From Acidobacteriota bacterium (GTDB lineage: Bacteria > Acidobacteriota > Terriglobia > Bryobacterales > Bryobacteraceae): 64,000 nucleotides of DNA. The position numbers and the translations under genes are program-made. Positions 1 through 64,000 of this stretch are shown piece by piece. Every line of letters starts with the position of its first letter. The first letter of the stretch is position 1. The DNA is taken from assembly GCA_026394055.1 (NCBI GenBank), contig JAPKYZ010000037.1, positions 1-64,000 on the forward strand. Direction: 5' to 3'. The notes under the pieces were generated by a model, which saw only the letters and a list, made by a program, of their open reading frames with translations, was not told the DNA's origin and searched no databases.

Positions 1-66
1 CTCGACGTCGTCTTCGTGGCTTTTCTCTGCTTCGCGCTCATCGTCGAAGCCCTCCGCGTAGTGTGA
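1..66 (+). CDS. 3' end of an unidentified, probably membrane, protein
   Basis: The first 22 codons of the window form an open frame that ends in TGA at 64-66. The residues are mostly Leu, Val, Phe and Ala with two acidic residues and one Arg, which looks like the last part of a membrane helix. The start lies outside the window, so the family cannot be named. It converges on the lytic transglycosylase gene, with only 7 bases between the two stop codons. Confidence 0.45.
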   Translation, partial: LDVVFVAFLCFALIVEALRVV

Positions 67-73
67 ACACGCC

Positions 74-2188
74 CTAGTTCGCCGCTGCCGTCTGCGTCTT
101 CGCTGGAGCCCCGTAGAGCCGCCGGTACATGTCCGCATTGCGCATCACGGCCTGCACGTAGTCCCGCGTCTCCAAAAACGGGATGATCTCGACAAACTCC
201 GATGGCTCCCGGAAGGGCCCGTACTTCTGCCACCGGTCCGCCCGCGTCTTGCCGGCGTTGTAGGCTGACAGCGTCACTTCCACTTGGCCGTCTTCCGCAT
301 CCAGCCACTTGCGGAAATGATAAGTCCCCATCTGCAAGCTAATCTCCGGCTTGTAGAGCATGGCCAGCGTAAAGCCCTTGATGCCAAACTTCCGGCTCAG
401 CTCCCGGCCCGTGGCGGGCATCACCTGCATCAACCCCTGCGCCTTGGCCCGCGACAGCGCCTTGGGGTTGAACTCCGATTCCTGCCGGATCAGGCCCGCC
501 ACCAGGTAGGGATCAAGCCCCTGGCTGCGCGCAAACCGCTCCAGGTCTTCGCGATACGGCATGGGGTAAACCAGACGCCAAAACTCGCGCGGCGCCGCCT
601 CCAGCGGCACGGCCAGATAGCCAGGGAAGATGCCCTTGATGAAACGCATCGCCTTGTCGGGCTCACCCCGCCGGTCGGTCAGCTTGGCCAGGGCAAACGC
701 CAACTGATGCGCCGGAACACCCTGCCGCCCCGCATAGCGCAGCTCGCGTTCGGCATAGTCATCCAACCCGGCGGTCGCCAGCAGCCCCGCCCGGTCCTGC
801 CGCAGCTTCATGTCGGCGGAAGGCTCAAAGCTGAGCCGCTGCGCATCCATCACTCGACCCGCCACGCCGCCCCGCTCCCGAGCCAGCATGGCGTAGTAGT
901 AGTTCGGAAACTGCTCCGCCACCCGAGCGTAGAAATTTCGGGCCACGGTCATGTTCTTCTGTGTCTCGGCCAGCCGCCCCAGGTAGTACCAGGCCGCGGC
1001 GGCTTGGTTCGACGTGGGAAACCGTTCGGCAAACGCGTTCAGCTGCTGATACGCATCCGCGCGCCGTTCCGCGTAAGCCTGATACGCCACCTTCCAGTGG
1101 CAATAAGACAGCGACATCGAATTCGATTGTGTCTCGGCACACAGCGCGAAATACTTCTGCGACTCAGGATAGTTCTCTGAAGCCAGGTAGGAGTTGGCCA
1201 CCGAAACCAGCGCTTCCGTCGCCCACCGCGTCGCCGGATACTGCCGCCGGATCTGCGCCGCCGTCTCTTCCATCAGCGAAGTCTCTTTCGCCTTGCGCGC
1301 GCTCTCCACCAGCCAATAGAGCCGCTCCGCATCCGTCTCCGGCACGGCAGACGTGGCCTCGCGCAAGACCCGCAGCGCCGGAGCATACTCGCGCAGCCGG
1401 TAATGGCAGGCCCCCACACGGACCTGCGCCAGTTCGCGATCCGCGCCGGTCAGCTGATTCAACGCCGCCAGATACTCAATCCGCGCCTCGGTGTTGTCGT
1501 TCAGCTCGAATAGCCGGTGCGCGCGCTCCAGGCGTTGCCGCGCGTTCAGCGCCGTGCCCGCCCGCAAGAGCGCCGTGCGCGCCGCCGCTCCTTCGCTGGA
1601 CTTGGGGTGGGCCAGATAAAGATGCGCCCAAGCCTGCCCCGCTGCCGCTGCTTGACCGGCTGAATCGAGCGCATTGGCCAGCAACGCCTCCGCCGCCGGT
1701 TGATCCAATCGCGAGTAGCAATCCCGGACCAGCGCCACCGCCTTCTCGGCTTCGTTCAGCTCCAGGTAAGCCCGCACGGCCACGCCGGTGGCCCGTGTCT
1801 CCACCGGTGACGCTGTCACCTCCAGCGCCGCCTTCACGGCCTCGCGGTACTGCCCGCTCTCAAACAGCGCTTGGGCGGAAAAGAAGTGCAGGTAATCTTT
1901 CAACTGCGGCAGCCGCTTATCCAGCTGCCGGAAAGCCGTCACCGCCCGCTCCGGTACCTTGCTTTCGAGATCGTGCACGGCCAAGGCAAGCTGGGCCAGC
2001 GCTCCGGGCTGATCCTTGGGGTGAGCCTGCGCGAACTTCTGCAAAGCCGCGCGACCGGGCACCGTGGGCTTTGTGCGCAGGCTCCGCGCCATCGCTTCTG
2101 CCGATTGGCCCAAGCATGCCGTGGCCAACAGTGTCAGCCCAACGCAACTAAACCAGAGGCCCCGGATACTCTTCTCCCAAATGGACAT
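74..2188 (-). CDS. Lytic murein transglycosylase with TPR-like superhelix (Slt family)
   Basis: Predicted periplasmic enzyme that cleaves the MurNAc-GlcNAc bond of peptidoglycan, giving 1,6-anhydro ends. The 704-residue protein has a signal peptide in about the first 35 residues, including a possible lipobox-like LLATAC. A long alpha-helical repeat region runs to about residue 500. The C-terminal SLT domain (about 548-660) carries the family motif LIRQESEFNP, with the likely catalytic Glu570, followed by AQGLMQVMPATG. Length and layout fit the soluble Slt70-like class. The start overlaps the end of the upstream gene by 41 bases, so the two are probably translationally coupled. Assignment to the SLT fold is firm; the exact subfamily is not. 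Confidence 0.93.
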   Translation of the reverse strand: MSIWEKSIRGLWFSCVGLTLLATACLGQSAEAMARSLRTKPTVPGRAALQKFAQAHPKDQPGALAQLALAVHDLESKVPERAVTAFRQLDKRLPQLKDYLHFFSAQALFESGQYREAVKAALEVTASPVETRATGVAVRAYLELNEAEKAVALVRDCYSRLDQPAAEALLANALDSAGQAAAAGQAWAHLYLAHPKSSEGAAARTALLRAGTALNARQRLERAHRLFELNDNTEARIEYLAALNQLTGADRELAQVRVGACHYRLREYAPALRVLREATSAVPETDAERLYWLVESARKAKETSLMEETAAQIRRQYPATRWATEALVSVANSYLASENYPESQKYFALCAETQSNSMSLSYCHWKVAYQAYAERRADAYQQLNAFAERFPTSNQAAAAWYYLGRLAETQKNMTVARNFYARVAEQFPNYYYAMLARERGGVAGRVMDAQRLSFEPSADMKLRQDRAGLLATAGLDDYAERELRYAGRQGVPAHQLAFALAKLTDRRGEPDKAMRFIKGIFPGYLAVPLEAAPREFWRLVYPMPYREDLERFARSQGLDPYLVAGLIRQESEFNPKALSRAKAQGLMQVMPATGRELSRKFGIKGFTLAMLYKPEISLQMGTYHFRKWLDAEDGQVEVTLSAYNAGKTRADRWQKYGPFREPSEFVEIIPFLETRDYVQAVMRNADMYRRLYGAPAKTQTAAAN

Positions 2189-2912
2189 CGTCGCCTTGCG
2201 CTAGCGTCCGCACCAACTCCAGGTGCAGGTAATCCACCATCGTGGGCGACACGCCCATAAAGTCGCTCTCATATTGACGACGCGCACCGTCAATCGGTAG
2301 TTGCAACGTATCGTAGAGCCGCCCACCGCTCCGCCCGCCGGCCACCGCATCCGGATACGCCATCAGCATCTCCGCCACCTTCACCCGAGCAAACCGTTGC
2401 GCCCGCAGATGCAGCTCCTGCTCGGCCTTGGGGAGCGACTCCCAAGCTGGGCGCGCGGCCGCAGCCGGAGCCGCCCCAATCGCCAGCAGCGTCTTGTCCT
2501 GGGGCCGGGCCATTGCGGCCACTGATGTCAACAGCTCCAGTGCGCTCGGTTCGACAGGCTCTTCCGCCACCAGCACAAACGCTTTGGCGATCGGGAACAG
2601 ATAGACGCGCCCTGCCCCGGCAAAACGGTCTGAGACTTCATCCCGCGTCCGCGCCGCCACCAGCAGCTCACCGGTTTCCAGCGCACTGGCCAGCGCCGCC
2701 GCCTTCGCTTCCGCCGCGGGCACCAGGGTCGGCTTGCCGCAAAAGCGCCCCGTGATCTCCAGCAACGTCCCCGTCCACTCGGCCATATCCGCCGCCTGGC
2801 GCAGCCGCCGGACGCCTTGGTTCAGATATTCCGCGACGGCCCGTTGTTCGGCTTCAGCCGCGCGTTTGACCTGCGCGAGGGCGGCGTCGAGTGCTGACTG
2901 GGGTGCCTCCAT
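2148..2912 (-). CDS. Hypothetical protein, possible GAF-like fold
   Basis: This 254-residue protein starts at the ATG at 2912; the open frame extends further upstream but would run into the divergent oxidoreductase gene. An N-terminal helix (about 1-50, Ala/Glu/Arg-rich) precedes an alternating strand/helix segment (about 55-140) that resembles a GAF-type sensory fold without a recognisable ligand motif. The C-terminal quarter holds a conserved-looking MLMAYPDAV...GRLYDTLQ stretch. No signal peptide or membrane segment is seen. It lies directly upstream of, and overlaps, the lytic transglycosylase gene, so a cell-envelope link is possible but unproven. Confidence 0.6.
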   Translation of the reverse strand: MEAPQSALDAALAQVKRAAEAEQRAVAEYLNQGVRRLRQAADMAEWTGTLLEITGRFCGKPTLVPAAEAKAAALASALETGELLVAARTRDEVSDRFAGAGRVYLFPIAKAFVLVAEEPVEPSALELLTSVAAMARPQDKTLLAIGAAPAAAARPAWESLPKAEQELHLRAQRFARVKVAEMLMAYPDAVAGGRSGGRLYDTLQLPIDGARRQYESDFMGVSPTMVDYLHLELVRTLAQGDDVHLGEEYPGPLV

Positions 2913-2939
2913 CCTGCCCTCATGGTAACGTAGCCTTCG

Positions 2940-4229
2940 ATGACCACAGGCATCTCCATCACCCGCCGGGGCGCGCTGCTCACCGCCGCCGCGGCCTCCA
3001 AGGTTTTCGCCGCGAACGACAAGATCAACATCGCCCCCATTGGCGTTGGTATCCGCGGCACTCAGCTGCTTGAGAGCTTTAAGAAGGTGCCCGGCGCCGA
3101 AATCGTGGCCGCCTGTGACATCTACGACGGCCACCTAACCGCCATTCGCGAAGCCACTCGCGCCGACCTGCCGGTCACCCGCGACTACACCGAGATCCTG
3201 GCCCGCAAGGATGTCGATGCCGTCGTCATCGCCGTGCCGGACCACTGGCACTTGAAGATGGCCATGGATGCGCTCGCCGCCGGTAAGCACGTCTACCTGG
3301 AAAAGCCCATGACCTGGTCCATCGACCAAGGTGTCGAACTGCGCCGCGTGGTCGAGAAGTCCGGCAAGGTGCTGCAAGTCGGCTCCAGCGCCGGCTCCTC
3401 CGCCGCAGCCCTCAAGGCCCGCGAGATCATCAAGTCCGGCGTCCTGGGCCAGGTCAACATGATCCGGATGTCGAACAACCGGAACTCGGCCGAAGGTGCC
3501 TGGGTCTACCCCGTCCCGCCGGACGCCTCGCCCACGACCATCGATTGGGCCCGCTTCATCGGCCCTGCCCCCAAGCGCGCGTTTGACCCGAAGGTCTTCT
3601 TCCGGTGGCGCTGTTGGTGGGAATATTCCGGCGGCGTCGCCACCGATCTATTCGTCCACCTGCTCACCCTCGTCCACGGCGTGATGCCGGTCAAAGCGCC
3701 CAAGAGCGTGGTCAGCCTGGGCGGCCTCTACCGCTGGAAAGATGGCCGCACCGTGCCCGACGTGATGAACTCCATCTTCGAGTACGAACCCGGCTTCGTC
3801 GTCGACATGTACGTCAACTTGAACAACGGCCGCCCCGGGCAGCCGGTCACCATCATGGGTACGGAAGGGTCGCTGGTGTTTGAGAGCAGCCGCGGCGGTG
3901 GCTCGAAGCTCGTCTTCTACCCCGAAAATGAGCCGTCACCCGTGCAGCGCTATGGCTCCCTCGGCTGGCCCGCCGACATGCGCGACCAGTACCTCAAAAA
4001 GGCCGGCGACTGGCGCCCGTCGCCCAAGAAGCCGGTCGAGTACGCAACCGACCCCGCGCTGAACCACCAGGAAAAGTTCATCGAAGCGGTTCGCACCGGC
4101 AAGCCTCTGGCGGAAACCGCCGCCGAAGGTCTGGCCGCCTGTGGTGCCGCCCATCTGGCGAACATGGCCTATCGCAAAGGCCGCCGCATGAGCTGGGACT
4201 ACGAAACCGGCAAAGTCACCGAAGGCTAA
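2940..4229 (+). CDS. Gfo/Idh/MocA family oxidoreductase, Tat-type leader
   Basis: NAD(P)-dependent sugar or inositol dehydrogenase family protein of 429 residues. The N-terminus has a twin-arginine-like ITRRGALL leader (residues 7-14) and an Ala-rich stretch, suggesting export in folded form. The Rossmann motif GVGIRG is at 35-40 and the family EKP motif with its catalytic Lys is at 121-123. The C-terminal half matches the usual beta-sheet domain (DWARFIGPAP, GVATDLFVHLL). The substrate cannot be told from sequence. It is divergent from the hypothetical gene at 2912, with only 27 bases between starts, so any promoters must overlap the coding ends. Confidence 0.9.
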   Translation: MTTGISITRRGALLTAAAASKVFAANDKINIAPIGVGIRGTQLLESFKKVPGAEIVAACDIYDGHLTAIREATRADLPVTRDYTEILARKDVDAVVIAVPDHWHLKMAMDALAAGKHVYLEKPMTWSIDQGVELRRVVEKSGKVLQVGSSAGSSAAALKAREIIKSGVLGQVNMIRMSNNRNSAEGAWVYPVPPDASPTTIDWARFIGPAPKRAFDPKVFFRWRCWWEYSGGVATDLFVHLLTLVHGVMPVKAPKSVVSLGGLYRWKDGRTVPDVMNSIFEYEPGFVVDMYVNLNNGRPGQPVTIMGTEGSLVFESSRGGGSKLVFYPENEPSPVQRYGSLGWPADMRDQYLKKAGDWRPSPKKPVEYATDPALNHQEKFIEAVRTGKPLAETAAEGLAACGAAHLANMAYRKGRRMSWDYETGKVTEG

Positions 4230-4256
4230 ACCCGGAACCGGAACGAAAACGAACCT

Positions 4257-5657
4257 ATGCGCGTGTTGATGGTTGGATCAGAGGTGGCGCCTTTCGCCAA
4301 AAGCGGTGGGCTCGGTGATGTCCTGGGGGCACTGCCCCCGGTGCTGGTGGAAGCGGGCATCGAGACGGCCGTGGTGCTGCCCCGCTATCGCAAAATTCCG
4401 CTCGAAGGCCTGCGCAAGGTCTTCGGTGAGATGCGCATCTGGATGTCTGGCGGCTACTACCTGGCCGACGTCTACCAGCTGGACCTCCGCGGCGTCGCCC
4501 ACTACTTGATCGACTGCCCGCCGCTTTATGACCGCGACAACTTCTATGGCTACGACGACGACCACGTCCGCTTCGGCGCCCTCTGCCGCGCCGCGCTCGA
4601 AGTAGCTCGCCATCTGTTCCGCCCGGACGTGATCCATTGCCATGACTGGCAAGCCGGACTGCTGCCGCTCTACTTGAAAAACTTCTTCCCGGGCGACCCC
4701 ACCTTTGCGGGCATCAAGTCTGTGATGACCATCCACTCGCTCGAACACCGCGGCTTCTTCCCGCAGTCACAGCTGGGCGCCGTGGGCCTCAACGGCAGCT
4801 ACTGGCGCAGCGACTTGGTGGAGTTCAACGGCATGGGCAGCACCATGAAAGCCGGCATCGTCTTCGCCGACCGTGTCACCACCGTCAGCCCCAACTACGC
4901 CCGCGAGATCCAAACGCCCGAATACGGCTTCGGCCTCGATGGCCTGCTCCGCGCCCGCTCCCGTGATCTCACCGGCCTGCTCAACGGCGTCGACTACACC
5001 GAATGGAACCCGGAAACGGATCGTCACCTGGCCCAGACCTACTCCGTCGAAACGCTTGAAGGCAAGCGCGCCTGCAAAGCCGCTCTGCTCCAGCAATTCG
5101 GCTTCTCCGTGGAAGAAGTGATCGACCGGCCGCTGATCGGCGTCGTCTCCCGCCTGGCTGACCAGAAGGGCTTCGACCTGCTGGGCCAGGTCTTCCATGA
5201 ATTCTGCGCCGAAGACATCACCTTCATCCTGCTCGGCTCCGGGGACCCGCGCCAGGAAACCATGTTCTGGCACATGGAAGAGTTCCACAAGCAGAAGGTG
5301 CGCGCGTATCTGGGCTTCTCAAACGCCCTGGCGCACCAGATCTACGCCGGCTCCGACATGTTCCTGATGCCCAGCAAGTACGAACCCTGCGGCCTGTCCC
5401 AGCTCTACGCCCTCCGCTACGGCACCATCCCCATCGTCCGGGCCACGGGCGGTCTCGATGATACGATTGGATCAGGAACGGGTTTTAAGTTCTGGGGATA
5501 CAACGGGTGGGAAATGTTGTTGGCCATCCGGAGTGCATTGGGTGTCTACCACGATGACCCCACCGCCTGGCACACCATGGTGGAAACCGCCATGGGCCAG
5601 GACTTCTCCTGGAGCCAGACAGTGCAGGCATATCGAGCGCTGTACGGTTCCCTGTAG
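4257..5657 (+). CDS. glgA: Glycogen synthase (ADP-glucose type, GT5)
   Basis: Transfers glucose from ADP-glucose to growing alpha-1,4-glucan in the cytoplasm. The 466-residue protein begins with the ADP-glucose binding signature KSGGLGDV at 15-22. It keeps the HCHDWQAGLLP region of the N-terminal Rossmann domain, the VSRLADQKGFDLL segment at the start of the second domain, and the C-terminal PSKYEPCGLSQLYALRYG donor-site motif. Length is normal for GlgA. It follows the oxidoreductase by 27 bases and precedes trxA by 62 bases, so co-transcription is possible. No other glycogen gene is nearby. Confidence 0.96.
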   Translation: MRVLMVGSEVAPFAKSGGLGDVLGALPPVLVEAGIETAVVLPRYRKIPLEGLRKVFGEMRIWMSGGYYLADVYQLDLRGVAHYLIDCPPLYDRDNFYGYDDDHVRFGALCRAALEVARHLFRPDVIHCHDWQAGLLPLYLKNFFPGDPTFAGIKSVMTIHSLEHRGFFPQSQLGAVGLNGSYWRSDLVEFNGMGSTMKAGIVFADRVTTVSPNYAREIQTPEYGFGLDGLLRARSRDLTGLLNGVDYTEWNPETDRHLAQTYSVETLEGKRACKAALLQQFGFSVEEVIDRPLIGVVSRLADQKGFDLLGQVFHEFCAEDITFILLGSGDPRQETMFWHMEEFHKQKVRAYLGFSNALAHQIYAGSDMFLMPSKYEPCGLSQLYALRYGTIPIVRATGGLDDTIGSGTGFKFWGYNGWEMLLAIRSALGVYHDDPTAWHTMVETAMGQDFSWSQTVQAYRALYGSL

Positions 5658-5719
5658 TCGAGCACTTTGAAACTTTTCAAACCCCTCCGCATCCAACCGA
5701 ACTGAAGTAGGAGAAGCCA

Positions 5720-6049
5720 ATGGCTGGACTAAACACTGTGAACTTTACTGATGGCGCATTTGACGCCGACGTCCTCAAGGCCGAAACGCCGGTACTGGTG
5801 GACTTTTGGGCGGAATGGTGCGGCCCCTGCCGCATGCTGGGCCCCACGGTCGACGCCGTCGCCGATGACTACGCCGGCAAGGTGAAGGTTGGCAAGCTGA
5901 ACGTGGACGAAAACCAGCAGACCGCCTCCCGCTACGGCATCCGCGGCATCCCCGCTCTGCTGCTGTTCAAAGGCGGTAAGCCCGTCGGCCAGATCGTCGG
6001 CGCCGTACCGAAGGGCGAAATCACCAAACTGCTCGACCAGCACCTGTAA
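5720..6049 (+). CDS. trxA: Thioredoxin
   Basis: Small cytoplasmic dithiol oxidoreductase that reduces protein disulfides. The 109-residue protein has the classic active site WCGPC at 33-37, preceded by VDFWAEW, and the cis-proline region GIRGIPALLLFKGG. No signal peptide is present. An AGGAGA ribosome site sits a few bases before the ATG. A strong intrinsic terminator follows 21 bases after the stop, so this gene ends its transcription unit. Confidence 0.97.
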   Translation: MAGLNTVNFTDGAFDADVLKAETPVLVDFWAEWCGPCRMLGPTVDAVADDYAGKVKVGKLNVDENQQTASRYGIRGIPALLLFKGGKPVGQIVGAVPKGEITKLLDQHL

Positions 6050-6070
6050 ACTGCCTCGATCAGCAAGCAC

Positions 6071-6112
6071 AAAAGGCCCCGGGGGAGCTTCCCGCCGGGG
6101 CCTTTTTGTTTT
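6071..6112 (+). terminator. Rho-independent terminator after trxA
   Basis: A perfect 10-base stem (AAAAGGCCCC with GGGGCCTTTT) is followed by a T-rich tract. The stem's A-run also gives T residues on the opposite strand, so it may serve the convergent vapC gene as well. Confidence 0.9.
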
Positions 6113-6124
6113 ACTGGAAGCCTC

Positions 6125-6511
6125 TTAGGAGGCTGACCGGATGTCAGTCTTGGCGAAATCGTCACCCTTGTAGAGAAGCGGTTCTCGAGCCAGCCGAGCT
6201 GTCGCGTAGGCACAGCAATCAGCTAGATTGAGGCGCGCCGCATGATTGCCCTTCCCGAATCGCAACCAAGCGCGGCGGGACACTTCGGCATGCTCCGCCG
6301 TGAAGGCCACTTCAGTGAGATCCATGTCCCGCCGAAGTTGGTCCCAATCCTCGCCGCCACCCTTTTTCCGGGATGAAGCCACCAGGGCAATCTCCAAAGA
6401 AGTAACTGACGAGATGAGCCGCGTAGGATCTGCCTTGATCAGACGACCGAACAGCGGCGCCTCCGGTTCCCAGAGCAAAATGGCCATGATTGCCGACGAG
6501 TCGATCACCAT
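6125..6511 (-). CDS. vapC: PIN-domain toxin of a type II TA system (VapC family)
   Basis: Probable Mg-dependent RNase of 128 residues. The acidic PIN residues are visible: Asp in MVIDSSA at the N-terminus, a Glu in the SLEIALV helix, Asp in LADCCAYA and the pair in KGDDF near the C-terminus. Known VapC toxins cut tRNA or rRNA; the target here is unknown. It starts 6 bases after the stop of the antitoxin gene, the usual vapB-vapC order. It is convergent with trxA. Confidence 0.9.
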   Translation of the reverse strand: MVIDSSAIMAILLWEPEAPLFGRLIKADPTRLISSVTSLEIALVASSRKKGGGEDWDQLRRDMDLTEVAFTAEHAEVSRRAWLRFGKGNHAARLNLADCCAYATARLAREPLLYKGDDFAKTDIRSAS

Positions 6512-6517
6512 CGTGGC

Positions 6518-6781
6518 CTAGTCGAAACCGCCATATTCGTTGTAGCCGAGGATTTCGTCCTCAGATCGCACATCTCCTTCCGGACGGGCCCGGTAGGACT
6601 CACTGATCGCTCGAATTCGCTCGAGAAAATCGTCCTGATCATCTCGATGTCCATTGAGAATCTTCCGGTCATATCGCTCCCGGACCGATGCGGTGACCGC
6701 CTCGGTGATCGATTCACCCGTGAGGGCCGCCAATCTCCGGGTCAACGTCTCCGTCTCTGGATTCTTGATATTCAAAGCCAT
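6518..6781 (-). CDS. vapB: Antitoxin, VapB family (Rv0623-like)
   Basis: An 87-residue antitoxin starting with MALNIKNPETE, the hallmark N-terminus of this VapB/PSK family, followed by LTRRLAALTGESITEAV. The N-terminal part should bind DNA and dimerise and the acidic C-terminus should wrap the toxin. I chose the ATG at 6781 because an AGGTGGAAGAAG ribosome site lies just upstream; a longer frame exists but lacks this. It precedes vapC in one transcription unit and probably represses it. Confidence 0.9.
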   Translation of the reverse strand: MALNIKNPETETLTRRLAALTGESITEAVTASVRERYDRKILNGHRDDQDDFLERIRAISESYRARPEGDVRSEDEILGYNEYGGFD

Positions 6782-6891
6782 CTTCTTCCACCTGATCTTT
6801 ATTCTACATCGGAAGGAAGAAACTGGCACCGAACAGATTCCGCGCCAAGCCTTCCCATGGCTCAGTTAACATGGTTTAGCTCCCGGCACCG

Positions 6892-9366
6892 ATGTCCACC
6901 ACGCTGCCCAATACGCCCTATGACCCGCTAGCTGTCGGCCAACTCCTGCTGGACCGCTTCCGCGTCGTGAGGCGCATCGCGCAAGGTGGCATGGGCGTGG
7001 TCTACGAAGCGTTTGACCAAAAGCTGGACCGGCCGATCGCCCTCAAGTGCGCCCGCGCCGGGCGGGACCGGCACCTGCTGCCGGAAGTTCGCCTCGCCAC
7101 CGAAGTCAGCCACCCCAACCTCTGCAAGATCCACGAGATCCATTCCATCGAGACTCCCGACGGGCCCTTGGAGTTCTTCACGATGGAACTGCTGAAGGGC
7201 CCCACGCTGTTTCTTCGCCTGAAGGAAGGGCCGATTCCACCAGATGAGGCCGAAACGATTGCCCGGCAGCTCTGCTCTGGACTCGCCGAGGCTCACCGCC
7301 ACCAGATCATCCATGGCGACCTGAAGCCCGCCAACCTGATCCTGGCCAAGAACCCCGATGGCTCCCTGCGCACCGTCATCACCGACTTTGGCCTCGCTCA
7401 CGGTGTCTCGGTCCGCAACACCGGCGGCGGCTCGCCCGGCTACATGGCCCCGGAGCTATTCCGCGGCTCGCGCACCACCGTCGCCACCGACATCTATGCG
7501 CTGGGCGTCATCCTCTACGAACTGATCTCCGGCTACCGGCCGCAAACTCGCGCCGCGATGCTGGCCTCCACCGTCTCGATCGACGCCGACCACGCGCCGG
7601 ACCGGACGGACCGCACTGCCCAACCCGCCACCATCGTCCCCGAGAAGCTGCCGCCGTTGGGCTCCCGCTGGGATCGTATCCTCGCCAAATGCCTCCAGGG
7701 GGACCCGGCGCAGCGCTACCAGTCCGCCCAGGAGATCCTCGATTCGTTGGGGCCCTCCCAGCTCAAGCGCCGCGTCTACCTGGGCGCCGGAGCGGTCGTG
7801 CTCGCAGCCCTGGCCGCCGTCGGCACCTACTGGCAGGCCTCCAAGCCCGCCCAAAGCGCCATCCTGGAGCTGCCGTCCATCCAGGCTCCTGCTGCTCTCG
7901 CCAGTGATGCCCAGCGCTTGGGTCAGCAAACGCTCGATGTCCTGGGCCAGTTGAAGGACAGCCGGCAGCTCGGCTTTTCGGTGAAGACCCGCAACTGGAG
8001 CACGGCCACGCACCGGCTCGCCGTTGATCTCACGCCCAAGGCCGGCAAGCTCGCTCTCCATGCGGTACTGGTGGACCTGCGCTCCAACGCGCCGTTGCTC
8101 GATTGGTCCGCCAACTACACCGCCGCCGATCTCTCCTATGCCCCAGTGGCTTTGACCGGCGTCGTCAGCCGGGCGCTCCACCTGCCCGCGTTGCGCACCT
8201 CCGCCACGGTTAGCCCTCCAGCCCAGCCCCATTACGACCGCGGCCTGGAGCTCTTCAAAGACGACACCCAACAGGACGCCGCCTTGGAAGAGCTGCGCAA
8301 AGCAGCCGCACTCGATCCCGGCTCAGCCTTGCCCTACGCCGCTTTGGCGGAAGTTCAGCGGCGCAAAGCGTTCCTGACCAAAGTCGCCAGTTGGCGCGCC
8401 CAGGCGGCGGCTTCGCTTGAGCAAGCCGAGCTGCGTAACTCCGACTGTGCGGAAGTGCACCGCATCGCCGGACTGATGGAGATGGATACGGGCCTCCCGG
8501 AGCGGGCCCTCGCCCGGATGCTCCGCGCCACGGAGTTTCAGCCCCCGCACCCGGATGCCTTCCGCCGCCTGGGTGAGATCTACTATCAGGCCCGCCAGCT
8601 GCCGGAGGCATTGCAGGCCTACCTCGAGGCCCAACGCCTGGCGCCGGACGACGTCCGCATCTATCAATCGCTGGCCGTACTCTACGCCTCCCAGTCCAAC
8701 CTTGCAGAGGCGTCAAAGGCGCTGGTGCGAGCCGTGGAGCTGGCCCCCAAGCGTCCGCAATTGCGCCGGCGGCTGGCCGCGGTCTACCAGGATCAAGGGC
8801 GATTCGCGGAGGCCCAGGCCGAACTGCGCACAGCGCTCAACCAGGAAGTGAATACCGATACGCTGGTCCAACTGGGCCACGTGCTGCTCTACCTAAGCCG
8901 CGGCGACGATGCGCTGGACCCCTTGCTCGAAGCCACCAAAATGGCGCCCACCGATACCTACGCGTGGCTCTACCTGGGTGTGGCCTATCAAGGCATGGGC
9001 CGCACCGCACCCGCCCAAGCGGCCTTCCATCATGCCCGCACGCTGGCCGAACAGGCCGTGATCGGACAGCCCCGCAGCAGCATCTTCCGCGGCATGCTGG
9101 CCTATCTCTGCGCCCAAACCGGCGAGCCGGACCGGGCCCGCCTGGAGGCCGCACAGGCGCTCCAGCTTTCGCCCAAAGACAACGACACCATCTACTGGAC
9201 GGTCCTCGCCTACCAGTGGGTCGGCGATTTGGACAGCGCTCTGAAGGCGCTTGAGCCCGCACCACGGGCGCTGCTGGAGGACTTCTCGCGCTGGCCGGAA
9301 GCTGCGCGGATCATGCGTGACCCGCGCTTTGTCCAACTCCTGCGGGCCTCGGCCACTCGCCCTTAG
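6892..9366 (+). CDS. Membrane Ser/Thr protein kinase with C-terminal TPR repeats
   Basis: An 824-residue Hanks-type kinase. The kinase domain covers about 22-285: glycine loop AQGGMG, ATP Lys52 (IALKCA), catalytic loop HGDLKPAN at 141-148, DFG at 165-167 and APE at 186-188. The loop has HGD instead of HRD, so it is a non-RD kinase. A single membrane helix lies at about 296-314. The rest, about 450-815, is a long run of TPR-like repeats (for example the segment LPYAALAEVQRRKA) facing the periplasm if topology is standard. It precedes the lysine-rich/protease cassette by 171 bases; a functional link is only inferred. Confidence 0.92.
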   Translation: MSTTLPNTPYDPLAVGQLLLDRFRVVRRIAQGGMGVVYEAFDQKLDRPIALKCARAGRDRHLLPEVRLATEVSHPNLCKIHEIHSIETPDGPLEFFTMELLKGPTLFLRLKEGPIPPDEAETIARQLCSGLAEAHRHQIIHGDLKPANLILAKNPDGSLRTVITDFGLAHGVSVRNTGGGSPGYMAPELFRGSRTTVATDIYALGVILYELISGYRPQTRAAMLASTVSIDADHAPDRTDRTAQPATIVPEKLPPLGSRWDRILAKCLQGDPAQRYQSAQEILDSLGPSQLKRRVYLGAGAVVLAALAAVGTYWQASKPAQSAILELPSIQAPAALASDAQRLGQQTLDVLGQLKDSRQLGFSVKTRNWSTATHRLAVDLTPKAGKLALHAVLVDLRSNAPLLDWSANYTAADLSYAPVALTGVVSRALHLPALRTSATVSPPAQPHYDRGLELFKDDTQQDAALEELRKAAALDPGSALPYAALAEVQRRKAFLTKVASWRAQAAASLEQAELRNSDCAEVHRIAGLMEMDTGLPERALARMLRATEFQPPHPDAFRRLGEIYYQARQLPEALQAYLEAQRLAPDDVRIYQSLAVLYASQSNLAEASKALVRAVELAPKRPQLRRRLAAVYQDQGRFAEAQAELRTALNQEVNTDTLVQLGHVLLYLSRGDDALDPLLEATKMAPTDTYAWLYLGVAYQGMGRTAPAQAAFHHARTLAEQAVIGQPRSSIFRGMLAYLCAQTGEPDRARLEAAQALQLSPKDNDTIYWTVLAYQWVGDLDSALKALEPAPRALLEDFSRWPEAARIMRDPRFVQLLRASATRP

Positions 9367-9537
9367 CCGTCACTGCTCAGCCGGTCGAAAAATCGTTGAC
9401 TTACTGAAATGGCTATGTGATCGTAGAGTGCAATCACCGACTTCTCGGTGCACCCGAAGGGAGATCAAGCCACATGGCCTCGACAAATCCGGCCGCACTC
9501 CGCGCCGCCCACTTGAACTTCACCGCAGGAGGCAACC

Positions 9538-9864
9538 ATGGCCGGCGGTAACAACAGCTCGACGGTCGACCTCAGCGGCGGCGGCGGCAACAACAGCTCC
9601 ACCACTGATCTCACCGGTGGATCCGGAACCGGCGCCGCCACCAAGAAGGTCGCCATCAAGACCACGGCCGCCACCAAGACCCCGGCCAAGAAAGCGGTCA
9701 AGAAGGCCGTCAAAAAGACCGTGGTGAAAAAGGCTCCGGCCAAGAAGGCAGTGAAGAAGGCCGCGCCCGCAAACAAGACTGCGGTAAAGAAAGCGGCGCC
9801 CGCCAAGAAGGCAGCGAAGAAGGCTCCGGCCAAAGCCGTGAAGAAGGCCGCCCAAAAGAGCTAG
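9538..9864 (+). CDS. Lysine/alanine-rich histone H1-like protein
   Basis: A 108-residue protein in two parts. Residues 1-40 are Gly/Asn/Ser/Thr-rich with two imperfect copies of GGNNSSTxDL. The rest is made of degenerate KKAPAKKA-type repeats, giving a very high positive charge like bacterial histone-H1-like (Hc1/AlgP-type) tails. Such proteins usually bind DNA or RNA without a fixed fold. A strong AGGAGG site sits 6 bases before the ATG. It stands just before a papain-like protease gene in the same orientation, which is unusual company. No export signal is seen. Confidence 0.75.
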   Translation: MAGGNNSSTVDLSGGGGNNSSTTDLTGGSGTGAATKKVAIKTTAATKTPAKKAVKKAVKKTVVKKAPAKKAVKKAAPANKTAVKKAAPAKKAAKKAPAKAVKKAAQKS

Positions 9865-9920
9865 CCTTGGCCGCCGTTCAAGCCAGCCGCGGCAACACAA
9901 CAACGGGAGGCCAGACAACA

Positions 9921-10472
9921 GTGGGTACCACCAAGGACACCAGCCTCCCGTTCAAAGTTGAACCGCAGAAGAACACCGAATGGTGCTGGGCGGCGGTGAC
10001 GGTCAGCGTGGATCGTTTCTTCCGCCCCACCTCGAAGAAGTCCCAATGCCAGATCGTCGGCAAAGCGCTCAACAAGTCCTGTTGCGGCTCCGGCCAGCCC
10101 GTCCCGCCGGACAGCCCCTGCAATTTACAGGGCTTGCTGCATGAGGAGCTGAAGAAGTTGGGCCTGCTGGCCCGTGATCCTCTCCTTGAGCCAGCAACGT
10201 TCCCGATCGTCCAGCGCGAAGTGGATGCCGGCCGTCCCCTTTGCGTGCTGATCAAGTGGCGAGACAAGAAGGGCGTGGTCACCAATCGCGGCCACTTCAT
10301 CACCATCAGCGGCTACAGTCTCACGCCGTCGGGCAAGGCGTTCGTCACCATCGACGACCCACTCTTCGGCGTCTCCAGCGTCGACTATGCCGGCCTGGCC
10401 GACCCCGACTTCGGCTATCACGATGGCACCGGCAAGTGGTTTGCCACATTTCTGGTTCAGAGGCCCACCTAA
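9921..10472 (+). CDS. Papain-like cysteine protease (C39/C70-like)
   Basis: Probable cysteine peptidase of 183 residues. The catalytic Cys lies in EWCWAA (Cys22 from the chosen start), the His in NRGHFITIS (His125) and the acidic residue in VTIDDP (Asp145), the usual Cys-His-Asp order of C39-like and AvrRpt2-like peptidases. I chose the GTG at 9921 because GGGAGG lies 10 bases upstream; a longer frame opens with TTG at 9867 without a clear ribosome site. Two further Cys pairs (including a CC) could form disulfides. The downstream gene starts inside its stop codon. No signal peptide is seen, and the substrate is unknown. Confidence 0.72.
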   Translation: MGTTKDTSLPFKVEPQKNTEWCWAAVTVSVDRFFRPTSKKSQCQIVGKALNKSCCGSGQPVPPDSPCNLQGLLHEELKKLGLLARDPLLEPATFPIVQREVDAGRPLCVLIKWRDKKGVVTNRGHFITISGYSLTPSGKAFVTIDDPLFGVSSVDYAGLADPDFGYHDGTGKWFATFLVQRPT

Positions 10473-11170
10473 TGCCCCTCAACATCAGCCCTCCATCCGC
10501 GGATCTGCTGTCCGTCTACTCGCGCGCTTTGAAAGACCTCACCGGCCGCCCGTGCGATGAGAGCAAGGTCAGTCACATTCCCGCCGGCATTCTCTATGAG
10601 GAGGACCTGCTGAGCGGCAAAGGTCTGGAAGCCGTGGTGCCTCGCGGCTGCCGGGTCCTCTACCTGGGCGCCTGGAATGGCAAAGAGCCCAGCGTCACCA
10701 TCTGCGAGATGCCGGACGCCACCAGTGACAAGCCCACCGAAATTCGCTCCTTCACCCAGGGGACCCTGGCCAACATTGTGAGCAAGCGCATCGGTGAAGC
10801 GGGCAAGCTGAAGCAGTTGCTCGCCGCTCACTTTGACTTGCGTTTCCTCATCATGCCGGAAATTCAGCTGCAGGCCGTGCATCTGGCCTTCAAAGGCACG
10901 ATCGAGGACGTCATCCTCCCCGTTCTTGCCAGTGAGCCTCAACTAAACCAGGCCATCTCAAAAGCCAAACAGTTCCTCAGCCAGCCGCAAATTCAACAGG
11001 CCGTCAGTCTGGTCTCCAAAGCCGCCCTGGAGGATCTCATCCTCACGGTCGTTTCCGGTGACCCGCGGCTCAGTCCCTTGGCCATCTTGAAGGCCAGCGA
11101 CTTTCTGAGGATCGCCCGCCAGATCGCCACCGAACGGGCCGCGCGAACCCGCGATCCTCTCAGCTCATAG
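10472..11170 (+). CDS. Hypothetical protein coupled to the protease
   Basis: A 232-residue protein whose ATG overlaps the TAA of the protease gene by one base, so the two are almost certainly translated together. I recognise no family. The N-terminal half (about 1-110) has alternating strands and a segment CRVLYLGAWNGKEPSVTICEM; the C-terminal half is helical with two related stretches (TIEDVILPVLASEPQL and ALEDLILTVVSGDPRL), suggesting an internal repeat of about 55 residues. No signal peptide or membrane helix. It could be a substrate, inhibitor or chaperone of the protease; this is inference from coupling only. Confidence 0.65.
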   Translation: MPLNISPPSADLLSVYSRALKDLTGRPCDESKVSHIPAGILYEEDLLSGKGLEAVVPRGCRVLYLGAWNGKEPSVTICEMPDATSDKPTEIRSFTQGTLANIVSKRIGEAGKLKQLLAAHFDLRFLIMPEIQLQAVHLAFKGTIEDVILPVLASEPQLNQAISKAKQFLSQPQIQQAVSLVSKAALEDLILTVVSGDPRLSPLAILKASDFLRIARQIATERAARTRDPLSS

Positions 11171-11185
11171 CCCGGCGCAGCGGAG

Positions 11186-11228
11186 CTACAAAAAAGAAAA
11201 GGCGGAGACCAGTTGCCCAGTCTCCGCC
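11186..11228 (-). terminator. Rho-independent terminator of ilvD
   Basis: A 9-base perfect stem GGCGGAGAC/GTCTCCGCC with a short loop, followed on the minus strand by a T-rich tract (TTTTCTTTTTT). It lies 23 bases after the ilvD stop. Confidence 0.85.
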
Positions 11229-11251
11229 ACTCTCCCGCTTCGTCAGACGCT

Positions 11252-12925
11252 CTAGGCGCCGCTGGTCACCGCGCCTTCCGACGCGGACCCAACGCTGCGG
11301 ATGTACTTGCCGAACACACCCACCTTGTACTTCAGTTCCGGGCACACCCACTTGGCGCGCCGGGAGGCCAGCGTCGCGTCGTCCACTTCCAAATTCATGA
11401 CTTGATTCTCGATGTCGATCAAGATCGAGTCGCCCTCTTCCACTAGGCCAATCGGACCGCCATCCACCGCTTCCGGAGCCACGTGGCCAATCGAGAAGCC
11501 ACGCGTCGCACCGCTAAAGCGGCCATCGGTCAACAGCGCGACATCCAGGCCCAAGCCCGATCCCGCAATCGCACCCGTCACGCCCAGCATCTCGCGCATG
11601 CCGGGGCCGCCCTTGGGGCCTTCATAGCGGATCACCACCACGTCGCCCGGCTTGATCTCGCCGCGCAACACCGCCTGCATGGCGGGCTCTTCGCTATTGA
11701 AGACGCGCGCCGGTCCACGGTGCTGCTTCTTGTCGATACCGGTCACCTTGATCACGGCACCGTCGGGCGCCAGCGTACCCTTCAAGATCACCAGGCCGCC
11801 CGACTTCTTGATCGGGTCCGACAACGGCCGGATCACCTTCTGCCCCGGGGTCTCCTTCGCGGTCGCCAACACGTCGGACGCATAGGTCCCGCCGGTCACC
11901 GTCAACGCGGAACCATCCGCAAACCCGCCTTCGAGCAACCGCTGCAGGATCACCGGAATGCCACCCGCCCGGTCCACTTCGTCGGCCAGATACTCGCCCG
12001 CCGGCTTCAGTGAGGCCAGCAGCGGCGTCCGATGGCTGATGCCGTTCAGCTCATCAATCGTCAGCGGCACCTCGCCTTCCCGCGCCATGGCCAGCAGGTG
12101 CAGCACCGCATTGGTCGATCCGCCAGAGGCCGCCACCGCCGCAATCGCATTCTCAAAGGCCGCCCGCGTGGCGATCGCGCGAGGCTTCAAGCCTTTCTTG
12201 ACCGCCTCCACCGCCACCCGGCCGCAATAGGCCGCCACTTCCTTTTTGCGCGAATCCACCTGCGGCACCGCCGCCGTGCCCATCGGCGCCAGGCCGATCG
12301 CTTCCATCACGGTCGCCATCGTGTTGGCCGTAAACTGGCCGCCACAAGCGCCGGCACCCGGGCAGGCTTCGTTCTCAATCGCCAGCAGTTCAGCGTCCGA
12401 AATCCGGCCCGCCGCATTGGCGCCCACCGCTTCAAAGACGTCCTGAATCGAGATCGGCTTGCCATTGTGATGCCCCGGCATAATGGTGCCGCCATAGAGC
12501 ACCACACCCGGCACGTTCAGCCGCAGCAACGCCATGGCCGCCGCCGGAATCGTCTTGTCGCAGGCCACCATGCAGACCAGGCCGTCAAACATGTACCCGC
12601 GCGCACAAAGTTCAATCGAATCCGCAATCAGGTCGCGAGAAACCAGCGACGCCTTCATGCCTTCCGTGCCCATCGTGACGCCGTCCGAGATGGCGATGGT
12701 GTTGAACTCCATCGGCGTCCCGCCCGCCTCACGAATGCCGCGCTTGACGTCGTCGGCCAGCGCCCGCAGGTTGAAATTGCAGGGCATGGTCTCAATCCAG
12801 GTATTGGCGATACCGATGATCGGCTTCCGCAAATCCTCATCCGTAAAGCCAATGGCTTTCAACATCGCGCGAGCCGGCGCCCGGTCCCGCCCTTGGGTGA
12901 TCGTGTAGCTTTGGAGTTTATCCAT
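11252..12925 (-). CDS. ilvD: Dihydroxy-acid dehydratase
   Basis: Fe-S enzyme that dehydrates 2,3-dihydroxy-3-methyl acids to 2-oxo acids in valine, isoleucine and leucine synthesis. The 557-residue length is typical. The three cluster cysteines are visible: Cys49 in ETMPCNFN, Cys122 in VACDKTIP and Cys194 in [12 protein letters not shown]. The C-terminal [12 protein letters not shown] region is also present. It stands alone with its own terminator; no other branched-chain biosynthesis gene is in the window. It is divergent from the DUF433 gene. Confidence 0.97.
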
Positions 12926-12989
12926 GAAACCAGCAGTTTATCGCGATAGGGGCGGGCGGTGCCGAGCATCTGGCGAGCTCGCTCCCGCT

Positions 12990-13002
12990 ATACTTCGAGT
13001 AT
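12990..13002. promoter_or_regulatory. Inverted repeat at the start of the DUF433 gene
   Basis: ATACT-TCG-AGTAT, a perfect 5-base inverted repeat with a 3-base centre that overlaps the ATG at 13001. Its placement fits an autoregulatory operator for the TA-like pair that follows, but it is short and could be chance. Confidence 0.3.
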
Positions 13003-13312
13003 GGTTGCGGCTTTTGCCACGCAAATCGAGCTCGATGCAAGCGGCGTGCCCTGGATTGTCGGCACCAGGGTAAAGGTCGCCGAAGTGGTGCTCGATAAAC
13101 TGGCCCATGGATGGAGCCCGGAAGAGATCCATCTCCAGCATCCGCACCTATCACTGGCGCAGATTCACGGCGCCCTCACCTATTACTACGAAAATCAGCT
13201 GGAACTAGACGCCCAGATGGCAGGCGAACTACGAGAATCGCTTGATTTGGCGGAGCGTCTTGCCGACCCGGCTTGGCAACAGCGGCTGGCTCAGTTGACA
13301 CCCGTCCGGTGA
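13001..13312 (+). CDS. DUF433 protein, likely antitoxin
   Basis: A 103-residue protein with the DUF433 pattern: GVPWIVGTRVKVAEVVLDKLAHGWSP followed by a helix-turn-helix-like segment and LTYYYENQ. DUF433 proteins commonly precede DUF5615 PIN-like proteins and are regarded as their antitoxins; here the order and a 4-base GTGA overlap are exactly that. I chose the ATG at 13001; the frame stays open further upstream but would enter the ilvD leader. Confidence 0.82.
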   Translation: MVAAFATQIELDASGVPWIVGTRVKVAEVVLDKLAHGWSPEEIHLQHPHLSLAQIHGALTYYYENQLELDAQMAGELRESLDLAERLADPAWQQRLAQLTPVR

Positions 13313-13656
13313 CGGTTCGCTTCTACATGGATGTTCATGTGCCCCGCGCCGTGGTGGTCGCGCTGCGCTTGCGGGACATCGATATCCTCACCGCGCAACA
13401 AGATGGAACGGCCACGTGGGATGACGCACAACTGCTGAATCGGGCATCTGCGTTGAATCGCGTGCTGGTCACCCAGGATTCTGATCTCCTGCGCGAGGGC
13501 GCTCAACTGCAGATGGAGGGCCAGCCCTTTGCCGGGATCATCTACGCGCATCAGCGGTTGGTCAGTATCGGCCAGTTCATTGACTCGCTCACACTGATCG
13601 CCTATGCCACCTCCACACAGGAGTGGGCCAACCGAATCGCGTATCTTCCGCTGTAA
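13309..13656 (+). CDS. DUF5615 PIN-like protein, likely toxin
   Basis: A 115-residue protein starting at a GTG that overlaps the antitoxin stop. It opens with VRFYMDVHVPRAVV, the DUF5615 N-terminus holding the first acidic residue, followed by DGTATWDDAQLLNRA and LVTQDSDLL with further PIN-type Asp residues. The fold is related to PIN RNases. Target RNA is unknown. Confidence 0.82.
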   Translation: MTVRFYMDVHVPRAVVVALRLRDIDILTAQQDGTATWDDAQLLNRASALNRVLVTQDSDLLREGAQLQMEGQPFAGIIYAHQRLVSIGQFIDSLTLIAYATSTQEWANRIAYLPL

Positions 13657-13705
13657 CAGCGCCGGCCCCTAGCCAAACATCCAGAGCAGGTGCATACTGA
13701 AGCCG

Positions 13706-14764
13706 ATGGACCGCGAGGCCGCTCAACGTCGCACGCTCCGCATTCTGGCCTTCCGCGAGGAGCTGGCCGAACTGGAAGCCGACGGCATCGTCAAGCTGGA
13801 GCCGGACCAGCAATCAGCTGTCGCCGTCCACCACGACACCACGCTGGCGAAGCTCGCTCAGCAGTTCGACGTTGACACCAACATCACCCAAGGCAAACTC
13901 TCGCTCGGCATGAAGGTGGCTTCGGCCGCGGGCACGATGGCGCTCTGTTTGGCGGTGTTCCTGTTTGTCCAGTTCTATTGGGGACAATTGACCACCGGCT
14001 GGCAGGTCGGCTTGCTGATCCTGGCGCCGCTGATCCCGCTGGCCGCGGCGGAATGGGCGGCCCCGCGCGAGCGCACGCTCTACGCCACCGCGCTGCTGGT
14101 GCTGGTGTCGATCGCCGCGTTCATTGTCCAAGCCGTCACGCTGGGCGAGATCTTCTCGCTGCTTCCCTCCCCGGCCGCTCCGTCGTCTTGGGCCATCTAT
14201 AGCTTGTTGCTGGCCTACCGCTTCCGCCTCCGCGTCCCGCTGATCGTAGGCCTGGTGCTGGCCGCGACCAACATCACCCTCTGGTACGCGCATCTTTCTG
14301 GTGAAGCCACCATCAACCCGTTCGCCCATCCGGAGCTCACCCTGCTGGCCGGAGCAGCGATTCTCGCTATCGCCCGCTGGCAGCGGGAGGAACTGCAAGC
14401 CGTCTTCCGAGGCGCGGGCTCCGCGCTAGCACTGTTGGCCGGCCTGATCCTATCCAAGGCGGGCCTGGAGTCCTTCTTGGCGATCGCTTCCGCCACCTTC
14501 TCTCGCAGCCGGATTGAAGGCGGCTACACATCCTTGACCCTGGCCGCCAGCGCCGCCGCCATCTCCGCCTCCATCCGCTACGGCCGCCCGGAGCTGCTCT
14601 GGACCGGTGGTGTCACCTTCACGCTGCTGCTGTTGATCAAGCTCTACGACTGGTTCTGGGATCTCCTGCCCGGCTGGGCCTTCTTCGGGCTGATCGGCCT
14701 CGTCTGCCTCGCTTTGCTGGCCTTCTTCCGCCGCCTCCGCCAGCAGCCCGGGAGCCGGTCATGA
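13706..14764 (+). CDS. DUF2157-type polytopic membrane protein
   Basis: A 352-residue protein with a soluble N-terminal helical region (about 1-75) and then roughly eight to ten hydrophobic segments between about 75 and 345. The opening, in which short helices lead to LEADGIVKLEPDQ, and the repeated membrane pattern resemble the DUF2157 family. Function of that family is unknown. The stop overlaps the next gene by 4 bases (ATGA), and members of this family often sit beside a GDYxxLxY or DUF4824-type partner, as here. Confidence 0.72.
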   Translation: MDREAAQRRTLRILAFREELAELEADGIVKLEPDQQSAVAVHHDTTLAKLAQQFDVDTNITQGKLSLGMKVASAAGTMALCLAVFLFVQFYWGQLTTGWQVGLLILAPLIPLAAAEWAAPRERTLYATALLVLVSIAAFIVQAVTLGEIFSLLPSPAAPSSWAIYSLLLAYRFRLRVPLIVGLVLAATNITLWYAHLSGEATINPFAHPELTLLAGAAILAIARWQREELQAVFRGAGSALALLAGLILSKAGLESFLAIASATFSRSRIEGGYTSLTLAASAAAISASIRYGRPELLWTGGVTFTLLLLIKLYDWFWDLLPGWAFFGLIGLVCLALLAFFRRLRQQPGSRS

Positions 14765-15516
14765 AGCCGCGCGCCTTATCCCTGGCTGCCGCCGCACTGG
14801 CCATCGCGCTGCCACTGGTGGTGATGTGGCGCGTGAATGCGAACCGTCAAGCCATCACCTCCAGCATCGTGCTCACCGAACGGGAGCTGTTGCTGGATAC
14901 AGGGAATCGCAATCAATCCGCGCTCTATCTCACTTTTCTGATGTCGGGCCCGCCAGAGGCGGCACTCAGCCGCCGGGCGCGGGAATTGGGCTTTACGCGA
15001 GAGAACCAAAAGCCCCGCCGCGGCTTCGCGGTTTTTGAGCTGCGGGACCAGATTTCCCCGCCCTCCGCCGCCCTCGCAAGTCCGCCGCCAGGCAGTCCGC
15101 AGGCGGGCCCCTTTCCTCCGCCGCGATGGCCTGGTGTTCGTGAATTGGTCTCGCGCCTCACTCCCGTCGATGCCGGCCCGGACCCTCATCGCTTGCGCCA
15201 GCAGTGGCCTCAGCCGAACCGCTACCTCATTGTCCCTGTCATGATCGTGGGCCATTTGGTGACCGACAGTTCCACCGCGAACGTCGTTTGGCAGATGCAC
15301 ATTATCTGGATCAACAGCCGCCTCCAGGTGCCCGCCGAATGGCGCGGTCTCTTCTTGTCGCTGCCCAAGGTTGCGCCGTCTGCGGAGCGGCCCGCCTTCC
15401 GTGCCCACATCCGCTTCGGCGCTAATTACGAGCCGTGGCTTGAATCCGCGTGGCTTCCGGCGCCGGCCCCTGTAAACCCGGCCCCGCCCCCTTTGTCGCA
15501 ACAAAATACTCGTTAA
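14761..15516 (+). CDS. DUF4824-like membrane-anchored protein
   Basis: A 251-residue protein with one N-terminal membrane helix (about 5-25), then an extracytoplasmic domain with a proline-rich linker (about 100-125). The segment LTERELLLDTGNRNQSALYL and the C-terminal YEPWLESAW resemble DUF4824 proteins, which accompany DUF2157 membrane proteins. The ATG overlaps the previous stop, so the pair is co-translated. No catalytic motif is seen. Confidence 0.65.
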   Translation: MKPRALSLAAAALAIALPLVVMWRVNANRQAITSSIVLTERELLLDTGNRNQSALYLTFLMSGPPEAALSRRARELGFTRENQKPRRGFAVFELRDQISPPSAALASPPPGSPQAGPFPPPRWPGVRELVSRLTPVDAGPDPHRLRQQWPQPNRYLIVPVMIVGHLVTDSSTANVVWQMHIIWINSRLQVPAEWRGLFLSLPKVAPSAERPAFRAHIRFGANYEPWLESAWLPAPAPVNPAPPPLSQQNTR

Positions 15517-15642
15517 GGTGAGGCTTCGCTAAGAATTGTTGAGCGCACGTAAACTTCGTTAAGCTTCGGTAGCCTGGCGTAACGTCCTCGCAGGCCCGCC
15601 GTCTTCTCTCATGTCGATTCCCTTAAAGGAGGAATTTCAACC

Positions 15643-16092
15643 ATGAAACAAAACCGTTTGATGCAACTCGCGCTCGCCGCCAGCCTCACCCTGGTGGCCA
15701 CCACCGCTTTCGCCCAAGGCCCCGGCGGCCCGGGTGGCCCGGGTGGTCGCGGCGGCCGCATGGACCCCGCCCAGATGGTGGAGCGCCAAGTCACCGACAT
15801 GAAGGATCGCCTGAAGCTCACCGACGAGCAGGCGGCCAAGGTGAAGCCGATCATCGAGGCTCAGATGAAGCAGATGGCCGAGATGCGCGAAAAGTACCCG
15901 CGCCCGGAACCCGGCAATCCGCCTTCTGAAGAAATGATGACCGCCATGCAGAAGATGCGTGAAGAGACCAACACCAAGATCGCCGCCGTCCTGACGCCCG
16001 AACAGCAGACCGAGTTCAAGAAATTCTCGAGCGAGCGCCGCGGCATGGGTGGCCCCGGCGGCCCCGGTGGACGCCGGCCCCCGCAGCAGTAG
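15643..16092 (+). CDS. Spy/CpxP-like periplasmic protein with LTxxQ motifs
   Basis: A 149-residue secreted protein. The signal peptide covers about 1-25 (ending TTAFAQ). The mature part is helical and has two LTxxQ-type motifs (LTDEQ and LTPEQ), the mark of the Spy/CpxP periplasmic chaperone-like family that responds to envelope stress or metals. Both ends are flanked by Gly/Pro/Arg-rich stretches, unusual for Spy itself. A strong AAAGGAGGAA site precedes the ATG. Role as chaperone is inferred from family only. Confidence 0.8.
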   Translation: MKQNRLMQLALAASLTLVATTAFAQGPGGPGGPGGRGGRMDPAQMVERQVTDMKDRLKLTDEQAAKVKPIIEAQMKQMAEMREKYPRPEPGNPPSEEMMTAMQKMREETNTKIAAVLTPEQQTEFKKFSSERRGMGGPGGPGGRRPPQQ

Positions 16093-16172
16093 CTTCGGCT
16101 CAGCAATCACGTCTCACTTTGACCATCGAGGCCTGGCGCTACTGGCGGCGCCGGGCCTAGTTTATTTGAAGA

Positions 16173-18575
16173 CTACTCGCCGCGCAGCGCAATCACCGGA
16201 TCAACCCGCGAAGCCCGCCAAGCCGGGACCAGGCACGCGGCCGCCGCCACGGCCAACAACATCGCCGATACCGCGATGATGGTGGCCGGATCTTGAGGCT
16301 TCACCTCGTAGAGCAGTGCGGAAACATAACGGCCCGCCGCCAGAGTTCCCCCAAGCCCGATCACCAACCCTAAGCCCACCAACACCAGCCCCCGCCGGAC
16401 CACTTGGACCAAGATGCCACCCGGCGTGGCGCCCAGGCTCATCCGGACCCCGATCTCACGGGTCTGTTGCGCCACCATATAGCTCAACACCCCGTAGATC
16501 CCCAGCGAAGCCAGCAACAAGGCGAGCCCGGCAAAGCCACTCAACAGGGTCATCGATTGGCGCCGGGCCGCGATGCCCCGTTCAGCCACTTCCTCCATGG
16601 TGCGCACGCGCGTCACGGGCTGATCCTTGTCGATCGACCAGATCACGTCTCGCGCCGCGGCCGTCATCGCCTCCGGCACCACCGAGGTGCGGATCACCAG
16701 ATCCTGTGGCTGCGGCCAATAGTTGGCCGATTGGGCGAGGGGCGTGTACATGGCCGCCTTCAACGGGCTGTCGATGCCGCGTTCGCGGATCTCCTTCACC
16801 ACTCCGACGATGGTCATCCAGACACGTGTGGGTCCGGCGTTGGCGCCGAACTGCTTGCCAAGCGCGCTCTGCCCGGGCCAATGGCGATTGGCAAAGGTCT
16901 CGTTGACAATCGCCACCGGGGCCGACTGCTCCCGATCGTCGTCACTAAAGAAGCGGCCCTCGCGCAGGCTGGCCCCCAGCGCGGCATGAAAACCGGGAGT
17001 CACCACGCGGAACAGCGCGTCCTGCGTATCGGTCTCGGCGCCGTTCTGGCCCGGCAAGACGTAGCCGCTGGTGTTGCCATCGCAGGTCAAAGGCAGGCAG
17101 GAGGTGTAGCCCGCCGCGGCGACGCCCGGGATAGTACGTACCTTGGCCACCACCGAATTGGCGAACGCCTCGCGCTGCTCGGCCGTCCGATAACGGGACG
17201 GCGGTAGATCGGTGCCCATGGTCAACAGATGGTCGGCCCGCAGACCCGTGTCGATGCGCGCCAGCCGGTCCAAGGTCTGGATCATCCAGCCCGCCCCACA
17301 AAGCAGGATCAGCGCCAAGGCCACTTCGGTGACGATCAAGGCATCTCGCATCCAATTCCAGCGCGACCCCACATTGCCCCGGCCACCTTGCTTGATGGTG
17401 TCATGCAGCTTGGAACCCAACAACGACAGGGCCGGCGCCAGTCCGAACAGCACTCCCGTTGCCACCGCCACCACCGCCGTAAAGGCCAGCAGCCGCAGAT
17501 CCAGGCTCAGTTGCGGCGCGGCCATCGAGTTGGGCACCAGTTTCGACAGGGTCAGCATCCCGATCCGGGCGACGCCCAACCCGGCCAGCGCTCCCAAGCC
17601 CGAGAGCATCAGGCTCTCCGCCAGCATTTGGCGCACGATCCGCCCGCGGTTGGCCCCCATGGCCGCCCGGATCGCCATCTCCTGCCGGCGGCCCGTCGCC
17701 CGAGCCAGCAGGAGATTGGCCAGATTCGCGCACGCGATCAACAGCACGCAGCCCGCCGCCGCCAGCAACGCCGTCAGCGCCACGCGCAGATTGCCGACCA
17801 TCTGTTCGCGGACCGGCACCACCACGGCCCCTAGCGTTCGGTTGGTCTCCGGATACTGTGCCTCCAACCGTTTGGCGATCACCGTCATCTCGGTCTGTGC
17901 CTGCTCCACCGAAATGCCCGGCTTCAGCCGCGCGATGCACTGCAGAAAGTGGGAGTTGCGGCGGGCCAGGACTTCCGCTGTAAACTCGCTGGGCATCCAG
18001 ATCTCCGTACCCCGGTTGGGGAAGACGAACTGGGCAGGCATGACGCCGATCACCTCGACCACCTCGTCGGTCATGGTCACCTTGCGCCCAATGATGTTCG
18101 GCGCACCGCCGAACCGCCGTTGCCACAGCCGTTCACTAATCACCGCCACTCGCGCATTCTGGCGGTCTTCATCCTCGGTGAACGTTCGACCCAGCAAAGG
18201 CTTGCTGCCGAGCACCTCCCAGAAGTTGGCGGTCACCCGCCGAGCGGTCACGTTCTCGGGCGGGCCGTCGCCGGTCAGCGTGCGCAACGCGCCCCGGGTG
18301 GCGGCAATGCCGGTAAAGACGGTGTTCTGTTTCGACCAGTCCACCCAGTTCGCCGGGGCGGGTGTGTTGCGCGGGAATCCAATTCGGGAATTCTCTTCCC
18401 ACACCATCACTAGGCGGTCCGGCTCAGCAAACGGCAGCTGCTGCAACAGCACGGCATCGACCACGGAGAAAATCGCGGTGTTGGCGCCAATCCCTAAAGC
18501 CAGGGCGAAGATGGCCACGGCGGCGAAACCCGGGCTGCGGCGAAGCAAACGGAAGGCATAACGCAAATCCTGCAT
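16173..18575 (-). CDS. ADOP-type ABC transporter permease (MacB/FtsX family)
   Basis: An 800-residue inner-membrane protein of the acidobacterial duplicated-permease class. It starts MQDLRYAFRLLRRSPGF, followed by a first membrane helix (about 20-45), a MacB-type periplasmic core, and a first FtsX block (about 280-430). A second periplasmic core then leads to the final FtsX block (about 680-790), ending PAWRASRVDPVIALRGE. No ATPase is encoded in the window, so it must use one from elsewhere. It is the last gene of the ECF-sigma operon, 82 bases after the preceding gene. I used the ATG at 18575; a longer frame would overlap that gene. Confidence 0.92.
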   Translation of the reverse strand: MQDLRYAFRLLRRSPGFAAVAIFALALGIGANTAIFSVVDAVLLQQLPFAEPDRLVMVWEENSRIGFPRNTPAPANWVDWSKQNTVFTGIAATRGALRTLTGDGPPENVTARRVTANFWEVLGSKPLLGRTFTEDEDRQNARVAVISERLWQRRFGGAPNIIGRKVTMTDEVVEVIGVMPAQFVFPNRGTEIWMPSEFTAEVLARRNSHFLQCIARLKPGISVEQAQTEMTVIAKRLEAQYPETNRTLGAVVVPVREQMVGNLRVALTALLAAAGCVLLIACANLANLLLARATGRRQEMAIRAAMGANRGRIVRQMLAESLMLSGLGALAGLGVARIGMLTLSKLVPNSMAAPQLSLDLRLLAFTAVVAVATGVLFGLAPALSLLGSKLHDTIKQGGRGNVGSRWNWMRDALIVTEVALALILLCGAGWMIQTLDRLARIDTGLRADHLLTMGTDLPPSRYRTAEQREAFANSVVAKVRTIPGVAAAGYTSCLPLTCDGNTSGYVLPGQNGAETDTQDALFRVVTPGFHAALGASLREGRFFSDDDREQSAPVAIVNETFANRHWPGQSALGKQFGANAGPTRVWMTIVGVVKEIRERGIDSPLKAAMYTPLAQSANYWPQPQDLVIRTSVVPEAMTAAARDVIWSIDKDQPVTRVRTMEEVAERGIAARRQSMTLLSGFAGLALLLASLGIYGVLSYMVAQQTREIGVRMSLGATPGGILVQVVRRGLVLVGLGLVIGLGGTLAAGRYVSALLYEVKPQDPATIIAVSAMLLAVAAAACLVPAWRASRVDPVIALRGE

Positions 18576-18657
18576 ACCAGGCCTACGCACGAGATGTGCC
18601 CCGGTTCCCGTGCCGTTCGGCCGGATGGCCGTTTTTCTGGGGTGAAGTCCGCCGCCG

Positions 18658-19557
18658 CTAGGGCTGGCTTGGCGGATGGGCGGCCGTGACCGCACCGTCC
18701 TCAAACTTCACCGTCGAGGCCGCCTGCGTCCGCTGAAAATCCGAGTTCCGCATCGAAAGCGAGATCTTCCGCCGGTATCCGAACAACACCCGCACATCAA
18801 ACTCCCCACCCCAGGTGGAAGGCAGCCACACGGCCTGCGCCGCCCCTTCCGGACCCACCTGGAACTTCTGATAGCTCACCTTAAAGCCCATCTTGCGGAT
18901 ATCGGTACCCAGCAAGATCTTGACCGCCATCGGGATGCCCTTCGCCTGGTGCGACGTGATCAGCACCGGCTCATAGGCTTCGACATCCACCAGCACTTCG
19001 CCGGCCCACCATTCATCCAGATCTTCGCCCTTGCGTGGAGAGAAGGTCACCTTCCACACGGCGTGCCCTTGGTACTCCTCCCGCCCGGCCAGCACGAACT
19101 CATAGTGCTTCTGCTTGCCGGCCGTGAGCGGAAAGATCTCGTCCGGCATCCCGTCGCGGGATCTCTGGTCGCCGGTCCATTCCTCCACTAACTCGCCCAG
19201 TAACTCCCCGTCAATATCCAGATCCTTATACTGATACTTTGGTTTGTCATAGTTGAAGATGCGGCCGCCACGCTCATACCTGCCCGCAAACTCCACCATC
19301 TTCCGTTCGAACGACTGGGCGGCGGGCGTCACGACAAACTCGTACTTCTCCTCGCGGGCCAGCTTGTTGTTGCCCCGGTGCATCCGGCCCAGTACAGACT
19401 GCTTATAGACGATCTGCCGCCGGAGCTCCTGCCCGCGCTGCTGGTTCTCCGCCAACCGCTGCATGATGCACGCCCCCGTCAATTCGGGCTCCGCCGCCCA
19501 GCCTGACAGCGAACAGCAGACCAAGCCCAGCGCCGCCTGCACTCGCGCCGCACGCAT
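18658..19557 (-). CDS. Secreted protein with LolA-like features
   Basis: A 299-residue protein with a signal peptide (about 1-20, ending GWAAEP). The mature part is rich in antiparallel-strand patterns, for example GHAVWKVTFSPRK, GEVLVDVEAYEPVLI and FKVSYQKFQV. These resemble the outer-membrane lipoprotein-sorting (LolA/LolB) fold, but I see no diagnostic motif. The ATG overlaps the stop of the upstream DUF4252 gene (TGATG), so translation is coupled. With the MacB-like permease next door, a role in envelope lipid or lipoprotein handling is a reasonable guess. Confidence 0.7.
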   Translation of the reverse strand: MRAARVQAALGLVCCSLSGWAAEPELTGACIMQRLAENQQRGQELRRQIVYKQSVLGRMHRGNNKLAREEKYEFVVTPAAQSFERKMVEFAGRYERGGRIFNYDKPKYQYKDLDIDGELLGELVEEWTGDQRSRDGMPDEIFPLTAGKQKHYEFVLAGREEYQGHAVWKVTFSPRKGEDLDEWWAGEVLVDVEAYEPVLITSHQAKGIPMAVKILLGTDIRKMGFKVSYQKFQVGPEGAAQAVWLPSTWGGEFDVRVLFGYRRKISLSMRNSDFQRTQAASTVKFEDGAVTAAHPPSQP

Positions 19558-20150
19558 CACTGCACCTGGTCCAGATCCTTCTCGTCGCGCTCGTCCTTGG
19601 GGTCCTTCTTGTCTTTCTTGGAAGTCCGCTTGCCGTTGTTCGACAAGTTGCTCAAAGCTGAGATACCAAGACTGCCTTGCAAGCCAGACAAGTCGTCCAG
19701 CGAGATGGAGCCCACAATCTGGATCGCCGTCAACTCTTCCGGTTCGGCGGACAGCAAAAAGAACCCGGCATTCTGCCCGTTCACCTTCCGCACAAAAATC
19801 TCCATCGTCTCGCCATCGTTGCGCTTGGAGACGTTCAAAATCCGCGTCCATTCCGGCCCCTTGATCTGCGACCGGATCAGCTCCACATCGGCCTTGGAAT
19901 ACTCGCCCGGCTTGTCGAATTCAAAGCTCTTGATGTAGATTCCTTCCACACCCTTGATCAACTTCTTGACATCGCCGCCGGCCTTGTCGTCGGAGGAGAG
20001 AAATCTGCTGGCCAATCCCAACGCCTCTGCGTCGAGCGTCAGGTCCACCGTCTCCTTGCTCTTCTTCGAAAGCGCCTCAAAACTGGCCGGCCACTTGATG
20101 GGCTGCGCCAGCAACACGACGGCCATAAACAAACCGATGATGATCTTCAT
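19557..20150 (-). CDS. DUF4252 domain protein
   Basis: A 197-residue secreted protein. The signal peptide is about 1-17 (MKIIIGLFMAVVLLAQ). The mature part holds the DUF4252 pattern: LKGVEGIYIKSFEF-type strand, a RSQIKGPEWTRILNV segment, MEIFVRK and a region ending IVGSISLDDL. The C-terminus is a charged, Lys/Asp-rich tail (KKDKKDPKDERDEKD). The ATG overlaps the preceding stop by 4 bases. DUF4252 proteins of unknown role commonly follow sigma/anti-sigma genes, as here. Confidence 0.8.
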   Translation of the reverse strand: MKIIIGLFMAVVLLAQPIKWPASFEALSKKSKETVDLTLDAEALGLASRFLSSDDKAGGDVKKLIKGVEGIYIKSFEFDKPGEYSKADVELIRSQIKGPEWTRILNVSKRNDGETMEIFVRKVNGQNAGFFLLSAEPEELTAIQIVGSISLDDLSGLQGSLGISALSNLSNNGKRTSKKDKKDPKDERDEKDLDQVQ

Positions 20151-20491
20151 TGCATATCTCCCTGGTTCACCCGATGAATCCGGCTCTTCGCCAACTGTAA
20201 CTTCGCACTCGTCAATCGCAGCGCCGCTAGCGTGCGATCCCGCGCCAACTCGCCCCGGCGCCGCTCCCGCTCCTGATAGCCCCAGTTGCCGGCGGCCACC
20301 AACACCACCACCGCCATCGCCGCCGCCCACTGCAACCGCCATCCAGACCACAGGCCGTTACCCGCAGCACGCCCTACCGAGCCCCCGCGGACCCGCCGCT
20401 GCACCCGGCCCGCAAAACCCTCCGGCGGCTCGACGCGGCCCAACGCGGCCGCCAGCTCTTTCTCGAAATTCTTGTCTTCGAATTGCTCCAT
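20147..20491 (-). CDS. Putative anti-sigma factor, single-pass membrane
   Basis: A 114-residue protein with an acidic N-terminal helix (about 1-25), the segment EPPEGFAGRVQRRV often seen in acidobacterial anti-sigma-like proteins, one membrane helix (about 50-68) and a basic helical C-terminal part. It has no zinc-binding HxxxCxxC motif, so it is not a ZAS-type anti-sigma. Its position 1 base after the sigma gene is the main argument for the role. Confidence 0.65.
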   Translation of the reverse strand: MEQFEDKNFEKELAAALGRVEPPEGFAGRVQRRVRGGSVGRAAGNGLWSGWRLQWAAAMAVVVLVAAGNWGYQERERRRGELARDRTLAALRLTSAKLQLAKSRIHRVNQGDMQ

Positions 20492-20492
20492 C

Positions 20493-21089
20493 TCAATCCC
20501 TCACCGCATTCCGGCGCGCGCCCGTTTCCAAGGCCCGAGCGGCCGCTGCCGCCTGAGACGCTTCCGCCATCCGCAAGCGCGCCTCTTTTTCCCGCAACAG
20601 CTCCAGCGCCTGGTGCAGATGGGCCTTCACCTTCCGTACCGGAACCTCCAGCGTCGCCGCGATTTCTTCTGGCCCCAGATCCTCCTGGTACCGCAGGATC
20701 ACCACCATCCGCAGCTTTTCCGGCAGCGCCGCCACCAGCCGTGCCAGCCGCGCCGAAGCCAGGACATCCGTGGGCGCCGTTCGCTGGGCGACCTCGGCCG
20801 CCGCCTCAATCGTCACCTCACGCTGCCACCAATGCCGCCGCGTCCGGTCAATCGACCGTTGGCTCGCCACCCGCCGCAACCAGAACCGCGCATGGTCCGC
20901 GCTCTCAATCGAAGCCAGATTCTCAAACAGCTTCAGGAAGACCTCTTGCGCAATCTCCTCGGCGGCCGTCTGATTGCGGAGGTAGTTCCACGCAATGGAA
21001 TAGACCATCGACTGGTTGTCGCGCAGCAATGCGTCGAAATCCAGTTGTCCACCCGCCGCGTGCGCTGCGATCGCCGTCACCGCCTCCAT
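20493..21089 (-). CDS. ECF-type RNA polymerase sigma factor
   Basis: A 198-residue sigma-70 family regulator. Region 2 is at about 15-85 (YSIAWNYLRNQTAAEEIAQEVFLKLF and the RFWLRRVASQRSIDRTRR helix) and region 4 at about 120-170 (LPEKLRMVVILRYQEDLGPEEIA...VPVRKVKAHLHQALELLR). Start chosen at the ATG at 21089, which leaves a normal ECF length. First gene of a five-gene operon ending in the ADOP permease; ECF factors of this kind usually control their own operon, but I did not find a convincing -35/-10 pair. Confidence 0.9.
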   Translation of the reverse strand: MEAVTAIAAHAAGGQLDFDALLRDNQSMVYSIAWNYLRNQTAAEEIAQEVFLKLFENLASIESADHARFWLRRVASQRSIDRTRRHWWQREVTIEAAAEVAQRTAPTDVLASARLARLVAALPEKLRMVVILRYQEDLGPEEIAATLEVPVRKVKAHLHQALELLREKEARLRMAEASQAAAAARALETGARRNAVRD

Positions 21090-21181
21090 TCTGAATTCAA
21101 ATACGCCCGCGCGGGAAATCGGGTCAAAACAATTTCCGTCCCGGCTCATCCCTGTCCCGAGGAGGGCGATCTGATACTTTG

Positions 21182-21742
21182 GTGAACGTGCGTACCGTAA
21201 AGCTATACGACCTGGAACCAGGTCCTGACACACCGGAGATCGTCCGGATGATCGTCGAGATCCCGATGAACTGCAAGAACAAATATGAATATGATGGCGA
21301 TCTCGACTTGTTCCGGCTGGACCGGGCTCTCTACTCTCCGATGCACTACCCCGGCGACTACGGCTTCGTGCCTGGCACCCTGGCCGAAGATGGCGACCCG
21401 CTCGACGTACTGACCATGGTGCAAGAACCCAGCTTCACCGGCTGCGTCATGACGGTCCGTCCCGTCGGCGTCCTCAACATGACCGACAACGCCCAGGGCG
21501 ACCAGAAGATTTTGGCCGTGCCCGTCAAGAACCCCCGCTACGACGAGATCCACACCATCGACCAGATCTTCCCCCACGTCCGCCGCGAAATGGAACACTT
21601 CTTTGAGATCTACAAAGAGCTCCAAGGCGTCCGGATCGTCAGCCAAGGCTGGGGTGGCCCCATGGAAGCCCGCCGCTTCATCTCCGAAAGCCGCCAGCGG
21701 TATTTGGACAAGAAGATCGACGAGGCGACGAAGCCTGAATAA
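21182..21742 (+). CDS. ppa: Inorganic pyrophosphatase (family I)
   Basis: Soluble enzyme that hydrolyses pyrophosphate to two phosphates, pulling biosynthesis forward. The family signature DGDPLDVL with its metal-binding Asp residues is present, as are KNKYEYD and HYPGDYGFVPGT. About 186 residues, normal for the bacterial family. No ATG is available; the frame offers TTG at 21179 or GTG at 21182 or 21188, with GGAGGG about 15 bases upstream. It is divergent from the ECF sigma operon with about 90 bases between. Confidence 0.95.
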   Translation: MNVRTVKLYDLEPGPDTPEIVRMIVEIPMNCKNKYEYDGDLDLFRLDRALYSPMHYPGDYGFVPGTLAEDGDPLDVLTMVQEPSFTGCVMTVRPVGVLNMTDNAQGDQKILAVPVKNPRYDEIHTIDQIFPHVRREMEHFFEIYKELQGVRIVSQGWGGPMEARRFISESRQRYLDKKIDEATKPE

Positions 21743-21751
21743 GCAGTCGCT

Positions 21752-21765
21752 GCACCAACTGGTGC
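21752..21765. promoter_or_regulatory. Inverted repeat upstream of the PIN toxin-antitoxin pair
   Basis: GCACCA-AC-TGGTGC, a perfect 6-base inverted repeat ending 12 bases before the antitoxin ATG. Position fits an operator bound by the antitoxin or the TA complex. It could also be part of a short hairpin after ppa. Confidence 0.4.
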
Positions 21766-21777
21766 TAGGCTAGAGGC

Positions 21778-22011
21778 ATGCGCCGTGCATCCGTCTCCAT
21801 CGACGCCTCTCTCGAAGAGCCGCTGGAGCGCTATCTGGCTCACCAAGAAGTAAAGCTCCCCTTAGCTGCGCTGGTTCAGACAGCGTTGCTTGAGTTCTTG
21901 CGGAGCCGCGGCTATGTGGCCCCCGCAGTGCCGCTCAAGATCACACCGGCCCCCCGAGGTAGCGGGAAGAAGGACATCAGCTCGCGTCACGACGAGTATC
22001 TGGCCGGTTGA
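21778..22011 (+). CDS. Antitoxin-like protein, partner of the PIN toxin
   Basis: A 77-residue protein starting MRRASVSIDASLEEPLERYL, with a basic N-terminal strand and following helices like a ribbon-helix-helix antitoxin, and a basic C-terminus. I cannot place it in a named family. Its stop overlaps the ATG of the PIN gene (TGATG), the arrangement typical of vapBC pairs. Confidence 0.7.
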   Translation: MRRASVSIDASLEEPLERYLAHQEVKLPLAALVQTALLEFLRSRGYVAPAVPLKITPAPRGSGKKDISSRHDEYLAG

Positions 22012-22421
22012 TGACGGGCGGAGTCTTAGCCGACACCGGCCCGCTATATGCGTTGGCGGACCCCTCCGACCAGTTCCATGAGCGGGCTCACCAGGAGTTG
22101 GCCGAACTCACCAAGCGCCGAAAGCTCGTGATGATTCCCTTCACCGCTCTGATGGAGGCTCACAACTTGATTGGCCGGCGGTTAGGGAACCGGTACGCAC
22201 TAACCTGGCTCGAAGAAATTCGGAGCGGGGCAACGATGTTGAACCCCGAATACACCGACTATCTAGCCGCGCTCGAAAAACTGAAGGCGTACCCGGACCA
22301 AGACATCTCGTTGGCTGACGCAACGGTGGCCGCGTTGAGTGAACGCCTCAGCCTACCGGTGTGGACTTTCGACCATCACTTCGACACCATGCGCGCCGCC
22401 ATTTGGCGGCCCGCTCGCTGA
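22011..22421 (+). CDS. PIN-domain toxin (VapC-like)
   Basis: A 136-residue predicted RNase. The PIN acidic residues appear as Asp in GGVLADTGPLYAL, Glu in ALMEAHNL, Asp in DISLADATVAAL and Asp in WTFDHHF. The last motif, Asp then His-His-Phe with D-T-M, is typical of this PIN branch. Start at ATG 22011 is set by the overlap with the antitoxin stop. Converges on the Gfo/Idh gene with 9 bases between. Confidence 0.85.
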   Translation: MTGGVLADTGPLYALADPSDQFHERAHQELAELTKRRKLVMIPFTALMEAHNLIGRRLGNRYALTWLEEIRSGATMLNPEYTDYLAALEKLKAYPDQDISLADATVAALSERLSLPVWTFDHHFDTMRAAIWRPAR

Positions 22422-22430
22422 CTTCCGCCC

Positions 22431-23696
22431 TTACCCCTTCACCCGCATCGCTTCCGGATCCCACAAGCAGATCTTCTTCTCAAAGAAGCTGGTGTTCGAC
22501 AGCAACGCCGGGGCGGCCGCACGGAAGCCGAATTCGGCGTTCTCCACCACTTGCTGGCGGCTGCGGACGGCGTCGAAGAAGTTCTGGTGGTGGGCGGTCT
22601 GCTCGGCATAACCGGCGGGCAGCGTATAGCGCTCTTCGCTGACGCCCTGCATCATCGCCGTCGTCGGGCGCTGCGGTGGATACTTCTGGCGATACGCGGC
22701 CAGCCCCTTCTCCTGGTTCTCGCGGTCGAACGTCGTAAACGTGTTGCCCGGCTCGCGATCCTTGGGCTTGCGCGAAATAGTGAAGCCGCTGCCGACATTC
22801 AGGTTCAGCACGCCATCGGTACCGATGAACCGGAAGCCTGAGCCGTCGCCGCCGCCCGCCTCAAAGTTGCACCGCAGGCTCATCTCAAACGCGGCATGGG
22901 TCTTGGTCTCCGGATACTCATACATGCCCATCATGATGTCCGGCACATCGCGCCCATCCAGCCAATAGTGCAGGCCGCCCATCGTGACAATGCGCGTCGG
23001 GCCCATCGAATCCATCACAAAATGGATGCCGCTGATCAGGTGGACAAACAAGTCGCCCGCCACGCCCGTGCCGTAGTCCTGGTAGTTGCGCCAGCGGAAC
23101 AGCCGGATCGGGTCAAAGTTGCGCGGCGGCGCCTGACCCAAGAACCGCTTCCAGTCGATCGATTCCGGCGACGCATCCGGCGGAATCGAATACTGCCACG
23201 CCCCCAGCGCGGAGTTGCGGTCCAGATACGATTCCACCATGTGGATCTTGCCCAGCACGCCGGACCGGATCACCTCCCGCGCCTTGGCGTAGAGCACGCT
23301 CGACACCCGCTGGCTGCCCACCTGGAAGATGCGTTTGGTGCGCCGCCAAGTATCGACCACACCCAGCCCCTCTTCCACCTTCTGCACCATCGGCTTCTGG
23401 CAATAGACGTCCTTGCCCGCCTCCATCGAATCAATCGCCATCCGAGCATGCCAGTGGTCCGGCGTGGCAATAATGACGGCATCAATGTCCTTGCGCGACA
23501 GCACCTCTTCGTACTCCCGCGTCGTAAACGTCCCGGCGCCGTACACTTCCTTAGCCTTCTTCAACCGCCCGTCATACACATCGCAGACCGCGGCGATCTT
23601 CACCCCAGGCAGCGAACTCGCCGTCCGGCAATCCCCCTGCCCCATGATCCCGAAGCCAATGCAGGCCACCTGAATGTTCGAATTCGCTTGCGCCAT
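22431..23696 (-). CDS. Gfo/Idh/MocA family oxidoreductase
   Basis: A 421-residue NAD(P)-dependent oxidoreductase. The Rossmann motif GFGIMGQGD lies near residue 15 and the family motif appears as QKPM instead of EKP, keeping the catalytic Lys. The C-terminal domain has the DWKRFLGQAPPRNFDP and AGDLFVHLISG motifs shared with the enzyme at 2940-4229, so the two are paralogues. This copy lacks a Tat leader and probably acts in the cytoplasm. Start chosen at the ATG at 23696 (MAQANSNIQV); seven more residues are possible upstream. Substrate unknown. Confidence 0.88.
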   Translation of the reverse strand: MAQANSNIQVACIGFGIMGQGDCRTASSLPGVKIAAVCDVYDGRLKKAKEVYGAGTFTTREYEEVLSRKDIDAVIIATPDHWHARMAIDSMEAGKDVYCQKPMVQKVEEGLGVVDTWRRTKRIFQVGSQRVSSVLYAKAREVIRSGVLGKIHMVESYLDRNSALGAWQYSIPPDASPESIDWKRFLGQAPPRNFDPIRLFRWRNYQDYGTGVAGDLFVHLISGIHFVMDSMGPTRIVTMGGLHYWLDGRDVPDIMMGMYEYPETKTHAAFEMSLRCNFEAGGGDGSGFRFIGTDGVLNLNVGSGFTISRKPKDREPGNTFTTFDRENQEKGLAAYRQKYPPQRPTTAMMQGVSEERYTLPAGYAEQTAHHQNFFDAVRSRQQVVENAEFGFRAAAPALLSNTSFFEKKICLWDPEAMRVKG

Positions 23697-23843
23697 AAGT
23701 TTGAGCATACCCGACACGGAGGGCGGTCCTGTCCGAACGCTGCGCCCTAGTGGCGCAACTTGTTGGTGAATTCATTCTTTCCCATCGACAGTCTTAAGAC
23801 GTGAGAGCGTTTACCCCAACCGGGGATGTACGAAAGGCTGGCC

Positions 23844-24704
23844 TTACGGCTGCTCGGCAACGTTCACGCCTTTGGATTGGACCAAAGATTCGAGCAGGGC
23901 GTCACGATTAGGCGAGACGAACAACTCGGTCATTCCAGGCCTCTCAAGAATGCGGCGCACAACCGTACGAGCAATGTTCTCAGTGTCGGCCATTCGATCT
24001 TCCATTTCGGGTCCTTCATCCCACCTGCCATGAATGATCTTTGAACGTGTGTCGTAGCAGGCTTCGACCATCTCAAAGAGCCTTTCCCTATCGCTGGCCT
24101 TATCCGCAAGAAAAACTGAGATCCTTTCGCAAAGCCGACGCGCAACCTTCCATGTTTTCGATTCCGAAGTGAATAGGGACTCTAACCCTTGCCAGAACAG
24201 CGGATACCTATAGTCTGCAGGGTAAGATTGCAGGGCTGCGGAAAATGCCCGCAATGCAGCCCACACGGCGTTTCTGCGAGGGATCTCATCCAGGAGCGAG
24301 CAGATCTCAGCTGCCCGGATCACATGAATGGGCAGCACTTGGTTCTGCGCAAATCTGGGGCAGCAGTAATAACGCCCCTCTCGTTCCGTCTGAATGATAT
24401 GCGGTGGATCGATATTCTGCCCACTGTCCAGCAGCGTAAGCGCGTGAAAACCGACCGTGAAGCAGACCTCGGATGGCTGGATGAGCCAGATTGCCATGGT
24501 GGCGAGAAAGGCAGCTTGAAACTTTTGCTTCTGAATTGAACGTAGCGCCGCACCTTTCCAATCGGGGTCCGGGAAGCCGAGCGAGTTGGCGTAGTATTCA
24601 GCAACCAACGCATGCTTCGCCGCCAGCGTCAACTGCCTTTCCGTTCTGCCTATTTCCGTGAGAATGTGCTCGTCGTACTTCAGCCATTGAGGAATCTCCT
24701 GCAC
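23844..24704 (-). CDS. HEPN-type (ApeA-like) domain protein
   Basis: A 286-residue protein I cannot fully name. The C-terminal part (about 165-240) reads YPLFWQGLESLF, then KVARRLCERISVFL, then CYDTRSKIIHGRW. This is the layout of Apea-like HEPN domains, and R-S-K-I-I-H is a R-x4-H motif as used by HEPN RNases. The N-terminal half is helical with an unusual CxxxF and YYCCPRF segment. GC is about 50% on sampled lines, clearly below its neighbours, which suggests transfer. No partner nucleotidyltransferase gene is adjacent. Confidence 0.6.
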   Translation of the reverse strand: MQEIPQWLKYDEHILTEIGRTERQLTLAAKHALVAEYYANSLGFPDPDWKGAALRSIQKQKFQAAFLATMAIWLIQPSEVCFTVGFHALTLLDSGQNIDPPHIIQTEREGRYYCCPRFAQNQVLPIHVIRAAEICSLLDEIPRRNAVWAALRAFSAALQSYPADYRYPLFWQGLESLFTSESKTWKVARRLCERISVFLADKASDRERLFEMVEACYDTRSKIIHGRWDEGPEMEDRMADTENIARTVVRRILERPGMTELFVSPNRDALLESLVQSKGVNVAEQP

Positions 24705-24921
24705 AACAAAATGCTTGCCGAAAGGGATTCGACTGCCGGCGGGCAGGTCAAGATTATGCAGGGGCTACTGTGAACGACATCACGCATCATTTCCCCAAGG
24801 CACGGTACGCCCGGCTGGCGCTAGGAAGTGCAGATCAGCTGGAAACCAACAAATCGGCAGGCTGGTGGCACTCCAGTCCGCGTGAACCGGAGAGATGTAC
24901 CAATCAACGCCCTAATGCAAC

Positions 24922-25413
24922 CTACTCCGGCAGAAAACTCTCATCGAGCAGTTGGCCCACCGAGAACGCCGGCTGCTCCGGAATCACCGAACCATGCAAA
25001 CCCGTCTCCGCCAGTGCCTCACGCCGGGCGTCCGGGTACGCATCGAGACATTCCTGCTCCAGGAGAGCGCCGAGGCTGGGCGAGGTTCGCAGCAGGCGGG
25101 CAATCCGCCGCCGCTGCTCAATGATTGAAGCTTCCCAGCCGCCCTTACGCTTCTCGGGCTGATAACGCCACTTGAGAAGGTGCTTGATCAACACCACCAG
25201 GCGGCTGGCCAGTGCGTGCCTTTGCCCAATGCCCAAAGAGGAGACCTCCTCGATCAGCGCTTCCAACCCCACTTCGTCAAACCGGCGGTCACGCAATAGT
25301 TGGGCGGTACTCTCCGACCACGCCACAAAATCCTGCTCATAAAGCTGAGCATTCGGAAGCTCAGCATCGAGGACAGGAGGATTGAGAAGTCCAGGACTCG
25401 CGTTGCTGCCCAT
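24922..25413 (-). CDS. DUF29 family protein
   Basis: A 163-residue protein with the DUF29 pattern: LYEQDFVAWSESTAQLLRD, then LIEEVSSLG and HLLKWRYQPEKR, and a C-terminal RREALAETGL segment. DUF29 proteins are small, helical, widespread in cyanobacteria and other environmental bacteria, and have no settled function. It stands alone, about 220 bases from the HEPN gene on the same strand; the intervening stretch 24705-24921 shows nothing I can support. Confidence 0.85.
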   Translation of the reverse strand: MGSNASPGLLNPPVLDAELPNAQLYEQDFVAWSESTAQLLRDRRFDEVGLEALIEEVSSLGIGQRHALASRLVVLIKHLLKWRYQPEKRKGGWEASIIEQRRRIARLLRTSPSLGALLEQECLDAYPDARREALAETGLHGSVIPEQPAFSVGQLLDESFLPE

Positions 25414-25488
25414 GCCCTCATCTTACCCGCTTCCCGCAGGATGCGTCGCCTTCAGCACCACCCCGAGCCGCGAGAGTAAGCTCGATAC

Positions 25489-26925
<1,437 letters not shown>

Positions 26926-27131
26926 GTGGGTACCCGAGCGTTATCCAGTTGGTCAGGGGGGCGGCCTGAACAGGCTGCCGAAAAGGGTCGAGACCGCTTG
27001 CTGACACGCTCGGCTCAGCAACATCGCCTATTTAGGGACGGCAACTTACTGAGCCACGACCGTGAGGGAGTGGTCCTGCAAAACCCTTTTCCCGCAGCCT
27101 GTGAAAGACTGCGCCACATCGGAGCAGCAGC

Positions 27132-28559
27132 GTGACCCGCGAGCAATCGCTCGAACGCGTCCGCTCCCGGCGTGAGCCGTGGGACATGATCATCATCGGC
27201 GGTGGAGCCACCGGCGCGGGCATCGCTCTTGACGCTGCCGCACGCGGCTACGAAGTGCTGCTGGTGGAGCGGAGCGACTTCGGCAAAGGCACCTCCAGCC
27301 GGTCAACGAAGCTGGTCCATGGCGGCGTGCGGTACCTGGAGCAAGGCAACATTTCGCTGGTCATGGAAGCGCTCAAAGAGCGTGGCCGGATGCGGCAGAA
27401 CGCTCCGCAGTTTGTGACGGACCTGGCGTTTGTCGTGCCTAACTATGACTGGTGGGAAGCGCCGTTCTATGGCTTGGGCCTAAAGCTCTACGATCTGCTG
27501 GCGGGGCGCTACGGGTTTGGCGAATCGAAGATTCTTTCACTCGACGAGACGCTGGCCCGAATCCCCACACTCAAGACCGAAGGCCTCCGCGGCGGCGTGG
27601 TCTATTACGACGGCCAGTTCGACGATGCCCGGTTGCTGATCCATATTCTATTGACCGCGAAAGATCGCGGCGCGACGGTGTTGAACTATGTGGCCGCCAC
27701 CGGCTTCCATGCCGGAGCCGACGGCTTCATTGACGGCATCACGGCGCGCGATGAAGAGACAGGCGAAACGTTCGAGTGTGCCGGCAAGGTAGTGATCAAT
27801 GCCGCTGGTCCGTTCTGCGATCAGGTGCGCCAGATGGCCGATGCCCAAGCCAAGACGATGATCGCGCCCAGCCAGGGCATCCATCTCGTCTTCGACCGCA
27901 GCTTCCTGCCGGGCGACACAGCGATCATGGTGCCGCACACCAGTGACGGCCGCGTGATGTTCGCCATTCCGTGGCTGGGGCACACGCTTGTCGGCACTAC
28001 GGACACACCCATTCCAGAAGCCGTGGCCGAACCCCGCGCGAAAGAAGAAGAGATCGCCTTCATCCTTGAGACCGCCGGGCAGTATCTCGCGCATGCGCCC
28101 TCGCGCGACGACATCTTGAGCGTCTTTGTCGGCATCCGGCCGCTGGTGCGCTCGGGCGATGCCAAGAACACCTCAGCCCTCTCGCGGGACCACACCATCC
28201 ACATCGATCAGAACGGCCTGCTCACCATCACCGGCGGCAAGTGGACCACCTACCGCCACATGGCCGAGGACTGCGTCAACCAAGCAGCGACGCTCGCTCG
28301 CCTGCCGGAACGCGATTGCATCACCGCTAACCTCGCCATCCATGCCGATACCGGTGATGACTACGTGGGCCAGATGGCGCGCACGGTGGAAGACGTGCTG
28401 GCGCGGCGCCAGCGGACGCTTTTCTTGAACGCTCGCCAGGCGATCGCGGCCGCGCCCCAAGTGGCGGCCCAACTGGCGGCCCGCCTCAATCGCCCACCCG
28501 GTTGGGCGGCAGCGCAGACGGAGGAGTTCCTCCGCCTGGCCGCGCAGTATCTGCCCTAA
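27132..28559 (+). CDS. glpD: FAD-dependent glycerol-3-phosphate dehydrogenase
   Basis: Oxidises glycerol 3-phosphate to dihydroxyacetone phosphate and feeds electrons to quinones at the membrane. The FAD-binding [17 protein letters not shown] motif lies at about 18-34, followed by the family pattern [20 protein letters not shown]. The C-terminal domain is present but short, making 475 residues against the usual 500 or more. Starts at GTG 27132. The 206-base gap after glpK has no gene I can support. The next small gene begins 53 bases after its stop. Confidence 0.94.
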
Positions 28560-28612
28560 CGGGAGGGCAAAATCACGCCATCCGCGCCGCCCCCGCGGGC
28601 ATCGGTGAACTT

Positions 28613-28780
28613 GTGCGCGGCGTCAAGAAACAGCACCTGCCCTCCAAGCCTTGCGTCCATTGCGGCCGCCCCTTCACCTGGCGCAAGAAGTGGGAACGCT
28701 GCTGGGACGAAGTGAAGTATTGCAGCGACGCCTGCCGCCGCGGCCGCCACCCCGGCGCCATCCGTTCAGCCAAGCCGTAG
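28613..28780 (+). CDS. DUF2256 zinc-ribbon protein
   Basis: A 55-residue protein with the DUF2256 pattern [20 protein letters not shown] followed by CSDACRRGR, giving two Cys pairs likely to bind zinc. Members are usually 50-60 residues, so I use the GTG at 28613, although the frame is open into glpD. Function of the family is unknown. It probably rides on the glpD transcript. Confidence 0.78.
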
Positions 28781-28948
28781 GGCTTCCCCCTCCCCTTTCA
28801 GCCGCCAAATCACACCCCTTCGCTCAGCAATCCTCGCGCCCCGTTTAAGGAGCTTTGGGGGTATTGAAATTTACTTGGCCGGAATAAGCTGGTGCGTGAC
28901 TGAAATGGCCGCCCCATTTACGCTAAGCGAAAGGTGAGGAATTCACAC

Positions 28949-31801
28949 TTGTTACCCAAACTGTACCTGATGCCATTGTTGGCCATCCCTTTGGCGGGCG
29001 CATTGCAGGCCCAGACCATCACTGTTTATCCGGGCCCGGCCACCATCGCCGTCGGGACCACGAGAAGCTTGTCGGCCTATGTGCCGCTTTCTCCAAACAC
29101 GATTCAATGGTCAATTAATGACGTCGTGGGCGGCAATTCCACCTACGGGACGATTACCCCCGCTGGGGTCTACACGGCGCCGGTGGTGCCCCCGCCGGCC
29201 AATGTCATCACCGTGAAAGCCACCAGCACGGCCTATCCCACCATATTTGGCGCCGGCACCATCACCATCACGCAACTGGTGCCCTCGGTGTGGAGCAGCT
29301 ATCCATCCACCTTCCCGGCCGGAGAAGTGAACCTGAGCATCAACGGCAGCAACTTCCTGCCCACCACCGTGATGACGCTGAACGACGTCCCGCTGCCCAC
29401 CACCTACGTCAACGCCACCAGCATCAAGATCAAGGCCACCATCCCGGCCACCATGGTGGGCAAGGCCCTGCTGCGGGCCACACAACCCGCGCCAGGAGCG
29501 GTGAAGAGCGATCCGATCACGGTCACCATCACGGCTCCACCGGCCGTCACGGTTTCGGTAGCCCCAGCAACCGCGGCCCTCAGCCTGGGCGCGACGCGCC
29601 AGTTCACAGCGACGGTGGCGAACTCGAGCAACACCGGCGTCACCTGGGCTGTCAACAACGTGTCCGGCGGTAACGCGATGGTTGGCACCATCTCCGCCGC
29701 CGGCCTCTATACGGCCCCGATGGCGCTGCCCAGTCCGGCTACGGTGACCGTCTCCGCCACCAGCATGGCGTCGGCGACGGCCAAAGGATCAGCCGTCGTG
29801 ACGCTCAGTTCCGGACCTCCGGTCTCAGTAACGATCACGCCCACCTCGTCCGCCGTCAGCCTTGGCGCGACGCGCCAGTTTGCGGCGACGGTGGCGAACT
29901 CAAGCAACATGGCCGTCACCTGGACCGTGAACGGCATCACAGGCGGCAACTCGACGGTGGGCACCGTCTCCGCCAGCGGCCTCTATGCGGCCCCCGCCGC
30001 GCTGCCCACGCCCGCCACGGTGACGGTCCGAGCGACAAGCGTTGCCTCTCCCTCCGCCTACGCCGACGCTCAAGTGACGTTGTCTGCCGGACCTCCGGTG
30101 ACCGTGACGGTCTCCCCCACCGCAGCGACCGTCAGCACCGGCAACACTCAAGCCTTCACCGCCACGGTGACCAACAGCGCGAACACCGCCGTGACGTGGT
30201 CCGTGAACGGTGTCGCGGGCGGCAACTCGACCGTGGGCACCATCGGGTCCAGCGGACTGTACACCGCGCCCGCCGTTGCACCGTCACCCAGCATCGTCAC
30301 CATCACCGCCGCCAGCCTCGCTTCGCCCACGGCCCAGGCTACGGCCAGCGTGACGATCCAAGCCCCGGCACCAGTCAGCCTACCCAACTTGAGCCACGCG
30401 CGCTTCCTCGAGCAGGCCGCGTTCGGGCCTACCGCCAGCGATCTGCAACAGGTGGGTCAGCTGGGCTATAGCGCCTGGATCGACCAGCAGTTCGCCATGG
30501 CCGAGACGCCCTTCAACGTCGGGGCTGACGTCAACGTGGCCCGGGCCAACTGGCTGTGGCGCATGGCCCACGCCCCGGACCAACTGCGGCAGCGCGTCGT
30601 AGCGGCCCTGGCCAAGATCATCGTCATCTCAGCCAACAAGAACATCTACGCGAATGAGATCGTGCCCTACTACCAGACGCTGTCGCGCAACGCTTTCGGC
30701 AACTACCGCACGCTGCTGGGTGAAATCACCATCAGCCCGCAGATGGGCAAGTACCTGGACCTGGCCAACAGCACGAAGCCCGGCACCGGCTCCGGCGCCA
30801 ATGAGAACTACCCGCGCGAACTGCTGCAACTGTTCTCCATCGGCCTGGTGAAGCTCAACCCGGACGGTACGCCCGTGCCCAATTCGCCCAGCTACACCCA
30901 GGCCGATGTCGCGCAGCTGGCCCGCGCGCTCACCGGCTGGACCTATCCCACCGCACCTGGCGGTGCGCCCGGCATGAATAACTGGGAGAACTTCTCCGGC
31001 AACATGGAAGCTCGCGAAAACAACCACGACACCACGGCCAAAAGCTTCCTGGGCTGCGCAATTCCAGCGGGTAAGACGGTGGCGGTGGAGACCGGCCTCG
31101 CGCTGGACTGCATCTTCGCCCACGCCAACGTCGGCCCGTTCATCGCGCTGCGTTTGATCCGCGATCTGGTCACCAGCAACCCCTCCGCCGCCTACGTCGG
31201 TCGCGTCGCCGCCGCGTTCAACGACAATGGCCAAGGTATCCGCGGCGACATGAAAGCCGTCGTGAAGGCCATCCTGCTTGATCCGGAAGCACGCAACGAC
31301 GTCGCCCCCGCGGATAGTGGCCGTTTAAAGGACCCGCACTATCACTTCGCCAGCTTCGTACGCCAGCTGAACGGCCAAGTAAGCCCGGCCATCCAGTTGA
31401 GCTACCTGTTTGACCAGATGGGCCAGATGCCGCTTACGCCCCCATCGGTCTTTGCGTTCTATTCCGCACTCTACCGGATCCCGCGGGTTCCCTTAAACGG
31501 ACCCGAGTTCCAGATCTACACCCCGACAGAATCAGTGCTGCGAGCCAACTTCTTCTACTCGATCCTGACGAATCAGGGAGGGAGCGATGTATCGGTCGAC
31601 CTGGCGCCGTTCCAGGCAGTGGCGGGCAACATCACCTCGTTGATCGATACTGTCGATGCCAAGCTGCTCTACGGCCGCATGCCGGCCACGATGAAGCAGA
31701 GCATTGCCAAAGCCCTGGCCACCGCCTCTGACAACAACCAACGCGTCGTCACGGCGCTCTATCTGACCGTTCTCAGCGGCCAGTACGCCGTCCAGTTCTA
31801 A
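28949..31801 (+). CDS. DUF1800 protein with N-terminal Ig-like repeats
   Basis: A secreted protein of about 950 residues. A signal peptide at about 1-22 ends at ALQAQ. An IPT/TIG-like domain sits near residue 115-195. Three tandem Ig-like (BIG-type) repeats of about 90 residues follow, each with NSSNTxVTW, VGTI and GLYTAP landmarks. From about 480 the DUF1800 domain begins (HARFLEQAAFGPTASDLQQV). I favour TTG at 28949, 8 bases after the AAGGTGAGGA ribosome site, over GTG at 28934. It is followed 19 bases later by its usual partner, a DUF1501 gene. The family's function is unsettled. Confidence 0.9.
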   Translation: MLPKLYLMPLLAIPLAGALQAQTITVYPGPATIAVGTTRSLSAYVPLSPNTIQWSINDVVGGNSTYGTITPAGVYTAPVVPPPANVITVKATSTAYPTIFGAGTITITQLVPSVWSSYPSTFPAGEVNLSINGSNFLPTTVMTLNDVPLPTTYVNATSIKIKATIPATMVGKALLRATQPAPGAVKSDPITVTITAPPAVTVSVAPATAALSLGATRQFTATVANSSNTGVTWAVNNVSGGNAMVGTISAAGLYTAPMALPSPATVTVSATSMASATAKGSAVVTLSSGPPVSVTITPTSSAVSLGATRQFAATVANSSNMAVTWTVNGITGGNSTVGTVSASGLYAAPAALPTPATVTVRATSVASPSAYADAQVTLSAGPPVTVTVSPTAATVSTGNTQAFTATVTNSANTAVTWSVNGVAGGNSTVGTIGSSGLYTAPAVAPSPSIVTITAASLASPTAQATASVTIQAPAPVSLPNLSHARFLEQAAFGPTASDLQQVGQLGYSAWIDQQFAMAETPFNVGADVNVARANWLWRMAHAPDQLRQRVVAALAKIIVISANKNIYANEIVPYYQTLSRNAFGNYRTLLGEITISPQMGKYLDLANSTKPGTGSGANENYPRELLQLFSIGLVKLNPDGTPVPNSPSYTQADVAQLARALTGWTYPTAPGGAPGMNNWENFSGNMEARENNHDTTAKSFLGCAIPAGKTVAVETGLALDCIFAHANVGPFIALRLIRDLVTSNPSAAYVGRVAAAFNDNGQGIRGDMKAVVKAILLDPEARNDVAPADSGRLKDPHYHFASFVRQLNGQVSPAIQLSYLFDQMGQMPLTPPSVFAFYSALYRIPRVPLNGPEFQIYTPTESVLRANFFYSILTNQGGSDVSVDLAPFQAVAGNITSLIDTVDAKLLYGRMPATMKQSIAKALATASDNNQRVVTALYLTVLSGQYAVQF
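29548..30362 (+). repeat. Three tandem Ig-like domain repeats in the DUF1800 gene
   Basis: Three copies of about 270 bases starting near 29548, 29815 and 30095. They share long near-identical tracts, for example GGCGCGACGCGCCAGTT in copies one and two and GGCGGCAACTCGAC-like runs in two and three. High DNA identity between adjacent domains points to recent internal duplication. Confidence 0.75.
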
Positions 31802-31820
31802 ACGAAAGGAAACCCGAGCG

Positions 31821-33188
31821 ATGAATAACAAAAAGATTGGACACTCACGACGCCACTTCCTGAAGGCCGCGGCCGTACCGCTGGCGGCCACCACGGGGCT
31901 GACCAAGTTCGGCCTGGTGAATGCTCTGGCGCAGCAAGGCGTCACCGACTATCGCGCCCTGGTCTGCATCTTCCTGGTCGGAGGCAACGACGGCCACAAC
32001 ACGGTGATCCCCCGGACGTCGAGCGAATACAACCTCTACAAAACCATTCGCGGCAGTCTCGCTTTGCCTGACAGCAATGGCCCCGTGTTGGACGTGACCG
32101 CGCTGAACGGCACGCCCTACGGCCTCAACAACGGCCTGCAATCGATCCATAGCCTGTGGGCCGCACAGAAGCTGGCCGTGGTGGGAAACGTCGGCATGCT
32201 GGTGCAACCCACCACGCGGGCCCAATTCCTGGGCTCGGCCGTCCCGCTGCCCAGCAACCTGTTCTCGCATTCGGACCAGATCATCCAGATGCAGACCGGC
32301 ACCCCCACCGGCAGCGGCGGCACTGGTTGGGCCGGTCGTGTGGCCGACCAGATGCAACCCGCCAATGGCAGCTCCACCTTTCCGGCCTCCTTGTCCATGT
32401 CTGGGCAATCGATCTTCTGCGCGGGCAACGTGGTGCAGTCAGCCAGCCTGATTCCGGGCTTTGATTCGGCTCTCTACGGTCTCAACATCTGGCCCGCCTC
32501 GGCAGGCGCCGCTCGAGCGACGGCGATGCAAGAGATCTTCACCATGAACAGTGGACTCTCCGTCATCCAGGCGGCCAACCAAGTGCGGCAGGATGCGGCG
32601 GCGCTGTCGGCCATGCTCAAAAGCGCCGGATCCAGCCAGCCGCTCACCACCCAGTTCCCCGGCGGCACGTTGGGCGACCAGCTGAAGCAGGTGACGCAGA
32701 TCATCCAGCTGCGCAATCAAACCGGCATCAAGCGCCAGGTTTTCTTCTGTTCGCTGGGCGGCTTTGACACCCACAGTTCGCAAAGCTGGCAGCAGTGGGA
32801 CCTGCTGAAACAGGTCTCGCAAGCGATGCTCGCCTTCTACAACGCCACCGTGGAACTGGGCCTGGCCGACAAGGTGACCACCTTCACCGAAAGCGAGTTC
32901 GGCCGCTCCCTGCAACCCAGCGGCGTCGGCTCTGACCATGGCTGGGGCAACCACCACCTGGTCCTCGGCGGAGCCGTGAAAGGCGGTGATCTCTACGGCG
33001 CCATCCCGCCCATGGCCCTGGGCGGCCCCAACGACTCCGGCACCCGCGGCGTGCTAATCCCGTCCGTTTCGCTCGACCAGTACGGCGCCACCATGGCCAA
33101 ATGGTTCGGCTTGAACGACGCGGCCATCGACCTGGTCTTCCCCAACCTGAAGTTCTTCCCCACGCGGGATATCGGGTTCCTGGGGTAG
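31821..33188 (+). CDS. DUF1501 protein, Tat-exported
   Basis: A 455-residue alkaline-phosphatase-fold protein of unknown role. The N-terminus has a Tat leader SRRHFLKAAAVPLAATTG. Family landmarks follow: ALVCIFLVGGNDGHNTVIP near residue 48, GGFDTHSSQ near 315 and TESEFGRSL with GSDHGWGNHHLVLGG near 355-380. It pairs with the DUF1800 gene 19 bases upstream, an arrangement seen widely in Planctomycetota and Acidobacteriota. A terminator follows 33 bases after the stop. Confidence 0.92.
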   Translation: MNNKKIGHSRRHFLKAAAVPLAATTGLTKFGLVNALAQQGVTDYRALVCIFLVGGNDGHNTVIPRTSSEYNLYKTIRGSLALPDSNGPVLDVTALNGTPYGLNNGLQSIHSLWAAQKLAVVGNVGMLVQPTTRAQFLGSAVPLPSNLFSHSDQIIQMQTGTPTGSGGTGWAGRVADQMQPANGSSTFPASLSMSGQSIFCAGNVVQSASLIPGFDSALYGLNIWPASAGAARATAMQEIFTMNSGLSVIQAANQVRQDAAALSAMLKSAGSSQPLTTQFPGGTLGDQLKQVTQIIQLRNQTGIKRQVFFCSLGGFDTHSSQSWQQWDLLKQVSQAMLAFYNATVELGLADKVTTFTESEFGRSLQPSGVGSDHGWGNHHLVLGGAVKGGDLYGAIPPMALGGPNDSGTRGVLIPSVSLDQYGATMAKWFGLNDAAIDLVFPNLKFFPTRDIGFLG

Positions 33189-33221
33189 CTGCCGACGTCG
33201 TTTCAAAGTCTCTTCGACAGG

Positions 33222-33254
33222 GCGGGCCCTTCTAGCAGAGGGCCCGCTTTTTTT
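33222..33254 (+). terminator. Rho-independent terminator after the DUF1501 gene
   Basis: Perfect 8-base GC stem GCGGGCCC/GGGCCCGC with a 10-base loop and a run of seven T. Confidence 0.92.
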
Positions 33255-33370
33255 GATCCTCGAATGTCCCATCGCGCGACCAAGTGGCGCTTGTCTAGGA
33301 GGCAGCCTTTGCGGACGGCCGTTCTGTGTCCGCGAGAGGTGATGCCGCGCTCGCCAAAGAGGAATCGTCG

Positions 33371-34864
33371 ATGAAACACGGAAGCACAATGAGCACCCGG
33401 GGCCTGATGGCTCCGGCACAAGCGATCAATCCGCCCTCACAGTTTGAGGGCAAGTTCGGCCGGATGTTCCCGGAACTGGCACCCGCAAAGTTCTCGGAAG
33501 CATCGCTGCAGAATCTGGCCGCAAAGATGACGGCAGACGGAGAAGACTTGAAGGATGGCCCCGATGCCGAGGAGAGCGGCATCCCGGCACTGTACACCTA
33601 TCTGGGCCAGTTCGTCGATCACGACCTGACGTTTGACCCGGCCAGCTTTGAGCAGACCACGCAGGACGCCAACGCCCGGATCGATTTCCGCACCCCGGCC
33701 TTCGATCTGGATTGCGTTTACGGCCGCGGTCCGGATGATCAGCCGTATCTGTATGAGGATGAAAAACGGCTCCTGACCGGCGACCCCTTGCAGGGAGGCA
33801 ACGCGGGCGCACTCGACGTCCCGCGCAATGCGCCCGGACGGGCGTTGATCGGCGATCCGCGCAATGACGAAAACGCCATTGTCACCCAGTTGCAGGGCCT
33901 CTTTCTGCGGCACCACAACCGCTTGATCGCCGAGCAGGGGCTAGATTTTGAAGGTGCCAGCCGGCTGGTGCGGCTGCGCTATCAGCGCATCGTGCTGAAT
34001 GATTTCCTGCCGCGGATCATCGATCATTCGGTGCTCGGTCAGTTCCGGAGTCATGGCCGGTACCTGCGTCACAAACTGGTCTTCAACAAGGCTTTCATGC
34101 CCATTGAATTCTCGGGCGCGGCCTACCGCCTGGGCCATTCAATGGTCCGTCCGGGCTACCGGCTGAATGATCAGGTCAATCTGTCCATCTTCCCCGTTCC
34201 CGGACAGCCGGAGGGCTTGACCGGTTTCCGCCGGCTGAATCCGCAGTGGGGCCTGGACTGGGCACGCTTCATTGATATCGAACTACGACCCTACGGGACC
34301 CCGGGCGATCCCCCGGCCTCCACCCCGGAGAACTTGAACCGTCTCCAACTCGCCTACCGGCTCGACACCTCCATCGTCGACCCGCTGAGCAAGCTGCCGC
34401 AAAGCGTGGGCGGTAACATGCCCTCACTGATCTTCCGCAACTTGCTCCGTGGCATGAAACTGGGACTACCGTCTGGCCAGACGATTGCCCGGGAACTGGG
34501 GGTGAGGGTCCTCGAAGACAGTGAGATCAAGATCGGCAAGTTGGCCGAAGGTGAAACGCCCACGCCGATCCTGGAAGCGACCGGCGATTCGAGCTTCGCC
34601 GGCAACTGCCCGCTGTGGACCTATGTTCTGGCCGAAGCCATGCATCATGTCTGCCCGGTCGACATCCCCGTCGCCGAAGAGCGGACGGTGTCCATCGACA
34701 CGCCCCGATTAGGCCCTGTCGGCGGATATATCGTGGCCTCCACGTTCCTGTCGCTGATGTTCAATGACCGCTCCTCACTGTTGAACGCCGATGCGGCGGA
34801 GCAATCAGAAGTGCCCGAGACTTACAGCCTGCGGGACTTCGTCAACTACGCGCTCGGCCTGTAA
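33371..34864 (+). CDS. Haem peroxidase, animal-peroxidase family
   Basis: A 497-residue peroxidase of the animal (myeloperoxidase/peroxinectin-like) family found in some bacteria. The distal haem motif LGQFVDHDLTFD places the distal His at about 84, followed by a VYGRGPDDQPYLY region and LFLRHHNRL. The proximal region reads AYRLGHSMVRPGYRLN. I start at the ATG at 33371, 8 bases after AGAGG; a GTG further upstream (33326) is also in frame. No signal peptide is obvious, which is unusual. Substrate unknown; halide oxidation is possible for this family. Confidence 0.88.
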   Translation: MKHGSTMSTRGLMAPAQAINPPSQFEGKFGRMFPELAPAKFSEASLQNLAAKMTADGEDLKDGPDAEESGIPALYTYLGQFVDHDLTFDPASFEQTTQDANARIDFRTPAFDLDCVYGRGPDDQPYLYEDEKRLLTGDPLQGGNAGALDVPRNAPGRALIGDPRNDENAIVTQLQGLFLRHHNRLIAEQGLDFEGASRLVRLRYQRIVLNDFLPRIIDHSVLGQFRSHGRYLRHKLVFNKAFMPIEFSGAAYRLGHSMVRPGYRLNDQVNLSIFPVPGQPEGLTGFRRLNPQWGLDWARFIDIELRPYGTPGDPPASTPENLNRLQLAYRLDTSIVDPLSKLPQSVGGNMPSLIFRNLLRGMKLGLPSGQTIARELGVRVLEDSEIKIGKLAEGETPTPILEATGDSSFAGNCPLWTYVLAEAMHHVCPVDIPVAEERTVSIDTPRLGPVGGYIVASTFLSLMFNDRSSLLNADAAEQSEVPETYSLRDFVNYALGL

Positions 34865-34883
34865 GCTGCGGCCTGTCGGGTAT

Positions 34884-34923
34884 CAGGCTGCCGGTGTTGC
34901 CTTCGGGTACCACCGGCAGCCTG
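34884..34923. terminator. 13-base perfect hairpin after the peroxidase gene
   Basis: CAGGCTGCCGGTG and its exact complement CACCGGCAGCCTG enclose a 14-base loop, 19 bases after the peroxidase stop. No T-run follows, so it may stabilise the mRNA end or act as a weak terminator. Confidence 0.5.
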
Positions 34924-34959
34924 CGCTTGTCTTGATGCGTGGGCCCCTACAATCGAGAG

Positions 34960-36522
34960 ATGCTTCGCGTGCGCCCCTGCCTCGTTCATCTCTGCTGGCT
35001 TCTGGCCTCCCTGCCCTTGCTTGCTCAAACACCGCCTCCGTTCGAGGTCCATGAGGCGACCATCGCCCAAGTCCATGCCGCCTTTGAGGCACGTCAACTC
35101 ACCTGCCGCGGCCTGGTGGACCTCTACCTCAAGCGCATCGAAGCCTTCGACAAAAACGGCCCAGCGATCAACTCGCTGGTGATCATCAATCCGGAAGTGC
35201 AAGCCCAGGCCGATCAACTCGACCGGCGCTTTGACCAAGGCGGCTTGACCGGGCCGCTGCATTGCGTGCCTGTCATCGTCAAAGACAACTTCGAAACCGA
35301 GAGGCTGCAAACTACCAATGGCGCCCTGGTCTTTGCCGGATACGTACCCCGGAAGGACGCTTTCCAGGTGCGGCGGTTGAAGGAAGCCGGCGCACTCGTG
35401 CTGGCCAAATCGAGCATGGCGGAATGGGCATTCAGCCCCTATGAGACCGTCAACTCCATCCTGCCCGGCTACACCAAGAACCCCTACGCGCTCGATCGGG
35501 TGACCGCCGGATCCAGTGGAGGCACGGCCGCTGCCGTCGCCGCCAGCTTGGGGCTGGTGGGCTTGGGCAGCGATACAGGCAATTCCATTCGCGGGCCTTC
35601 CTCGCACCAGGCGCTGGCGGGCATCCGCTCCACCATGGGCCTCACCAGCCGGGCCGGCGTCTTCCCATTAAACCTGCTGGCCGACATCGCCGGACCGATG
35701 ACGCGCACCGTGGATGATGCGGTGCGGGTGTTCCAGGTGATCGCGGGTGAAGATCCCGATGATGCGGTAACCGCAGCAGCGAAGGCGCATCCGGCGCCAG
35801 ACTACCGCGCCGCGCTCGACCGCAATGGTCTGAAAGGTGCCGTCATCGGCGTCCTGCATCAGGCCTATGAACGGGAGCCAGCAGACCCGGAAGTGGTCCG
35901 CGTCTTCATGGCCGCCATTGAGGACTTGAAGCGCGCCGGAGCCACCATCGTCGACCCCGCCCAGATCACCGGCCTCGATGCCCTTCGGCGCCCCACCGGC
36001 AGCGGGCTCTGCGCAGGCTTCAAGTACGACCTGAACGGCTTCCTCGCAGCACGGAAAGATCAAGTGCCAGTGGCCGATCTAGCCGCCATCGTGGCATCCG
36101 GCAAGTTCCACCCCACCGTCCGGCGACAGCTCGAAAACGCCGACAAAGCCACGGCCAACGCACCCGGATCGGCCGCCTGCCAAGCCGACGAGGCGTACCG
36201 GCAATCGGTCCGTGAGGCGGTGCTAAAGACGATGGACACGCTGAAGCTGGATGCGTTGGTCTACCCCACCTGGAGCCATCCGCCGCGCCTGATCGGGGAC
36301 CTGAACACACCGCACGGCGACAACAGCCAGTTCTTCTCGCCCACCACCGGCTTCCCCGCAGTGAATGTTCCGATGGGCTACACCCGCGGCGGGCAGTTGC
36401 CCATCGGCATGACGATCTACGGGCGGCCGTGGGCCGAAGCAACGCTGCTCAAATTTGCCTACGCCTATGAGCAGGCGACCAAGCACCGGCGTCCGCCCGC
36501 CAGTACGCCACCGTTGCGGTGA
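34960..36522 (+). CDS. Secreted amidase (amidase signature family)
   Basis: Hydrolyses an amide bond in an unknown substrate. The 520-residue protein has a signal peptide at about 1-24 (ending LLAQ). The amidase-signature triad is complete: Lys108 in VIVKDNF, cis-Ser185 in AGSSGGTAAA and nucleophile Ser209 in GSDTGNSIRGP, where Asn replaces the commoner second Gly. A duplicated copy of its last 150 bases lies about 1.1 kb downstream beyond a HEAT-repeat gene. Start chosen at the ATG at 34960; seven more in-frame residues are possible. Confidence 0.92.
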   Translation: MLRVRPCLVHLCWLLASLPLLAQTPPPFEVHEATIAQVHAAFEARQLTCRGLVDLYLKRIEAFDKNGPAINSLVIINPEVQAQADQLDRRFDQGGLTGPLHCVPVIVKDNFETERLQTTNGALVFAGYVPRKDAFQVRRLKEAGALVLAKSSMAEWAFSPYETVNSILPGYTKNPYALDRVTAGSSGGTAAAVAASLGLVGLGSDTGNSIRGPSSHQALAGIRSTMGLTSRAGVFPLNLLADIAGPMTRTVDDAVRVFQVIAGEDPDDAVTAAAKAHPAPDYRAALDRNGLKGAVIGVLHQAYEREPADPEVVRVFMAAIEDLKRAGATIVDPAQITGLDALRRPTGSGLCAGFKYDLNGFLAARKDQVPVADLAAIVASGKFHPTVRRQLENADKATANAPGSAACQADEAYRQSVREAVLKTMDTLKLDALVYPTWSHPPRLIGDLNTPHGDNSQFFSPTTGFPAVNVPMGYTRGGQLPIGMTIYGRPWAEATLLKFAYAYEQATKHRRPPASTPPLR

Positions 36523-36594
36523 TGCGGGTACCTGCCATGAAGCGAGACGCTGGCCGTTCCATCGTTGAACAAGTATCTGCGGTGTCACGCCAAG

Positions 36595-37386
36595 CTACCA
36601 CTTGCCCGCGAGAACGCCCGATGCCAGCGCTCGAACATCAGGTCGCTCCCCTTCGCGATTGGCAATCTGAACCAGCAGTCCGCGCGCGGAGGCGACAGAC
36701 TTCGGTCCCAGCCGGCCGGTTATGGCGACCGCACATGCCCGAACATCAGCATCAGGATCGCCTAGGCTGCGTGCGACCAATCGCGCGATGTCAGGATCGT
36801 CGCTGGGGCGGCAAGCCACGCTGTTCAGGGCGTCGATCCGGTCTCGCGCCGCCATGGGCCGGCTCAAGAAAGCTCCGAACGCACTCTTCATCGCGGCGTC
36901 TGGCTCGGCCAGTTGGTTGAGGGTGCACGCGACGGCCACTTGAACATCGGGCCGGGCGGAGGCATCGTGGAGGAACGCTTCAAGGGCGGGCTTAGCCTCG
37001 GCCGAGCGAGATCGGAGCCGCGCCAGCACCGCAGGGGCAGTCCGCTGAAGGCGTTCATCCGATGACTTCAGAAGAGCAAGAATTGCTGGCATCCTCTTGT
37101 CGAGCAAAGTCTCCGCATCGGGCCGGAGCGACGCGGCGAAGAGGAATGAGGCGGCCCAGACCCGCGCCGTCTCTCTTCCCGAACGAAGCGCTTCCAATAT
37201 CACCAGAACGCTGGCTGCGGCATCTGCCACTGGCATCGCTCGAAGGGCGTCCGAAACCCTCATACCTTCATCGAAAGTGACCTGACGTCTCGGGTCCGAG
37301 GCAAGCTCATTTAAGAGCGCAATCGCCGGGTTGGGCTCTGGGGCTTGCCCCAATGCCAACGCCGCTAAGAGTGACAACTGGAGCAT
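36595..37386 (-). CDS. Secreted HEAT-repeat protein
   Basis: A 263-residue protein with a short signal peptide (MLQLSLLAALALGQA) followed by helical hairpin repeats typical of HEAT/PBS-lyase-like proteins (for example LQRTAPAVLARLRSRSAEAK and DPDADVRACAVAITGRLG). Such repeats bind proteins; no enzyme motif is seen. It lies in the opposite orientation between the amidase gene and a decayed copy of the amidase tail. Confidence 0.72.
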   Translation of the reverse strand: MLQLSLLAALALGQAPEPNPAIALLNELASDPRRQVTFDEGMRVSDALRAMPVADAAASVLVILEALRSGRETARVWAASFLFAASLRPDAETLLDKRMPAILALLKSSDERLQRTAPAVLARLRSRSAEAKPALEAFLHDASARPDVQVAVACTLNQLAEPDAAMKSAFGAFLSRPMAARDRIDALNSVACRPSDDPDIARLVARSLGDPDADVRACAVAITGRLGPKSVASARGLLVQIANREGERPDVRALASGVLAGKW

Positions 37387-37497
37387 AGTTAGATCCTAGC
37401 TGCCTGGAAACTGTGCCGTGGCAGGTTGCTCGCCAGTAATTTCCCCTTGCAGGGCTCAGCAGGCGAATCGGAACGCTTCACCGGCTTGAGGCCGAAT

Positions 37498-37647
37498 ATG
37501 GGCTACACCCGCGGCGCCCAGCTGCCCAGCGGCATGACGATCGACGGCCGGCCGTGGACCGAAGCGACGTTGCTCATATTCGCCTATGCCTATGAGCAAG
37601 CGACAAAGCACCGGCGGCCACCGGCCAGTACGACACCGTTGCGGTAA
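37498..37647 (+). pseudogene. Fragment duplicating the amidase C-terminus
   Basis: These 150 bases match the last 150 bases of the amidase gene (36373-36522) with no gaps and about 19 mismatches by hand count, near 87% identity. The reading frame is still open and encodes MGYTRGAQLPSGMTIDGRPW through to ASTTPLR with a stop at the same place. Nothing upstream matches the rest of the amidase, so it is a remnant of a lost paralogue or a partial duplication. Confidence 0.85.
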
Positions 37648-37704
37648 TGGCTCATGACCCGCTGCTCCCTCCGTTGGCTAGACTTAAGAGCAACGAAGTC
37701 ATCC

Positions 37705-37923
37705 ATGCAGCAACCAGACGGCATCATCGTAAAAGACCCGGAGATCCTGGGAGGAACGCCGGTCTTCCGCGGAACCCGAGTGCCATTTCGAGCGCTGGTG
37801 GACTACCTGGAAGGTGGTGACACGCTGGACGAGTTCCTGGACGACTTCCCCACGGTTCCCCGCGAAGATGCCATCGCTGCGCTTGAACTAGCCCAGTCGC
37901 TGTTGGTGGGACAGCTGGATTGA
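37705..37923 (+). CDS. DUF433 protein, likely antitoxin
   Basis: A 72-residue protein with the DUF433 core PEILGGTPVFRGTRVPFRAL followed by LEGGDTLDEFLDDFP and VPREDAIAALELA, a helix-turn-helix-like unit. It overlaps the following DUF5615 gene by 4 bases (TTGA). The ATG at 37705 gives the canonical length; the frame is open further upstream. Confidence 0.88.
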   Translation: MQQPDGIIVKDPEILGGTPVFRGTRVPFRALVDYLEGGDTLDEFLDDFPTVPREDAIAALELAQSLLVGQLD

Positions 37924-38243
37924 AGATCCTGCTTGATGAGTGCTTGCCTCGGAAGCTAGCCAAGCTACTTCCGCTTCACGAATGCTGGACTGTTCCTCAG
38001 GCAGGCTTCGCTGGCAAGAAGAACGGGGCGCTCCTGGACTTGGCTGAAGCCTCCCAATTTGCACTGTTTCTGACGATCGACCAGGGTATTCCGTATCAGC
38101 AGAAGCTGGCCGGCCGTAAGCTTGCCATCGTGGTCATCCGGGCCCGATCCAACCGATTGGTGGACGTGGCGGCCGTCGTCTCCGAATTCCTTGATTCGAT
38201 CAACGCGACCGCACCCGGCACGGTGGCCTACATCGGCCGCTAG
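37920..38243 (+). CDS. DUF5615 PIN-like protein, likely toxin
   Basis: A 107-residue protein from a TTG start, opening with the DUF5615 signature KILLDECLPRKLAKLL, then a GxKNGALLDLAE segment and LFLTIDQGIPYQQ, which carry PIN-type acidic residues. It is a paralogue in kind of the pair at 13.0-13.7 kb. Its TAG stop overlaps the stop of the convergent trigger factor gene in a shared CTAG. Confidence 0.87.
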   Translation: MKILLDECLPRKLAKLLPLHECWTVPQAGFAGKKNGALLDLAEASQFALFLTIDQGIPYQQKLAGRKLAIVVIRARSNRLVDVAAVVSEFLDSINATAPGTVAYIGR

Positions 38244-39505
38244 CTGGCGACTTTGCGGGACTTGTCGAACAGGAACTGCAGCGTCTTTTCGGTGCGGATG
38301 CGGCTGGCGATGCGGCCTAGGCCGCCGTCTTTTTCCAGCTTCATGCGGACCACGGCCGGGGCTTCCTTGGAGGCGCGGGCCATGCGCTGCACTTCTTTGT
38401 CGACATCTTCGTTGGTGGCGGCGATGGCTTCGCGATCGGCCACGCGTTCCAGAATCAGTGAGCCGCGGACGTCGCGGGTGGCGCGTTCGCCTTGCGATTC
38501 CTTCAGCTTGTTCCAGTCGAGCTTGACGTCTTTGTTGATGTCGACGCCCTGCGCGGCGAGCGACCGGAGGTAGTTCTCGGCCTGGATCTCGATCTGGCGG
38601 TCCACAAACGCTTCCGGCACCGGGAACTGGTGGGCATCGACCAACTTGTCGATGATCGAGGTCTTGGCGGCTTCCGTCGCCTGCTGTTCCTTCTCACGAA
38701 GGATGGCGGTGCGGATGGCTTCCCGGACTTCTTCGATGGTCTTGAAGTCGCCCAGATCTTGCGCAAAGTCGTCGTTCAATTCGGGCAGTTCCTTGCGGCG
38801 CAACTGCTTCAAGGTGACCGCAAAACGGACCGTCTTACCGGCCAGCTTTTCCTGACCGTACTCTTCCGGATAGGTGACGTCGAATTCCTTGGTCTCGCCG
38901 GGCGTGACGCCGCGGAGATGCTCCGTGAACTCGGGCATCGTGTCTTTGTCGCCGATCTCGACCACCATTTCGTCGCTGGCCATCGGCGGCTCGACACCGG
39001 CGACGGAGATCAGCGAGACAGCGGCATGGTCGCCATCGGCGGCCGGGCGCGGGTCTTCATTGATGAAGTCGGCCTTCTGGTTGCGGATCTCTTCCAGTCG
39101 CGCTTCCACTTCTTCGTCGGTGGCGGCGGGTTCCGTGTAGGCCACTTCGACACCCACGTACTCGCCCAGGTCGAATTCGGGGGCGATCTCGAATTCAGCG
39201 GTGAACTCGATGGGCGAATCCGGCTCGAACTTCAGTTCCTTGATGTTCGGCTGGCCCACCACCTTCAGGTTCTCGTCGCTGAAGCGCTGGCTGAGCGCGC
39301 GCGGCACCAGATTCTCCAGCACCTTCTGGCGAATGTCCGCGCCAAAGCGAGTGCGGATGATCGACACCGGCGCTTTGCCCGGCCGGAAGCCCGGTAACGC
39401 AGCCTTCTTCTGAATGTCAACGGTGACGCGATCCATCTCGGCGGCTACGTCGTCGAGCGGGATGGTGAACGGGAGTTGGTGCTTGCAGCCTTCAATCAAT
39501 GCCAT
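38240..39505 (-). CDS. tig: Trigger factor (ribosome-associated chaperone)
   Basis: Binds the ribosome exit site and helps nascent proteins fold; it also has a peptidyl-prolyl isomerase domain. The 421-residue protein has the three expected parts: ribosome-binding N-terminus with the GFRPGKAPVSIIRTRFG loop (about 40-57, related to the GFRxGK signature), an FKBP-like middle (about 155-240) and a long helical C-terminal chaperone arm. Start at ATG 39505. A GC-rich hairpin at 39523-39546 lies in its leader. Confidence 0.94.
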   Translation of the reverse strand: MALIEGCKHQLPFTIPLDDVAAEMDRVTVDIQKKAALPGFRPGKAPVSIIRTRFGADIRQKVLENLVPRALSQRFSDENLKVVGQPNIKELKFEPDSPIEFTAEFEIAPEFDLGEYVGVEVAYTEPAATDEEVEARLEEIRNQKADFINEDPRPAADGDHAAVSLISVAGVEPPMASDEMVVEIGDKDTMPEFTEHLRGVTPGETKEFDVTYPEEYGQEKLAGKTVRFAVTLKQLRRKELPELNDDFAQDLGDFKTIEEVREAIRTAILREKEQQATEAAKTSIIDKLVDAHQFPVPEAFVDRQIEIQAENYLRSLAAQGVDINKDVKLDWNKLKESQGERATRDVRGSLILERVADREAIAATNEDVDKEVQRMARASKEAPAVVRMKLEKDGGLGRIASRIRTEKTLQFLFDKSRKVAS

Positions 39506-39830
39506 GGGGGGTTTCAACAGAACGGGCGGGGTTAGGGCCCCGCCCGGCTCTTATAATTGTACTCCGTTCACTGGAAAGCTGCTGGCGGGGCGCTCGGGAC
39601 TCGTTTTTTTTCGCGAATCCGGGACACGGTGAGACATTTTGAGACATTCTGATCGGGCTGCGCCCCTGGGGGCGCCCCAATCTGACTGTGCACCAGAGTA
39701 AGGGGCCAGTGGTGGACCGGAACCGCCAAGCCGCTGATCTTGCAGCACAAAGACAGCCGGCCTGCGCGTGAAAGGGAAGACCCAGTGAAAGGGAAGGCCC
39801 AGTGAAAGGGAGCGCCCAGGGCAACCCAGC
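39506..39830. other. Intergenic stretch with hairpin and short repeats
   Basis: No gene is supported in these 325 bases. They hold a 9-base stem CGGGCGGGG/CCCCGCCCG at 39523-39546 close to the tig start, an AT-rich TTATAATTGTA patch that could hold the tig -10 element, two close copies of TGAGACATT near 39632-39648, and a triple 17-base repeat described separately. The TGAGACATT copies recall ends of some insertion sequences, but no transposase is present. Confidence 0.6.
39768..39818 (+). repeat. Three tandem 17-base repeats
   Basis: GTGAAAGGGAAGACCCA, GTGAAAGGGAAGGCCCA and GTGAAAGGGAGCGCCCA follow one another without gaps, differing at one to three bases. Located just after the aldo/keto reductase stop (minus strand). 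Confidence 0.9.
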
Positions 39831-40709
39831 TTAGCTATTCAGGTGCGTGTTGATCCGCTCAATCGCTTCGTCGATCTCGGCCGTGTTCTTGTAGCCGATG
39901 GTGACGGCGTCCACCAAGCCGGACTTGATGACGTAGCGGATGGAGGCGTCACGCTCTTCCGGCGTGCGGAAGGCGCCTTCGCCGATGATCTTCATGCCGA
40001 TCTGGCCGGTGCCCTGGCCGCGGACCTTCTTGATCGTCGCCACCACTTCGTTCACTTCGCCGGGCTGCTTGGCGTCGTCCGTGAGATTGTCCATGCGGGT
40101 ACCGTTGTGATTGACGCGGTTCAGCGCCACATCCAGCCACGTATTGCCGGGGTACGCACGCAAGGGCAGCAGACCGTGGCAGGAGGCGCCATGCGACAGG
40201 ATCACTTTCTTGTGCTTGGCTTCCGAGAACGCATCGCGCAGCCGCTCGAGCTCAGTGGGCCAGTTCGGGGTGCGGACGTTGTGTAACAGCAGGATGTCGA
40301 AGTACTCGGAGTTGGTTTCGCGCCGCAACCGGTCAATGGTCTCCATCGGCTTGTCGGCTTCGCGCCACTTAAACTTGGTCATCAGCCGGTAGCTGTCGCG
40401 CGGCACGCCCTTCAGTGCCTCGGCCAGCATCTGCGGCATGCCGGTGTAGTTGTCCGCGGTTTCAAAGAAGCGAACACCACGGTCATAAGCGTGGCGGACC
40501 AGCTTGGTGAAGGCCGGCTGGCCTAGTTCCCGCTGGACCCGGCCGCCGTGGGTGCCGGTTCCGAACGCCAGACGAGTGACTTTGACGCCAGAGCGGCCCA
40601 GTTCCACCCAATCCGTGGCAGAGCGCTTGGCCGCTACGGAGGGTAGAGCAGGAAGCGCCGCAGCAGCGGCGGAAAAACGCAAAAAGTCACGGCGTGAGTG
40701 CTGGCGCAT
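39831..40709 (-). CDS. Aldo/keto reductase, Tat-exported
   Basis: A 292-residue NADPH-type aldo/keto reductase. A Tat leader SRRDFLRFSAAAAALPAL opens the protein. The barrel starts at VELGRSGVKVTRLAFGTGTHGG; the region FFETADNYTGMPQML has the usual Asp and Tyr, KFKWR supplies the Lys area, and FDILLLHNV the conserved His. It is short for the family. Start is the ATG at 40709, just before the Tat motif. Substrate unknown; export suggests a periplasmic sugar or carbonyl compound. Confidence 0.9.
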   Translation of the reverse strand: MRQHSRRDFLRFSAAAAALPALPSVAAKRSATDWVELGRSGVKVTRLAFGTGTHGGRVQRELGQPAFTKLVRHAYDRGVRFFETADNYTGMPQMLAEALKGVPRDSYRLMTKFKWREADKPMETIDRLRRETNSEYFDILLLHNVRTPNWPTELERLRDAFSEAKHKKVILSHGASCHGLLPLRAYPGNTWLDVALNRVNHNGTRMDNLTDDAKQPGEVNEVVATIKKVRGQGTGQIGMKIIGEGAFRTPEERDASIRYVIKSGLVDAVTIGYKNTAEIDEAIERINTHLNS

Positions 40710-40998
40710 GGGGAGTTTGTACCATAGGCGGCACCCGGAGCGCCATCGGACCATCTACGCGCGCACTAAGCCACCAGCGCCGCACGCTGAGCCGCGACAG
40801 TTATGGAGCGGAGTGCCCTCCGATCGCTCCAATGCCCTCATCGCCATGCCGACTGGACTCGCGGGCAAGCTGCGCCAACCCGGCACACTTTTGGATAAGG
40901 GTAGACTCCGCTCCATGGCTGTCGCGGCTCAGCATGGGGCGTTGGTGCAATGGGGGAATGGCGTGGGTCAGGTGAGCCTGGTGCGGCTTTGAGGGCAG

Positions 40999-41024
40999 AC
41001 CCCTCCTGCAAGTCGGGGCTCGGT
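40999..41024 (+). repeat. Dispersed intergenic repeat, copy 1
   Basis: The core CCCCTCCTGC, two variable bases, GTCGG, one variable base, GCTCGGT recurs at 62092-62117 in another intergenic gap, same strand. The first base of each copy also differs; otherwise the match is complete. Confidence 0.6.
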
Positions 41025-41090
41025 TGCGGGAGGTGGTATCCTGGAGGCCTAAGAAGTCTCAGATCCAGATGTGAATCTGATCGACGCGGC

Positions 41091-41116
41091 GCGGCCCACT
41101 CCGGTGGGCCGCTCGC
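41091..41116 (+). terminator. Hairpin just upstream of mutM
   Basis: Perfect 9-base stem GCGGCCCAC/GTGGGCCGC closed by a TCCG tetraloop, followed by TCGCATTTTA. It looks like an intrinsic terminator with a weak T-tract, ending about 25 bases before mutM, so it may stop an upstream transcript or form an attenuator-like leader. Confidence 0.55.
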
Positions 41117-41138
41117 ATTTTAGGGGGACATTTTCACC

Positions 41139-41951
41139 ATGCCTGAACTTCCGGAAGTGGATGCGGTGGCGCGGCGGTTGGGGGAGTGGGCGGCGGGGCG
41201 GACCATTCTGGAAGCGCACTTTTCACGGCCCCAGACCACCCGGCCGCTGGCCTCCGCCAAGGTGGCGCGTCAGCTGAAAGGGCGAACCGTACTGGGCACC
41301 GCGCGCCGGGCCAAGAACGTGCTGGTCCAGCTCAGCGGCGAGTTAACACTGCGAGTCCATTTGGGGATGACGGGGAATCTCTATGTAGGCGACGCGGCTT
41401 TGCGGTCAGCGGCGACGCGGGCGTGGTTTCCGCTCGATGATGGGCGCGAGATGATTTTTGACGACTCGCGCCTGTTTGGCCGGATGCAGGTGCTGACCGC
41501 TCAAGAGTTGGCCGAGTTCAGCCAGCAGTATGGTGTCGAGCCGCTGTCAGATGAGTTCACACCCGCCTGGCTTTCTGAGCGGATGGCGCGCAGCCGGAAG
41601 CCGGCCAAGGTGTTTTTGCTCGACCAGGCGCACGTGGTGGGGTTGGGCAATATCTGGGCGGCTGAGGCGTTGTTCGCGGCCCGGGTGCACCCCTTCACGC
41701 CGGTGAATCTCTTGACCACGCGGCAGGTGCGGGCACTGCACGGGGCGATCCGGGAGATCCTGGGCGGCGCGGTGGACGAGGCCTATCGCCACTATTCGAC
41801 GCCCGGCACGACGGCGGAAAGTGAAGGCTTTGGCGTAGCCGTCTACAACCGCGAGGGGCAGCCCTGCCCCCGCTGCCGCCGGGCGGTGGAGAGGGTGGCC
41901 CAGGCCGGCCGGTCCAGCTACTTTTGCCCGCGCTGCCAGAAGGCGGCGTAG
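41139..41951 (+). CDS. mutM: Formamidopyrimidine-DNA glycosylase
   Basis: Base-excision repair enzyme that removes 8-oxoguanine and formamidopyrimidines and nicks the backbone. It begins MPELPEVD, with catalytic Pro2 and Glu3, has the conserved LRVHLGMTGNL loop, the H2TH-region motif LDQAHVVGLGNIWAAEALF and a C-terminal zinc finger PCPRCRR...YFCPRCQ. The 270-residue length is normal. Confidence 0.96.
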   Translation: MPELPEVDAVARRLGEWAAGRTILEAHFSRPQTTRPLASAKVARQLKGRTVLGTARRAKNVLVQLSGELTLRVHLGMTGNLYVGDAALRSAATRAWFPLDDGREMIFDDSRLFGRMQVLTAQELAEFSQQYGVEPLSDEFTPAWLSERMARSRKPAKVFLLDQAHVVGLGNIWAAEALFAARVHPFTPVNLLTTRQVRALHGAIREILGGAVDEAYRHYSTPGTTAESEGFGVAVYNREGQPCPRCRRAVERVAQAGRSSYFCPRCQKAA

Positions 41952-42006
41952 CGGTTCGGTTTACGGTTCATGGCAATGCCGAACGGCACGATAAACTAGA
42001 GATGGG

Positions 42007-43914
42007 GTGAGGATCCCCACTTTTCCTGTGGCTACAACTGTACTTCCACCGCTGCCAACCTCGTTATCTCGCGCTGCAGAATTTCGCCGCGAGTTCCAGA
42101 GCCGTGTCCTGATCGCTGATGGCGCGATGGGCACGATGCTGTATGGCAAAGGTATTTTCATCAACCGCTGCTTTGACGAGTTGAATCTGTCGTCGCCGGG
42201 CCTGGTGAAGGAAGTCCATCAGGATTACGTCAAGGTGGGCGCCGAGGTCCTGGAGACCAATACGTTTGGGGCAAACCGCATGCGGCTGGCCGCATTTGGC
42301 CAGGCGCACAACCTGAAGGCGATCAACCATGCGGGCGTGAAGCTGGCGCGCGAAGCGGCGGGAGAGCGGGCATTCGTGGCCGGGGCGCTGGGTCCGCTGG
42401 GAGTGCGGATTGAGCCGCTGGGGCCGACCTCGTTCGACGAAGCCTATGCGGCATTTTTCGAGCAAGCCGAGGCGCTGGTGGAAGCAGGTGTCGACCTGCT
42501 GATCCTGGAGACGTTCTGGAATCTGGATGAAGTGCGGCAGGCGGTGCGGGCATGCCGGGCGGCCGCGGGCGAAGAGATGGTGATCATCGCGCACGTCACG
42601 GTGAACGACGATGGCACGATGAGCGGCGCGCCGATCGAGGTATTCACGCGGGCCCTGGATGAGCTGCCGGTGGACGCGATCGGGCTGAATTGTTCTACAG
42701 GGCCGAAGCCAATGCTCGAGACGATTGAGCAGATGGCGCACTTCACCAACAAGCCGTTGAGCGCCATGCCCAACGCCGGGCTGCCGGTGATGGTGGAAGG
42801 CCGGCACATGTACATGAGTTCGCCCGAGTACATGGCGCAGTACGCGCGGCGGTTCCTGCAGGCAGGCGTGAAGTTGATCGGCGGCTGCTGCGGCACAACG
42901 CCCGCGCACATCAAAGAGATCCGGAGCGAAGTCCGGTCCATGCAGCCGATGACGAAGCAGTTGAGCGTCACGGTGGAAGCGCCGCAGGCTCGCGCGAAGG
43001 CGATGCCGAAGGTGGAAGTGGCGGACAAGAGCGGCCTGGGCAAAAAGCTGGCCGATGGTAAGTTCGTCGCCTTTGTCGAAATTCTCCCGCCGCGTGGCGT
43101 AGATCCCACCAAGGAAGTGGAAGGCGCCAAGCTTTGCGCGGAGGCAGGGATTGATTGCATCAACGTGCCCGATGGGCCGCGCGCTTCTGCTCGCTTGTCG
43201 GCGCAGATCACCTGCATGGAGATCCAGAAGCGCGCCGGGATTGAAGCGGTGCTGCACTTCTGCTGCCGGGACCGCAACATTCTGGGCATCCAAAGCGAGC
43301 TGCTGGGCGCGCACACGCTGGGGGTCCGCAACCTGATCTGCATTACGGGCGACCCGCCACGCATGGGCACCTATCCGGATGCGACGGCGGTGTTCGATGT
43401 CGATTCGATTGGCCTGGTGAACATCGTCAACAACCTGAACCATGGCCTGGACATTGGCGGCAACCCGATGGGCTCGCAAACGGCGCTGCTGATCGGCGTA
43501 GGCGCCAATCCCGGCGCTCCGAACATGGATGAGGAGCATCGCCGGTTTGAATGGAAGATGCAGGCCGGGGCCGAGTATGTGGTCACCCAGCCCGTGTTTG
43601 ATCTCCAGATGCTGGAAGCGTTTATGAAGCGCGTGGAGCGCTTTAAGGTACCGGTGATCGCTGGCATCTGGCCGCTGACCAGTTATCGCAACGCCGAGTT
43701 CATGGTGAACGAACTGCGGGTTCCGGTGCCAGAGCACTATATGGAACGCATGCGTTTGGCCGATACAGCGGAGAAGGCCCGCGCCGAGGGTGTGGCCATT
43801 GCCCAGGAGATGGTCGAGCAATGCCGCCCGATGGTGCAAGGCGTACAATTGAGCGCACCATTTGGCCGCTACTCGATGGCGATTGAGGTCGCCTCCGCCA
43901 TCGGGCCGCGGTAG
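42007..43914 (+). CDS. Homocysteine S-methyltransferase / methylenetetrahydrofolate reductase fusion
   Basis: Bifunctional methionine and one-carbon enzyme of 635 residues, similar in layout to Bacillus YitJ. The N-terminal homocysteine methyltransferase domain (about 30-305) opens LIADGAMGTMLYGKG and has the zinc ligands Cys229 (LNCSTGP) and Cys294/Cys295 (GGCCGTTP). The C-terminal half (about 345-630) is the FAD-type reductase domain: FVEILPPRG, INVPDGPRASARLS, FCCRDRN and VTQPVFD. It starts at GTG 42007, with another GTG at 42028 possible. The next gene begins 42 bases later. Confidence 0.93.
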   Translation: MRIPTFPVATTVLPPLPTSLSRAAEFRREFQSRVLIADGAMGTMLYGKGIFINRCFDELNLSSPGLVKEVHQDYVKVGAEVLETNTFGANRMRLAAFGQAHNLKAINHAGVKLAREAAGERAFVAGALGPLGVRIEPLGPTSFDEAYAAFFEQAEALVEAGVDLLILETFWNLDEVRQAVRACRAAAGEEMVIIAHVTVNDDGTMSGAPIEVFTRALDELPVDAIGLNCSTGPKPMLETIEQMAHFTNKPLSAMPNAGLPVMVEGRHMYMSSPEYMAQYARRFLQAGVKLIGGCCGTTPAHIKEIRSEVRSMQPMTKQLSVTVEAPQARAKAMPKVEVADKSGLGKKLADGKFVAFVEILPPRGVDPTKEVEGAKLCAEAGIDCINVPDGPRASARLSAQITCMEIQKRAGIEAVLHFCCRDRNILGIQSELLGAHTLGVRNLICITGDPPRMGTYPDATAVFDVDSIGLVNIVNNLNHGLDIGGNPMGSQTALLIGVGANPGAPNMDEEHRRFEWKMQAGAEYVVTQPVFDLQMLEAFMKRVERFKVPVIAGIWPLTSYRNAEFMVNELRVPVPEHYMERMRLADTAEKARAEGVAIAQEMVEQCRPMVQGVQLSAPFGRYSMAIEVASAIGPR

Positions 43915-43956
43915 TTTTGGGCGCAAGGCATCAACATAGAAGGGTCAACTGACGCT

Positions 43957-44595
43957 GTGGCCACTGACTTAATCGAGATCGACCAGGAACAACCCGCCGC
44001 CAGTGCGATTGAGCGCGCGGCGGCGGAGATTCGCCAAGGCAAAGTGGTGGCGATTCCCACCGACGCTCTCTACGTGCTGGTGGCGGACCCGTTCAATCTC
44101 GCTGCCGTCGGCCGCGTGTTTGCGGCAAAGGGGCGCGAAACGCAGCGTTCGCTCCCGCTGTTTGTCAGCGACCTGCTGATGGCTGAAGAGATGGTCTCCG
44201 AAATGACCAGCCGCTTCCAACTGCTGGCGCGGCGGTTTTGGCCCGGCCCGTTGACGATCATCACCTCAGCTGCACCGAACATCCCCTTGAAGGTCACCGG
44301 GCACACCGGCCGCTTGGCACTGCGCCAATCCCGGTCGCCGGTGGTGAAAGCGCTGCTTGATTGGCTGGCGCAGCCACTGATCGCCACCTCCGCCAATCTC
44401 TCCGGCCAGCCCACCTGCCGCAGTGGCATTGATGTGTTCGGCATGATGGACGGCACCGTGAATCTGGTGCTCGATGGCGGCCTGTGTGTGGGCCAAGGCT
44501 CCACCACCATTGACATCACGGAGCCCTACTGGCGTGTGATCAAGGAAGGCGCGATCGAAGAGAAAGAGATCGCGGAAGTGTTGAAGGCGCCTTAG
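43957..44595 (+). CDS. Sua5/YrdC/YciO family protein (threonylcarbamoyl-AMP synthase)
   Basis: Likely makes the threonylcarbamoyl-AMP used for the t6A37 tRNA modification. The 212-residue protein has the family pattern GKVVAIPTDALYVLVADPFN near the N-terminus, KGRETQRSLPLFV, RFWPGPLTII and ATSANLSGQP. The usual PTET-YGL motif is changed to PTDALYVLVAD, which is closer to YciO-type members, so t6A synthesis is not certain. Starts at GTG 43957. Its stop overlaps the stop of the convergent PIN gene by 4 bases. Confidence 0.88.
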   Translation: MATDLIEIDQEQPAASAIERAAAEIRQGKVVAIPTDALYVLVADPFNLAAVGRVFAAKGRETQRSLPLFVSDLLMAEEMVSEMTSRFQLLARRFWPGPLTIITSAAPNIPLKVTGHTGRLALRQSRSPVVKALLDWLAQPLIATSANLSGQPTCRSGIDVFGMMDGTVNLVLDGGLCVGQGSTTIDITEPYWRVIKEGAIEEKEIAEVLKAP

Positions 44596-45068
44596 GCGGA
44601 AACAGCTGCCACCACCTGGTGAAAGTTCGCCACCGGCAGGCCCAGCCAGACCAGTTGATTGAGCAGTGCCACGTCTACGGTGATGACGGTACTCGCGGTG
44701 TTCGCCGCCGCGTCAATGATTGAGGCATCGGCAAGGCCAAGGTGGTCAAACCAGTCTTCAGCGGTCACGCGGCGGCTGGGGACATAAAGCTCGATCAGCT
44801 CATCCACCAGTTGACGCAGTTGGTCGTGAAGCTCACTGGGCAGCAGATTGCTGGTCTCTGTGAGCAGATTGGGAGTCGCCACGATCTGAGCAGACTCTTT
44901 CAGCAGAGCGTTCAGCACGTTGTAGTGAAGACTCGAGAACCCCTGGTTCGCGGTGCGCTTGAACCGGGCGATGCGGTCGGGATCAGCCCGGCCAACGACG
45001 AGCAGGAGCAGTACATTCGCATCGACGATGACCGATCGCGCAGGTAGCGGGTCAGGCCATTCAATCAT
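44592..45068 (-). CDS. PIN-domain protein, likely toxin
   Basis: A 158-residue predicted RNase. The PIN acidic residues are visible: Asp in VIVDANVLLLLVVG, Glu in NLLTETSNLL, Asp in GLADASIIDAA and Asp in ITVDVALL. Longer than most VapC proteins (about 130), owing to an insert around residues 30-60. It overlaps the preceding small gene by 8 bases, so that gene is its probable antitoxin or regulator. Confidence 0.78.
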   Translation of the reverse strand: MIEWPDPLPARSVIVDANVLLLLVVGRADPDRIARFKRTANQGFSSLHYNVLNALLKESAQIVATPNLLTETSNLLPSELHDQLRQLVDELIELYVPSRRVTAEDWFDHLGLADASIIDAAANTASTVITVDVALLNQLVWLGLPVANFHQVVAAVSA

Positions 45069-45354
45069 TCTTCGTGGGCCGCGCCAGTAGCGACATCACC
45101 GTTCCGTCCACCTTGGAAAGCGTCACAACCCGGTAGTCTCGATTGGGTGCCAGCAACAGATCTCCAAATGTTCCATTCGGCCGGCCTACGGGGCTGAAGT
45201 GGTGCGCAGGCCGGCTAACGGTAATCCGCCACACTTGCGTTCCGCGCTCGTTGTCTGAATTGATCTCATCCAATACGACTCGCTCCATCGGCTCTTCGGC
45301 CATCTGCGAGAAGTATTCGCGGGCAATCTTGACAGCTTCTTTGGCGTCCACCAT
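45061..45354 (-). CDS. Hypothetical protein paired with a PIN protein
   Basis: A 97-residue protein with an N-terminal helix KEAVKIAREYFSQM, then strands VVLDEINSD, QVWRITVSRP and a C-terminal RVVTLSKVDGTVMSLLARP. The helix-then-sheet layout recalls PepSY-like or NTF2-like small folds, not a usual DNA-binding antitoxin. It overlaps the downstream PIN gene by 8 bases. I cannot name its family; an antitoxin role is inferred from context. Confidence 0.65.
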   Translation of the reverse strand: MVDAKEAVKIAREYFSQMAEEPMERVVLDEINSDNERGTQVWRITVSRPAHHFSPVGRPNGTFGDLLLAPNRDYRVVTLSKVDGTVMSLLARPTKND

Positions 45355-45442
45355 ACCCTCAGTCTAGCGCCGCCGGAAGGCGTGAACACGTGCGTCCGAA
45401 CGGTGATACGATACCGGCAACGCTCCAGGGAGAGTGCACCTT

Positions 45443-48400
45443 ATGAAACATATCCTCCGATCTTTGTTGATTGGCGCCGCCCTTGCGGCCGTCACGCCAG
45501 TCTCAGCCCAAGTCGCCTCCGCCGAAGTCAGCGGAACTGTAGTCGACCCGTCCGGCGCAGGTGTTGCCAGCGCCAAGGTCATCGCGACCAACAAAGCAAC
45601 CAACGTCGCCCGCGAGACGGTCACCAGCCCCGCCGGGGCCTATCTCATCAACCTGCTGCCGCCCGGTGACTACACCCTCACCGTCGAAGCCGCCGGCTTT
45701 CGCAAGCTCTCTCAGACCGGCCTCACGCTGCAGATCAATCAGCAGGCCCAGCTCGACCTCACGCTCCAGGTCGGCCAGGTGAATGAAACGGTTGAGGTCA
45801 CGGCCGCCGCCCCGCTGCTCCAGTCCGAAGCATCCTCGCTTGGTACCGTCGTCAGTGAAAAGCTGGTCAACCAGCTTCCGTTGAACGGCCGCAACTTTAT
45901 CCAGCTGGCCACCCTCAGCCCCGGCGTCAACGGCGTCGGCTTCTCCGCCGGCGGCACCATCATGAGCGGCAGCCGCCCCGATGACCGCCGCCCCGGCACC
46001 GAAATCTTTTCCAACGGCAACCGCGAAGGGTCGAACAACTTCCTGTACGACGGCATCGACAACAACGAGCGCCTAACGCTCTCCATCGTCCTGCGCCCCG
46101 CCGTCGAAGCCGTTCGCGAATTCAAGATCCAAACCAACATGTACTCCGCCGACGTGGGCCGCAACTCCGGTGCCGTCGTCGACGTCATCACCAAGTCCGG
46201 CACCAACGACTTCCACGGCTCGGCGTTTGAGTTTCTGCGCAACTCCGCCATGGACGCCCGCAACTTCTTCAGCCCCAAAGGCACGGCCTTCCCGTCCTTC
46301 CGCCTGAACCAGTTCGGCTTCTCGCTCGGTGGCCCCGTGCTTCTGCCCAAGCTCTACAATGGCAAAAACCGGACCTTCTTCTTTGTCGACTACGAAGGCT
46401 ATCGCCGCGCCTCCCAGCAGCTTCTGCTCGGCAATATTCCCACCGTCAAAATGCGCACCGGTGACTTCACTGAAGCCGCGAACGTCTACGACCCGCTCTC
46501 CACCCGCGCCGCTGGCGCTGGCTTCACCCGCGATCAGTTCCCCGGCAACGTCATCCCGGCCAACCGGTTCGATCCCATTGCCCTCAAGATGATCCGCGCC
46601 TACCCCACGCCCACCAGCCCGGCCCGCTTCAACAACTACCTGGCCAACCTGGTCCAGAAGCAGGATTGGAATCAGGGCGACGTCCGCGTCGATCACCAGA
46701 TCACGCCCCGTGACCTGTTCTTCGCCCGCTGGTCCATCCAGAACACCGAGACCCGCGTCCCCAGTTCGTACCCCACCACCACGATCGCCGGTATCAACCG
46801 CCCGGTAAACCTGGGTGACGAAGGCTCCTTCGCCGGCACCAGCTTTGCTCCCACGCAGCACGCCGTGGCCAGCTATGCCAAGGTCATCACCCCGGCCCTG
46901 ATCAACGAGCTCCGCGTCGGCTTTGCGCGCTTCCGCCTGGACTACACCGCCGATCAGTTTGAACCCGGAGCAGCTCTCGGCAACCAGTTGGGCGTGCCCA
47001 ACGCCAACGTCACGCCCAACGAACAGAACCTGCCCATCTTCTCGCCCGCCAGCTACATCGGCATCGGCCAGACCCGCTCGCTGCCCATCTTCCGCCGCGA
47101 GAATACGTTCCAGTACGTGGACAACGTCACCTACACCGTCGGCCGCCACACCCTCAAATTTGGTGGCGACTTCCGCCGCCGGCAGTTGACGATTTATCAG
47201 ACCAACGCTGGCAACGGCCGTTTCAACTTCTCGCAAGCCCTCACTGACTCTCGCGCCGGCTCCGGTGGTGATTCCATGGCCAGCTTCATCTTGGGCTACG
47301 CCACCACCATCCAGCACGACTACACCCAGAACTGGCCCGGCCAGCGCGGCTCCGAAATCGGCACCTACTTCGCCGACGACTGGCGCGTGAACAAGAAGCT
47401 GACCATCAACCTGGGCATTCGCTGGGACTACTACAGCCCCTATTACGAAGTCGCCAACCGCTGGGCCAACTTCAACATCAACACCGGCAAGCTGGACATC
47501 GCGGGCCAGAACGGGGTCGACAAGTACGCGGGCATCAAGCCCTACTACAAAAACTTCGGTCCCCGCTTCGGCTTCGCTTACTCGCTCGGCGCCCACTCGG
47601 TCATCCGCGGCGGCTACGGCCTGTTCTACAACCCGACCGGCAGCGAAGCCGGCGCCCTACGCCTGTTCCGCAACGTGCCCTTCGGTTCCACCGTCACCAT
47701 CACCCCGGGCGACATCAACCCCGGAACTCGCGTGATGGACGGCTTCGCGCCCCTGGTGCCCGTCGACTTTAAGACTCAACCCTTCGGCACCATGACCGCC
47801 GTCGACCCCAACTTCCGCCCCTCGTTCGCGCAGCAGTTCAACCTCACGGCCGAACATGAGATCGCTCCCGCGGCGTTGGTCGTCAAAGCGGCGTTGGTCG
47901 GCAATCTCGGCCGCCATCTCTACAACACCTACGATGCCAACCAGCCCATCCCCGGCTCCGCGGCCCTCAACACCCGCCGCCCGTTCTTCGCCATTAACCC
48001 CAGCCTTGCCGGTGTGAACTACTTCACCGTCAACGGCCTGTCGAACTACTACGCCCTGCAGGTCACGGTCGACAAGCGCATGGCCAAGGGTCTGAATGGC
48101 CTGTTCGGTTACACCTGGGCCCACGCCATCGACAACGTTCCGCTGGAATTCGGCGGCGGCAGCTCCGGCCCGCTCCCGCAGGATCCGCGCAACATCCGCC
48201 CCGAACGCGGCAACTCCATCATCGACATCCGCCATCGCCTCACCGCCAGCTATCTCTACTCGCTCCCGTTCGGCAAGGGTAGGAGCTTCCTGAACCGCGG
48301 CGGCTTGTCCGATCTGATCATTGGCGGCTGGCAGACCAATGGCGTCCTCGCCATCCAGTCCGGCCTACCGTTCACGCCCACGCTGAACACCTCCACCACC

Positions 48401-48754
48401 AACGGCACGGCCAGCCGGCCCGATTCCAACGGCAGCAAGGGCAACGACCCCCACACGCTGCAGCGCTGGTTCGACCCCTCTGTCTTCACCACCCCGGCTC
48501 CGTTCACGTACGGCAACGCTGGCCGTAACGTCCTGTTTGGACCCGGCCGCTGGAATTGGGACATGTCGCTCTTTAAGAACTTCGTGATCCGTGACCAGAT
48601 GCGCTTTGAACTGCGCGCCGAAGGCTTCAACGTCTTCAACCACCCGCAGTTCGGCCAGCCCAACGCCGCCGTTGGCAACGCCCAGGTGGGCGCCATCACC
48701 AGCACCGTCGGCAACCCCCGGCAGCTGCAATTGGGCCTCCGCTTCCAGTTCTGA
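45443..48754 (+). CDS. TonB-dependent receptor, Oar-like, with carboxypeptidase-regulatory domain
   Basis: A 1103-residue outer-membrane protein. A signal peptide covers about 1-22 (ending SAQ). Residues about 25-110 form a carboxypeptidase-regulatory-like domain (VSGTVVDPSGAGVASAKV), followed by a plug domain with LPLNGRNFIQLATLSPGV and NFLYDGIDNNERL. The barrel runs to the C-terminus ending LQLGLRFQF, with the terminal aromatic typical of outer-membrane barrels. This layout matches the large acidobacterial Oar/CarboxypepD_reg receptor family, likely for uptake of large substrates. Start at ATG 45443. Confidence 0.95.
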   Translation: MKHILRSLLIGAALAAVTPVSAQVASAEVSGTVVDPSGAGVASAKVIATNKATNVARETVTSPAGAYLINLLPPGDYTLTVEAAGFRKLSQTGLTLQINQQAQLDLTLQVGQVNETVEVTAAAPLLQSEASSLGTVVSEKLVNQLPLNGRNFIQLATLSPGVNGVGFSAGGTIMSGSRPDDRRPGTEIFSNGNREGSNNFLYDGIDNNERLTLSIVLRPAVEAVREFKIQTNMYSADVGRNSGAVVDVITKSGTNDFHGSAFEFLRNSAMDARNFFSPKGTAFPSFRLNQFGFSLGGPVLLPKLYNGKNRTFFFVDYEGYRRASQQLLLGNIPTVKMRTGDFTEAANVYDPLSTRAAGAGFTRDQFPGNVIPANRFDPIALKMIRAYPTPTSPARFNNYLANLVQKQDWNQGDVRVDHQITPRDLFFARWSIQNTETRVPSSYPTTTIAGINRPVNLGDEGSFAGTSFAPTQHAVASYAKVITPALINELRVGFARFRLDYTADQFEPGAALGNQLGVPNANVTPNEQNLPIFSPASYIGIGQTRSLPIFRRENTFQYVDNVTYTVGRHTLKFGGDFRRRQLTIYQTNAGNGRFNFSQALTDSRAGSGGDSMASFILGYATTIQHDYTQNWPGQRGSEIGTYFADDWRVNKKLTINLGIRWDYYSPYYEVANRWANFNINTGKLDIAGQNGVDKYAGIKPYYKNFGPRFGFAYSLGAHSVIRGGYGLFYNPTGSEAGALRLFRNVPFGSTVTITPGDINPGTRVMDGFAPLVPVDFKTQPFGTMTAVDPNFRPSFAQQFNLTAEHEIAPAALVVKAALVGNLGRHLYNTYDANQPIPGSAALNTRRPFFAINPSLAGVNYFTVNGLSNYYALQVTVDKRMAKGLNGLFGYTWAHAIDNVPLEFGGGSSGPLPQDPRNIRPERGNSIIDIRHRLTASYLYSLPFGKGRSFLNRGGLSDLIIGGWQTNGVLAIQSGLPFTPTLNTSTTNGTASRPDSNGSKGNDPHTLQRWFDPSVFTTPAPFTYGNAGRNVLFGPGRWNWDMSLFKNFVIRDQMRFELRAEGFNVFNHPQFGQPNAAVGNAQVGAITSTVGNPRQLQLGLRFQF

Positions 48755-48787
48755 GCGAACGCCACCTCAAGGTGGCACCAAACAATA

Positions 48788-48827
48788 CAAAGGGGGCGAC
48801 CGTGATGGCCGCCCCCTTTGCTTTTTT
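48788..48827 (+). terminator. Rho-independent terminator after the TonB-dependent receptor
   Basis: Perfect 11-base stem CAAAGGGGGCG/CGCCCCCTTTG with an 11-base loop, followed by CTTTTTTG. Confidence 0.93.
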
Positions 48828-48847
48828 GAGAACCGTTGATCCTTCAG

Positions 48848-49456
48848 TTACGCGGAGCGCTTGCGGAGCACCAGCAGAGCCACGGCTCCGGAGATCATCA
48901 GCGCGATGCTGCCCGGCTCCGGCGCGTCGACACTGGCTACTGCCGCGGTTTCGGTGAGCTGCACGTTGTCGAGCAGAATGCCCACGTTGTCGCCACCCTG
49001 GTGCGAAAACATGATGGAAGCGGTGCCCGTGGTGGGAGCCACCCAAGAGAGCATGTAGGTGGCCAGGGCGCCATTGGACGCCAGCGTGTACAGCTGCGAG
49101 GCGCTGCCCACCGAAACGACCATCGAATCCGGACCGTAGCCGCGGCGGTTGCCGTTCATGTCCCAGGTGAGTTCATACGTTGCGCCCTGGATAGTGCTGA
49201 AGCTGCGCGACAAGTCCCCAGCGTTGTGGGTGGACCCATCCATGTCGATGCACTTGGTGCCATTGGCGCACAGACCACTGAAGTACCCCGGTCCGATGAC
49301 GTCCACGGTACCGTTGGTAACCGTCCAGCCGCTGGGCGTCGTGTTCAACGCATAGCCGTTGCCTTCGAAGTTGTCTGACAGGATCACACCCGCAAAGCTG
49401 GGCAAGGCGAGGCAGAATACCGCCGTCATGGTTCGCGAAATCATTTGTTTGATCAT
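48848..49456 (-). CDS. PEP-CTERM sorted extracellular protein
   Basis: A 202-residue secreted protein with a signal peptide (about 1-22) and a Gly/Asn/Ser-rich mature beta-type domain containing GWTVTNGTVDVIGPGYF and DMDGSTHNAGDLSRSF, as in DUF642/choice-of-anchor modules. The C-terminus has the PEP-CTERM sorting signal: APEPGS, a hydrophobic stretch and RKRS. It should be processed by an exosortase, which is not encoded in the window. It converges on the receptor gene across the terminator. Confidence 0.88.
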   Translation of the reverse strand: MIKQMISRTMTAVFCLALPSFAGVILSDNFEGNGYALNTTPSGWTVTNGTVDVIGPGYFSGLCANGTKCIDMDGSTHNAGDLSRSFSTIQGATYELTWDMNGNRRGYGPDSMVVSVGSASQLYTLASNGALATYMLSWVAPTTGTASIMFSHQGGDNVGILLDNVQLTETAAVASVDAPEPGSIALMISGAVALLVLRKRSA

Positions 49457-49727
49457 CTAGGTTCTCCGGTTGCCCTATGGGGTCTCTTCGTCATTTGGGG
49501 GAACGCCTTGCGGTGTTTCCCATGAATTGAAGTTTGCCGCTCGCGGTGCTCGGGTCAAATGCATCGGCGGTACCGGTACGGACCATGGTGACGAGCTATC
49601 GAGTGGGCTACGGGCGGGCAAGAGCCTGCTCAGCAATCAACCCAAGCGCAACCGTGGCGCAGTTTTAGTAAACTGCGGCTGTCTATGCGCTCGCGCTTTT
49701 CATTGCGGGTCCTCGGAGCTCTCACAG
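49457..49727. other. Intergenic stretch upstream of the PEP-CTERM gene
   Basis: No coding region is supported in these 271 bases. It forms the leader and promoter region of the minus-strand PEP-CTERM gene. Near 49628 is a copy of GCTCAGCAATC, a motif seen in other gaps. A GGCAAAC and a CGCAAGGC element on the minus strand hint at structured RNA but do not fold convincingly. Confidence 0.4.
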
Positions 49728-49985
49728 CGACATGACTGGTGCGGCCTCAGCAGATGGCGGGCCGGGGGCAGGCGTGAAGGGCGGGCGAGCGATCGGGTCC
49801 ACTGATGAGATCGGCCTTAAGGCCGTCGATGACTGTCACCACGTCTCCGACCTGCACGCGACGATTCGCACCTGATGAGGCTGGACCATACAAAGCTGAC
49901 CTACGTCTACCAGGGCATGAACCAGGGGCTCACCGGCGTTCGGGGGAATGTGGTGCGGCAGGTGTTGGCGCAGACTCCCTTGTAG
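49728..49985 (+). pseudogene. Decayed 3' end of a DUF1501-family gene
   Basis: Reading across frames gives the recognisable DUF1501 C-terminus. [14 protein letters not shown] begins at 49728 in one frame; [19 protein letters not shown] and VSDLHATI follow in a second; LDHTKLTYVYQGMNQGLTG with VVRQVLA closes in a third, ending in TAG at 49983-49985. At least two frameshifts separate the parts and nothing upstream matches the rest of the gene. It overlaps the 3' end of the convergent GAF/SpoIIE gene by about 56 bases. Confidence 0.8.
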
Positions 49986-51918
49986 TCGCATCACTTTGGG
50001 CAAGAGCCTTATCGAAGCCTTTTACCTTAACGACAAACAGGGAGAGGTCATCCGCCTCCATGTCAGGACACGTCCTTTTCTGCTTTCCCTCAATACCCGC
50101 GACTGCACGCTCCGCGATCTGCTGGCATGAGTCGCTTAGTGGCCCGGCCATGGTCATAATGTCCTGCCATGTTAGGTTACACTCCGTTACGCCATCGGTA
50201 AAGCCGACAATCGTATCTCCTTCAAACAGTTCCGTTCCTGCTTCTTCCATCGGACTGTCCCCGATCTCCCCCAGCGTCATGGACGAGTGACTCGTCGGAG
50301 GAAACGGCCCAATCATATTCTGTTGGCAGAGTACCAGGCCACAATTCGCCCCGGCCTTCACGGTTCTCAAGAACAATCTCTTGTGAATCTCGATAAATAT
50401 CGAGTACACGGCATCACCACGGACGCCGGTACGTCTCGCGGCGCGAGTCATTTCATCCATGACATGCCTAGGTGACATTGACCTCACCGCCATATGTTCG
50501 AACAGTGAGATGAGCGGTAAGGCGTGGATGAACCCATGCAAAGCGTGTCCGCACCCGTCACCGAGCAAGAGGCCGAACGCCGAATCATTGATTCGCTTCG
50601 AACAGTGGAAATCACCTGACAGATGGGGACCAGCTCCCTTGTGAAGGACATAGCCCTCAAGAGAGAACAATCGCTCACGCTTTGGCTGTTTCGGTCCCTC
50701 GCGCTCAAATATGTTCGGTTTCAGCACCTCGCTCACAAATGGGTGTAAAAGTTCTGGGTGTCCTTTCAATTCCTCGACGGTGAGACGACTGAGCTTCCAC
50801 TCTCGATTCTCAGCTGCTTCAAGGATTAGCGCCGCCTGGCTAACAAATGCCTCGGCCTCTTGTACTTCAGTCTCGTTTGGTGCGGCGAAGTCATGGTTGA
50901 ATCTCAACCACAGTACGCCCTTGAAATTAGCCCCAATCGGAAAGGCAAGTGCGGCCCTTACGTCTACGTCGAAGCTGGCATTCAGGGTCTTCGGCGCATC
51001 GGCCAGGGAACCTTCCCATTTACCATCGCGCCACATTCTGCTCTCAAACGTGGAGCCTTCAAGTCGTCTAATCCAGACGACGGACTTATGTTTCTTGACA
51101 TAGGCACTCCAGCCATCGCGCCGTATGACCACTGAATGATATTCGGCGGGGCTTGATCCGAATAGGCTAAACTGTTTGGAATCCTGATCGTCGAGCCAGA
51201 TTTCACAAGACGTTGCCTCTTTGGCATCACCAAGCAGCCGCGCCAATCGGTTTGCGGCGCCCTTCTGCGCATCAAATGCACCCTCCTTTGGCTTCTCCGC
51301 TTCGGACCATATCCGAAACAATTCGGCGTTCAACGTTGCTTGGCGCGAGATATGATAGGCTGTCGCGGCGCTATTTGCCGCGTACCAAATGGACCTGACA
51401 CTTTGAGGTGAGAATGCGTCGGGACGTACCGATTCGAGGTTAAGGACACCGATAACACGTCCGTCGGCAATCATCGGAACGGCCAACTCACTCTGGGTAT
51501 TGTTTCGTATGCTGACATGGATCGACCCAAAGGCAGAGTCGCCCAATCGCCTAATCACGACGGAGCGGGAACGACGGAACACCCAAGCAATGACACCATC
51601 CCCGTCCGCTACCTTCTGGACGGTCGCATTTTCCGCGTCGTCCAAGTGGCCGACAGAGGCCTTCAGGATCAGGGAGTTCGTACCAGGATTGTATAGGTGA
51701 ATTGTGCCTACGCCATCTTCCTCCCGCACACCCAACGCCGCCAGTGATGTCTCTAAGACCGCTTCGAAATGCGAGCGGAGACCACTGTCGTCCGTCGTTC
51801 TCGCGACAGTTTGGGCTGGGGCCAGAATCCTTGCAGATTCTGCCAGCGGAGTTGCGTCAAGGGCATGCAGGACCGAAGCGCACCCGCGTTGAAGGTCGAC
51901 AACCCTTCCGCAATGCAT
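49930..51918 (-). CDS. GAF and SpoIIE-type phosphatase signalling protein (C-terminal part)
   Basis: From the internal ATG at 51918 this part has 662 residues. A first GAF-like domain lies at about 40-195 (ELAVPMIADGRVIGVLNLES), a second at about 220-395 (AALAFPIGANFKGVLWLRF), and a SpoIIE/PP2C-like phosphatase at about 440-640. The phosphatase metal motifs are seen in LSGDFHC, LLGDGCGHALHGF, GDTIVGFTDGVTE and ADDLSLFVV. GC is about 50% on sampled lines, well below the surroundings. It overlaps the next gene upstream in another frame and is probably one protein with it, split by a frameshift. Confidence 0.85.
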   Translation of the reverse strand: MHCGRVVDLQRGCASVLHALDATPLAESARILAPAQTVARTTDDSGLRSHFEAVLETSLAALGVREEDGVGTIHLYNPGTNSLILKASVGHLDDAENATVQKVADGDGVIAWVFRRSRSVVIRRLGDSAFGSIHVSIRNNTQSELAVPMIADGRVIGVLNLESVRPDAFSPQSVRSIWYAANSAATAYHISRQATLNAELFRIWSEAEKPKEGAFDAQKGAANRLARLLGDAKEATSCEIWLDDQDSKQFSLFGSSPAEYHSVVIRRDGWSAYVKKHKSVVWIRRLEGSTFESRMWRDGKWEGSLADAPKTLNASFDVDVRAALAFPIGANFKGVLWLRFNHDFAAPNETEVQEAEAFVSQAALILEAAENREWKLSRLTVEELKGHPELLHPFVSEVLKPNIFEREGPKQPKRERLFSLEGYVLHKGAGPHLSGDFHCSKRINDSAFGLLLGDGCGHALHGFIHALPLISLFEHMAVRSMSPRHVMDEMTRAARRTGVRGDAVYSIFIEIHKRLFLRTVKAGANCGLVLCQQNMIGPFPPTSHSSMTLGEIGDSPMEEAGTELFEGDTIVGFTDGVTECNLTWQDIMTMAGPLSDSCQQIAERAVAGIEGKQKRTCPDMEADDLSLFVVKVKGFDKALAQSDATTRESAPTPAAPHSPERR

Positions 51919-52375
51919 TGCGCATCTTCGCTTCTTCCTCCGGCGGGAAAACACGTCGGGTCTCGAAATTGATGAACAACACGACCTCAGGCCATCCATT
52001 AGCATCGAAGTGCCGCAACTGGACATATTGTTCCACTTTCTCTCGGCACGCAAATCCGCCGAATAGCTCGCGGATCTCTGACTTCAGACCGGGCGGGCCA
52101 ATTCTTTCTGCTTCGGGAGTAACTACAACCTGAAAGTCCTCTTTCCCACGTAAACGTGCACTCGATTCTTTGGGGAACATGAAGCCGTACATTGGTTCTC
52201 GATGGGCGACCCCAGGCATCGCCACCAGCCGATACTCATCTGGCCAGAAGGGATCGCGTACATAGGCTGTGCATGACCTCGCATCGACAGATGCTCGAAA
52301 AGTGTCCAAGTAATCGTGTACCTCTCGCAGAAGGCCGTCGGGATTGGCTTTGCGAGCAGTGGCGGTCATGCTCAT
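51857..52375 (-). CDS. N-terminal GAF segment, probably split from the phosphatase gene by a frameshift
   Basis: A 172-residue open frame with a GAF-like domain (about 25-140: RLVAMPGVAHREPMYGF and VVLFINFETRRVFPPEEE). Its frame ends soon after entering the SpoIIE gene. The GAF fold naturally continues from EEEAKMRNALRK in this frame to VVDLQRGCASVL in the other; joining needs a +1 shift near 51900-51906 at a GGG run. Either the true gene is 49930-52375 with an indel or error, or two overlapping genes exist. Low GC like its partner. Confidence 0.7.
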   Translation of the reverse strand: MSMTATARKANPDGLLREVHDYLDTFRASVDARSCTAYVRDPFWPDEYRLVAMPGVAHREPMYGFMFPKESSARLRGKEDFQVVVTPEAERIGPPGLKSEIRELFGGFACREKVEQYVQLRHFDANGWPEVVLFINFETRRVFPPEEEAKMRNALRKGCRPSTRVRFGPACP

Positions 52376-52481
52376 GGGAGTGAACTATATTATGAGCAGC
52401 GGCAGAAAGCAATCCCGATTCAAGATCCGGGCCAGGACGACAGATGTACTTTCTACAGTCGTCCTTATGTAACCGCCCCTT

Positions 52482-53771
52482 CTACGGCTTCACCACCGCC
52501 CCATCCATCGTCCGATCGAGCGGGTAATGACCGCCCTGCGGCGCAGCCTGCAGCGGGTACTTGGCCGCGAGCGCTTCGTTGATGTCGATCCCTAGTCCCG
52601 GCTTGCCGTTGCCGTAGAGATAGCCGCCGCGGATTTCGGCGCAGCCGGGGAGGATTTCGCGGGCTAGTTCGGGGAAGGCGTTCTCTTCTTGTATGCCGAA
52701 GGCCGGGTGGGAGATGTCGACGTGGTAGGCGGCCAGTTGGTTCACTGGGTCGTTCTCGCCGCCTTCCTGGAAAGCTGTGCGGACGCCGAAGGGTTCGCAG
52801 AGGGTGGCTAGCTTTTTGGCGGGCGTGATGCCGCCGATGGCGGAGACGCGGCAACGGACGAAGTCGATGAGGCGCTCCGTGACGAGCGGAATCCATTCCA
52901 GCGGGTGCGAGAAGACTTCGCCCACGGCTTGCGGCGTGCTGCAGATCTGGCGGATCTGCCTGTACCAGGCCAACTGCTCCGGCGCCAGGACGTCTTCGAT
53001 GAAGAACATCTGATAGGGCTGCATGCGGCGGCAGAACTCGACGGCGTTGATGCCGCTTAAGTGCGAATGGACATCATGGCAGAGCTTGGGCGCGAAGCCT
53101 ACCTTGGAACGCACGTACTCAAACAGCGGCGGGATCTTTTCGATGTAGACCTCTTCGTCGAACGCGGGCCGCGCGGGTGCACCTTCAGGCCGTGAGCCAA
53201 CGCCCGCCGGGATGAAGCCGCCGCCACCGTAGTTGCCCATCTGCACGCGGATGTGGCGGAAGCCTTTCGCCATCGACTTTTGCACGCTGTCGATGATGGC
53301 CTCCTTGTCGTTGCCGCCGCAGTGGTCATAGCAGGGCACCGCGTCGCGCACCTTGCCGCCCAGCAGATCGTAGACCGGCATGCCGGCGCGCTTGCCCTTG
53401 ATGTCCCACAGCGCCATGTCCATGCCGCTGAGCACGTTGTTGTTCACCGGACCGTTGCGCCAGTAGGTGCGGAGGTGGCTGCTCTGCCAGAGGTCCTCGA
53501 TCTGTTCCGGGTTCTTGCCGATCAGGAACGGCGCCAGGTGCTTTTCAATGGCCGCGATGACGGCGTAGGGCTGGAAGTGGTTGCCCGCCGAACCGATGCC
53601 GTAAAGGCCCGGCTCACTGGTGATGATCTTCAAGAAGATCCAGCGGTAGTTGCGGCCACCGCTGGTGGTGATCACCTTTACTTCCTTGATGGTGAGCGGG
53701 GGCAGGCCTTTGGCTGTGGGGGCCAGCAGAGGCGCGGCCCACATGGTACGCAGCAAGTCACGGCGGAGCAT
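52482..53771 (-). CDS. Enolase-superfamily enzyme, ManD/RspA-like
   Basis: A 429-residue mandelate racemase/muconate lactonizing-type enzyme. A short leader-like N-terminus (MLRRDLLRTMWAAPLLAP) suggests Tat or Sec export. The barrel shows RHIRVQMG, which replaces the usual KxK by RxQ as in mannonate dehydratases, then metal-binding LCHDVHSHLSG, FFIEDVL and AVGEVF, and later RVSAIGGITPAKK. Substrate is likely a sugar acid, but not proven. The ATG at 53771 is chosen at the leader; the frame is open further upstream. Confidence 0.88.
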   Translation of the reverse strand: MLRRDLLRTMWAAPLLAPTAKGLPPLTIKEVKVITTSGGRNYRWIFLKIITSEPGLYGIGSAGNHFQPYAVIAAIEKHLAPFLIGKNPEQIEDLWQSSHLRTYWRNGPVNNNVLSGMDMALWDIKGKRAGMPVYDLLGGKVRDAVPCYDHCGGNDKEAIIDSVQKSMAKGFRHIRVQMGNYGGGGFIPAGVGSRPEGAPARPAFDEEVYIEKIPPLFEYVRSKVGFAPKLCHDVHSHLSGINAVEFCRRMQPYQMFFIEDVLAPEQLAWYRQIRQICSTPQAVGEVFSHPLEWIPLVTERLIDFVRCRVSAIGGITPAKKLATLCEPFGVRTAFQEGGENDPVNQLAAYHVDISHPAFGIQEENAFPELAREILPGCAEIRGGYLYGNGKPGLGIDINEALAAKYPLQAAPQGGHYPLDRTMDGAVVKP

Positions 53772-53809
53772 GCGGACATTATATGGGCGCGGCGGGCACC
53801 GCAGTCGCA

Positions 53810-53824
53810 GGTTAGAATTCAACC
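53810..53824. promoter_or_regulatory. Palindrome abutting the hicB start codon
   Basis: GGTTAGAATTCAACC, an inverted repeat with arms GGTT/AACC and a GAATTC centre offset by one base, ends directly before the ATG at 53825. HicB proteins are commonly autorepressors, so this is a good operator candidate. Confidence 0.5.
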
Positions 53825-54064
53825 ATGAAGCAGTTGACGGTGGAACTGATCCCGGACCCTGAGCTTGGCGGCTACACCGCGCGCGTCCCCGACATTCCGG
53901 CATTCGGGGAGGGCGAAACGGAGGAAGAAGCGATTGCGGACCTTCGTGAAGCGTTGACGGGGTATATCGAAACCTTTGGACTCGATGACGCGATGTCCCG
54001 ATTGAATCCCCCCAGTTCACTCCGGCTCTTGGACCTGGAATTGGAAGATCTGGTGCGTGCCTAA
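53825..54064 (+). CDS. hicB: HicB-like antitoxin
   Basis: A 79-residue antitoxin with the HicB pattern LIPDPELGGYTARVPDIPAFGEGETEEEAIADLREAL spread over residues 8-44. It lacks a long C-terminal DNA-binding extension. The next gene, a HicA toxin, overlaps it by 8 bases. Order is hicB-hicA, the reverse of the classical hicAB. It protects against and probably represses the toxin gene. Confidence 0.9.
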   Translation: MKQLTVELIPDPELGGYTARVPDIPAFGEGETEEEAIADLREALTGYIETFGLDDAMSRLNPPSSLRLLDLELEDLVRA

Positions 54065-54284
54065 ACTGCCGCGGCCCACTGGACCCCAGATGGTGCGTTT
54101 CTTGGAGATGCAAGGGTTTGCCGTCGTTCGGATTCGGGGTAGCCATCACATGATGGCGCGCGGAACGGCCCGGGCGACAGTTCCGGTGCACGGAAATCAG
54201 ATGCTCAAGATCGGAACGCTGCGAGGAATTCTACGTGAAATCGACCTCAGTCCGAATGAGTTCGAGCGACTGTGGATGAGATAG
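54057..54284 (+). CDS. hicA: HicA toxin (mRNA interferase)
   Basis: A 75-residue double-stranded-RNA-binding-fold toxin from a GTG start. The typical HicA layout is visible: PTGPQMVRFLEMQGFAVVR, then RGSHHMM with the catalytic His, VPVHGNQMLKIGTLRGIL and a final helix. HicA cuts mRNA and tmRNA in known systems. Overlaps its antitoxin gene by 8 bases. Confidence 0.92.
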   Translation: MPKLPRPTGPQMVRFLEMQGFAVVRIRGSHHMMARGTARATVPVHGNQMLKIGTLRGILREIDLSPNEFERLWMR

Positions 54285-54375
54285 CAAAACCTGCAACCTC
54301 AGCCCATGCCAGTGGTTGTAAAATACCCGTACGCTCTCTCGCGAGCGGCAAACTGGGAGTGCACAAGGAGCGCAT

Positions 54376-55239
54376 ATGTGTGATCAGATCCATTTCGATG
54401 ACGACCAGCAGGAGTTTGAAGCTAAGGGTCTGGTGACCCGGAAGCAGTTTGGCGCCATGCTGGGCGCGGGTGTGGCGATGATGCTGCCCCAGGTGGCCAA
54501 TGCCGTGACGGTGGTGGAGTCCGACGTCAACATCACGACGCCCGACGGAACGGCGGATGCTTACTTTGTGCACCCGGCCACGGGCAGCGCAGCGGCGGTA
54601 CTGGTGTGGCCGGATATCTTTGGGTTGCGCCCGGCGTTCCGGCAGATGGGCAAGCGGCTGGCGGAATCGGGCTATTCGGTGCTGGTGGTGAATCCGTTCT
54701 ACCGCTCGAAAAAGGCTCCGACGGCAGAAGCCGGTGGCGCGACGCCCATCCAGCAAGTGATGCCGATGGCGCAGACATTGAACGAGACGACGCACATGAC
54801 CGATGCCAAGGCCTTCATCGCGTGGCTGGACAAGCAGCCGTCGGTCGCGAAGAATCGCAAAGTGGGCACGCAGGGCTACTGCATGGGCGGACCGATGGCG
54901 TTCCGCACTTCGGCCGCGGTGCCCGATCGCGTGGGCGCGGTGGCGTCGTTCCACGGCGGCGGCCTGGTGCGCGCCGATGCGCCGAATAGCCCGCACTTGC
55001 AGGCATCGAAGACGAAGGCTTCCTTCCTGGTGGCCATTGCGGCCAATGATGATGCCCGGGCGCCCGAGGACAAGAACGTGCTGAAGAAGACGTTCGCGGA
55101 GGCGAATCTGTCGGCCGAGATCGAAGTCTACTCCGGGGCGCACGGCTGGTGCCCGCCGGATTCGCGCGTCTACAACGAAGCCGACGCGGAAAAGGCTTGG
55201 GCGCGGTTGCTGGCGCTCTACGGGAAGGCGCTGGCCTAG
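54376..55239 (+). CDS. Dienelactone hydrolase family protein
   Basis: A 287-residue alpha/beta hydrolase. The nucleophile is Cys169 in GTQGYCMGGPM; the acid and His are in the ANDDARAP and SGAHGWCPPDSR regions, giving the Cys-His-Asp triad of dienelactone hydrolases. A signal-like segment (about 20-43, RKQFGAMLGAGVAMMLPQVANA) preceded by about 20 hydrophilic residues suggests export, possibly by Tat. Substrate uncertain; this family splits lactones and related esters. The following GNAT gene begins 7 bases after its stop. Confidence 0.92.
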   Translation: MCDQIHFDDDQQEFEAKGLVTRKQFGAMLGAGVAMMLPQVANAVTVVESDVNITTPDGTADAYFVHPATGSAAAVLVWPDIFGLRPAFRQMGKRLAESGYSVLVVNPFYRSKKAPTAEAGGATPIQQVMPMAQTLNETTHMTDAKAFIAWLDKQPSVAKNRKVGTQGYCMGGPMAFRTSAAVPDRVGAVASFHGGGLVRADAPNSPHLQASKTKASFLVAIAANDDARAPEDKNVLKKTFAEANLSAEIEVYSGAHGWCPPDSRVYNEADAEKAWARLLALYGKALA

Positions 55240-55246
55240 AACGTTC

Positions 55247-55747
55247 GTGTCTTCGCGACCCACGCCTGGCCAGCCTCAGGGCGACTCTCCCCCGCGGGGG
55301 GAGATCAAAGTGGAGCGGCTAGGCCTGGCCCAACTGGAGCAGGCACGGGCATTGTTCGTGCTGATCGCCGATGTCTTCGAGATGGATGCCGGGGCGCTGA
55401 GCGACGATTACGTGCAGCGCCTGATGCGCCGCGACGACTTCTGGGCCCTGTCAGCTGTGCAGGATGGGCGGCTGGTGGGTGGCCTGACGGCCTATACCCT
55501 GCCCCTCACCCGCGCGGAGATTCGGGAACTTTTTCTCTATGACATCGCCGTGCTGCCGGAATGCCATCGCCAGGGCATTGGCCGCATGCTGGTGGCCGCG
55601 CTACGAGCACAGGCCGCCGCAGAGGGCATCACCGTCATGTTTGTCGCGGCCGACCAAGAAGACACGCACGCCCTCGATTTCTACCGCGCAATTGGCGGCT
55701 CTCCAGTGCCGGTGACGATTTTCACTTTCGGGGCCGACGCCGGCTGA
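55247..55747 (+). CDS. GNAT acetyltransferase, AAC(3)-I-like
   Basis: A 166-residue acetyl-CoA-dependent N-acetyltransferase. The core reads FWALSAVQDGRLVGGL, IRELFLYDIAVLPECHRQGIGRMLV (acetyl-CoA loop Q-x-x-G-I-G-R) and ALDFYRAIGGSPVPVTIFTF, which resembles aminoglycoside 3-N-acetyltransferase I proteins. Activity on antibiotics cannot be inferred. The GTG at 55247 is 7 bases after the hydrolase stop; the first 18 residues are Pro/Gly-rich and might not be translated. Confidence 0.82.
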   Translation: MSSRPTPGQPQGDSPPRGEIKVERLGLAQLEQARALFVLIADVFEMDAGALSDDYVQRLMRRDDFWALSAVQDGRLVGGLTAYTLPLTRAEIRELFLYDIAVLPECHRQGIGRMLVAALRAQAAAEGITVMFVAADQEDTHALDFYRAIGGSPVPVTIFTFGADAG

Positions 55748-55773
55748 GAGGGCCGCCCGTACGCCCGTATCGA

Positions 55774-55789
55774 GAGTATGGGAGTATGG
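55774..55789 (+). promoter_or_regulatory. Tandem 8-base repeat before vapB
   Basis: GAGTATGG occurs twice in a row, ending 4 bases before the antitoxin ATG; a related GCCCGTAC/GCCCGTAT tandem lies just upstream at 55755-55770. The arrangement suggests antitoxin binding sites. Confidence 0.35.
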
Positions 55790-55793
55790 GTGC

Positions 55794-56051
55794 ATGAAGA
55801 CGACCGTCGAGATCGCAGATCCGCTGTTTGAGCAGGCGAAGGCGCTAGCGACCCAAGACGGCGTCAGTTTCCGGGTGTTGGTGGAAGAGGGATTACGGGC
55901 GGTCGTTGCTGCCCGGACGCGGGCCGCGTCGAAGCCATTCCGGCTTCGCGACGGAAGCTTCCGCAAGGGGCATGGCTTGCAGCCGGGTGTGACGTGGCAA
56001 GACTTGACCGCCCTGGCCTATCAAGAAGACAACGGCTCAGCGAAGCGATGA
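55794..56051 (+). CDS. vapB: VapB-type antitoxin
   Basis: An 85-residue protein starting MKTTVEIADPLFEQAKALA, a ribbon-helix-helix N-terminus of the DUF2191/VapB class, followed by GVSFRVLVEEGLRAVV and a C-terminal RDGSFRKGHGLQPGVTWQDL toxin-binding tail. Its stop overlaps the PIN gene start by 4 bases (ATGA). Confidence 0.9.
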   Translation: MKTTVEIADPLFEQAKALATQDGVSFRVLVEEGLRAVVAARTRAASKPFRLRDGSFRKGHGLQPGVTWQDLTALAYQEDNGSAKR

Positions 56052-56482
56052 CGGCGGTAGACACCAGTATCCTGGTCTACGCGCACCGGCAGGACTCACC
56101 ACATCACAAGCCGGCGGCACGAGCCGTTAAGAGCCTTGCTGAAGGGACGGCACCATGGGCGATTCCTTGGCCCTGCATCCACGAGTTTCTGTCCGTCACC
56201 ACGAATCCGCGGATCTTTAAGCCACCCAGTCCATCCGAGGTCGCCGTCGAGCAAGTGGAGATCTGGATGGAATCGCCTACGTTGGTATTGCTGGCGGAGC
56301 CGACCGGCTACTGGGAGACCTTACGGAAGGCATTCTTGAGCGGCAAGCTACTGGGTGCGCAGGTTCATGATGCGCGAATTCACGCGATTTGCCGCACAAA
56401 CGGGGTGCGCCAACTATGGTCGGCAGATCGGGACTTCTCGCGCTTGCGCGGCCTCGATATTGTGAACCCCTGCCTGGACTGA
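56048..56482 (+). CDS. vapC: PIN-domain toxin (VapC family)
   Basis: A 144-residue predicted RNase. PIN acidic residues are in AVDTSILVYAHR, IHEFLSV, LGAQVHDARIHAI and WSADRDFSR. The start at ATG 56048 is set by the overlap with vapB. The TARGET is unknown; the AVDTSILVYAHRxDSPxH opening is typical of the VapC branch paired with DUF2191 antitoxins. Confidence 0.92.
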   Translation: MTAVDTSILVYAHRQDSPHHKPAARAVKSLAEGTAPWAIPWPCIHEFLSVTTNPRIFKPPSPSEVAVEQVEIWMESPTLVLLAEPTGYWETLRKAFLSGKLLGAQVHDARIHAICRTNGVRQLWSADRDFSRLRGLDIVNPCLD

Positions 56483-56496
56483 GGTGGCCTCGCTAC

Positions 56497-56775
56497 TTGG
56501 ACGAAAGTACAACCGTGTTGCCTTCCGAGTCCTTCATGATCACCGAGGTGCCCCAGGGCGGCCATCAGCGGAGCGGTGAACACAACGCATTGGGCTAGCA
56601 GCTCTTCGTGGGTCTTCGCGACGTTGTCCACTTCCCAGGAGGTGTTGACGAAGGTGCCGATGCGCTCTTCGTGGCCGGGTGTTTTCGTGCCGGGAATGGA
56701 GAGTTCGATCCAGCGCTGCGTGGGGCCGAAGGACTTGTCCGTCAACTCCACTGCCCGGTCTGGGTCAGCCACCGT
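56497..56775 (-). pseudogene. Decayed copy of the VOC gene
   Basis: The DNA closely matches the intact VOC gene at 58111-58476 over most of its length, including long exact runs such as the stretch encoding EERIGTFVNTSWEVDNVAKT. It has an internal deletion replacing the GIALFTP part, a loss of about 30 bases around the RILTD region, a frameshift near TAPP and no N-terminus. It lies directly after the vapC gene, in the opposite orientation. Confidence 0.85.
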
Positions 56776-56839
56776 CCCGGGGCGAACTAGTCTTGGGCGC
56801 AATCAGGGCCGGGCGAATAGGGATGGTAATCTTGCCTTG

Positions 56840-58010
56840 ATGACGCCGCCCCCGCCTGCAGGCGAAGTTGAATCGCGCTTCGACGGGATCGACCTGCTGC
56901 GGGGCCTCTCTATCCTGGCCGTTGCACATTTCTTTGCGAATGCGTTTCGCGGGCTATTCGCTGGAACCGGCGCTGCCGGGCTGGCTGTTTCACTTTCTGT
57001 TCTGGAATGGGAACAATGGCGTCACGGTGTTCTTCGCGATATCCGGCTTCCTGATTACGCTGACCTCGATCCGCAGATTCGGGGGTCTTGCTCGGTTTGA
57101 CGCAGCGAAGTTCTACCGCATCCGGTTCGCGCGGATCGGGCCGCTGCTGCTGTTGTTGCTGGGCATCCTTAGCGTCCTCCATCTGGCGGGTGCGGCAGGA
57201 TTCACGATCCCACCGCAGAAGGCCTCGCTGCCGCAGGCTTTGTTTTCCGCCTTGACCTTTCATCTGAACTGGCTGGAGGCACAGCGAGGATACCTGCCGG
57301 CCAGTTGGGACGTGCTTTGGTCGTTGTCCGTGGAAGAGATGTTCTATCTGGGATATCCGCTGGCGTGTCTGATGTTACGGTTGCGTTGGGGCGGGGCGTT
57401 GTTTGGGGCGGTGGCCCTGAGTTTCATTGCGGCGGGACCTTTCGCCCGCACCGTGTGGATGAACAGCGAGATCTGGAGAGAGAAGTCCTACCTGGGTGGC
57501 ATGGACGCGATCGCGCTGGGATGCCTGGCCGCCTTGCTGACCGATTGGCTTGGACGTAGAATCTCCAGAGCGGCGCGCGGCGCGGCCCATTGGCGCGGAT
57601 TGGCGGCAGTGGGCAGCGGGTTGCTGCTTCTGGTGGCCATCTGGCCGCAGTGGAGCTTGATGGGCTACCTGGGGCGCATCGGCTTGGATGGCACGGCGTT
57701 GGCGTTGGGCACGTGTCTGGTGATGATTGGCTCCGTCGTGCGGGGAGAGTCCGGCCGCCGCTGGACGTTGCCGCTGCGCTGGCTGGGCCGCCATAGCTAC
57801 GAGGTGTACTTGACGCATGAGTTCGTGGTGATCTGGGGAACGGCAGCATACGTGGGTTGGCCCCGTGGCCCGTTGGCGGCGTGGTTCGCTTTGATGGTGG
57901 TGTTGTCTGCTGTGCTGGGCGCGGTTGTGGCCCGGTATGTTTCCGAGCCGTTGAACCGGATGTTGCGCCTTCGGGGTCCGGGCCTCACGTCCAGTCCGGG
58001 TCTGAGATAG
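56840..58010 (+). pseudogene. Acyltransferase 3 (OafA/YrhL-like), frameshifted near its N-terminus
   Basis: An integral membrane O-acyltransferase that would modify surface glycans. The true N-terminus is MTPPPPAGEVESRFDGIDLL from the ATG at 56840, with RGLSILAV. The protein then continues in another frame from LHISLRMRFAGYSLEP through NNGVTVFFAISGFLIT and RFYRIRFARIGPLLLL-like membrane helices to about ten hydrophobic segments. Joining needs a single-base shift near 56925-56932. If it is not a sequencing error the gene is broken. It lies between the decayed and intact VOC copies. Confidence 0.8.
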
Positions 58011-58110
58011 ACCTTAATCTCTAGTCGAGGGATGCGCAGATGAGCGGGCTGACTGGTGCTTCGATGTCTCATGCTCCATCAAAGGGGGTGTGAGCAGCAG
58101 ATGGCACAGC

Positions 58111-58476
58111 TCACTTTGAAGAAAGTACAACCGTGTTGCCTTCCGAATCCTTCATGATCACCGACGTGCCCCAGGGTTGCTTCACCGGCGGCGCGGTGAA
58201 CTCGACACCCTTGGCGAGCAGCTCTTCGTAGGTCTTGGCGACGTTGTCCACTTCCCAGGAGGTGTTGACGAAAGTGCCGATGCGCTCTTCGTGGCCGGGT
58301 GGCGTGAACAAGGCGATGCCGGTTTCCGCTCCAGGGATGGAGAGTTCGATCCAGCGCTGCGTGGGGCCGAAGGACTGGTCGGTGAGGATCCGGAAGCCGA
58401 GTTTCTCGGTGTAAAACTCCAAGGCCCGATCCTGATTGGCCACCGGAATGCCGATGAACTTGATACGTTTGATCAT
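58111..58476 (-). CDS. VOC (glyoxalase/bleomycin-resistance fold) protein
   Basis: A 121-residue metal-dependent-fold protein. It opens MIKRIKFIGIPVANQDRALE, with FYTEKLGFRI, then IELSIPG, and ends with the second beta-alpha-beta unit KQPWGTSVIMKDSEGNTVVL. Members include glyoxalases, dioxygenases and resistance proteins; function here is unknown. Start chosen at ATG 58476, directly before the fold. A decayed copy lies 1.6 kb upstream on the same strand. Confidence 0.88.
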   Translation of the reverse strand: MIKRIKFIGIPVANQDRALEFYTEKLGFRILTDQSFGPTQRWIELSIPGAETGIALFTPPGHEERIGTFVNTSWEVDNVAKTYEELLAKGVEFTAPPVKQPWGTSVIMKDSEGNTVVLSSK

Positions 58477-58562
58477 GGCCGTAGGATGGCAGGGCCGGCC
58501 ATACGAAATCAAGGCTCCGGTGATGATTGGTGGCATCGCTTGCTATAGTAGCGATTACTACA

Positions 58563-58892
58563 GTGACGACCATCGACCGCTACCTGCACGAGACCTTGAT
58601 GCGCGATCTGGTTTCGCATAGCCGCTCCGCAGCGGCGTTTCTGATCTACCTTCAGCTCTACTGCCTCACCCGCGGCACTGAACGGGCGTCGGTCGCCATG
58701 AGCCACAGCGTGCTGGCCGAGCTGACCGGATTGTCGAAGCGGTCCGTGCAGACGGCGATCGGGCATTTGGTGGAGCGAAAGCTGCTGCGAAGCCACAAGG
58801 CTCGGCCGACGTCGGTGCCAGTCTACACGGTCTTGACGCCGTGGATTCGGCGGAGCCGGGCGGACGGGCGCGGCGTAGCCCAAGATGCTTGA
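58563..58892 (+). CDS. Winged helix-turn-helix protein
   Basis: A 109-residue putative regulator. The HTH core reads SHSVLAELTGLSKRSVQTAI, followed by a wing (GHLVERKLLRSHKARPTSVPVYTVL). The N-terminal part is a helix (RDLVSHSRSAAAFLIYLQLY). This resembles replication-initiator-like or GntR-type winged helices. Start GTG 58563 is my choice; the frame opens earlier at 58527. A weak palindrome GTAG...CTAC lies just before it. No clear target. Confidence 0.65.
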   Translation: MTTIDRYLHETLMRDLVSHSRSAAAFLIYLQLYCLTRGTERASVAMSHSVLAELTGLSKRSVQTAIGHLVERKLLRSHKARPTSVPVYTVLTPWIRRSRADGRGVAQDA

Positions 58893-58977
58893 TCAACTAT
58901 GCTGTAGACGCTCCGCGCGGCACGGAGGCTTAGGTACGCTGCTGTAGGTTTGAGGGATACCGCGTTACAGTGTGGAG

Positions 58978-59493
58978 ATGTCAGACCGGCGCACACAGGA
59001 CGTCGAACTCGAGCGCTGGTTGAAGGATCGACGGCGCGAGTACCGCCGGGAGTCCCGGACAGCATTGGTCTATGGACTCTTGATGCTCGCGGTCGCCTGC
59101 TTGGCGAAATGGCCGATGCTCCGCGTGATCACCGCAATATTGGCCTTGTGGCGAGCCTTCGCCGCTTATCGAATCCTCCAGCACCAGCGCTCTCTTGATG
59201 CGATCGCAGAAACTGCCCGGGCTACTAAGGAGTCTCCGTTGAGCCGGCTCTTCACCCAGGAGGCGACGTTCCTTCGTTCGATGCTGTATTGGTATGCGTT
59301 GCCGCTCAGCGTTGGCTTGGCGGCGATCGGAGGGGTGATTTGGCAAAACGCACGATCAGCTCCGATGCTGGCGTTATGCCTGATCCTCGCTGGGGGAACG
59401 TTTATCGGCGCGCGCCATCTGACTTCGCGGAAGCTGGCCGAGATGGATAGTCTTCGCGCTCAGCTTGATGCACTCGATTTGCCGGGCCAGTAA
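58978..59493 (+). CDS. Hypothetical membrane protein
   Basis: A 171-residue protein with a charged N-terminal helix (about 1-28, Arg/Glu-rich), two hydrophobic segments near 30-65 and two near 105-145, and a charged C-terminus. No family recognised. The pattern of paired helices joined by a basic linker occurs in small uncharacterised inner-membrane proteins. It lies 85 bases after the HTH gene, same strand. Confidence 0.6.
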   Translation: MSDRRTQDVELERWLKDRRREYRRESRTALVYGLLMLAVACLAKWPMLRVITAILALWRAFAAYRILQHQRSLDAIAETARATKESPLSRLFTQEATFLRSMLYWYALPLSVGLAAIGGVIWQNARSAPMLALCLILAGGTFIGARHLTSRKLAEMDSLRAQLDALDLPGQ

Positions 59494-59604
59494 CGGCATT
59501 CGCACGCGAGGCCATAGCGGCGAGTATCTCGCTTGCGCCGCATCCCCAGCACCACCCCACCTGCGATAGACTCAATCGCTGTCTAACGGAGGTACTGGTT
59601 TATC

Positions 59605-60360
59605 GTGCTTGCTTGGGCCCTGTTGTTCCACGCGCAGATCCTGGTCGATGTGCCGGCCACGGCGAAGAATCCACACACCACGCCCGCTGATCTGGAGCTG
59701 GGCCGGAAGATATATGGGGGGCGCTGTGCGGGCTGTCACGGCCCGCTGGGCGATGGCGGCAAGGGGACCAACCTTGCGACGCCGATCCTGGCCCGCAGCC
59801 CCGATGATCTGGCGCTGTGGAAGGTGATCCGCTTTGGTGTGCCGGAAACGGAGATGCCTTCGCACAACTTGACCAATAAAGAGATCTGGCAGATCGCCGC
59901 CCATGTGCGGACGCTGGGCAAGCTGGATACGGCTCCAGTGACGGGCGACAGCAAGCGCGGTGAGGCGATCGCCAAGGGCAAGGCCGGCTGCTTGAGCTGC
60001 CACATTGTGCGCGGCCAAGGCGGCGAACTAGGCCCGGCGCTGACGGACATCGGACTGCGTCGCGGACCCGGTTATCTGCGCCGCAAGCTGACCGATCCGG
60101 ATCGCGATTCAGCGGGCTTCTTGCAAGTGCATCTGACCACCAATGCAGGCACGGCGCTCAGCGGCATTCGCATGAATGAGGATACCTACTCGATCCAGGT
60201 GCGCGACCGGGGCAATCGCTTGCATTCCTTCTGGAAGGCTGATCTGAAGGAGTTGCGCATCGAGCAAAAGTCGCTGATGCCTTCTTATGGCGACAAACTA
60301 TCGGCCCAAGAGATCGATGACGTGGTGGCCTACCTCACCCAACTGCGAGGCATTCAATGA
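59605..60360 (+). CDS. Dihaem-type cytochrome c
   Basis: A 251-residue periplasmic electron carrier with two haem-binding motifs, CAGCH at 41-45 and CLSCH at 129-133, each within a small cytochrome c domain; Met ligands are likely in TEMPSHN and LMPSYGD. The N-terminal segment MLAWALLFHAQ is a short signal peptide. Starts at GTG 59605, 12 bases after GGAGG. Its stop overlaps the start of the PQQ dehydrogenase gene by 4 bases, so the two are co-translated and this is probably the dehydrogenase's electron acceptor. Confidence 0.9.
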   Translation: MLAWALLFHAQILVDVPATAKNPHTTPADLELGRKIYGGRCAGCHGPLGDGGKGTNLATPILARSPDDLALWKVIRFGVPETEMPSHNLTNKEIWQIAAHVRTLGKLDTAPVTGDSKRGEAIAKGKAGCLSCHIVRGQGGELGPALTDIGLRRGPGYLRRKLTDPDRDSAGFLQVHLTTNAGTALSGIRMNEDTYSIQVRDRGNRLHSFWKADLKELRIEQKSLMPSYGDKLSAQEIDDVVAYLTQLRGIQ

Positions 60361-61958
60361 GCATCCTCAAGATGACGGCCCTGACGCTGGGCGCGATGCT
60401 GGGTACGATGCTGGCCGCCTTTGGCCAACTGACACCGGAGCGCATTGCGAAGGCGGCCGCGGAGCCGCAAAACTGGCTGACCTACTCCGGCAACTATGCG
60501 GGCCACCGCTTTTCGCCGTTGAAGCAAATCAACGAATCGAACGTTGGGAAGCTGAAGGTGGAGTGGTCCTATCAGGTGAACTCGCTCCAGCGCTTCGAAG
60601 GCACGCCCATTGTGGTCGATGGCGTGATGTACGCGTCTGAGCCGCCCAGCAACTTGACCGCGATCGATGTCCGCACGGGGCGGCCGATCTGGAAGTATCG
60701 CCGCTCGATGCCCAGCGATCTGCGGGTCTGCTGCGGGCAGGTGAACCGTGGGGTGGCGGTGGCGGGCAATCTGGTGTTCCTGGGAACGCTCGACGCACAC
60801 TTGCTCGCCCTGAATGCGAAGACCGGCGCGATCCTGTGGGACGTCACGGTCGCCAACTACAAGGATGGCTATTCGCTCACGGGGGCTCCGCTGATCGTGA
60901 AGGACAAGGTGATCACGGGCATGGCGGGTGGTGAGTACGGCGTGCGCGGGTTCCTTGATGCCTATGATGTGGCCACCGGCAAGCGGGCGTGGCGCTTCTG
61001 GACGATCCCCCTGCCGGGCGAGCCGGGCGGACAAACGTGGGCGGGTGAAAGCGGCAAGACGGGCGCGGCGGCCACGTGGGTGACCGGCACGTATGACCCG
61101 GAGACGAACCTCGTTTATTGGGGCACCGGCAATCCCGGACCCGACTGGAATGGCGATGTCCGCGCGGGGGACAATCTCTACTCCGATTGCATCCTCGCAA
61201 TTGATGCTGATACGGGCAAGCTGAAGTGGCACTTCCAGTTCACGCCACATGACGTGCACGATTGGGACTCCACCGCCGTGCCGGTGCTCGTGAATGCGAA
61301 CGTCGCCGGGCAGCCACGCAAGCTGGTGGTGTTCCCCAATCGCAATGCGTTCTTCTATGTGCTGGACCGCGTGACCGGGCAGTTCATCACCGGCAAGCCT
61401 TATGCCAAGCAGACCTGGGCCAAGGGCCTCGACGACAGCGGCCGCCCCGTGCGAGTGCCCGCCACTTCGCCCAGTGTCGACGGTACGCAGGTGTGGCCAT
61501 CGGTCTCGGGCGCGAGCAACTGGTACAGCCCCAGCTTCAGCCCGGAGACAGGCTTGCTGTATGTCGCGGTGCGCGAATCGGGCTCGCAGTACTTCAAGGG
61601 TGAGGCCGAGTACAAAGCCGGTGAGCAGTTCAACGGCGGCGGCTTCCGCAGCATCCCGGGAGAAGTGCTGTGGGGCGCCATCCGCGCCTTCGATCCGGCC
61701 ACGGGCAACGTCAAGTGGGAGTACAAGCTATTCACGCCCCCTTGGTCCGGCGTGCTGTCAACGGCAGGCAACCTGGTGTTTGGCAGCACGGCCGAAGGGC
61801 AGATCTTCGCCTTGTCCGCCACCACCGGCAAAGAGCTGTGGCGCTTTGAGGCCGGCGGCCAAGCGCGGGGCAACCCTATCAGCTATGCGGTGGACGGCAA
61901 GCAGTATGTCGCCGTGACGATGGGCAATGCTCTTTATGTGCTGAGCGTGTCGCAGTAG
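60357..61958 (+). CDS. PQQ-dependent dehydrogenase
   Basis: A 533-residue secreted quinoprotein alcohol-dehydrogenase-like beta-propeller. A signal peptide is at about 1-23 (ending AAFGQ). The propeller opens NWLTYSGNYAGHRFSPLKQI; vicinal cysteines Cys125-Cys126 (RVCCGQVNRG) match the PQQ-site disulfide of methanol and alcohol dehydrogenases. Repeated tryptophan-docking motifs such as AKTGAILWDV and ATTGKELWRFEAG occur throughout. It should oxidise an alcohol or aldehyde and pass electrons to the adjacent cytochrome c. PQQ synthesis genes are not nearby. Confidence 0.94.
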   Translation: MSILKMTALTLGAMLGTMLAAFGQLTPERIAKAAAEPQNWLTYSGNYAGHRFSPLKQINESNVGKLKVEWSYQVNSLQRFEGTPIVVDGVMYASEPPSNLTAIDVRTGRPIWKYRRSMPSDLRVCCGQVNRGVAVAGNLVFLGTLDAHLLALNAKTGAILWDVTVANYKDGYSLTGAPLIVKDKVITGMAGGEYGVRGFLDAYDVATGKRAWRFWTIPLPGEPGGQTWAGESGKTGAAATWVTGTYDPETNLVYWGTGNPGPDWNGDVRAGDNLYSDCILAIDADTGKLKWHFQFTPHDVHDWDSTAVPVLVNANVAGQPRKLVVFPNRNAFFYVLDRVTGQFITGKPYAKQTWAKGLDDSGRPVRVPATSPSVDGTQVWPSVSGASNWYSPSFSPETGLLYVAVRESGSQYFKGEAEYKAGEQFNGGGFRSIPGEVLWGAIRAFDPATGNVKWEYKLFTPPWSGVLSTAGNLVFGSTAEGQIFALSATTGKELWRFEAGGQARGNPISYAVDGKQYVAVTMGNALYVLSVSQ

Positions 61959-62091
61959 GGTTGAGGCCGAAACCGAGCCGCGACCAGCAGGAGCGGTCTG
62001 CTCTCAGAACGGGTACCTGCCCCGTGGCCCACACGGGTCTCGATCGTGTCAGCAGGGTGCTTCTAGTCATCAGTTGGCGGCAGTGGAAGAG

Positions 62092-62117
62092 GCCCCTCCT
62101 GCGGGTCGGAGCTCGGT
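62092..62117 (+). repeat. Dispersed intergenic repeat, copy 2
   Basis: Second copy of the element at 40999-41024, here between the PQQ dehydrogenase and the SGNH gene. Same strand, with differences at four positions over 26 bases. Confidence 0.6.
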
Positions 62118-62141
62118 CCGAGCGGCGCAGTTAACCCAAGT

Positions 62142-62891
62142 CTACTTGCCCTTCAGCGCCTTATCGATGGCCGCCTGCGCGAGCGGCTCCATGATGGCGT
62201 AGCCCGCGTCGTTAGGGTGCAGCCCGTCGCCGGTAATCTCTTTGCGCAGCAGCTTGGCATCGTCGAGCATGGCCGAGTAGTAATCGAGATAGACGGCGCC
62301 TTGCTTGGCGGCGTACTCGGCAATCCACTTGTTCAACGCGATGATCTTCTCCGGTGGGCGGCGGGCCATCTGGGGGCGGTGGTAGTCGCAAACCGGCATC
62401 ACGGAAGAGAGCACTACTTTGATGCCATTCGCCTTGGCCAGCTGGACCATGGAGGCGATGTTGTCCTGAATCATTTCCAGCGTCATCGGACCCGTGTTGC
62501 CCGCGATGTCGTTGGTGCCGGCCAGGATCACGACCGCAGCGGGCTTGAGCGCGATCACATCGGGGCGGAAGCGGATCAGCATTTGCGGCGTGGTCTGGCC
62601 GCTGATGCCGCGGTTGACGTAGGGCTTGCCCGGGAAGAACGTGCCGCCACGGCGGCCCCAGGCATCGGTGATGGAATCGCCCATGAAGACGACGCGCTTT
62701 TCGCCCGCTGCCGGAGCGGCGAGCTTCTCGTTGTCGGCGCGATAGCGGGCCAGGTTCGGCCAATCCTGCAGCGTGCGCTGGGCGCGCTCAAAGTCAGCCT
62801 TGAGCTTTACCGGGTCATCGGAAGCGGCGGGGGCCTGGGCAAACGCAAAGGAGCCACTGAGCAAAGCGGCGGCAAGAATAGTGCGCATCAT
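62142..62891 (-). CDS. SGNH/GDSL-type hydrolase
   Basis: A 249-residue secreted esterase or lipase-like enzyme. The signal peptide is about 1-19 (ending AFAQ). The four SGNH blocks are present: FMGDSITDAWG with nucleophile Ser73, a Gly in VNRGISGQT, the Asn in LAGTNDIAGNTG and the DGLHPND Asp-His pair near the C-terminus. It resembles G-D-S-L esterases acting on acetylated sugars. Two adjacent ATG codons are possible starts (62891 or 62888). Confidence 0.92.
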   Translation of the reverse strand: MMRTILAAALLSGSFAFAQAPAASDDPVKLKADFERAQRTLQDWPNLARYRADNEKLAAPAAGEKRVVFMGDSITDAWGRRGGTFFPGKPYVNRGISGQTTPQMLIRFRPDVIALKPAAVVILAGTNDIAGNTGPMTLEMIQDNIASMVQLAKANGIKVVLSSVMPVCDYHRPQMARRPPEKIIALNKWIAEYAAKQGAVYLDYYSAMLDDAKLLRKEITGDGLHPNDAGYAIMEPLAQAAIDKALKGK

Positions 62892-62962
62892 CGAAACTGA
62901 TTGTATCCCTGATCGGACGGAATACTGCTGTGGTCGGCAGAATAGTGGTTTCAATGCGGCAC

Positions 62963-63031
62963 CAGCCCCATGCGTGAGCTTGGGGCTTCGTCGCTTAACC
63001 GGAGCAAGCCCCAAGCTCACGCATGGGGCTG
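62963..63031. repeat. Long perfect inverted repeat, terminator-like
   Basis: Arms of 26 bases (62963-62988 and 63006-63031) are exact reverse complements around a 17-base loop. Each arm is itself hairpin-forming (AGCCCCA at one end and TGGGGCT at the other). It lies 28 bases after the amidohydrolase stop. It could be a bidirectional terminator, a REP-like element or a miniature mobile element. Confidence 0.85.
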
Positions 63032-63058
63032 ATGCAAAGGTGTCACCCGGTCGAGGGG

Positions 63059-64000
63059 CTACTTGCGCTCGTAGACCACGCGTCCTTCCACCATCGTCAT
63101 CACGGGAGCCATCGCGCGGAGATCGGCTTCGGAGCAATTCAAAAAATCCTGCTCCACCACCACCAGATCGGCCAGCTTGCCGACTTCGAGCGACCCGCGC
63201 TGCTTTTCGCTGAACTGAATCCAGGCGGCGCCGGTGGTCCACATCTTCAAAGCGTCGCGCCGGTCGACACGTTCTTCGGGGTAGAAGTCGGTGCCCTCAC
63301 GGGTCTTGCGGGCGACGGACATCCAGATGTTGAAGAACGGGTTGAAGGCGTTGACAGCGGTATCCTTGCCCCAGCCGATCATGTGGTCGCTGCCGCCTGC
63401 GACGGGGATGCCCATCTTGAGATAGGAGGCGAGCGGGAAGAAGTAGCGCATCTTGTCCAGGCCAAACACGCGGCCCAGGGCAGGCACATCGAAGTACATC
63501 CAGCCGGGCTGAGCGTCAACAGCTACGCCCATCCGCTTCATGCGGTCGAGAGCGTCCTGGCTCATGAAGCTGCCGTGCATCACATGGTGGCGGCGTTGGG
63601 CGATGGGCTTCTCTTTGTTCAGCCGCTCAAAGGCATCGAGCAGATTGTCGATGGCCGCGCCGCCTTGGACATGGGCGGTCAACTGCCAGCCCGCGTCGCT
63701 GGCCGTGCGGAAGATGCGGTAGAGCTTTTCGGGCTCAACGAAGAGCGTGCCGCGCGCATCGGGATTGGTCTGGCCATAGAGCTGACGGCCGAAGGCACCA
63801 TAGGGCATGCGCTGATAGGCGGTGCCGACGGACTGGCCGCCATCGAGCGTCACTTTGAAGGTCGAGAACTTCAGCCACTCATCGCCTTGGCCCGTGCGCC
63901 AGGGCCGCTGCTTGATCTCGGCTTCGACCTGCTCCACTGGCCGCGAGGCGTCGATGCGCCAAGTCATGGCGACGCGAATCGGCAGCCGCCCCTGAGCCTT
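63059..64000 (-). CDS. Amidohydrolase, YtcJ-like (5' part outside the window)
   Basis: The last 314 codons of a larger gene that continues beyond the window end. The fragment shows the Amidohydro_3/YtcJ pattern: LTAHVQGGAAIDNLLDAFE with the metal His, HHVMHGSFMSQDALDRM, VDAQPGWMYFD, GIPVAGGSDHMI with Gly-Ser-Asp, and the C-terminal SLEVGKLADLVVVEQDFL. The family contains metal-dependent deacylases and imide-cleaving enzymes. The ATG at 63967 is internal; GRLPIRVAM precedes it in the same frame. Confidence 0.9.
   Translation of the reverse strand, partial: KAQGRLPIRVAMTWRIDASRPVEQVEAEIKQRPWRTGQGDEWLKFSTFKVTLDGGQSVGTAYQRMPYGAFGRQLYGQTNPDARGTLFVEPEKLYRIFRTASDAGWQLTAHVQGGAAIDNLLDAFERLNKEKPIAQRRHHVMHGSFMSQDALDRMKRMGVAVDAQPGWMYFDVPALGRVFGLDKMRYFFPLASYLKMGIPVAGGSDHMIGWGKDTAVNAFNPFFNIWMSVARKTREGTDFYPEERVDRRDALKMWTTGAAWIQFSEKQRGSLEVGKLADLVVVEQDFLNCSEADLRAMAPVMTMVEGRVVYERK

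What the first reader, a model, noticed from the sequence alone, without database searches (positions are those of the whole stretch)
6892..11170. Kinase, histone-H1-like protein, papain-like protease and coupled orphan in one directional cluster
Four same-strand genes follow one another: a non-RD Ser/Thr kinase with a large TPR arm, a short lysine-rich H1-like protein, a C39/C70-like cysteine protease, and a 232-residue orphan that begins inside the protease stop codon. The protease and orphan are clearly coupled. I know of no described system with this set. The orphan shows an internal helical repeat. A protease acting on the H1-like protein or on the orphan is a testable idea, but it is inference.
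Basis: partly seen in the sequence, partly recalled or inferred. Interest (0 to 1): 0.58.

Follow-up and report, generated by a model that had tools for sequence, protein, structure and literature searches.

The report
Protease with its own partner gene
A protein-cutting enzyme and an unnamed partner protein are encoded side by side in distantly related bacteria and some archaea; the partner is most likely the enzyme's dedicated brake, and here the pair sits behind a membrane signalling kinase and a small glycine- and lysine-rich protein.

Summary
The protease is a C70/C39-like papain-fold enzyme; its Gln-Cys-His-Asp set is invariant in 40 aligned relatives. The "orphan" founds an unnamed alpha+beta family lying directly 3' of the protease in 75 of 79 testable loci from a genome-wide scan: Acidobacteriota, Proteobacteria, Actinomycetota, a Bacteroidota MAG and two archaeal MAGs. 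In 32 whole genomes all 31 orphan matches had a protease directly upstream. One genome encodes both in one frame. In five genomes where the protease looks exported, the neighbouring orphan relative looks exported too. The protease model best matches staphopain (Z 17.4), whose inhibitor gene is juxtaposed in the same way. I therefore read the orphan as the protease's cognate inhibitor (0.6); partnership itself is near certain, inhibition is inferred. Kinase-TPR, small gene, protease and orphan recur together in 13 Acidobacteriota loci. The "H1-like" gene is not a histone: it is a variable Gly-rich small protein, Lys-rich only in some relatives and fused to the protease in two. The orphan's "helical repeat" is a duplication absent from its closest relatives. 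New variant of a known kind.

The parts
6892..9366 (+). Ser/Thr kinase (non-RD, HGD) with one hydrophobic span and TPR arm
   Evidence: Pkinase E 2.5e-37 and TPR families; span aa 295-313, HGDLKP at aa 141; kinase beside the protease in 13 Acidobacteriota loci in this order, plus L148 and, downstream, L143
9396..9437 (+). Conserved upstream element: TTGACTT box and imperfect inverted repeat GTGATCG-N7-CAATCAC (9417-9437)
   Evidence: alignment with L052, L053, L054; repeat found once in the window with 0 mismatches
9538..9864 (+).
   Evidence: HC2 below cut-off; same position in relatives, Lys-rich or not, with Gly runs
9867..10472 (+). C70/C39-like papain-fold cysteine protease (start TTG 9867 or GTG 9921); Cys codon 9984-9986, His 10293-10295, Asp 10356-10358
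   Evidence: Peptidase_C39_2 24.7 bits (cut-off 24), Peptidase_C70 17.6 (cut-off 19); invariant Q/C/H/D; model pLDDT 95.5 matching staphopain
10472..11170 (+).
   Evidence: TAATG overlap; directly 3' of protease in 75 of 79 testable loci and for 31 of 31 matches in 32 genomes; model pLDDT 88.4, pTM 0.81
10856..10978 (+). First copy of the duplicated segment in the partner protein
   Evidence: local alignment score 81; second profile match in own genome
10985..11107 (+). Second copy of the duplicated segment
   Evidence: same as above; single copy in L017 and L032

Best explanation
The protease and the orphan form a dedicated pair: a papain-fold cysteine protease of the C70/C39-like kind and, translationally coupled behind it, its cognate inhibitor, made together so that the protease is held inactive in the producing cell until a signal, cleavage or compartment change releases it. 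It would work like staphopain-staphostatin, but with an inhibitor of a different, unnamed family. In Bryobacteraceae-type Acidobacteriota the pair has been attached to a membrane Ser/Thr kinase with a TPR arm and to a small Gly-rich (often Lys-rich) protein, probably a detached pro-segment or a substrate of the protease. Shown: catalytic residues, adjacency, coupling, one fusion, matched export features, recurrence with the kinase. Inferred: inhibition, what releases it, and the role of the kinase and of the small protein.
For: Orphan directly 3' of the protease in 75 of 79 testable loci; 31 of 31 orphan matches in 32 whole genomes lie behind a protease, second copies included; in a sample of 297 Acidobacteriota genomes all 5 genomes with an orphan match have it beside or in one frame with a protease. 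One-frame fusion in L035. Matched export features in L024, L143, L144, L145, L146, with homology of these neighbours to the orphan by profile comparison (E 5.4e-8 and 6.2e-6; the first set against the protease profile as control gives probability 0.1%). Protease model closest to staphopain, Z 17.4 over 160 aa, with entries solved with staphostatin at ranks 3-4. Precedents with the inhibitor gene beside a papain-fold protease gene: Spi, staphostatin and Bacteroides Bfi (PMC2873492 passages), Cpi1 (PMC12136450 sections 6-7). The orphan diverges more than the protease in 740 of 741 pairs of 39 loci. Weak hint: top structural rows for aa 3-107 of the orphan include stefins/cystatins, Z up to 4.4.
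Against: No inhibition or binding was shown. The stefin match is below the level that means anything alone, and no staphostatin or Cpi1 match was listed. Some proteases of the family have no detected orphan: L086, L104, L118 (none in their genomes), L129 (its genome has an orphan, but beside another protease), and several phylum hits (L037, L039-L043, L045, L047-L049 by the first profiles; exported relatives were later found beside L039, L040, L042, L043). Adjacency, coupling and fusion fit an activator, chaperone or substrate equally well. In L143 the orphan relative is upstream and in L144 divergent.
Confidence: 0.6

Rival explanations
1. The orphan is an activator, folding chaperone, adaptor or substrate of the protease rather than its inhibitor.
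For: Same adjacency, coupling and fusion evidence. Many orphans end in GG-like tails (for example VGG, LGG, KGG, SGG), which a Gly-preferring papain-fold protease could process.
Against: GG tails are absent in the window and many others. Exported orphan relatives carry their own signal-like N-termini, so a purely cytoplasmic chaperone role is unlikely for them. Closest precedents by protease fold and gene layout are inhibitors.
Confidence: 0.27
2. The pair is an interbacterial toxin and immunity protein like Cpe1-Cpi1, delivered by T6SS or CDI.
For: Same fold class (entry 9l5u Z 12.6, CdiA-CT 8ssm Z 11.4) and same gene layout (PMC12136450). In L140 the pair lies about 2.5 kb from an annotated polymorphic toxin gene and further from a DUF2169 gene.
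Against: 15 of 31 carrier genomes, the window's own included, have no match to T6SS VipA. No PAAR, VgrG, Rhs or CdiA domain was seen on the 14 proteases scanned. The pair is in two archaeal MAGs.
Confidence: 0.12
3. Only protease and orphan belong together; kinase and small gene are local neighbours kept by synteny.
For: Outside Acidobacteriota the pair stands without the kinase. The small gene has its own promoter-like region.
Against: The kinase is beside the pair in 13 loci of differing genera, and also in L148 and L143 of other families, in L143 with other order. Two genomes carry second kinase-protease-orphan copies (L184, L185). The small protein's Gly-rich region is fused to the protease in L130 and L184.
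Confidence: 0.3

Closest known systems
Staphopain-staphostatin (peptidase family C47 and its inhibitor)
   Same: Papain-fold protease, best structural match (Z 17.4); inhibitor gene juxtaposed with the protease gene (PMC2873492)
   Different: No C47 match among the Pfam hits; partner is about 180-230 aa, alpha+beta, not a recognisable lipocalin-like staphostatin; no export signal seen in the window copy; phyla far from staphylococci
Cpe1-Cpi1 and CdiA-CT/CdiI papain-like toxin-immunity pairs
   Same: Papain-like protease followed by a partner gene in the reported size range, 79-239 aa; same fold class
   Different: No secretion carrier; VipA missing in 15 of 31 genomes; no sequence match of the orphan profile to those PDB entries at E up to 10
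C39 double-glycine peptidases (ComA, LahT, PCAT1)
   Same: Fold (Z 13-14) and weak profile match (6mpz E 0.0029); Gly runs in the adjacent small proteins
   Different: No ABC transporter domain in the proteases scanned; closer to staphopain by structure
AvrRpt2/EvpQ C70 effectors
   Same: Pfam Peptidase_C70 in relatives above cut-off
   Different: Window copy is below the C70 cut-off (17.6 against 19); paired with an orphan and, here, a kinase; no injected-effector context
Bacteroides C10 proteases with staphostatin-like Bfi inhibitors
   Same: Protease co-transcribed with an adjacent inhibitor gene; inhibitors predicted exported (PMC2873492 passages)
   Different: Different peptidase family and different inhibitor family

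Membership tests
Peptidase_C70 / C39_2 (papain-like) | Score above the curated Pfam cut-off | tested here: met
   Window: C39_2 24.7 (cut-off 24) met, C70 17.6 (cut-off 19) not met; relatives pass C70 (e.g. 41.6, 44.6)
Peptidase_C70 / C39_2 (papain-like) | Oxyanion Gln and Cys-His-Asp triad | tested here: met
   Invariant in 40 sequences
Staphopain (C47) | Sequence match to the C47 family | tested here: not met
   Pfam scan to E 1 gives only C39_2 and C70
Staphopain (C47) | Staphopain-like fold | tested here: met
   Foldseek E 5.4e-7, Z 17.4 over 160 aa
Staphostatin | Lipocalin-like barrel that binds the active site | tested here: inconclusive
   No listed match for the orphan model; binding not testable
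Cystatin/stefin inhibitors | Cystatin fold | tested here: inconclusive
   Best rows Z 4.4 and 4.3 over 82 aa, not significant alone
Cpe1-Cpi1 interbacterial toxin-immunity | Association with T6SS or CDI carrier | tested here: not met
   15 of 31 genomes, own included, without VipA; no carrier domain on the 14 proteases scanned
Cpe1-Cpi1 interbacterial toxin-immunity | Toxicity neutralised by the downstream protein | not testable with these tools
   Needs expression assays
Histone H1-like HC2 | HC2 profile above cut-off | tested here: not met
   21.8 bits against 40; position not conserved as Lys-rich

The most novel reading that the evidence does not exclude
A kinase-gated proteolytic switch: the membrane TPR-kinase senses a signal, phosphorylation of the inhibitor or of the small protein frees the protease, and the protease cuts the small protein at its Gly run, releasing a Lys-rich tail or a 'GPIVI' segment as the output; the small protein is a detached pro-segment of the protease. 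Behind it stands an unnamed inhibitor family shared by bacteria and archaea.
Probability: 0.15. Interest if true: 0.78.

Novelty: new variant of a known kind. Interest (0 to 1): 0.56.

Why it matters
It gives a function to test for an unnamed protein family (no Pfam or NCBIfam match above cut-off) that follows one protease through several bacterial phyla and two archaeal MAGs. If the partner is an inhibitor, it is a further kind beside Spi and staphostatin for papain-fold proteases with a partner gene alongside. The Acidobacteriota form links such a pair to a membrane Ser/Thr kinase, which would make kinase-controlled proteolysis in these common soil bacteria directly testable.

Tried and rejected
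Considered and set aside. (1) A histone role for the Lys-rich gene: below the HC2 cut-off, and the position is taken by non-lysine proteins in L018, L022, L078, L076, L130 and L185. (2) A PADLOC defence system: the kinase matches many generic kinase models (PD-T4-6, mad6); protease, orphan and small gene match none. (3) The ADRM1 and 2-hydroxyacyl-CoA lyase hits to the orphan: E 0.05-0.2, taken as chance. (4) Orphan fold: no Foldseek match with E up to 0.001; SAS-6, stefin and Nup133 rows are weak. (5) Finding the orphan alone by pattern scan of genome contigs: none confirmed; with the protease alignment, 80 loci. (6) Phage records: no match to the Pseudomonas protease; plasmids 14 records, of which I opened five. 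(7) Loci L025-L027 from weak protease hits (E 0.006-0.009) show no clear family member and were dropped. (8) L003 and L004 (E 0.002-0.009) were not followed. (9) A pattern for the promoter-like box in the own genome used a wrong spacer (9 N instead of 8) and found nothing; not informative. (10) Literature: the listings showed no paper that describes this protease-orphan pair; many subscription papers are not held.

Limits. About half of the 80 loci are Pseudomonas; 39 of 84 orphans remain at under 62% identity. The second orphan profile was built partly from the loci it was then run on; the first profile (9 Acidobacteriota sequences) already hit most of them. The start nearest the protease stop was chosen for the spacing count (75 of 76 within 20 bases), which favours short gaps. 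The Gly-run count (GGG in 11 of 13 small proteins against 26 of 439 control windows; GG 13 of 13 against 189 of 439) includes three same-genus proteins, the L130 fusion (whole ORF), and L147, which I added after seeing it. Archaeal and Bacteroidota members are MAG contigs. Export signals were judged by eye.
Full report
OBSERVATION. The window is part of a contig of an Acidobacteriota-like genome (G000:C49; the closest named relatives are Bryobacteraceae/Solibacteraceae MAGs). The three short genes are packed almost without gaps. In both other genomes of the genus that are held (G464, G494) the order glgA, kinase, Lys-rich gene, protease, orphan, ilvD is kept. Identity to the window falls from 94% (ilvD) and 91% (glgA) to 80% (kinase), 62-66% (protease) and 60% (orphan), so the pair evolves much faster than its flanks.

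PROTEASE. Pfam places it with Peptidase_C39_2 (24.7 bits, cut-off 24) and just under Peptidase_C70 (17.6, cut-off 19); relatives pass C70 clearly. In 40 aligned relatives the WCWAA Cys, the preceding Gln, the GH His and the DP Asp are invariant, with conserved extra cysteines. The predicted structure (pLDDT 95.5) is closest to staphopain (Foldseek E 5.4e-7; Z 17.4 over 160 residues), ahead of ComA/PCAT1/LahT (Z about 13-14), a papain-like toxin/immunity entry 9l5u (Z 12.6) and CdiA-CT 8ssm (Z 11.4). By profile against PDB sequences the best hit was the LahT-type double-glycine protease 6mpz, E 0.0029.

ORPHAN. It has no Pfam, NCBIfam or PADLOC match above cut-off and no convincing PDB sequence match. 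A profile of nine Acidobacteriota orphans run over the loci found with the protease alignment (80 kept of 102 confirmed) hits the ORF directly 3' of the protease in most of them. With the iterated profile, 75 of 80 loci have it; L102 ends at the protease, so 75 of 79 testable; the four without are L086, L104, L118 and L129. Carriers include Acidobacteriota, Methylobacterium, Bradyrhizobium, Rhizobium, Azospirillum, Burkholderia, Pseudomonas, Photorhabdus, Pseudoxanthomonas, Mycobacterium, Nocardia, a Bacteroidota MAG and two archaeal MAGs (Sigynarchaeota, Bathyarchaeota). The start lies within 20 bases of the protease stop in 75 of 76 cases by my choice of start. The reverse test is stronger: in 32 whole genomes reached through these loci, 29 have an orphan match, and all 31 matches have a protease directly upstream, including second copies in G509 and G511 and one in the genome of L129, whose first-found protease has no partner. 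In a sample of 297 Acidobacteriota genomes, five have an orphan match and all five lie beside or in one frame with a protease. In L035 (G197) protease and orphan are one open frame of 444 codons.

EXPORTED PAIRS. In L024, L143, L144, L145 and L146 the protease begins with a signal- or lipoprotein-like N-terminus, and so does a neighbouring protein (judged by eye). Those neighbours are remote orphan relatives: the L024/L145/L146 set aligns with the orphan profile at probability 94.8%, E 5.4e-8, while the same set against the protease profile gives probability 0.1%; the L143/L144 pair gives 85.1%, E 6.2e-6. In L143 the orphan relative lies upstream and in L144 it is divergent, so the link survives reordering. 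Matching compartments argue for physical partnership.

STRUCTURE OF THE ORPHAN. The model of the window protein is good (pLDDT 88.4, pTM 0.81), alpha+beta, with no significant PDB match. Stefins, cystatins and monellin, which share one fold (recalled), appear among the best rows for residues 3-107 (Z 3.5-4.4), next to unrelated rows of the same score. This is a lead only.

SMALL GENE AND KINASE. A kinase stands upstream of protease and orphan in 13 Acidobacteriota loci: the window, L017, L032, L018, L019, L020, L021, L022 (partial, at a contig end), L054, L078, L130, L184 and L185. It is also upstream in L148 and downstream in L143, both from other families. Kinase was scored by similarity to the window kinase, which does not show orthology. 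Between kinase and protease lies a small protein: Lys-rich in the window, L017, L032, L019, L020, L021 and L054; not Lys-rich, with an N-terminal 'IEYKI...TITQR.EP' strand and a 'FGPIVI'-like motif, in L018, L022, L078, L076 and L185. Gly runs are the common feature: GGG in 11 of 13 such proteins against 26 of 439 control 100-residue windows, GG in 13 of 13 against 189 of 439 (selection caveats under Tried and rejected). In L130 and L184 the Gly-rich, GPIVI-like region is the N-terminus of the protease itself, so the small gene looks like a detached N-terminal segment of the protease. In L147 (another family) a 36-residue Lys/Gly-rich frame follows the protease.

MECHANISM. Near-exclusive 3' pairing, coupling, one fusion, matched export features and faster divergence of the partner (less identical than the protease in 740 of 741 pairs; identity matrices correlate, 0 of 2000 permutations, though common descent also gives this) are what a cognate inhibitor would show. 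The protease's nearest structural relatives and several other papain-fold proteases have the inhibitor gene alongside: Spi, staphostatin and Bacteroides Bfi (PMC2873492, passages); Cpi1, which binds beside the active site rather than blocking it (PMC12136450, abstract, passages and sections 6-7). I commit to inhibitor at 0.6; activator, chaperone or substrate remain possible. A T6SS/CDI effector reading is disfavoured: 15 of 31 carrier genomes, the window's own included, have no VipA match, and no carrier domain was seen on the 14 proteases scanned. Some proteases carry binding modules instead (tectonin, C-type lectin, polyglycine-hydrolase-like repeats, Ig-like). EvpQ, a C70 T6SS effector, was seen in passages of PMC7991086; the papain-fold classification in passages of PMC10318531.

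VERDICT. A real, widespread and unnamed protease-partner pair, extended in Acidobacteriota by a kinase and a Gly-rich small protein. New variant of a known kind; interest 0.56.

Noticed in passing
window 6125-6829 (-): A PSK_trans_fac/PIN (VapBC-type) pair lies directly upstream of the kinase on the opposite strand.
   Followed up: no
window 12959-13656 (+): DUF433 followed by an overlapping DUF5615 PIN-like gene, a second toxin-antitoxin-like pair.
   Followed up: no
window 9396-9437: TTGACTT box and imperfect inverted repeat GTGATCG-N7-CAATCAC upstream of the Lys-rich gene; kept in L052 and L053, the box also in L054.
   Followed up: partly
L055, L062, L078, L129, L130: These five loci share a gene that reads like an ECF-type sigma factor; in L130 it lies just upstream of the kinase (identity judged by eye, recalled, not tested).
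   Followed up: no
L088:5197-6501: Protease fused to five BTRD1 'polyglycine hydrolase-like' repeats, of interest given the Gly-rich neighbours elsewhere.
   Followed up: no
L063:2648-3604 and 4278-5156; L147, L148: The protease N-terminal regions and, in L063, the gene after the orphan look alike (a domain with a 'PGG..QF.L' stretch), as if sharing a targeting domain (by eye).
   Followed up: no
L129, L152, L153: Proteases preceded by a protein of about 290-330 residues with a Gly-rich C-terminal part in some (by eye); possibly another class of preceding partner.
   Followed up: no
L184 (G511), L185 (G509): Two genomes carry a second kinase-protease-orphan copy.
   Followed up: partly
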